In this document: one piece after another, positions 1 through 23,491 of the stretch
How positions within the stretch are numbered: position 1 is the first letter of the stretch
How the letters are laid out: every line of letters starts with the position of its first letter
Source: a virus
IMG/VR virus record: IMGVR_UViG_3300009093_000029
Coordinates: 1-23,491 of that record
DNA: 23,491 nucleotides
Strand: one strand, 5' to 3'
Made by a program: the position numbers and the translations under genes
The notes under the pieces: model-generated
What the model saw: the letters and a program-made list of their open reading frames with translations, nothing else
The model's database searches: none
Told to the model about the DNA's origin: nothing

Positions 1-123
1 AGACGTGGCACGCGCCCTTTCCCGAGCTCGAAACCTTCCTGACCGAAGCTGACAACGTCGTGCGGGTCTTCGCCGAAGAGTGCCCTAAGCGCCGCATTCC
101 GATCCTGTACACCGCGATCGATC
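1..123. repeat. Terminal direct repeat, left copy
   Basis: These 123 bases are identical to 23369-23491. A gene starting at 23272 continues in frame through the repeat into 3-560, so the two ends join without disruption. This is the usual signature of a circular (or circularly permuted) molecule that was assembled with overlap; the unit length is then 23368 bp. A true terminal repeat of a linear genome is the alternative. Confidence 0.93.
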
Positions 124-560
124 AGCAAGGCGGCATCACCTCGCAGCAGCCCGGCTCGGTGATGGGCAAGAACGCGCAAGCGGACGCGCTGGCCGGCTCC
201 GGAAACAACGCGGCGAAGGCCTTCGCCGACGCGATGGCGGGCATCACCGGCGTGATGAAGACCGTGCTGGCGGCTGCTGATCACATGGTGCAAACGCTGA
301 GCACGTCGCACGAGAAGCTCGCGAACCAGCTGCACGAGTCGTACGAGTACCAGCGCGCCAAGCAAGAGGCCGAGCTGGTCGAGCAAAAAGACAACCACGA
401 TCTCAATCAGTACCTGATTGAGCAAGTGAAGGGCGTGCTGCCGCTCGCCATGGAGGCTTGGGAGATCTCCCAAGCTGAGAAGAAAAAGAGCCTGGCTTCG
501 ACCGTCGTCAACGGCGTCGCGAAAGCCGCAACCAACACCACCACAGGAGCAACATCATGA
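3..560 (+). CDS. Coiled-coil structural-type protein, C-terminal part (gene wraps the circle join)
   Basis: This is the continuation of the gene that starts with ATG at 23272; joined, it gives 218 aa. An internal GTG at 60 gives a 166-aa reading only if the window is treated as linear. The visible part has an Ala/Gly-rich stretch, then a long charged helical region rich in Glu, Gln, Lys and Asn (roughly residues 140-200 of the joined protein) that looks like a coiled coil, and a Thr/Ala-rich tail. There is no signal peptide or membrane segment. The stop overlaps the next start by four bases (ATGA at 557-560). I do not recognise the family. Its place at the head of the beta-rich and fibre genes suggests a virion component or an assembly/scaffold helper. 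Confidence 0.85.
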   Translation, partial: TWHAPFPELETFLTEADNVVRVFAEECPKRRIPILYTAIDQQGGITSQQPGSVMGKNAQADALAGSGNNAAKAFADAMAGITGVMKTVLAAADHMVQTLSTSHEKLANQLHESYEYQRAKQEAELVEQKDNHDLNQYLIEQVKGVLPLAMEAWEISQAEKKKSLASTVVNGVAKAATNTTTGATS

Positions 561-1138
561 AGGGTATTCGTCTTTCTCCGTCCGGTCCCGTTCTCGCCAA
601 CGGTGCCGGAGCCGGCTTCAATCCCGGCACCGGTGCGCGCCTGCGTCTCAACGAGGCGCAAACGACCGTCGGCAACTCCAACGTAATTCCGACGGCGCCG
701 ACGCCGATCGGCAACGCGCTCGGGTCGACTTTCATCGAGTGCGTCATGCCGCTGCCCGATCCAGGTCTGGAATACCGCGCAACCGTCGTGTGCGACGTGG
801 AGAACCCCTCCACGAACGTGGCCGGCCAGGTCGAGCTGTACGTCGAGACCAGCGTCGACGGCGGCACCACGTGGTCAGAGCAGGCCAGCAACTCGCATCG
901 AGTCAACTCGACCGAGGTCGCGCCCGCTGTGCCGCTCGCTCGCACGGTGCGCCTCGACATGCCGCTCACGTTCGGCTCGACGCTCGGTGTCACGGCTGGA
1001 ACGACGGCGCTGCTGATGCGCTGCAAGATCGGCGCGAGCTCGGGCGGAAACGTGCTGCTGCTCTCTTCGCCGGTGACGCCCGGCGGTGATCTGAAGAGCA
1101 AGGGCACCGTCTACTTCGGATTCGAGGAGTGCTTCTAA
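557..1138 (+). CDS. Beta-rich virion-type protein, paralogue 1
   Basis: This 193-aa protein is almost entirely short beta-type segments separated by Gly, Ser, Thr and Pro, with no signal peptide. It is paralogous to the next gene. Both open with a basic residue, then Leu-x-Pro-Ser-Gly-Pro, and share a GARLRL motif near residues 28-33; both have a central Tyr-Arg-Ala strand, a V(S/D)DGG(T/A)T-type turn, and a Glu-Glu-Cys-Phe C-terminus. The fibre-like gene at 1808 carries the same PSGPP peptide near its N-terminus. An abundant capsid, vertex or spike protein fits the context. No catalytic motif is visible, and function rests on context and duplication only. Confidence 0.88.
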   Translation: MKGIRLSPSGPVLANGAGAGFNPGTGARLRLNEAQTTVGNSNVIPTAPTPIGNALGSTFIECVMPLPDPGLEYRATVVCDVENPSTNVAGQVELYVETSVDGGTTWSEQASNSHRVNSTEVAPAVPLARTVRLDMPLTFGSTLGVTAGTTALLMRCKIGASSGGNVLLLSSPVTPGGDLKSKGTVYFGFEECF

Positions 1139-1154
1139 GCGCTCGCGCACCGTG

Positions 1155-1179
1155 ACGGGGGTTGCTGCTGGGCCCCCGT
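1155..1179 (+). terminator. Hairpin between the two paralogues (attenuator candidate)
   Basis: A 7-bp perfect stem (ACGGGGG at 1155-1161 with CCCCCGT at 1173-1179) and an 11-nt loop, followed by only three T. It lies in the 68-bp gap between the paralogous genes, one of the few real gaps in this operon. It could act as a partial terminator or mRNA-stability element adjusting relative dose. The short U-tract makes full termination unlikely. Confidence 0.5.
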
Positions 1180-1206
1180 TTGCAGTCTCGCAAAGGAGTT
1201 TTGAAT

Positions 1207-1806
1207 ATGTCGAAAGTGCGTCTCGCTCCCTCCGGCCCGCCGATCCTCAACGAGGCCGGCGGCGCGCTCGAATTCGGTCGCGGCGCGCGGCTTCGCTTGG
1301 CCGAGGCCGTGACTCCCATGACCGGCGACGATTCGATCCCCGCGGAGGCGGATCTGATTTGTCCAGATGGCTTCGGCAACGCGGACGCGCTTACGGTCAC
1401 GCTGACGAGCCCGAAGGCGTCGCTCAACTACCGGGCGAATCTGGCGCTCGATCTCGCAAACACGTCAGACACCGACGAAGGCGAGGTGGTGCTCTTTCTC
1501 GAAGTCTCAATCGACGGCGGCGCCACGTACACGACGCGAGCGAAAAACGCGCACCTCATCTCGCCAGGCGGTGAGGCGATCACGGTCGCACGCCAGGCGC
1601 AAGTGTGGATGCCGCTGGTGTCAGGCGCGGCGCTCGGCATCAACGACGCAGCGCCGCCGGCGAGCATCAAGGTCCGTGCTCGAGCAGGGCTAGTCGTGGG
1701 CGTCGAGGGCACGGTGTTCGTCAACTCGCTCGCCACGTCGGGCGGCGGCGCGCCGGTCGCCGGCCTGAACGGCACGATTCATCTCGAGCTCGAAGAGTGC
1801 TTCTGA
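1207..1806 (+). CDS. Beta-rich virion-type protein, paralogue 2
   Basis: I place the start at ATG 1207 because AAAGGAG lies at 1192-1198 with good spacing; an upstream TTG in frame at 1162 falls in the hairpin and is rejected. The 199-aa protein aligns by eye with the previous gene: PSGPP near the N-terminus, GARLRLAEA, a central YRANLALD strand matching YRATVVCD, an SIDGGATY turn matching SVDGGTTW, and a LEECF terminus. Two adjacent single-domain beta proteins sharing an N-terminal peptide could be paired capsid proteins or hetero-oligomeric spike subunits. Its own ribosome site suggests high expression. Confidence 0.88.
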   Translation: MSKVRLAPSGPPILNEAGGALEFGRGARLRLAEAVTPMTGDDSIPAEADLICPDGFGNADALTVTLTSPKASLNYRANLALDLANTSDTDEGEVVLFLEVSIDGGATYTTRAKNAHLISPGGEAITVARQAQVWMPLVSGAALGINDAAPPASIKVRARAGLVVGVEGTVFVNSLATSGGGAPVAGLNGTIHLELEECF

Positions 1807-1807
1807 C

Positions 1808-2746
1808 ATGAACTTCACGATCCGAAAAGGGCCCTCCGGGCCGCCTGCGGGCGGAACGCCGGGCTATTTTTGGACCGTGGGCGCAGACGGCGCGAGCGTC
1901 GAGCTCGTGCCGCCCGCTGCCGTTGGCGGAGTGACGAGCTGGAACGGTCGCGCGGGCGCGGTGGTGCCGGTTACCAACGACTACGAGGCATCGCAAGTCT
2001 TCAACGATAGCCTGGTCCCAGGGGTAGGTGTCGCGGATGCGCTGAACGCATTGCTGGAGCTCGCTTTCGTGGCAGGCACGCCCGCGGTCGGAAAGGTAAT
2101 CGGCTGGGACGGCACGCAACGAGTGTGGGAGGACGTGCCGACTGCGTTCGCGATCACGAGCTTCGCCAAGACGGGCGCGACGCTGTTCCTCGCGGGCGCA
2201 ACAGTCGTCAATCCGGCGTTCACGGCGAGCTACAACCAAGCCGCCGCGGCCGTCACGCTCACCGATACGCTCGGACACTCGGACGTGATCGCGCTGCCTG
2301 GAACGGGCTTCATCTCGCCGCATTCGTTCCCGCTCGCGACCTACGGCGCAAGCGTCACGTTCACCGATACGGCGAGCTCGCCGCTTGGTTCTGGCGCGCG
2401 CAGCGTGACGATCACGGCGGGGAACAATGTCTACTTCGGTAGCGCCGTCGATCCGGGCGGAGGCGGCTACAACAGCGCGTTTGCGAACAGCCTGACAGCG
2501 ACTCTGAAGCAGGGTCCGCAAGGCACGTACGCGCTAAATGCGCTAGCCGGGCAGAGCGTTTTCTTCTGGGCGCGTTCGGCGTTTGGGATCGGCGTCTCGA
2601 ACTTCACCGTGGGCGGCTTTCCGTTCGCGTGCTCGATCGTCGCAACTGCGGTGCCCATCACCAACGCCAACGGAGTGACTGAAAACTACGATCTGATGCG
2701 CTCTGACAATACCGGCCTCGGCTCGTTCAACCTGGTGGAATCATGA
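1808..2746 (+). CDS. Fibre-like receptor-binding protein
   Basis: A 312-aa protein that starts two bases after the previous stop. Residues 1-15 carry the PSGPP peptide shared with the two upstream beta proteins, probably a docking segment. At about residue 40 it has a TSWNGRAGAV-type motif followed by an NDYEASQV segment, the pattern typical of phage fibre and collar proteins. The C-terminal 110 residues (NNVYFGSA, then FTVGGFPF, then a TNANGVTENY motif and a short Ser-rich end) match a beta-sandwich module I recognise from phage fibre tips. It most likely projects from the virion to bind host surface glycans or proteins. The specific ligand cannot be inferred. Confidence 0.82.
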   Translation: MNFTIRKGPSGPPAGGTPGYFWTVGADGASVELVPPAAVGGVTSWNGRAGAVVPVTNDYEASQVFNDSLVPGVGVADALNALLELAFVAGTPAVGKVIGWDGTQRVWEDVPTAFAITSFAKTGATLFLAGATVVNPAFTASYNQAAAAVTLTDTLGHSDVIALPGTGFISPHSFPLATYGASVTFTDTASSPLGSGARSVTITAGNNVYFGSAVDPGGGGYNSAFANSLTATLKQGPQGTYALNALAGQSVFFWARSAFGIGVSNFTVGGFPFACSIVATAVPITNANGVTENYDLMRSDNTGLGSFNLVES

Positions 2747-4239
2747 GCGGCGTCGGCATCACAGGCCTCATCGCGAACCTTCCGGGCACGGTCACGCCGT
2801 ACCCGACGCAGGACCCCGCGCTCGAGCTCGGAGGCTACCGCAGCGTCCTCGACGTGACTGCGCGCAACGCCATTCCAGCAAACTTTCGATCGCTCGGAAT
2901 GCAGGTGACGACGACGGCGGACGGCGTCACCTATGAGCTCCTGGGCGGATTGCTTGATGCCAATTGGGTTCCGGTAAATACGGGCCTGCTCACCAACGTG
3001 ATCCGAGCATCGCTAGCAGACCTTGTCGCAAGCGATCTGCCAGGCCTCCCGAACGGGTGCCGCGCGTACGTGATCGACCAGGGCGAGTTTTATACGCTCG
3101 ACACGACCAATGCTTTTGCCGCGTACTCGCCGCTGATCATCGCGCGCACCGCGGGGACGGGGCGCTGGTTCCGGCGAAGCAAGGCCTACGTCGTTGGCAA
3201 CTTCACGATGTGGCAGTTGCCGTTTTCCGGCCCCGCCGCAGGATTCGGCGCAAACGTTCTCAACGGCTACACGCCGGGGCAACTGCTGGCGACGAGCGGA
3301 GCCGCGGCGGACATCGTGATCGATCTGAGCGGCGTGGTCTCTCCGAACTCATCGCCGTTCGACGTATTGGTTGACGGTCTAAATAACGTGTGGGTGACGA
3401 CGTTCGATACGCACCACACCGCAGCAACCGGAGCATCGTACAAGTTTGCGCTCTCGAGCATTCTGCAATCGGGGACGCCGGCTGCGGCGGTGACGCTGAA
3501 CGAGCCTGCGGGTAGTGGAGTCACTTCGCTTTGGGCCAGCATGGGGTTTGACCGGCAAAACCAGCTGTGGGTCGCGTTCCCGACTCATGGATCGCTGGGC
3601 ATCGCGACGTTCCTAAAGTACGGGCAGCCGAGCTACGCACTCGGCGGAACGCCCGTTCCAGACGTGACGATCACCCTCGCGACGGCGACCGGAATCGCGA
3701 GCCCGGACACAACGTTTTTCACGTTCGACGCGCAAGGGAATCTCTGGGCGTCGATCGGCGCGACCATCACGGGAACGGGGATCTTCATGATCGCCGCCTC
3801 GCAGCTGCAAGCGAGCAACGCTGCGCTGGTGCCGGCGGTGCGGTGGATTGGTGCGCTCTGGAACACTCAAGATCCGCAGGGCATTGCGTTCGGGCCGAGT
3901 GGAGATTTGTGGGTCGCGGACTTCGCAGGCAACACGCTGAAAAGCTACGACACCCGAAACCCCGTCACCGGAAACCAAGCTCCGCTGCTCACGATCACTT
4001 CCACGGCGTTGAACGGTCCCGACGGCATTTGTTTCGACCGAGACGGCAATCTGTGGGTCTGCAACGACAACAACAACACGCATCTAAAGTTTGCGGCGGC
4101 TGACCTGACAAGCTCGGGGGCAAAGGTGCCCACGGTGATCCTGAGTCCACCGAACGTGAGTTTCGGCAACATTGTCGCTTTCGCGAACAATCCGCAGCGC
4201 TCGGGCCTCGTGCCCTCCGGAGCTCCGATCCCACTATGA
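2743..4239 (+). CDS. Beta-propeller (NHL/SMP-30-like) receptor-binding candidate
   Basis: A 498-aa protein overlapping the fibre gene by ATGA. Residues 30-80 (RSVLDVTARNAIP, then RSLGMQV, then YELLGG) resemble the fibre-attachment modules of phage fibre proteins. From about residue 195 onward there are at least five repeats of a pattern ending Gly/Asp-Asn-x-(L/V)-Trp-(V/A), for example NNVWV, NQLWV, GNLWA, GDLWV and GNLWV. This is the signature of NHL or SMP-30-type beta-propeller blades. No catalytic residues stand out, so a binding role is more likely than an enzymatic one. Base composition is somewhat less GC-rich than its neighbours, which fits an exchangeable host-range module. Confidence 0.8.
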   Translation: MSGVGITGLIANLPGTVTPYPTQDPALELGGYRSVLDVTARNAIPANFRSLGMQVTTTADGVTYELLGGLLDANWVPVNTGLLTNVIRASLADLVASDLPGLPNGCRAYVIDQGEFYTLDTTNAFAAYSPLIIARTAGTGRWFRRSKAYVVGNFTMWQLPFSGPAAGFGANVLNGYTPGQLLATSGAAADIVIDLSGVVSPNSSPFDVLVDGLNNVWVTTFDTHHTAATGASYKFALSSILQSGTPAAAVTLNEPAGSGVTSLWASMGFDRQNQLWVAFPTHGSLGIATFLKYGQPSYALGGTPVPDVTITLATATGIASPDTTFFTFDAQGNLWASIGATITGTGIFMIAASQLQASNAALVPAVRWIGALWNTQDPQGIAFGPSGDLWVADFAGNTLKSYDTRNPVTGNQAPLLTITSTALNGPDGICFDRDGNLWVCNDNNNTHLKFAAADLTSSGAKVPTVILSPPNVSFGNIVAFANNPQRSGLVPSGAPIPL

Positions 4240-4682
4240 GCAGCGCCGGCATTCTCATCTTTCCGACGCCGAACCAAAGCCTGTACTACGGGCTTTCGCT
4301 GAAGGCCTCGGCCGCGTTTGCGGCCAACGTTGGGGCGACTTCTGTTTTCGGCACCTCGCCGAAAGTGCCGGCCCGCACCTATCGCGTGGACGTGTCGCTC
4401 GTGCTGACAGCACTCGCGACCAGTGCTGCGAACGCTGCGTTCAACATCATCGCGACGGACGCGGCCGGCGCGTACACGGTGCCGGTTCCTCTCTGCGCGA
4501 GTGGCTCGGGTGTCTTCACCTCTAGCGTCAACCTGGGCGCTGGCGGCGTGCAGCGAGCTGGGGGCTCGCTGATCTTTCAAAGCAGCGGGGGCACCACCGA
4601 CGTTTCTATCTCGATCACGGGCATCACTACACCGGGATCGCTTGCTGGCATCTACACCGCGATTTTTACGCCAATCGGCTAG
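4236..4682 (+). CDS. Small beta-rich structural-type protein
   Basis: A 148-aa protein rich in Ala, Gly, Ser, Thr and Val with alternating hydrophobic strands, no cysteine pairs and no membrane segment. It overlaps the propeller gene by ATGA. Composition and position suggest a single beta-sandwich domain serving as a fibre accessory or decoration protein. I do not recognise a family. Confidence 0.75.
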   Translation: MSSAGILIFPTPNQSLYYGLSLKASAAFAANVGATSVFGTSPKVPARTYRVDVSLVLTALATSAANAAFNIIATDAAGAYTVPVPLCASGSGVFTSSVNLGAGGVQRAGGSLIFQSSGGTTDVSISITGITTPGSLAGIYTAIFTPIG

Positions 4683-4694
4683 AGGCAAAAACAC

Positions 4695-5429
4695 ATGACC
4701 GATCAGACCGCGCCGTCCGTTGCAACGCTTCCGAACCGGAAAGACTTCACCACGCCTCAGCACATGCTCGACTTCATTGCGGCAAAGGCCGAGCAGCTCG
4801 GCTCGCTGTGGAAGGACGCAGCGCTCGCAATTGCGTGGTGCTGGGACACCGAGGTCAATCACTCGAAGTCGCTGAATCAACTGCTCGCAGAGCATGGGCG
4901 CGCAGACGGCTGGCTTGCCGAAGCCGAGCGCCGACTCGGTGAGCTGGTGAGCAGTCTCGAAAGCAAGTTCCTGCCGGTGGCGACGTGGACCGAGTTTCGC
5001 GCGGAACTCGACTCGAGCTTATCGAAGTGGTGCGAGCAGGCGTTCCAAGCCCTCGAAGATCGCGCGCTCGGTGTCGTGCGGAGCGAGCTCGAGCGGTTCA
5101 AAGCGACGATGGTGCCGGCCGATCCGCCCGAGCCCGAGTCGCCGCCGACACCGCCGGAACCTGAACCGCCGACGGTGCCCGATCCCGCAGCGCCCGAGCC
5201 CACGGCGGAAGCTCGCGCCGCAGAGCACGTCGACCCGCTCTCGCTGGCGCGCGATGCCTTCCCGACGCTCCAGGAGTTCACGCAGATCGGCTACTACGCC
5301 GACACCTACGAGCACCGCAAAGCCGAGTGGGAGGCCCGGAAAGCGGCAGCATCGGCGCCGGCGCCGGAGCCGGAGCCCGCGACGAACGGCGAGGAAAACA
5401 GCCCGGCGGACTCCGCCACTGGCGCCTGA
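4695..5429 (+). CDS. Helical protein with Pro/Glu-rich hinge; last gene of the structural operon
   Basis: A 244-aa protein. Residues 15-138 are predicted helical and coiled-coil-like with many Glu, Leu and Ala. Residues 140-175 form a hinge of Pro-Glu repeats. A second short helical segment follows, and the last 25 residues are Ala, Pro and Glu rich. The overall charge is strongly acidic. The start is ATG at 4695 after an A-rich leader, 12 bases beyond the previous stop. No enzyme motif is visible. It could be a scaffold or assembly protein or an internal virion protein. It is followed by a strong hairpin, consistent with the end of a transcription unit. Confidence 0.75.
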   Translation: MTDQTAPSVATLPNRKDFTTPQHMLDFIAAKAEQLGSLWKDAALAIAWCWDTEVNHSKSLNQLLAEHGRADGWLAEAERRLGELVSSLESKFLPVATWTEFRAELDSSLSKWCEQAFQALEDRALGVVRSELERFKATMVPADPPEPESPPTPPEPEPPTVPDPAAPEPTAEARAAEHVDPLSLARDAFPTLQEFTQIGYYADTYEHRKAEWEARKAAASAPAPEPEPATNGEENSPADSATGA

Positions 5430-5468
5430 GGCAAGTTTTTGCTCTAGTGGCCGTATCCACAAAAGTGT

Positions 5469-5499
5469 GACCCCCGCGACGCGCAAACGTCCGGGGGTC
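5469..5499 (+). terminator. Strong hairpin after the structural operon
   Basis: Stem of 12 bp with one bulged C: GACCCCCG (5469-5476) pairs with CGGGGGTC (5492-5499), GACG (5478-5481) with CGTC (5488-5491), loop CGCAAA. No U-tract follows. It fills most of the gap 5430-5528 and precedes a gene with a very strong ribosome site. It may be a terminator of the Rho-assisted kind, an mRNA end stabiliser, or a processing site. Confidence 0.55.
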
Positions 5500-5528
5500 T
5501 GGTCAACCAACATAGGAGGTTAGTCGAC

Positions 5529-5591
5529 ATGGTGAATCTACCGGTTTGTGAGGCGCACTGCGAGTGCGTCGTTTGCAGAGGGCCGGCCTGA
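5529..5591 (+). CDS. 20-aa Cys-rich microprotein
   Basis: ATG at 5529 is preceded by an excellent ribosome site, AGGAGGT at 5514-5520. The 20-residue product has four cysteines in a compact C-x3-C-x-C-x2-C pattern with one His, enough for one metal site. Its TGA shares one base with the next start (TGATG), so it may act as a translated leader coupling ribosomes into the next gene. It is too short for family recognition. The strong RBS and the junction support real translation. Confidence 0.5.
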   Translation: MVNLPVCEAHCECVVCRGPA

Positions 5592-6325
5592 TGGGCAAGT
5601 TTTTGCGCGCGGCCGCTCGGCGCACTGAGCGGTCAAAGCCGCTCTCACGTGAGCCTCGCCGTTTTTGGTACGGAACCCGCCTGTTGACGATCGCGGGCGA
5701 GTCGCTCGCGATGCCCGAAGACGGGATCGACGCGGCGCTAAAGACCTTCACCGGTGAAAACCCGAACCCGGACTCTGATGATCGCGAACTTCTGGACGCG
5801 CTGATGCTGCGCTCGCTGGACACTTTGAACGTGCTCGGGTTCGAATACTTCGGCCAGTCGGACGTTCGTGCCTCGCGCACCAAGCTCATAGAGAAGCGCG
5901 GCGAGAGCTGGGCAGATGCCATTCGCCAGATCGGATCGGCGAGCGCAGCAGCTCAACGGCTTTTGTCGGTGCTCGGTCCGCTGCTTACGCTGTGCCTTCT
6001 GCTAGTTCGCATAAGATACACTTCGGGAAACTCGCCCCGCTTCCCCCGAGCAGCATATCATCACCCGCAGGGATGGATCAGATCGAGCGGGAGATTCGGC
6101 GTTTTCGCGCGGCGTTCTACGTCACGCTTCAATTCGTCAATTGGGTGCGCACGCGCGGCCGGGAGCTCAGGGGCGAGGGGCAGCGCTTTGAGCTGGTGCT
6201 CGTTTGGGGCACGCGGCGCCTTCGCATTGGGCGGCTACCGTCGAGCGATCCGTACTTCGCGCTCGAGCTTCCGGACGGTCGGCTCGAGCGCTCGCCGTAC
6301 GTCTAGCGCGGCGGTGGCGCCGTGA
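5591..6325 (+). CDS. Unknown protein; real coding probably ends near 6000
   Basis: The frame opens at ATG 5591, coupled to the microprotein. Residues 1-135 have good codon choice: a basic N-terminus (GKFLRAAARR), an acidic middle (GENPNPDSDDRELLDALML), and a hydrophobic run near residues 125-138 that could be a membrane helix. After about 6000 the frame has no stop until 6325, but the product becomes Arg/Ser-rich with poor codon choice, while another frame (6073-6306) reads well. So either the open frame runs on by chance or a frameshift ends the protein near the stops at 6003 and 6012 in a neighbouring frame. The stop at 6323-6325 overlaps the next GTG, as elsewhere here. Function unknown. 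Confidence 0.5.
   Translation: MGKFLRAAARRTERSKPLSREPRRFWYGTRLLTIAGESLAMPEDGIDAALKTFTGENPNPDSDDRELLDALMLRSLDTLNVLGFEYFGQSDVRASRTKLIEKRGESWADAIRQIGSASAAAQRLLSVLGPLLTLCLLLVRIRYTSGNSPRFPRAAYHHPQGWIRSSGRFGVFARRSTSRFNSSIGCARAAGSSGARGSALSWCSFGARGAFALGGYRRAIRTSRSSFRTVGSSARRTSSAAVAP
6073..6306 (+). CDS. Small basic protein, unknown
   Basis: A 77-aa protein starting with ATG 6073, with high GC at third codon positions throughout. It begins with a charged amphipathic helix (DQIEREIRRFRAAFY), followed by beta-type strands ending in a LELPDGRLER segment. It lies inside the run-on of the upstream open frame, and codon use argues that this frame is the coding one here. The base run before the start (GCAGGG, directly adjacent) is a poor ribosome site; a GTG at 5992 in the same frame is an alternative start giving 104 aa. 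No family recognised. Confidence 0.55.
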   Translation: MDQIEREIRRFRAAFYVTLQFVNWVRTRGRELRGEGQRFELVLVWGTRRLRIGRLPSSDPYFALELPDGRLERSPYV

Positions 6326-6537
6326 AGGTCGAGCTCAAGTGCTCGAGCGACTTCATCGGTAGCACCATCGGCTCGTGCCGTCATTGCGGCGCGCCGGTGC
6401 TGAGGGACGATCGGCGCGAGGTGCTCGGGCACCGCGAGCCGACGTGCCGCAAGTTCTTTGCGAACGCGGAGGACGCGCTTTCGTACGAGCACGCGGTGCA
6501 CTCAAACTTCAGCCTCCAGCCGGCGGTGCAACAGTGA
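6322..6537 (+). CDS. Small zinc-ribbon-like protein
   Basis: A 71-aa product from GTG 6322. It contains CRHCG near residue 19 and, about 20 residues later, a His and a Cys (GHREPTC), consistent with one CCHC/CCCH-type zinc site. The C-terminal third is polar. It overlaps the next gene by GTGA. One of a dozen small Cys-rich proteins in this genome. Possible roles include modulating host transcription or nuclease activity; none can be assigned from sequence. Confidence 0.7.
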   Translation: MKVELKCSSDFIGSTIGSCRHCGAPVLRDDRREVLGHREPTCRKFFANAEDALSYEHAVHSNFSLQPAVQQ

Positions 6538-6797
6538 GCGCCCGGAAGCCCTACGAGCCGCCGCGCATCACAGGCCGTGCGGCTCGAGCTCGAGCAGCGA
6601 GGGGCTCGGTGAAGCCGCTCACCGTGCTCCAGCGCTGCGCATGGTGTGGACGCGCAGCGGGCGGCTTCTACTGCATTCAACACAACCAGCGACGCCGCGC
6701 GAACGACGCGCGCCGGCATCGGCTCGAGCAGCTGCGCAGCGATCGCTACGTGCGCGCGGCTCTGTCGTCGAATCGTTTTTCCTCGGGAGGTCAGTGA
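6534..6797 (+). CDS. Basic zinc-finger-like small protein
   Basis: An 87-aa product from GTG 6534 with a very basic N-terminus (many Arg), then CAWCG, an aromatic stretch, and a Cys-x3-His (CIQH) followed by Arg-rich sequence. The C-x2-C...C-x3-H spacing and basic flanks suggest a nucleic-acid-binding zinc finger. It sits directly before the single-stranded DNA-binding protein, whose ribosome site lies inside this gene's last codons, so the two are probably co-translated. Confidence 0.65.
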   Translation: MSARKPYEPPRITGRAARARAARGSVKPLTVLQRCAWCGRAAGGFYCIQHNQRRRANDARRHRLEQLRSDRYVRAALSSNRFSSGGQ

Positions 6798-6799
6798 AC

Positions 6800-7213
6800 A
6801 TGGCTGATGGTCTGAACGTTTGCTTTTTGCTTGGGAACTTGGGCGCCGATCCGGAGCTCCGCATGACGAGCTCGGGCGCCGCGGTGATGAATCTTCGGCT
6901 CGCGACCACGCGCAGTTACTTGGACAAGAACAAGGCGCGGCAGGAAAACACGGAGTGGCACACTGTGGTCGTGTGGGGTCGACGCGCTGAGGGCTTGGCA
7001 AAGATCCTCAAAAAGGGCACGAGGCTCCACGTCACGGGCGAGATTCGCTACGAGCGCTACGAAGACAAAGAGGGCAACGAAAAGTGGCGCACCTCGATCC
7101 ACGCGCAGAACGTGACGCTGTGCGAGCGCGCGCCCGCGGGTTCCAATCCGCGCAACGAATACGGCGACGATGACTTTGTGCCGCCAACCGGCGGCGATGA
7201 CATCCCGTTCTGA
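6800..7213 (+). CDS. ssb: Single-stranded DNA-binding protein (SSB)
   Basis: ATG 6800 is preceded by CGGGAGGT at 6784-6791. The 137-aa product is a standard bacterial or phage SSB with one OB fold: VCFLLGNLGADPEL at residues 7-20, EWHTVVVWGRRAE at 52-64 and LHVTGEIRYERYED near 76-89. A short linker leads to the acidic tail ending DDIPF (133-137), which in this family recruits replication and repair partners. It would coat single strands exposed by rolling-circle replication started by the Rep protein at 9.4-11 kb. Length is shorter than E. coli SSB because the linker is short. Family assignment is secure. Confidence 0.96.
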   Translation: MADGLNVCFLLGNLGADPELRMTSSGAAVMNLRLATTRSYLDKNKARQENTEWHTVVVWGRRAEGLAKILKKGTRLHVTGEIRYERYEDKEGNEKWRTSIHAQNVTLCERAPAGSNPRNEYGDDDFVPPTGGDDIPF

Positions 7214-7226
7214 GGAGGCCAAAAAG

Positions 7227-7844
7227 ATGAGCCATCTACCTTGGATCGAGACGCCGCGAGCCGCGGTGTTTGGTGCGCTGGTGCTCGCGCTGGCGCTGGT
7301 GCTTCTTCGTCGCGCGGCGATCGGCCTGGTGCTGATCGCCGCGTTGTGTTTGCTCGCGACGGGCTGCGGCCCTTCCTTCACTGCGGAGAACAACGATGCC
7401 GATGCCGGACAAGGAAACTATGCGGGGGCTGCTGCTGCTGGACTTGCAGCGGGCGGAGGCGGCGCTTCTGGAGGCGCTGCAACGGGAGGAAAGCCCGGAA
7501 GCAGTGGTGGTCGTTCAAGCGTGGCAGGAGCAACAGCTGCGGGCGCAGCTGGCGCTGGCGCTGGCGGACGCGGAGTGGGAACGGGAGGAGGCGGCACAGG
7601 CGGCACAGCGCCGCAAACGCAAGCGGACTGCCTAGTCGGCTGGCAAGGCTCGAGCTGTGACACGTGCACCGGCGCCGATGCGCCCGACGCCGGCGCGTCG
7701 TGTGCCGAGGTGCTGGACTGCTTTGCCGCGAACCACTGCGGACCGGCGAGCTGCCACTACTGCGAGGCGCCCGACGCCGGCGTCTCCGATCGCGCGGTCG
7801 AGCTCGAGCGGCAGGTGTTCGCCTGCAAGTGCGGTGCGCTGTGA
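7227..7844 (+). CDS. Gly/Ala-rich Cys-rich lipoprotein
   Basis: ATG 7227 follows GAGGAGG at 7212-7218. The 205-aa product has one hydrophobic run (residues 12-27), two Arg, and a second hydrophobic run ending LLATGC (Cys47), a lipoprotein signal. A GTG at 7299 would give the signal alone. Residues 60-130 are Gly/Ala/Ser low-complexity; the last 70 residues hold many Cys in pairs (CDTC, CHYC, CKCG). This layout is familiar from secreted lipoproteins of Myxococcota. It is expected to be anchored in a membrane facing the periplasm or outside. In a phage it could act in superinfection exclusion or lysis (Rz1-like); this is speculative. Its low-complexity part overlaps another open frame with better codon use. 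Confidence 0.75.
   Translation: MSHLPWIETPRAAVFGALVLALALVLLRRAAIGLVLIAALCLLATGCGPSFTAENNDADAGQGNYAGAAAAGLAAGGGGASGGAATGGKPGSSGGRSSVAGATAAGAAGAGAGGRGVGTGGGGTGGTAPQTQADCLVGWQGSSCDTCTGADAPDAGASCAEVLDCFAANHCGPASCHYCEAPDAGVSDRAVELERQVFACKCGAL
7396..7635 (+). CDS. Candidate overlapping gene inside the lipoprotein gene
   Basis: A 79-aa frame, +1 relative to the lipoprotein, starting ATG 7396 with GGAGAA at 7385-7390. The product is a charged helix rich in Leu, Ala, Glu and Gln ending in a basic KRKR tail. Its third codon positions are nearly all G or C, whereas the lipoprotein frame over the same bases uses many GGA, GCT and GCA codons unlike its flanks. This suggests the inner frame is under selection. 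A caution is that shifting Gly/Ala repeats by one base naturally produces Glu/Ala/Leu codons. There is no membrane segment, so it is not an obvious spanin. Confidence 0.35.
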   Translation: MPMPDKETMRGLLLLDLQRAEAALLEALQREESPEAVVVVQAWQEQQLRAQLALALADAEWEREEAAQAAQRRKRKRTA

Positions 7845-8071
7845 ACTTCTCTGACGCACTTTCCCTGCTCGTTAGGCGGCGTCGCGTCTCACGTGTCGGC
7901 TGGAACGGCAAGGGGATGTTTCTGCAGTACGTGCCCGACGCTCCGGCCCCGCCCGGATCGCCCTACCAATCGCGTGCGTACATCGAGTTGAAAGACGCGA
8001 CGGATTGCCTAGTGCCGTGGGTGCCGTCGCAAAGTGACCTGCTCGCGGTCGATTGGGAGGTGCTCCCATGA
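7841..8071 (+). CDS. DUF2829 protein, Tad2-like anti-Thoeris candidate
   Basis: A 76-aa product from GTG 7841 (GTGA overlap). The pattern fits DUF2829 from end to end: NFSDAL at 2-7, a basic stretch leading to GWNGKGMFLQYVP (20-32), a short variable loop, an IELKDA strand (48-53), VPWVPSQSDLLAVDWEVL (58-75). Phage members of this family include Tad2, which binds the cyclic ADP-ribose-type signal made by Thoeris ThsB and so blocks activation of the effector. The loop is shorter than in many members. Family membership is strong; the anti-defence role here is inferred from the family and from its place among small early-type genes. Other DUF2829 proteins may have different ligands. Confidence 0.85.
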   Translation: MNFSDALSLLVRRRRVSRVGWNGKGMFLQYVPDAPAPPGSPYQSRAYIELKDATDCLVPWVPSQSDLLAVDWEVLP

Positions 8072-8301
8072 TCGGCGAGCTCACCTTGTGCGGCGTGGAT
8101 CTGGTTTGGTCGAAGCACCGAACCGGCAAGACGCCGCACAAGCATAGATGCGGGTGCTTCAAACTTTGGAGCTCGAGCGAGGTCTGTCATCGGTGCTCGT
8201 GCGTCGCGTGCGCGAAAGCTCGAGCCGATTACGCGGCTCGGCTGCGTAAGACCAGCGGATCGCGTTCGCCGCGCGCTTCGGTTCAGCGGAGGAAGTCATG
8301 A
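8068..8301 (+). CDS. Small Cys-rich protein
   Basis: A 77-aa product starting ATG 8068, overlapping the Tad2-like gene by ATGA. It has about seven cysteines: CGC near residue 29 and a CHRCSCVACAKA block near residue 43, with several His, followed by a basic tail. This could hold one or two zinc ions. A TGKT tetrapeptide occurs but lacks the upstream Gly spacing of a P-loop. Adjacent to an anti-defence candidate, it may also act on host systems, but no family is recognised. Confidence 0.65.
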   Translation: MIGELTLCGVDLVWSKHRTGKTPHKHRCGCFKLWSSSEVCHRCSCVACAKARADYAARLRKTSGSRSPRASVQRRKS

Positions 8302-8507
8302 GCCGCCGCGGAAGCTACCTGACTCGCGTGCGGCTGCTGCGCCACACGCTCACCGAGCAGCAAGTGCAGACGGTGCTGAATTGCTCGGGGTTTGAACCAA
8401 CACCGCCGGTGAAGCCGCCGCCGGCGCCTCGGCGTTGCAGGGGCTGCGGAGCTCCGGACGCGCTGCCCGATGGCTACTGCAAGTGGTGCGATCGGGGGCG
8501 CCCATGA
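8298..8507 (+). CDS. Small zinc-ribbon protein
   Basis: A 69-aa product. The N-terminal half is basic and helical (TRVRLLRHTLTEQQVQTVL), a Pro-rich linker follows, and the C-terminus is a clean four-Cys ribbon, CRGCG ... CKWC, spaced about 14 residues apart. This resembles short nucleic-acid or protein-binding zinc ribbons. ATGA overlap with the gene before it and with the one after it. Confidence 0.7.
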   Translation: MSRRGSYLTRVRLLRHTLTEQQVQTVLNCSGFEPTPPVKPPPAPRRCRGCGAPDALPDGYCKWCDRGRP

Positions 8508-8722
8508 TCCCGGTTCGTTTTCTGAACGCCTACGAACGGGAGGCCGCGCCTGCTGCTGGTGATCTCGCTCGCGGTGTGATCGTCGATCGTGAGCACGTGC
8601 TCGAGCTCGTGCGCTCGTACCGCGAGGCGAACAAGCCGTGCGGCGATTGCGGTGCTGCGCGGCGAGAGCACACCGCGAGCGCGAGCTGTCACGGCTTCAG
8701 GGGGGAGAGCCGCAGCAAGTAA
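8504..8722 (+). CDS. Small protein with C-terminal CCHC-type metal site
   Basis: A 72-aa product. Residues 1-45 are helical and charged (DREHVLELVRSYREANK). Then come CGDCG, a His (REH), and a Cys-His pair near the end (SCHGF), which fits one zinc site. It is the last gene before a terminator-like hairpin at 8751, closing the group that starts near 5529. Confidence 0.65.
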   Translation: MIPVRFLNAYEREAAPAAGDLARGVIVDREHVLELVRSYREANKPCGDCGAARREHTASASCHGFRGESRSK

Positions 8723-8750
8723 GTCAAGCCCCGATTCGTATTAATCGCCC

Positions 8751-8785
8751 TTCGGCGGGTTGCCGCCCGCCGAAAGGCTTTTCGC
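8751..8785 (+). terminator. Terminator-like hairpin
   Basis: A perfect 9-bp stem, TTCGGCGGG (8751-8759) with CCCGCCGAA (8766-8774), 6-nt loop, followed by AGGCTTTTC. The short T run after the stem is consistent with intrinsic termination at the end of the SSB-to-8722 group. The gap 8723-8803 holds nothing else clear, apart from a TATTAAT at 8738-8744 that could serve as a -10 box. Confidence 0.6.
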
Positions 8786-8803
8786 ATCTGCCCATCACGA
8801 CGA

Positions 8804-9052
8804 ATGCCCAGACAGTCTGCCACACGCGCGCGCGCGCTCCAACGCACATCCGCCTACCAGCTTGAGCTGTTTCACGGCCGACACCGCGAGAAGCGAGCTC
8901 CGAAGCTTTCCAAGGGCGCGGTTTGTTCACGCTGTGACCGAAAGGCATCGCAGCTCGTGCGCGTGGGGGAGGGCTACGCCGCGCGCTGTTCCTGGCACAC
9001 GACGGACCGGCTGCCGTCGGACCTGGCTCGCGCGGTCAGGAGGCGCGCGTGA
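8804..9052 (+). CDS. Small zinc-binding-type protein
   Basis: An 82-aa product from ATG 8804. The N-terminus is basic; then CSRCDRK near residue 41, and a Cys and a His (ARCSWH) about 20 residues later, giving a CCCH-type site, then a basic tail. The ribosome site is weak. It is the first gene after the terminator-like hairpin. Confidence 0.6.
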   Translation: MPRQSATRARALQRTSAYQLELFHGRHREKRAPKLSKGAVCSRCDRKASQLVRVGEGYAARCSWHTTDRLPSDLARAVRRRA

Positions 9053-9237
9053 TGGCTCGCGAGCGGCCGCGCGTCGCATGGCGCTGGAACGCCCAGGCGA
9101 TCTGGCAAGGCCGGCTCTTCGGCTGCCCCGAGCTCGTGCGCGTGTGGTTCGTGGTGCCGGGCCGAGCACCTCGAAAAATGGGGCGCTTCGAGTCGACGTT
9201 GGCCGCAAACGACGTTTTACCGTGGGGGCGACCCTGA
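9052..9237 (+). CDS. Small basic protein, unknown
   Basis: A 61-aa product. AGGAGG at 9038-9043 is well placed for ATG 9052; a GTG at 9049 would give the four-base overlap usual here. The protein is Arg- and Trp-rich (WRWNAQAIW) with a beta-type second half. Its pattern of short strands with WFVV resembles small phage proteins of unknown role. It ends just before the repeat-rich region I propose as the origin. Confidence 0.55.
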   Translation: MARERPRVAWRWNAQAIWQGRLFGCPELVRVWFVVPGRAPRKMGRFESTLAANDVLPWGRP

Positions 9238-9431
9238 GCGCCGACCCGCGCTCCTATGTCCGCTCCTCGCCGAAATCACTCGCTCGCTCCAAAAACAGGC
9301 CGAAGGGCCAACAATACCCGGGTAAAAAGGGCTCCGATCGGCGCGCAGCGCCGCCTTCCCTTGATACCGAGGGCACAACCCAACGGGTTGGCCCTCGGAG
9401 TAGGCATAACTCGACGGACCAACGATTTCGG
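9238..9431. other. Repeat-rich non-coding region, origin candidate
   Basis: Between the 61-aa gene and the preferred Rep start lie several inverted repeats: a 10-bp palindrome TACCCGGGTA (9315-9324); CGGCGC-GCA-GCGCCG (9339-9353); a large hairpin at 9367-9398; and CCAAC/GTTGG at 9419-9435. Together with the 26-bp palindrome at 9520-9545, this is the densest set of inverted repeats in the window. Position directly upstream of a HUH Rep is typical of rolling-circle origins. I cannot point to the nick site from sequence alone. The Rep frame stays open across this stretch, so coding cannot be excluded. Confidence 0.5.
9367..9398. repeat. Large hairpin upstream of rep
   Basis: CCGAGGGC (9367-9374) pairs with GCCCTCGG (9391-9398) and CAACCC (9376-9381) with GGGTTG (9385-9390); one A is bulged and the loop is AAC. 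This gives 14 paired bases with a three-base loop. There is no T run on either side, so a terminator is less likely than a Rep-recognised or single-strand-initiation structure. Confidence 0.7.
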
Positions 9432-10958
9432 TTGGTTAGCTCGCGCGTTGCGTGGCTCGATCAGCTTGAGTCGCTCACTTCGGTTGTAAGAGAACAGCGA
9501 GCGCGGAAACTTCGCGAGCGCGGTCGAGCGCTAGCGCTCGACCGCCGGAGACTCTGGCGCGAGTCGGGTTTGGCCGAACGGCAGGAACGCAATGGACGTC
9601 CGATCGCCGACACCGAAGGCGGTGACGAAACCTGGGAGCTCGGGCAGTCGAAAACCCTTGTCGCTGTCGAGGCGCGTGCTCAGGCACGCGCGCGCGGCGA
9701 GCTCGCCGCCGGCCCCTCCGTTGAGCGCGACCCGCCGTCGACGCAATGGCACGAGTCGCGCGCGCGAAACAAGATCAACCTGTTCGATCGCGTTGCTTCG
9801 TGCGGGTCAGAAGAGTCGACGCAGATCACTTTGGTGTGTGGTGGCTGCGGAGAGAAGACGCCGATCGATGTTGGTTGCGATGCGCGTTGGTTCTGTGCGC
9901 GCTGCCGCCCTCGGCCAGTGAAGAAAGTCCAAGGTGACTTTCGACCGAAGCGCACCGGATTATTGACCGTTGCTGCTCGAGTCGGTCTTACCCGTCGGCG
10001 GCAACGAAAGGGCGAGCGCTGGGGTGAGCGTTTGCTGACCTTGACCCTGCCCCATCGCGGCACTCCGGTTGAGCGCATCCGCCGACTTCGAAAGACGCGG
10101 CACCGGTTCTTTCGTCTGCTCCGAGACGAGTTGCGTGCTGAGCTCGAGCGGATTCCAAGCGGCGTGTTTGTGGACGATCTGCCGGCTGCCAGCACGCCGC
10201 GCGGTGTCTCTCAGTCCCGTGTGGAGAGGACTGGTCGCGAGCTTTCGCTCTGGGAGTTTTTTACTTACTACAGCGTGCTCGAGTGGACGCCTGGTGAGGA
10301 CGGCCTTGGGCATCCGCACTTTCACGTGTGGATGTTTTCGCGCTTCATAGCGCACGATCGGCTTCGAGAGCTTTGGCAGCGCGCTTACTTCTCTGTGCTG
10401 CGTGCCGAGTGCCCGATCGGGCCAATTGAGGAAGTGACGCTCGTGATCGATGTGCGGGCGGTGCACGGAGACCCTTCGCACGAGCTCATCAAGTATCTCA
10501 CCAAGGATTGGGAGGTCACTCCCGACGGTGCGCATCGAGCGTTGCCGGAGGTGTACGCTCAGGTTTATGCCGAGTGCGATGGGACGCGGCTTCGGCAGTC
10601 GAGTGCTGGTTTCGCTGATTGGGGTGTAGGGAAGCACCGCGCCTGCCCGTGCTGCTGGCATGAAGGCGCGAACGGCTGGGCGCGGATCGAGATCAGTCAC
10701 GCGCTCGAGCACCATAAAGATCCGATCGGCGTCAAGCCCCCCGACCCGAGTCGCGACACTCGGGCGCCGCTGGCCGCGGCGTCTCGTGCAACTGAGCTGA
10801 GGAACGAGTGGGAGAAACAGCGTGACGCGGAATGGGCCGCGGGCGCTGCGCTTCGCGTTCTTCGTGCACGAGTGCGCAAGGCTTTGGGGATTGCCCCCAA
10901 GTCGGAAGGTTCAGCACAGCGGCAAGGTGGCCAGCTGTTCTTAGGAGAAAGACGATGA
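9432..10958 (+). CDS. rep: HUH-family rolling-circle replication initiator
   Basis: The frame is open from 8760, but the first part overlaps better genes. I choose TTG 9432 (508 aa); GTG 9222 and GTG 9834 are alternatives. A Cys4 zinc module (CGGC ... CARC) starts near 9837. Motif 1 is LLTLTLPH near 10035. Motif 2 is HPHFH at 10311-10325, the metal-binding HUH core. Motif 3 is YLTK at 10494-10505 with one catalytic Tyr. A second Cys/His cluster (CPCCWHEG) follows. Such enzymes nick one strand at the origin, stay linked to the 5' end through Tyr, and religate after a round of synthesis. It needs a host helicase, and SSB is encoded nearby. The start is uncertain; the family is clear. Confidence 0.88.
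   Translation: MVSSRVAWLDQLESLTSVVREQRARKLRERGRALALDRRRLWRESGLAERQERNGRPIADTEGGDETWELGQSKTLVAVEARAQARARGELAAGPSVERDPPSTQWHESRARNKINLFDRVASCGSEESTQITLVCGGCGEKTPIDVGCDARWFCARCRPRPVKKVQGDFRPKRTGLLTVAARVGLTRRRQRKGERWGERLLTLTLPHRGTPVERIRRLRKTRHRFFRLLRDELRAELERIPSGVFVDDLPAASTPRGVSQSRVERTGRELSLWEFFTYYSVLEWTPGEDGLGHPHFHVWMFSRFIAHDRLRELWQRAYFSVLRAECPIGPIEEVTLVIDVRAVHGDPSHELIKYLTKDWEVTPDGAHRALPEVYAQVYAECDGTRLRQSSAGFADWGVGKHRACPCCWHEGANGWARIEISHALEHHKDPIGVKPPDPSRDTRAPLAAASRATELRNEWEKQRDAEWAAGAALRVLRARVRKALGIAPKSEGSAQRQGGQLFLGERR
9520..9545. repeat. 26-bp perfect palindrome
   Basis: Bases 9520-9532 are the exact reverse complement of 9533-9545, centred on CT|AG, with no spacer. It lies inside the N-terminal coding part of rep. 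Such a long perfect palindrome can extrude as a cruciform or bind a dimeric protein. It may be the Rep binding or nicking site or an autoregulatory operator. Confidence 0.8.
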
Positions 10959-11191
10959 CGAACGAGCAATGGGAAAAAGCGCCCGAGGTTGAGGCGGTCG
11001 GCTGCTACTGCTCCGATCACATGTCGGCGGGGATACCGTGCCCCGGCCCGTGCCCGAATGCGCCGCAGCGCCGCACCGATCCGGCACCGCCGGCGTGGGA
11101 AGAAGTGACTGAGGTGAGCTGCATCATCTGCGGCGTGAAGGATGGCGGCCACGACGCGGCGTGCCCGCGTCAGGAAGCGATCGCGCCGTGA
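10955..11191 (+). CDS. Small protein with two Cys-rich sites
   Basis: A 78-aa product with TAGGAGAAA (10942-10950) before ATG 10955 and an ATGA overlap with rep. Two Cys clusters: CYCSDH with CPGPC in the first half, and CIICG ... HDAACP in the second, which fit two metal sites. Translational coupling to rep suggests a replication or regulatory partner. No family recognised. Confidence 0.7.
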   Translation: MTNEQWEKAPEVEAVGCYCSDHMSAGIPCPGPCPNAPQRRTDPAPPAWEEVTEVSCIICGVKDGGHDAACPRQEAIAP

Positions 11192-11370
11192 CCCCGGCGC
11201 GGGCGGCGTGTGTCGAGCTGCTCACGGCGATTCGCAACGTGCGCAGCGATCCGAGCCCCGAGAACCTGCGGAAGCTCGGAGTGCAAGCCGGCGGCCTGAT
11301 GCAGATCGCGGTGCGGCTCGAAGATGAGCTTGAACGCGAGCTCGAGCGTAACCGGGCGGTGGCGTCGTGA
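11188..11370 (+). CDS. Small helical protein
   Basis: A 60-aa product from GTG 11188. It is mostly alpha-helical and acidic near the end (LEDELERELERN), with no Cys pair and no membrane segment. GTGA overlaps on both sides. Possibly a small dimeric coiled-coil regulator. Function unknown. Confidence 0.6.
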   Translation: MTPARAACVELLTAIRNVRSDPSPENLRKLGVQAGGLMQIAVRLEDELERELERNRAVAS

Positions 11371-11666
11371 CGTGGCTCGCGCTGCGCGCCGAGATTGGCG
11401 CTGAGTTTGCCGCGCTGACCGAGCACACTGAGCAGCTCGAAGATCGATGTTACCGGCGTTGGCAGTGGCGGCGAGCGCATGCGGTGAGGCTACGCCGCGA
11501 GCTGACCGAGGAGCTCAAGCGCAAACGAGCCGCGCGCCCGCCGTGGAATCCGGGCAGGGCGCCGCTCGACTTCGTCTGCGCGGTCTGCGCGGAGCGATTC
11601 GGATTGTTGAAAGGCCTGCAAGCGCACTGTCGCAAGGCGCATCGCATCGCACGGAGAGCAGCATGA
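11367..11666 (+). CDS. Protein with one classical C2H2 zinc finger
   Basis: A 99-aa product. Residues 1-60 are helical and very basic. Residues 71-92 match the classical finger exactly: Cys71-x2-Cys74, Phe78, Leu84, His87-x4-His92. This spacing, with both conserved hydrophobic residues, is typical of eukaryotic fingers and uncommon, though known, in bacteria and phages. A DNA-binding role is likely given the basic flanks. GTG start with GTGA overlap. Confidence 0.8.
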   Translation: MTWLALRAEIGAEFAALTEHTEQLEDRCYRRWQWRRAHAVRLRRELTEELKRKRAARPPWNPGRAPLDFVCAVCAERFGLLKGLQAHCRKAHRIARRAA

Positions 11667-11920
11667 GCGAAGAGAAGCAAGACGAGACGCGGCCGGCGCC
11701 GCCCTGGTTCAGTGTCGAGCTCGATGGCGTGGTGTTGCATGTGCCGCTCCGCGATGGCTCGGTCTTCACGGTACCGATGACGCCCGAAGGGTTCTTCGCG
11801 CTCATCGGCGAGGCAGTGGAACGGCTCGACGCCTTCAAGGCGAGCCCAGACTTGCAAAAACGCGTGCTCGGCAAGGCGCTCGAGCTCGGGATTGATTGGC
11901 TCGCGAAGAGGAAGCGGTGA
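11663..11920 (+). CDS. Small acidic protein, unknown
   Basis: An 85-aa product from ATG 11663 with GGAGAG nearby upstream. A Pro-rich N-terminus, two or three beta strands (FSVELDGVVLHVPLRDGSVFTVP), then a helix ending in a basic KRKR tail. It overlaps the methyltransferase start. No family recognised. Confidence 0.65.
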   Translation: MSEEKQDETRPAPPWFSVELDGVVLHVPLRDGSVFTVPMTPEGFFALIGEAVERLDAFKASPDLQKRVLGKALELGIDWLAKRKR

Positions 11921-12468
11921 CGGCGTTCGATCGTCGGCACCGGCTGCTGCACTTCGGGTGCGGCCCGCACAAGTTGCCACGGCCCTGGGAGAACTTCGAC
12001 GCCGAGGTCGACATTCGCAAGCCGCTGCCGTTTCCGGACGGCAGCGCGCTCTTCGTCTTCGCTGAGCACGTGATCGAGCATGTGCAGTTCTCGGAGGGCA
12101 TGGCGTTCCTCCGCGAGTGCCAGCGCGTGCTGCAACCGTCGGGGACGCTGCGGCTCTCGTTCCCGGACGTGACGCGGATCACCAACGCAAACACGCTCCT
12201 ATATCTTGACTTTTTGCGAACGCTCGGAGTGACGGCAGACACTCAGAACGACGCGCGCAGGTTTATCCTAGAAGGCTCGGGGCATCTCTCGTGCTGGACG
12301 GACCTCGCCGCGTGGCACTGCCTGCACGCGGCTGGGTTCAGCAACGTGCAGCGAAGTCACTACGGCAGCAGCCACGTCGCGACGCTCAACGGCATCGACG
12401 GGCACCACCTCTCTTCGTCGCTCACCGCGGCGTCAATTGAAACAACGGTCTTGGAGGCAACAAAATGA
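11917..12468 (+). CDS. SAM-dependent methyltransferase, class I-like
   Basis: A 183-aa product from GTG 11917. Motif I (LHFGCGP, residues 11-17) is the SAM-binding loop, an acidic residue follows in the EVDI segment, AEHVIEHV lies at 49-56, and LRLSFPDV at 78-85 matches the post-motif strand. The layout fits the short predicted methyltransferases often found with glycosyltransferases in phage and polysaccharide loci. There is no DPPY-type motif, so a DNA adenine methylase is unlikely; a small-molecule, sugar or protein substrate is more plausible. The glycosyltransferase two genes downstream supports a surface-glycan or modified-base pathway, unproven. Confidence 0.8.
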   Translation: MTAFDRRHRLLHFGCGPHKLPRPWENFDAEVDIRKPLPFPDGSALFVFAEHVIEHVQFSEGMAFLRECQRVLQPSGTLRLSFPDVTRITNANTLLYLDFLRTLGVTADTQNDARRFILEGSGHLSCWTDLAAWHCLHAAGFSNVQRSHYGSSHVATLNGIDGHHLSSSLTAASIETTVLEATK

Positions 12469-12752
12469 AGGAAAGTAACTATCAGTCGGCGCTCAATTCC
12501 TTGGTCTCGCGGATAGTGGAAGTCGCAGATCGCCGAAAAAAAGCCCTGCAACTTTTTCGAGATCTGCCGGCTGATGAGAAGCCGGCGACTGTAGGGTCTC
12601 CTGTCCTTGTCTTATACGAAGCAGGGCCAAAGCAACGTGCTGCTCAAGAGGCAAGGCAAGCGCTAAGCGAACTCGAGCAGCTGAGCAAAGCGCTTGCGGA
12701 ATTGTCGCGTGCGGCAATGTTCGATGACGAGCTCGGGGTGGTGGCGCGATGA
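12465..12752 (+). CDS. Small helical protein with atypical base composition
   Basis: A 95-aa product. GGAGG at 12454-12458 precedes ATG 12465. It is helical, with an N-terminal charged stretch and a Leu/Ala/Glu-rich C-terminal coiled coil. The DNA is visibly less GC-rich than its neighbours, with AT-rich codons in the first 45, suggesting a different origin. No family recognised. Confidence 0.65.
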   Translation: MKESNYQSALNSLVSRIVEVADRRKKALQLFRDLPADEKPATVGSPVLVLYEAGPKQRAAQEARQALSELEQLSKALAELSRAAMFDDELGVVAR

Positions 12753-13474
12753 AACACACGATCATTCTGTGCAGCTCAAACCGCGCGATGGCGGAAGGTA
12801 CGAAGCACAGCGTGCAAGCGGCAATCCGAGAGGGTGGCATGTACCTAGCGCAGAGCGGCTGCGCCGACGTGGCGTTAGCAAGAAACTTGGCCCTTTCGGC
12901 AGCGTGTGACGTGCTCGAGCGGCTCGACGGCCACGAGAAGCGAGACACGGTGCTGATGGTCGACGATGATATGCTGTTCACCGTCGAGCAAGCTCAGGAG
13001 CTGATCGACCACGCGCGAACGACGGGCGTGCCGGCGTCTGCAATGTACGCGACCACGGCAGGTACGCTCGCGGCGACGCGAGCCAAGGTCGCTGACCCGT
13101 CCGAGCGGCCACGCTGGTACACGGGGCTCGGACTGATGGCGGTGCCGGCGTGGCGGCTGCTCGAGCTCGCGCTGCGCAGCGAGCGCTTCAAGATCTGGGA
13201 CGACCGCGAGCACATTGGTTTCACGTGGAGCAAGGCGGAGGGCGGCGAGTATTGGAGTGAGGATTACACGCTGTGCAAGCGCTTCGGCGGCGTGCACCTT
13301 CTGCCGATTGGCGTGGGGCACTTGAAGACGATTCCGATCTATCCGGACGAGACGACCATCACCGCGATCCGCGAGGGGCGACGGTTGCTCGCGGAGCCAA
13401 ACCCGCGCGTGCTCGAGCACATTGAAGACCCTGACATGGTCGCAAGGAATGCGGCGGGTGCCGGTGCCCTGTGA
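12749..13474 (+). CDS. Phage-type glycosyltransferase (GT-A like)
   Basis: A 241-aa product. An N-terminal nucleotide-binding strand is followed by VLMVDDDMLF at 68-77, where Asp72-74 fit the metal-coordinating DxD site. A GLGLMAVPAWRLL segment (126-138) and YWSEDYTLCKRFGG (168-181) match the second half of the GT family common in phages. It would transfer a sugar from a nucleotide donor to an unknown acceptor: host surface glycan, virion protein or modified base. The neighbouring methyltransferase may act on the same product. Length is normal for a minimal GT-A domain, without a membrane anchor. Confidence 0.85.
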   Translation: MKHTIILCSSNRAMAEGTKHSVQAAIREGGMYLAQSGCADVALARNLALSAACDVLERLDGHEKRDTVLMVDDDMLFTVEQAQELIDHARTTGVPASAMYATTAGTLAATRAKVADPSERPRWYTGLGLMAVPAWRLLELALRSERFKIWDDREHIGFTWSKAEGGEYWSEDYTLCKRFGGVHLLPIGVGHLKTIPIYPDETTITAIREGRRLLAEPNPRVLEHIEDPDMVARNAAGAGAL

Positions 13475-13677
13475 GCCGCGGGAAGGTCCACAACTTCCGG
13501 TGCCCATCCTGCAATCGGTGGTGCAAGCTCGAGCCGGGCGAGAACCGCTCAGCGATATCCCACGAGGTGCCGGAGTGCGACGTGTTCCGGCAGCACAAGG
13601 GCGGCCGAATGATGCAGTTCCTGCAACTCGCCCAGGCCGCGGCAAACGTGGTGATGATCAAGCCGGGGCAGGCATGA
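13471..13677 (+). CDS. Small zinc-ribbon protein
   Basis: A 68-aa product from GTG 13471. It has CPSCNRWC in residues 11-18 and one further Cys with several His (ISHEVPEC), enough for one zinc site, then a helical C-terminal half. GTGA overlap with the glycosyltransferase gene and ATGA overlap with the next gene. Confidence 0.65.
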   Translation: MSRGKVHNFRCPSCNRWCKLEPGENRSAISHEVPECDVFRQHKGGRMMQFLQLAQAAANVVMIKPGQA

Positions 13678-13982
13678 GCTCGCTCAGCCTGGACGAGGTG
13701 AAACGGCGGCACGTCGAGCTCGTGCTGCTCGCAGTGCGCTGGAACAAGATGCAGGCGGCCGAGCTGCTCGCGGTCGATCGGCGCTCGCTTTACCGAATGG
13801 TCCAGCGGTGGGACCTCGTAAAGCGTGTGGCGACGGCAGAGGACGTGCCCGAGCTCGAGCGGCTTGGCTTCCTGGTCGAGCTCTCGGAAGGGGTGGCAAT
13901 CGTGCGCTTTGCCTCAAGCGACGGCGGCTCGAGCTCGCGCGTGGTCGTTGGCGCAAAGCACGCCCGCGGGGGTCACCCGTAG
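13674..13982 (+). CDS. Fis-type helix-turn-helix regulator
   Basis: A 102-aa product from ATG 13674. Residues 12-46 carry the pattern of Fis/NtrC C-terminal DNA-binding domains: a helix (HVELVLLAV), Asn-Lys then Gln-Ala-Ala-Glu-Leu-Leu, a turn, and DRRSLYRMVQRW as the recognition helix. The rest is a small beta-type domain. It is the last + strand gene before the control region and its 3' end overlaps a convergent - strand gene by 69 bases. It probably regulates one of the phage operons. Confidence 0.75.
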   Translation: MSSLSLDEVKRRHVELVLLAVRWNKMQAAELLAVDRRSLYRMVQRWDLVKRVATAEDVPELERLGFLVELSEGVAIVRFASSDGGSSSRVVVGAKHARGGHP

Positions 13983-14150
13983 AACGATCGGGTCGGTCTC
14001 GCCGCACTGCGCGCACTCGGCGGCGTACGGCAGGACCGACCCGCGGCGAGCTCGCTGGTAGCAGGCGAAGCAAAGCCCGTGGCGGGGCTTGTCGGTGAAA
14101 CGCGGGCAGCTCGAGCACGGCACCAATTGCTTCGCAAACGTCTTTCGCAT
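13914..14150 (-). CDS. Minus-strand protein with two zinc-ribbon sites
   Basis: A 78-aa product from ATG at 14150. Cys12/15 and Cys27/30 (GLCFACYQRARRG) form a first site like those in phage HNH-like and GLC-x-x-CYxR zinc proteins; Cys46/49 with Cys66 and His70 form a second. The pattern of Cys pairs supports coding on this strand. It starts 42 bases from an operator-like repeat (14192-14221) shared with the divergent gene at 14223. Its end overlaps the Fis-like gene. Role unknown; a regulator is plausible. Confidence 0.6.
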   Translation of the reverse strand: MRKTFAKQLVPCSSCPRFTDKPRHGLCFACYQRARRGSVLPYAAECAQCGETDPIVLRVTPAGVLCANDHARARAAVA

Positions 14151-14191
14151 GCGGCGGGTTCTCGCTCGAGCTCGAGCAGGCGGGCAAGAAA

Positions 14192-14221
14192 GTGTCTCAC
14201 GTGTTACGTTGCACGTGGAAC
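14192..14221. promoter_or_regulatory. Operator-like repeat, copy 1 (parS-like halves)
   Basis: A 30-base element identical in 28 positions to 14592-14621. It contains two inverted halves, TCACGTG and CACGTGGAAC, separated by TTACGTTG. It lies between divergent genes (starts at 14150 and 14223), as expected for an operator. The halves resemble the half site of parS-type sequences (TGTTTCAC). Confidence 0.65.
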
Positions 14222-14222
14222 G

Positions 14223-14438
14223 ATGACCGACGAAGAGCGCTTGATTGCTTTCCGTGCTCACGGCCACGACGTGCGCCTGCTGAGCGACGGCCGATTTGTG
14301 CTGAGGGTCAACGGAAGATGGTTCCGCGTGACAGGCGGCGACTTCGAGCGCCCGTCGCTCATCGCGTTGCCGCCACCTCCGCTCGAGCTGTTCGACGCGG
14401 AGCCATCACCATCGCCGCGCGGTTTCCGAGGTCTGTAG
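14223..14438 (+). CDS. Small protein next to operator repeat
   Basis: A 71-aa product from ATG 14223, which lies one base after the operator-like repeat and lacks a clear ribosome site, so it may be leaderless or use an upstream start. The N-terminal half has short strands (HDVRLLSDGRFVLRVNGRWFRV); the rest is Pro-rich. It converges on the 47-aa gene with 7 bases between. No family recognised. Confidence 0.55.
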   Translation: MTDEERLIAFRAHGHDVRLLSDGRFVLRVNGRWFRVTGGDFERPSLIALPPPPLELFDAEPSPSPRGFRGL

Positions 14439-14445
14439 GTGGGTC

Positions 14446-14589
14446 CTATGGGCGGGGAGCTTTCAGGCACCACGAACAGAGACGTGAGAAGACAGCCGCG
14501 CGGTCGTTCCACTTGCCGCACTTGAGGCAAGGTGCCTTGCGCTCGTTTGCTTTGTGTTCTCTTCTGGTGATTCGTCGGCTGCGCTTCAT
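14446..14589 (-). CDS. 47-aa minus-strand zinc-ribbon microprotein
   Basis: Read from ATG at 14589 to the stop at 14446. The product has an N-terminal basic helix (KRSRRITRREHK), then CLKCG and, after 14 residues, CSWC: a compact Cys4 ribbon. Its start sits two bases from operator-like copy 2. The organisation mirrors the 78-aa minus gene. Cys spacing is the main support; no ribosome site is clear. Confidence 0.5.
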   Translation of the reverse strand: MKRSRRITRREHKANERKAPCLKCGKWNDRAAVFSRLCSWCLKAPRP

Positions 14590-14591
14590 TG

Positions 14592-14639
14592 GTGTCTCAC
14601 GTGTTACGTTGCATGTGAAACAACGCGTGGTGTTTCACA
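14592..14639. promoter_or_regulatory. Operator-like repeat, copy 2, with extra inverted pair
   Basis: Bases 14592-14621 repeat copy 1 with two changes, and these changes make the right half GTGAAACA, an exact parS-type half site. A further perfect inverted pair, TGTGAAAC (14614-14621) and GTTTCACA (14632-14639), has a 10-base spacer. It lies between the 47-aa gene and the end of the ParB-like gene. A repressor or ParB-like protein probably binds here. Confidence 0.65.
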
Positions 14640-15201
14640 GCGAGCGACGCGCGCGCACGCGGCGTGGTCGAACGAGAGCAACGGCCGGACCGCGAGCACT
14701 GCCCTCAGTGGCCGCGCGCGGGAGCACCTTCTGCACGTGCTCCCATCCGGCGACTCGGAGAGCTTGCGAGAGGTCGAGCCCTTGCTCTGCGCCGGCGCGT
14801 TGCATGTAGTGCTTGAACTGAGGGTCCGCCCAAAACTGGATCTTGACGCTCTGCTGACCGCGCGTGTGTTTGGGCGCTCGGTTGCTCCGGAGCACGGGCA
14901 CATTTTTTTGAAGCAACGTGGCCACGTCGGCGACGCGCGCGCTGCACACGCGTGCCAGGTTGGCGATACCGGTGATGCCTTCGAGGCGAGCGCGCTCGAG
15001 CGCGCGATCCGGGTGCACGAGCCACAGCGCCGAGCAGACTTCTTCGACGGTGTGGAGCACTCGCATCGACGGGTGCACGAGCTCGAGCTCGGCGCAGAGC
15101 CGCTCGCGCTTTGCGCCGTCTACGACGTCACCCCTGTAGATGAGCATCGGTAGCACTGGACCCACAGCAATCAGACTCGCCCGTAATTCCCGCTCGTCCA
15201 T
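14635..15201 (-). CDS. ParB-like protein with C-terminal ribbon-helix-helix
   Basis: A 188-aa product from ATG at 15201. Residues 16-48 (LPMLIYRGDVVDGAKRERLC...) match the ParB/Srx N-terminal fold, with the G-D-V-V-D-G-x-x-R core at 24-32. Residues 118-161 (SVKIQFWAD...LDLSQALRVAGW) look like a ribbon-helix-helix DNA-binding domain. The tail is Arg-rich. This pairing suggests a DNA-bound regulator or partition-like protein, possibly using CTP as ParB does. No ParA is present. parS-like repeats lie at its 3' end and at 14192. A -10-like TATACT sits 12 bases before the start, implying a very short leader. Confidence 0.75.
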   Translation of the reverse strand: MDERELRASLIAVGPVLPMLIYRGDVVDGAKRERLCAELELVHPSMRVLHTVEEVCSALWLVHPDRALERARLEGITGIANLARVCSARVADVATLLQKNVPVLRSNRAPKHTRGQQSVKIQFWADPQFKHYMQRAGAEQGLDLSQALRVAGWEHVQKVLPRAATEGSARGPAVALVRPRRVRARRSL

Positions 15202-15212
15202 GGAATCCTGGG

Positions 15213-15218
15213 AGTATA
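15213..15218 (-). promoter_or_regulatory. Candidate -10 box for the ParB-like gene
   Basis: On the - strand this reads TATACT, a good -10 box, in the 68-base gap between divergent genes starting at 15201 and 15270. No convincing -35 is visible at 17 bases, but an A7 run (15223-15229 as T on the + strand) lies just upstream. The TTGACA at 15261 is too close to the + strand start to serve that gene. Confidence 0.35.
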
Positions 15219-15269
15219 GCGCGTTTTTTTGTGTGGCGCGTTTGTCGAGTGCGGATTCTCTTGACAAGC

Positions 15270-15653
15270 ATGAGCACCTCTCTACTGGCCCGAGCAACCG
15301 CAGCCCTCAAGGCGAAAGCCGAAGCGGGGAAGCGCGCGGCTCTGGCACGCAAAGAAGAGGGTGAACTGTTGCTCGCGGGAGCAGGGACGTTGGCCGGCAG
15401 CGGTGGCGCTGCGTTCATCGACACCAAAGGGAAGAATGGCGGTCCGCACAAGTTGTTCGCGAAGGACGACGGTACGGGCGGCATTCCTACGAATGCGGTC
15501 GTCGGTGGTTTGATGGCGGTCCCCGCGCTCGTGATCAAAAAGTTCCCCCTCAAGGGTCCAGCGGTTGCAACCGGCCTCAGCATGGTCGGTTCGGCGCTGT
15601 ACCGCTACATCGTCGACAAGCACGCGCAGAACGCCCAGTCGTCCTCGCACTGA
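15270..15653 (+). CDS. Small membrane protein, first gene of the virion-type operon
   Basis: A 127-aa product from ATG 15270. Residues 1-30 form a basic amphipathic helix rich in Ala, Lys and Arg. Hydrophobic, Gly/Ala-rich segments lie at about 33-50 and 72-90, and a third weaker one at 97-115, so it probably sits in a membrane. Small basic membrane proteins of this kind occur among virion membrane proteins of icosahedral membrane-containing phages, but also among holins. Divergent from the ParB-like gene. No family recognised. Confidence 0.75.
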   Translation: MSTSLLARATAALKAKAEAGKRAALARKEEGELLLAGAGTLAGSGGAAFIDTKGKNGGPHKLFAKDDGTGGIPTNAVVGGLMAVPALVIKKFPLKGPAVATGLSMVGSALYRYIVDKHAQNAQSSSH

Positions 15654-15661
15654 GTCGGCGA

Positions 15662-15698
15662 TCGCGCGCGCATGCGCCTTAGGCGCGAGTGCGCGCGA
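15662..15698. promoter_or_regulatory. Strong two-part hairpin before the capsid candidate
   Basis: TCGCGCGC (15662-15669) pairs with GCGCGCGA (15691-15698), and GCGCC (15674-15678) with GGCGC (15682-15686) around loop TTA; the four-base sides between can partly pair. There is no U-tract. In an 89-base gap before the beta-sandwich gene it could stabilise that mRNA, attenuate readthrough, or serve as a DNA structure for replication or packaging. Confidence 0.6.
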
Positions 15699-15742
15699 CA
15701 CCCCACGAGTCGCATACACAGTCCCATCACAAAGGCAAGAAA

Positions 15743-16255
15743 ATGAACGCAGCTTCTCTCGCCGATCGCATGCTCGGCAGCGTCGGCGATCCCAACATCC
15801 AACCCCACTACGTGGGCGATCCCAACATCCGACCGCGCTACGTGGGCGCGCCGGTGAACCTGGTCCAAGGCAACCCCAACGCGCCGATCGACTACTCGGA
15901 GCAGACCTACGTCGACGGAAACGTCACGTGGTTCGGCTTGGGCACGCAGGTGATTGCGGCGGGCGCTACGGCGGTCGTTGACAAGAAGCCGCTGCGGCCG
16001 ATGACGCCTCAAAGCTTTCGCATGCCGTCGACGACGCAGGGCTTGCTCGTGTCCCAGATCTCGATCTCGGGCACGAACATCTTTGCGGGTCAGGACGGCA
16101 CGCCTCAGGAGTTCTTCTCCGAGGTGAGCACGGCGCCGCAGCTGGTGTTTCCGACAATCAACGAGGCATCGGGCGTGCAAATCACGCTCATCAATCCGAC
16201 GGCAGCAAACATCACGTTTAGCGGCGCCTTCTACGGCACCGCGCTGCGTCGCTGA
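15743..16255 (+). CDS. Beta-sandwich protein, candidate major capsid protein
   Basis: A 170-aa product from ATG 15743, preceded by AAAGGCAAG. The N-terminus has two 10-residue repeats (GDPNIxPxYV). From residue 50 on it reads as one beta-sandwich: a GLGTQVIAAGAT strand, a PQSFRMPS strand, VSQISISGTNIFAG, a TPQEFFSE turn, FPTINEASGVQITLINPT and a final FYGTALRR. I recall similar single-domain proteins from uncharacterised phages, where N-rich strands and a PxxFSE turn recur. Position behind a strong hairpin suggests high expression. Capsid assignment is inferred, and the paralogues at 557 and 1207 are competing candidates. Confidence 0.78.
   Translation: MNAASLADRMLGSVGDPNIQPHYVGDPNIRPRYVGAPVNLVQGNPNAPIDYSEQTYVDGNVTWFGLGTQVIAAGATAVVDKKPLRPMTPQSFRMPSTTQGLLVSQISISGTNIFAGQDGTPQEFFSEVSTAPQLVFPTINEASGVQITLINPTAANITFSGAFYGTALRR
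15785..15844 (+). repeat. Tandem repeat of two 30-bp units
   Basis: Two adjacent 30-base units (15785-15814 and 15815-15844) with only a few differences, encoding GDPNI-x-P-x-YV twice in the N-terminal arm of the beta-sandwich protein; a partial third copy (VGAPVN) follows. The repeats probably form an extended docking arm. Confidence 0.85.
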
Positions 16256-16259
16256 GCTC

Positions 16260-16691
16260 GTGAACATCTGCACGGACATCGGCAAGGAGTGGCCAGACGA
16301 GTACGTCGCCTGGTTCGTGAAGTGCGCGATCGAAGGGTTCGCGCGCGGCTGCTTGCCGATGGCCCGTGTGTGGAGACTGCCGCCGCTCTACCAAAGCGGA
16401 ATTCGTTTTCAGCCCGAGCCCAACCACGGGACAGGTTCTGAGGAATTCGCGCTGCCCGCGCTCACTTTCGAGCGCAAGTGGGGCGACTGCGACGACCTCG
16501 TAATTTATCGCCTGTGGGAGCTCTGGTGCGCTGGCGAACCCGCTACGTGCGCGGTGATCTTCATCGACAACCAAGAGCACGTCCGCGTCAGGCGCGGACC
16601 GCAGCATCGCCCACGAGGGCACACCAACATTTGCCAGTGCGAGGGGTGCATTGAAGACCCCGCCGTCATCTGTGGAGCTCGAGCAGCATGA
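16260..16691 (+). CDS. Transglutaminase/papain-like fold protein
   Basis: A 143-aa product from GTG 16260. The segment KWGDCDDLVIYRLWELWCAGEPA at 73-95 matches the nucleophile helix of transglutaminase-like proteins, with Cys77 as candidate nucleophile. His107 (EHVRV) and Asp133 (IEDPA) fit the remaining triad. Phage proteins with this pattern occur near structural genes and may process or crosslink virion proteins. Several extra Cys (CQCEGC) lie near the C-terminus. The triad order is right, but activity is unproven. ATGA overlap with the next gene. Confidence 0.7.
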   Translation: MNICTDIGKEWPDEYVAWFVKCAIEGFARGCLPMARVWRLPPLYQSGIRFQPEPNHGTGSEEFALPALTFERKWGDCDDLVIYRLWELWCAGEPATCAVIFIDNQEHVRVRRGPQHRPRGHTNICQCEGCIEDPAVICGARAA

Positions 16692-17563
16692 ACACCGGAG
16701 CCAAAGTAGTTTTGGGCCTCCTCGCCGTTGGCGGGATTACGGCCCTCGTTTTCATGAGCGGCGAGCAGAAGGCGAACGCCGCACCGGGCGGACCGCCGGT
16801 CAAACCGCCGATCGTGCCGTCGCCTCCAGGAACGACGCCGATCCCGCCGTCGGGTGGCGTGGTCGTGGTGCCGAGTGGTGCGCCCGACTTTCCGCCGCTC
16901 ACGCAACCGCCGATCGTCGCGCCTCCGCCTTCGTCGAACATCCCGATCCCAGGCGGCGGTAGCATCAACCCGGGCACGGGCACCGCAACCATTCCGGGCC
17001 TCGGCACGGTGACGGTTCCGCCGCTGCCTGGAGCAGGCGCACCGAGCGCGGCGCCCGGGCTGCCCTCGTTGCCGATCCCGGTACCGGCGCCGACGCAGGT
17101 GCTGCCGGGACTCACGATCACGCCGGGGCCTGCGCCCGCACCAAGCGCGCCGCCTCAGTCGGCAGCGGAGCAGCCGACGACGGCGCCGGCAGACACCATC
17201 GCGACGGTGAGCGCGATGCTCGCTCGAGAGCAGTCGCCGCACTGGCGAATCATCCCCGAGCCGACTCTCAAGGCGTGGCAGGCCGCGCGCGGTCTCGTGG
17301 CCGATGGCGACTTCGGCATGGGCACTGCGCTGAAGATGGCGCAGGAGATCGGTACGCTGCCAATCATTCGCGGTTGGCCGAAAGGCAGCTACCTCGGCGA
17401 CGGCAAGCTCGAGAACTACAAGGCGAGCCTCGTCCAGATCGCGAACAGCGCGCCCGAGCCGCGCCGGAGTCAGCTCATGGCCGCGAGCGTACGCGAGCAA
17501 GGCCAGGGCTACGGCAAGACCGAAAAACCGATCGCAACCCTCATCACGCTCCAGGACGCGTAA
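16688..17563 (+). CDS. Membrane-anchored Pro-rich protein with peptidoglycan-binding-like domain
   Basis: A 291-aa product. Residues 1-33 are an anchor or signal (AKVVLGLLAV...ALVFM...ANA) nearly the same as that of the 22867 gene. Residues 34-165 are a Pro/Gly/Ser linker. The C-terminal domain includes LKAWQAARGLVADGDFG near residue 195, similar to the peptidoglycan-binding fold (Q-x-x-x-GL-x-x-DG-x-FG). It may span from the virion or inner membrane through the periplasm to the wall, helping genome entry. Enzyme residues are not visible. Confidence 0.78.
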   Translation: MNTGAKVVLGLLAVGGITALVFMSGEQKANAAPGGPPVKPPIVPSPPGTTPIPPSGGVVVVPSGAPDFPPLTQPPIVAPPPSSNIPIPGGGSINPGTGTATIPGLGTVTVPPLPGAGAPSAAPGLPSLPIPVPAPTQVLPGLTITPGPAPAPSAPPQSAAEQPTTAPADTIATVSAMLAREQSPHWRIIPEPTLKAWQAARGLVADGDFGMGTALKMAQEIGTLPIIRGWPKGSYLGDGKLENYKASLVQIANSAPEPRRSQLMAASVREQGQGYGKTEKPIATLITLQDA

Positions 17564-17567
17564 CCCA

Positions 17568-18971
17568 ATGACGATCCACACGCTTCGCGGGCTCGGCTGG
17601 GACTGGCGCCAAAACGGCGTGCTGCTCACCGTGCAGATCGACGATCAAAAGATCCAGGTGCTCGTGCCCTTGGATCGCGTCTTCCACGAGTTCTCGAAAG
17701 AGCTCGCGGCGGTGGGCTGTCCGCTCGAGCCGGCAGTCGGAGGCTACGTGACGGTGTCGGGCCTGTTCGGCTCGATCGCTCACGCGGTGAAGGGCGTCAC
17801 GCACGCGGTCACGCACAACGCGATCACGAACGCCGCGACCAGCGTTGCCAAGACAGCGACGAACTACGCAGAGCACGCGGTCGCAAACACGATCGGGCGA
17901 GTGCCAGTGCTGGGCGGTCTCGCAAACACCGCCATGAGCCTTGCGACGCTGCCGGCGAACGTGGTCAATCAGATCGCGAGCGGCGGTCGGCTCGACCAGG
18001 TGGCGCTGAGCTCGCTCAAATCGGCGCTGAAAGATGTGAAGGCGATCGCGCCGTACGCGCAGACCGTGCTGAGCATGGTTCCCGGAGTCGGGCAGGGGCT
18101 CTCCGGAGCGATCGGCGCGAGCATCGCGCTCGCTCAAGGGCAGTCGATCACGGATGCGCTGATGAGCGGAGTGAAGGGCGCACTGCCCGGCGGCGCGCTC
18201 GCGCAAGCTGCGTTCCAGATCGCAGCAGACGCAGCAGCGGGTCGACCCATCACCACGATCGCGCTCGACGCGCTGCCGGTTTCGCCGCAAGCGAAGCAGG
18301 CACTATCGCAAGGCGTGATGGCCGCGCGCGATCTAGCAAGCGGAAAAAACGTCTCGCAGTCGCTGCTCGATCACGCGCTGCACGCGCTACCGCCCGACGC
18401 GCAAAAGGCAGTGCAGATCGGGACTGCACTCGCGCACGCGCGGAGCCTCCAGTCGGCGGCGGGCACAATCGCGAGAGTGGCGCTGCCGGCAAGCGCGCAA
18501 GCCGCGGCCGCGGCCGCGGGACTGGCGTCGACCTACAAGGCGGGGATGGCCGCTGCGCAAGCAGTCAAGCTGCTCCCGGCGCACGTGCCACCGCCTCCGC
18601 ACCTGCTCGAGGCAATGCACAGAGGTATCGCCGCGAAGGCAACGATGGCCAAGGCGATCTCGATGGCGCAGCAGGGGCACCACGAAGCACGGCAGATCGT
18701 CGGCGCGATGACCGGACAAGTAGGGCCGGGCGTGCACCGCGGCTTCAAGCCACGTTACCACTCGCAGGGAGCGAGCTCGGCCGTGGTGAGCGGGCCGATC
18801 ATGCACCACCATCACCGCCACGCAGGCGGCATCCACGCTCGTTTCGAAAGCCACGTGGGGTGGCCGATCGATGTGCGCGCGTTTCGCGAGCTCGGGCGCA
18901 ACGGCACCTCAGGGCCGGCGCCCGAGCTCTCGTTCATGCAACGCCCGGGCAGCGTGTTCGCGTACCGCTGA
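17568..18971 (+). CDS. Large Ala/Gly-rich protein with hydrophobic helices and a His cluster
   Basis: A 467-aa product from ATG 17568. Residues 1-62 form a small beta/alpha head. Residues 63-350 are Ala, Gly, Val and Gln rich amphipathic or membrane-active helices (GLFGSIAHAVKGVTHAV and similar), a type I recall from phage penetration or internal proteins of unknown family. Near residue 412 there is MHHHHRHAGG, a natural metal-binding cluster. The C-terminus is a polar folded segment. It could form a pore or line the virion membrane for DNA delivery. Function inferred. Confidence 0.75.
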   Translation: MTIHTLRGLGWDWRQNGVLLTVQIDDQKIQVLVPLDRVFHEFSKELAAVGCPLEPAVGGYVTVSGLFGSIAHAVKGVTHAVTHNAITNAATSVAKTATNYAEHAVANTIGRVPVLGGLANTAMSLATLPANVVNQIASGGRLDQVALSSLKSALKDVKAIAPYAQTVLSMVPGVGQGLSGAIGASIALAQGQSITDALMSGVKGALPGGALAQAAFQIAADAAAGRPITTIALDALPVSPQAKQALSQGVMAARDLASGKNVSQSLLDHALHALPPDAQKAVQIGTALAHARSLQSAAGTIARVALPASAQAAAAAAGLASTYKAGMAAAQAVKLLPAHVPPPPHLLEAMHRGIAAKATMAKAISMAQQGHHEARQIVGAMTGQVGPGVHRGFKPRYHSQGASSAVVSGPIMHHHHRHAGGIHARFESHVGWPIDVRAFRELGRNGTSGPAPELSFMQRPGSVFAYR

Positions 18972-18980
18972 GGTGAGCTC

Positions 18981-19556
18981 GTGAACGGACCGAGAAACCC
19001 GTCGAATCCGATCCAGCAGCCGCCCGGCAGTCAGCCGTCGGGTGGCAGCGGTGCGGGTTACGTGCACGGCATTGGCCAGTCGCAAACGTGGAAGGCGGGC
19101 GAGAGCGACAGTCGTCCTGTGCTGGACACGGTGCGTGCGGATTGTCTCTGGCGCGTCGAAGTGTTCGGCACGAACGTGACGCTCACGGTGACGTGGGGAA
19201 CGATCAAACAGATCCAGCTCAACGACGTGCAGTGCCCGTTCGCAATGAGCATGCCCGGGCAGTGCACGATTTATGCGAAGCCGGTCAAAGTAGACGGGCT
19301 CTACGTCGGCGGAGAGGTGCTTTGCGCCGTCACGCCGGTGAGCTCGCCGGGGACTCAATTCGCGCGTGTGCTGGTCAGTGGAGCCCAGCCGCTGCCCCGA
19401 GAAGCCATGCGCTTTACCTCACTCGTCGCAGGCTCGACGGTGCTGCTCGGAAGCAGTGCCTTCGGTCCGGTGACGGTCGACAAGTTCGAAACCGTGGACC
19501 TCATTGCCGGCTCGAAACTCACGAACGGGACCGGTTACCTGGAGTTTGAAGCATGA
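18981..19556 (+). CDS. Beta-rich structural-type protein
   Basis: A 191-aa product from GTG 18981 with GAGGTGA just upstream. A Pro/Gly/Ser/Asn N-terminal arm of about 35 residues is followed by a beta-sandwich type domain (WRVEVFGTNVTLTVTWGT, FAMSMPGQCTIYAKPV). A flexible arm plus single beta domain is common in minor capsid and vertex proteins. No family recognised. ATGA overlap with the next gene. Confidence 0.72.
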   Translation: MNGPRNPSNPIQQPPGSQPSGGSGAGYVHGIGQSQTWKAGESDSRPVLDTVRADCLWRVEVFGTNVTLTVTWGTIKQIQLNDVQCPFAMSMPGQCTIYAKPVKVDGLYVGGEVLCAVTPVSSPGTQFARVLVSGAQPLPREAMRFTSLVAGSTVLLGSSAFGPVTVDKFETVDLIAGSKLTNGTGYLEFEA

Positions 19557-19879
19557 GCACTGCGCTAATCAAACAGCTCGAAGCCGCGCAAAAACGAGCC
19601 CGCAAAAAGGGCAAGAAGAAAGCCAAGAAAAAGGCGAAGCGCAAGGCGTCGAAAAAGCGCCGATCGCCAACCAAGGCTCAGATCATGGCCGAGCTGCGTC
19701 GTGAGATGCAGATCGCGACCTTCGGCCGTCCGGTGCGAAAGAAGGCGCACCGCAAGCCCAAAAAGAAGGCCAAGAAAAAGGCCACCAAGAAGAAAGCCAA
19801 GAAGCTCTCGAGAGCTGAGTTTCTCGAACGCATGGCCAAGGGCCGCGCGAAAGCCAAGCGCGCACGGAGCCGCAAGTGA
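19553..19879 (+). CDS. Lys/Arg-rich nucleoprotein-like protein
   Basis: A 108-aa product in which close to half of the residues are Lys or Arg. Two Lys/Ala tracts (about 14-40 and 62-83) resemble histone H1-like tails, separated by a short helix (AQIMAELRREMQIATFG). It would bind nucleic acid without sequence specificity. Within the virion-type operon, a role in condensing the genome during packaging is the best inference; ribosomal or host-chromatin binding is possible. Confidence 0.8.
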   Translation: MSTALIKQLEAAQKRARKKGKKKAKKKAKRKASKKRRSPTKAQIMAELRREMQIATFGRPVRKKAHRKPKKKAKKKATKKKAKKLSRAEFLERMAKGRAKAKRARSRK

Positions 19880-20184
19880 GCAAAAACGAGCTCGATCGCT
19901 ACTACGCGGCGTTGCGTCGAAGCGAGATGATCGGCCGGACGTTGGTGTGGTGCGCCATCGTCGCAGGCTTGATCGGAACCGGGCTCTGCATGGGCGTCGC
20001 GTGTAGCGCGCCGGCGCCGGCGCCGAAGCTGGCAAAAGCCGAAGGTGAGCTCTGCGCCGCGCGTGCGGCGTGGAAGGTGTTCGCCGCGGCAAACAACCTC
20101 GCGCCCGCTCCTGGATCGGAGCGCGCGAAACTCGAGGCAGCTGAAGACGCCCTGTGCGCCGTGCGCGCGGAGTCCAACCCATGA
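19876..20184 (+). CDS. Small single-pass membrane protein
   Basis: A 102-aa product from GTG 19876. Residues 1-20 are charged, 21-43 form a membrane helix (LVWCAIVAGLIGTGLCMGVA), followed by CSAPAPAP, which could be read as a weak lipobox, and a helical C-terminal part with two Cys. Likely anchored in the inner or virion membrane. Confidence 0.68.
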   Translation: MSKNELDRYYAALRRSEMIGRTLVWCAIVAGLIGTGLCMGVACSAPAPAPKLAKAEGELCAARAAWKVFAAANNLAPAPGSERAKLEAAEDALCAVRAESNP

Positions 20185-20552
20185 ACCTCGCCCCCATCGC
20201 AACGCAGATCGCACCATTCCTGGTCGATCAGTACGTACAAAGCCAAGTCGCCGCAGCGGAAGCCCGCGGCCTGGCCGGAGACGCTCTCGCCGAAGTGGAG
20301 CACAACGCGCGCGAGTTCGCGATCACGGTGTCCCAGGTGGTGACCGCGTCGCTCGAAAAGCAGGAAGACCCGGAAGCGAAGAGCAGATCGCGCTTCGTTG
20401 CGCACATCGCGGCCGACTTGCTGCGCGGCTGGCCCGGAGAGCCGACCGCAGCAGCAGCTCGAGAGGCGGTCGCGATCGCCAAAACGCTGGTGGACGAAGC
20501 CGAGCGCGTCTGCCGACCTCCCGCGCGCAGCGCGTCCCCGCCGGAGGCTTGA
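20181..20552 (+). CDS. Small helical protein
   Basis: A 123-aa product from ATG 20181, mostly alpha-helical with many Ala and Glu, ending in a Pro/Ala tail. The N-terminal segment (LAPIATQIAPFLVDQYVQSQVAAAE) is moderately hydrophobic. No motif. It closes the sub-operon before a 122-base gap. Confidence 0.7.
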   Translation: MNLAPIATQIAPFLVDQYVQSQVAAAEARGLAGDALAEVEHNAREFAITVSQVVTASLEKQEDPEAKSRSRFVAHIAADLLRGWPGEPTAAAAREAVAIAKTLVDEAERVCRPPARSASPPEA

Positions 20553-20610
20553 GCGCGGAGCGCGGAGCCGCTGCCGTCGAAGCATCGCACGTCGCCACTA
20601 GTTGAATGTG

Positions 20611-20634
20611 CCTCGGAAGATTCCGTCACCGAGG
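20611..20634 (+). terminator. Hairpin before the cell-wall hydrolase
   Basis: CCTCGG (20611-20616) pairs with CCGAGG (20629-20634) around a 12-base loop; a pyrimidine-rich stretch (CCTTTTCCCTTG) follows after six bases. It lies in the gap 20553-20674. It may be a weak terminator or attenuator. Confidence 0.4.
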
Positions 20635-20674
20635 ATGAGACCTTTTCCCTTGTTTGCCTCTCTCGCCCATCACC

Positions 20675-21811
20675 ATGTCTGCCGTTCTGTCGTTCCTCAA
20701 CCTGCCGGGGCTCAGTGCTCGCGAGAGTGCTGAGCCAGGGTTCCTTGCTGCGCTTGCCGGCGTAGCAGAGCGCCTCGCGCTCGACCCGAGCTACATCGCC
20801 GCGGTGATGTCGCTCGAGTCGGGCGTGAACCCTCAGGCGGTCAACGCACACGGCGGAGCGACCGGCCTGATTCAGTTCATGCCGGCGACGGCGGCGGCGC
20901 TCGGCACGAGCGTCGAAGCCCTCCGCGGCATGAACGCGACCGAGCAGCTCGAATACGTCGAGCGGTACTTCCGAATTGCTGGGCGCGCGATTCGGAACGA
21001 CACGCCCGGCGACTACTACATGAGCACGTTCCTGCCGGCGTTCGTCGGCAAGCCGAGTGACACGGTGCTCGCGGTCAAGGGGGAGCCGATCTACGACGAA
21101 AACGCGGGCCTCGACGCTGACCACGACGGTCAGCTCACCGTGGGGGATGTCTGGACGAAGATCGACAATGCCGTAGCGGCAGCGCGCACGCGCCCGCTGC
21201 TGGTGGTCGATCCATCGAATACTAAAAAAAAAGCGCCGGGGGCGGGGGCAACTCCGCCCCCGGCATCGCCCTCGCAAGCGTCGGCGTTGCCGCCTTCATC
21301 TTCTGGGGCGTCCTCCGCACCAAGCCCGGGAGGCGGCGTGGTTGACGATCCGGAAACGAAGCGCGAGCTCGCGGTATTCGCCGCGAGCGTCGAGCTCGCC
21401 GAGGTGGAAGCCAAGGTGTGGAGTGCCGAGCGGCTCCGCGCCTACTGGCGCGGTGCGCTCGGCCTCGACGCCGACGCCTCGGTCGACGGCTACCTGAACG
21501 CGGCGTGGTGCGGCGTGTTCGTGCTGTGGTGCCTGCACGAGGGCGGCATCGCTCCGGACTTGCACTGGCACATCGGTGCGGGCTTCGTCGGGCCGGCCAA
21601 GCTCGAGCTGACGAAAACGCCGAAGCCGGGCGACGTGGCTTACAACGCGCACCTCCAGCACCACGCGATCGTGGTCGCGGTTGAGGGCGAGGACGTGCAC
21701 ACGCTCGACGGAAACCAGGGCTGGACGACGCCGATCAAAGCGCGCACGCGAAAGCTCATCGACTGGACTGCGTTCTATTCAATCGAGCGGTTGCTCACGG
21801 AGGGACCGTGA
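20675..21811 (+). CDS. Two-domain cell-wall hydrolase: lytic transglycosylase plus CHAP
   Basis: A 378-aa product from ATG 20675 (a TTG at 20654 is less likely). Residues 32-125 are an SLT-type transglycosylase: Glu48 in SLESG, then GLIQFMP at 64-70. An EF-hand-like loop (Asp147 to Asp158) could bind calcium. A Lys3/Pro/Ser linker covers 184-221. Residues 240-370 are CHAP-like: Cys279 in AWCG and His329 or His330 (LQHHAIVV). The first domain cleaves glycan strands, the second peptide bonds. Within the linker the coding bias shifts to the -1 frame, so this may be two genes or a frameshifted pair. It lies amid structural genes, so it could serve entry, release or both. Confidence 0.88.
   Translation: MSAVLSFLNLPGLSARESAEPGFLAALAGVAERLALDPSYIAAVMSLESGVNPQAVNAHGGATGLIQFMPATAAALGTSVEALRGMNATEQLEYVERYFRIAGRAIRNDTPGDYYMSTFLPAFVGKPSDTVLAVKGEPIYDENAGLDADHDGQLTVGDVWTKIDNAVAAARTRPLLVVDPSNTKKKAPGAGATPPPASPSQASALPPSSSGASSAPSPGGGVVDDPETKRELAVFAASVELAEVEAKVWSAERLRAYWRGALGLDADASVDGYLNAAWCGVFVLWCLHEGGIAPDLHWHIGAGFVGPAKLELTKTPKPGDVAYNAHLQHHAIVVAVEGEDVHTLDGNQGWTTPIKARTRKLIDWTAFYSIERLLTEGP
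21224..21264 (+). promoter_or_regulatory. A9 slippery run plus GNRA-capped hairpin (frameshift candidate)
   Basis: Nine A (21224-21232) read as three Lys codons, then two bases later an 11-bp perfect stem (GCCGGGGGCGG at 21235-21245 with CCGCCCCCGGC at 21254-21264). A G-U and a G-C pair extend it to a GCAA tetraloop. A slip into the -1 frame gives 37 residues including a membrane helix and stops at 21343-21345. Ribosomal -1 frameshifting or polymerase slippage would make a 223-aa membrane-anchored transglycosylase. Confidence 0.65.
21338..21811 (+). CDS. CHAP domain as a possible separate product
   Basis: GTG 21338 is in the same frame as the full hydrolase and is preceded by GGGAGG at 21328-21333, a good ribosome site inside a linker where none is needed. 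It would give a 157-aa stand-alone CHAP-type hydrolase (Cys at local residue 58, His near 108 or 109). Its start overlaps the -1 frame stop at 21343-21345, as for a coupled gene pair. This is an internal start, not an additional locus. Confidence 0.5.
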   Translation: MVDDPETKRELAVFAASVELAEVEAKVWSAERLRAYWRGALGLDADASVDGYLNAAWCGVFVLWCLHEGGIAPDLHWHIGAGFVGPAKLELTKTPKPGDVAYNAHLQHHAIVVAVEGEDVHTLDGNQGWTTPIKARTRKLIDWTAFYSIERLLTEGP

Positions 21812-22167
21812 CGCACTTTACCGACGAAGAGCCGACGAAGAATCACCTCGGGCGCGTGGCGCTGCGTTCGTCGGCGCCGCCAAGAGAAGAGGAGCGGCCG
21901 ATCCATGACCTGTACGAGCTGGTCGGGAAGATCATGGCTTCGGAGCAAAGCACTCGGCAGGACGTGCAGACGCTCACGCGAGAGGTGCGGCAGCTGACGC
22001 TCTCTCTCGAGCAAGATCGGCCGGCGATCGCAAAGGATGCAAGCACCTCGGCGGCAAAGCACACGTCCAACCGCATGGCGATCTTGTTCTCCGCGCTCGT
22101 GGTCATTTACGAGCAGGCGGCGCCCGCGCTGCATTGGATCGCGGAACTTTCGCGGGGGCACCGATGA
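21808..22167 (+). CDS. Coiled-coil protein with C-terminal membrane helix (XhlA-like layout)
   Basis: A 119-aa product from GTG 21808. Residues 33-80 form a heptad-rich coiled coil (DLYELVGKI ... TLTREVRQLTLSLEQ), and 89-112 a membrane helix. The layout resembles XhlA-type holin helpers and its place after the cell-wall hydrolase fits a lysis role. A virion membrane role is an alternative. Confidence 0.72.
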   Translation: MTHFTDEEPTKNHLGRVALRSSAPPREEERPIHDLYELVGKIMASEQSTRQDVQTLTREVRQLTLSLEQDRPAIAKDASTSAAKHTSNRMAILFSALVVIYEQAAPALHWIAELSRGHR

Positions 22168-22271
22168 AACAGTGGGAGCGAGTCGTGCTGGCGGCGGCGT
22201 TGGTGGCCGGCGCGGTCGCGCTGTTCGCGAAGAGCGCGGGCGCGGCGCCAGGGCCAACGGTGAAGCGATGA
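22164..22271 (+). CDS. 35-aa membrane microprotein
   Basis: ATG 22164 to TGA 22271, with ATGA overlaps at both ends. The product is a charged N-terminus (KQWER), a hydrophobic helix, then AKSAGAAPGP. The helix and Ala-x-Ala-Pro end resemble the N-terminal anchors of the 16688 and 22867 proteins, so it looks like a bare version of that anchor. Holin or virion membrane peptide are options. Confidence 0.6.
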   Translation: MKQWERVVLAAALVAGAVALFAKSAGAAPGPTVKR

Positions 22272-22858
22272 CGGGCAGCACGCAAGGCTTCGCGCCGGTG
22301 TTCGTCGGCTGGAACGTGTGGAACGTCTACCAGGCAGCCGATCCGGACGAGAGTTTGCTCGGGGCCATCTGGCACGCCGGTATCAGCCAAGATCAGCTCT
22401 TGAAGCTGTGGGTGGAAAACCAGCTGGAAGACAACGCGCCGGGCGTGAACGTGTCCGATCCGGTGAACCCGAACCCCGAGCACTTTCGCGGTGACGAAGT
22501 GCAGATCATTCCGTCGACCGCGGGGCTGAAGGTCGCGGTGGGTCGTGAGTCGATTCCCGATCTCGCTGGCGCGTTGCAAGTCGGTAACGAGGGAAGCGCT
22601 GCGCTGCTGCGCTCCGTGCGCTTCTATAACCGCGGCCGGCAAACCATGTTGCCCTGGCCGCACGATAGAAACTTCGTGCTCGACGCCGTCTACATGCCGG
22701 ACCCGAGCAACGCGATCACCAACTCGCCCGCGCCGAAAACCGCCGGAGGCGAGCTCGATGCGGCGGGCAAGGCGCTCGGGCACGCACTCGAAACCGCAGC
22801 GTGGGTGCTCGGGGGCGCCGTCGCGCTCTACGCAATTGTCCGAGCCACAAGGAAGTGA
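22268..22858 (+). CDS. Tail-anchored virion-type protein
   Basis: A 196-aa product from ATG 22268. Residues 1-165 are a soluble domain with aromatic-rich strands (FVGWNVWNVYQAADPDE, LLKLWVENQLED). Residues 172-193 are a C-terminal membrane helix (AWVLGGAVALYAIV) followed by RATRK, so the bulk faces away from the basic side. No family recognised. Confidence 0.72.
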   Translation: MTGSTQGFAPVFVGWNVWNVYQAADPDESLLGAIWHAGISQDQLLKLWVENQLEDNAPGVNVSDPVNPNPEHFRGDEVQIIPSTAGLKVAVGRESIPDLAGALQVGNEGSAALLRSVRFYNRGRQTMLPWPHDRNFVLDAVYMPDPSNAITNSPAPKTAGGELDAAGKALGHALETAAWVLGGAVALYAIVRATRK

Positions 22859-22866
22859 GAACCACC

Positions 22867-23271
22867 ATGGGAGCAGGAAAAGTCGTTTTGTTGGGCGCGG
22901 TCGCTGCGGCGAGCGCGCTGCTGTTCATGCACCACGCGAACGCATCGCCGGCGCCGGCGAAGAGCGGTCTGCCGGGCGGCTGGACCCCGCCTGACGGTGC
23001 CGTCTTTCGCACGCTGCCCGTTGGGCCCGACAACCCGACGGGCGTGCCGCTCGACGTGTGGCGCTGGGACAACAACACCGGCGGCGGAGCTCAGCCCGGG
23101 CACATTGTGCTGGTCGTGAGCCACAACAACCCGCAAAACGACTTTGCGGCGTTCTTCGTGCCGCAACCCACGAGCAACACCCAAAGCCCGACGCCGGCGC
23201 TCCTCGCGGCGGGCACTACTCAAACGTCCGGTCTCATCGCTCAGGCGATCGTTGCGGGGCTCGTAAGCTGA
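22867..23271 (+). CDS. Protein with N-terminal membrane anchor shared with the 16688 gene
   Basis: A 134-aa product from ATG 22867. Residues 1-26 (GAGKVVLLGAV...LLFMHHANA) match the anchor of the 16688 protein closely: KVVL, then Ala/Gly, an (A/L)LxFM segment, and ANA just before Pro/Ser-rich sequence. ANA could be a signal peptidase site. The rest is a small beta domain with WRWDN and GHIVLVVSHNNP segments. Likely membrane-associated or exported virion protein. Confidence 0.75.
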   Translation: MGAGKVVLLGAVAAASALLFMHHANASPAPAKSGLPGGWTPPDGAVFRTLPVGPDNPTGVPLDVWRWDNNTGGGAQPGHIVLVVSHNNPQNDFAAFFVPQPTSNTQSPTPALLAAGTTQTSGLIAQAIVAGLVS

Positions 23272-23491
23272 ATGGCGCTCCGCGAATGGGCACAGCGGCA
23301 GTTCACGCTCCCCGAGGGCGCGAACGCCGTGAAGACGGTTCAGCTGACCGCAGAGGGCGCGATCTGGGAGACGTGGCACGCGCCCTTTCCCGAGCTCGAA
23401 ACCTTCCTGACCGAAGCTGACAACGTCGTGCGGGTCTTCGCCGAAGAGTGCCCTAAGCGCCGCATTCCGATCCTGTACACCGCGATCGATC
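23272..23491 (+). CDS. Coiled-coil structural-type protein, N-terminal part (continues at 3-560)
   Basis: ATG 23272 follows directly after the previous TGA. This part codes for the first 73 residues; the reading continues in frame through the circle join to give 218 aa in all. The segment contains short strands and an acidic, aromatic stretch (WETWHAPFPELETFL). It is a full gene only when the window is closed into a circle. Confidence 0.88.
   Translation, partial: MALREWAQRQFTLPEGANAVKTVQLTAEGAIWETWHAPFPELETFLTEADNVVRVFAEECPKRRIPILYTAID
23369..23491. repeat. Terminal direct repeat, right copy
   Basis: Exact copy of 1-123. See the left copy for interpretation. Genes within it are counted once. 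Confidence 0.93.

Follow-up and report, generated by a model that had tools for sequence, protein, structure and literature searches.

The window, by which we mean the whole stretch of DNA analysed here, is a circular phage contig of 23,491 bases (virus record IMGVR_UViG_3300009093_000029). Its ends share 123 identical bases (1-123 and 23369-23491), and exactly 123 identical bases are found at the ends of the genome of its relative L004 as well; in both genomes this identity may be an assembler k-mer effect rather than biology. On the plus strand of the window lies a gene for a cell wall hydrolase, in which a run of nine A is followed by two readable frames. Its features are given below. All membrane helices (TM) in this study were called by hydropathy alone.

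20675..21223, plus strand: lytic transglycosylase (LT, SLT-type) domain, common to both predicted products; matches to Pfam PF01464, 9udh, L004 and FLiP gp14
21224..21232, plus strand: A9, the putative slippage run, read as AAA AAA AAA in frame 0; also present in L001 and L004, and as A9 or A10 in related LT genes
21232..21345, plus strand: frame -1 extension with Gly/Ser linker, membrane helix, basic end and TGA (21343-21345); from translation
21233..21337, plus strand: frame 0 Pro/Ala/Ser/Gly linker, connecting LT to CHAP in the fusion product; L004 has a shorter linker of like kind
21235..21264, plus strand: 13-bp stem capped by GCAA, 2 nt 3' of A9, which with T9 opposite is also shaped like a terminator on the minus strand; from folding, not conserved
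21262..21315, plus strand: predicted membrane helix of 18 residues in frame -1, GIALASVGVAAFIFWGVL; from hydropathy only
21328..21340, plus strand: GGGAGG (21328-21333) and GTG (21338), a possible separate CHAP start that spans the -1 stop; from sequence
21338..21811, plus strand: CHAP-like part in frame 0, the end of the fused product; PF05257 match and conserved Cys, His and Asn

The LT domain matches Pfam PF01464 with an E-value of 1.2e-9 (38.1 bits, above the curated cut-off of 21.3) and the solved relative 9udh with an E-value of 9.7e-24. From there, frame 0 stays open through the linker into the second domain and stops at 21811. We call this second domain CHAP-like, since its match to Pfam PF05257 (E 2.8e-4) scores 21.8 bits and thus falls below the curated cut-off of 26.0. 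The Cys, His and Asn that are catalytic in CHAP domains are all aligned in four CHAP-like proteins, namely those of the window, of L004, of a second CHAP gene in L004 and of the relative L005.

The initial annotation had proposed that the -1 frame behind the nine A encodes a membrane helix and a basic end, with a stop at 21343, and re-reading the sequence reproduces this exactly. The frame -1 peptide after the run is KK-SAGGGGNSAPGIALASVGVAAFIFWGVLRTKPGRRRG. Its mean Kyte-Doolittle hydropathy over 17 residues is 2.32, compared to 0.24 in frame 0 and -0.18 in frame +1. Moreover, the G+C content of the overlap at codon positions 1, 2 and 3 is 0.69, 0.69 and 0.89 in frame -1, and 0.70, 0.89 and 0.68 in frame 0, while the flanking regions show 0.69, 0.48 and 0.81 (LT part) and 0.68, 0.47 and 0.88 (CHAP part). 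The third position is therefore as high as is normal here when the overlap is read in frame -1, since 0.89 resembles the flanking parts, and the codon-position G+C fits coding in frame -1 better than coding in frame 0. The claim that the -1 frame has the richer third positions (0.89 versus 0.68) thus holds for the overlap, and the ribosome site and GTG said to lie across the -1 stop are indeed present. In L004 an ATG adjoins the -1 stop, and a clear ribosome site was not seen there.

The A9 is the sole A run of eight or more in the genome of the window, and the same is true for the A9 in the genome of L004; the number of A runs of nine or more expected per genome is 0.16. The run has the length that characterizes genes with transcriptional slippage (about nine or more A or T inside a gene). 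Indeed, runs of nine A are used for transcriptional slippage in bacteria, with A9 of Thermus thermophilus dnaX as a precedent (PMC1088944). The run also contains the slippery heptamer A_AAA_AAA in the correct phase for a -1 shift (21226-21232).

Two close relatives bear on whether the arrangement is kept. L001, a contig of another metagenome entry, differs from the window by one mismatch in 4,598 bases and likewise has A9. The genome of L004 is circular, 24.5 kb long and syntenic with the window, and its LT is 69% identical. It keeps A9 at the same place, and the DNA downstream has diverged so that the length of the overlap differs. Its frame -1 encodes a TM of different sequence, KKKPTASGAPVLALGSAAVVGWLLWRARRRHR*, and the helix has a basic end (PVLALGSAAVVGWLLWRARRRHR), and its frame 0 continues into a CHAP-like domain that has the Cys, His and Asn. 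Hence the run and both downstream frames, including the -1 frame on whose conservation the initial annotation had made its proposal depend, are conserved in L004, and related LT genes keep the run together with the -1 TM. L004 has another CHAP gene too, separate from the first, whose product bears a hydrophobic segment in its N-terminal part (10751-11350, reverse-complemented coordinates). When we searched for further relatives of the window phage using its other proteins and a DNA pattern, only L004 and L001 were returned.

We gathered LT relatives by protein similarity alone and then scanned them for runs. In many prophage-like loci of Bacteroidota, and in some viral contigs, A9 or A10 comes shortly after the LT domain; in these slippery relatives frame 0 ends about 0-45 codons past the run and the helix is in frame -1. 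Of the 229 LT hits left after dereplication, 19 show, at the LT end and ahead of the stop in frame 0, a run of at least nine (A9 or A10). A TM follows in frame -1 in 17 of the 19 and in frame +1 in none (0/19); the other two are L194 (A10), which has the helix in frame 0, and L358, which is without a helix. L004 is alone among the 17 in that its frame-0 stretch inside the CHAP part is hydrophobic too. The control rates, taken from 781 positions in TM-free LT genes, were 3.7% for frame -1 and 3.2% for frame +1; the binomial probability of 17 out of 19 at the control rate is 8e-23, a value that serves as a guide only, the members being related. Genomes retrieved later provided seven new runs, six of which are followed by a TM-like segment in frame -1 (marginal in L423, 1.40). 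The remaining one is the A11 of L421 with a TM in frame 0. Because their helix is in frame 0, slippage in L421 (A11) and L194 (A10) would give the soluble form.

Within the 17 loci, which amount to 139.7 kb, there are two additional A runs of at least nine, compared to 17 at the LT end. A second A9, at 5112, lies in a KKKK stretch of the next gene in L144 and L293, two of the three Runella-type loci. For the Runella trio, pN/pS is 0.34-0.67 in the -1 frame and 0.08-0.11 in the LT body; since the signal in the -1 frame is weaker than in the LT body, it lends mild support only. An even draw of 395 Bacteroidota genomes returned no new member, and narrower searches by family and order did yield members. 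The slippery state requires eight changes on the LT tree, at least six of them on well-supported branches, and the window pair lies far from the Bacteroidota members. The eight changes imply either an early origin of the slippery state with frequent losses or several independent gains, and the position of the window pair apart from the others means that the pattern across this pair and the Bacteroidota members may be convergent.

Relatives without the run carry the TM in frame. They include L005, several viral contigs and gp14 of Flavobacterium phage FLiP, and they show that the helix is a genuine part of this enzyme. In L005, LT-TM and CHAP are separate genes. Moreover, Spirosomataceae loci that have no A run (L402-L409, L412 and L416) contain a soluble LT gene and an LT gene with a C-terminal helix in tandem on the same strand, as counted within the retrieved genome loci, which spanned about 1.5 kb on each side of the LT. 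The in-frame TM relatives and the tandem pairs suggest that both forms are useful and that a single gene could supply both by slippage.

Our main reading, to which we assign a probability of roughly 75%, is that the gene is recoded at A9 to yield a soluble LT-CHAP and a membrane-anchored LT. Expressed as templated, it would specify a soluble wall hydrolase of two domains in the order LT-linker-CHAP (20675-21811). Some expression events would include an additional A, or a -1 shift to the same effect, after which frame -1 would be read and an LT with a C-terminal membrane helix (20675-21345) produced. The direction is consistent, in that an extra A or a -1 shift would give the anchored enzyme. 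The switch between an anchored LT and an LT-CHAP fusion, as originally envisaged, is thus retained with respect to A9, the -1 TM and the frame-0 CHAP, which are kept in L004, and the design is repeated in many LT genes; the part assigned to the hairpin is not retained. The run, the two frames, their conservation and their recurrence are visible directly in the sequence, and from them we infer that both products are made; what is said here of their ratio, the slip level and their roles is conditional in the same way. As for the step involved, slippage of RNA polymerase on the A run would be the likelier one and -1 slippage of the ribosome the less likely one, and both may occur. We favour the transcriptional over the ribosomal step because the runs are 9-10 A long and the structure is not conserved.

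Programmed -1 ribosomal frameshifting, in which tandem lysine tRNAs would slip on A_AAA_AAA, or on T_AAA_AAA located 5 nt before the stem, with help from the 13-bp stem, is the strongest of the other explanations, even though we consider it rather unlikely. Both heptamers are in the list of frameshift heptamers in PMC3711429, and the first of them is intact in the run. The GNRA-capped stem that had been described two bases after the run is present: it has 13 pairs (11 Watson-Crick, one G-U and one G-C), a GCAA loop and a folding energy of -33.4 kcal/mol, and is far stronger than in shuffled sequence (z -5.5). However, it begins just 2 nt past the run, and a conserved stimulatory structure at the usual distance was not found. 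No comparable stem exists at the same place in L004 or in the other tested family members, and stems 5' of the run are not consistent among the tested members either, which speaks against the hairpin as a general part of the device. In addition, runs of 9-10 A are longer than ribosomal shifting needs. The hairpin is real and particular to this phage, where it is possibly a local addition to slippage. Given this strong hairpin and the intact A_AAA_AAA, the window phage may use ribosomal frameshifting.

Recoding that serves two products has also to be weighed against a tolerated frameshift, in which LT-TM would be the sole useful product and slippage would rescue a gene whose run has drifted out of frame. 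In the Bacteroidota members the frame-0 tails are short and not conserved, and in members other than the window pair frame 0 is therefore perhaps just a tolerated by-product. Rescue should, however, allow the +1 frame too, yet the TM is in +1 in 0 cases versus 17 in -1; in the window pair frame 0 enters a conserved enzyme domain, and some relatives hold separate soluble and anchored LT genes. We think it improbable.

Somewhat less probable still is phase variation, whereby the run would change its length in the DNA between phage generations, so that different lineages would make different products and no switch would take place inside a cell. Replication tends to slip on long homopolymers, and LT genes with A10 (L194) or A11 (L421) and a TM in frame 0 do exist. 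In contrast, run length is constant inside the sets of close relatives, which are the window, L001 and L004 (A9), L144, L145 and L293 (A10), and L218 and L310 (A9).

The stem and the A run could, with low probability, also be an intrinsic terminator of minus-strand transcription. Read on the minus strand, a 12-pair stem is followed by a T run, and this is the best of eight terminator-like sites found; but chance alone predicts eight sites of this kind, the surroundings showed no plausible gene on the minus strand, and L004 lacks the stem yet keeps A9. Least tenable is an assembly or consensus error that hides a true A10 and separate overlapping genes for LT-TM and CHAP, the wrong homopolymer count also raised in the initial annotation: the overlap of the -1 stop with a GTG that has a ribosome site does resemble coupled genes, and LT-TM and CHAP are separate in L005, but since A9 is present in the second contig L001 and in the diverged L004, with both frames kept, neither such an error nor a chance overlap explains the pattern, and the same offset is seen in many unrelated assemblies, two Runella isolates among them.

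Returning to recoding at A9, the LT-TM product would most likely be the counterpart of FLiP gp14, a membrane-anchored virion LT used at entry, and the soluble product would most likely serve lysis. According to PMC13269007, gp14 is a structural protein of the FLiP virion, and FLiP is described in PMC7654751 as having an internal membrane. Around the LT gene of the window (16688-23271) there are several small proteins with one hydrophobic segment each, which would suit a phage that has a membrane. A capsid protein was not identified. For the protein encoded at 15731-16252, a capsid candidate, the structure model was of unusably low quality (pLDDT 35). No window protein matched the capsid proteins of FLiP or PhiCjT23 in phmmer searches, which a remote fold match could escape, so that the Finnlakeviridae MCP was not found, and besides LT no window protein matched any FLiP protein. 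Elsewhere in the window, a Rep-like protein (8760-10958), whose Rep_1 and zinc-binding matches are weak, and an SSB-like protein (6458-7213) suggest rolling-circle replication. Furthermore, the neighbouring genes 557-1138 and 1162-1806 are paralogue-like, both matching one L004 protein (6911-7516, reverse-complemented coordinates).

Taken more broadly, and with somewhat less confidence than for the locus itself, the data suggest a homopolymer switch that diverged phages and prophage-like elements have kept in no fewer than two distant groups. It would supply a soluble and an anchored wall enzyme from one gene, a task for which related elements have two tandem genes, and in the window the soluble form would have gained a second catalytic domain within the same overlapping DNA. 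If this is true, slippage determines how much of the wall hydrolase is anchored and how much is free in phages with many membrane proteins, and a single gene links virion entry and lysis. In such genes the anchored product escapes standard annotation, because frame 0 either stops shortly after the run or continues into another domain. Moreover, with its slippery, in-frame and duplicated versions the gene family offers natural controls.

Among the papers searched, we found none that joins transcriptional slippage, bacteriophage and lytic transglycosylase. The terms 'lytic transglycosylase' and 'ribosomal frameshift' co-occur in passing in the texts searched, in neither title nor abstract. The switch is not mentioned in the searched parts of the FLiP-2, PhiCjT23 and double-jelly-roll virus papers or of the GeneTack main text, and a cluster in the GeneTack supplement could contain it.

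Several known systems resemble the one proposed here. FLiP gp14 of the Finnlakeviridae belongs to the same LT family (profile E 1.7e-45, window E 2.3e-21) and has a C-terminal membrane helix. In gp14, however, the helix is in frame, whereas in the window it is in frame -1, and FLiP has neither an A run nor a CHAP. T. thermophilus dnaX (PMC1088944) likewise has an A9 on the coding strand, and there the mRNAs vary in run length and one gene gives two C-termini. Its shifted frames soon end the protein, whereas in the window a shift would add a membrane anchor and frame 0 would provide a second enzymatic domain. In slippage genes of IS elements and of type III secretion (PMC1088944, PMC5009743), a second C-terminus likewise results from A runs of about 8-10, but these are other genes, and a switch of a wall hydrolase or of a membrane anchor was not found described. 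Poly-A transcriptional frameshifting also yields two length variants of one protein in Citrobacter rodentium tssM (PMC4256274), an interrupted secretion gene rather than a phage enzyme with alternative tails. Mechanisms of this kind are thus known from dnaX, from IS elements and from secretion genes; what appears to be new is the gene, the switch of the anchor and its spread.
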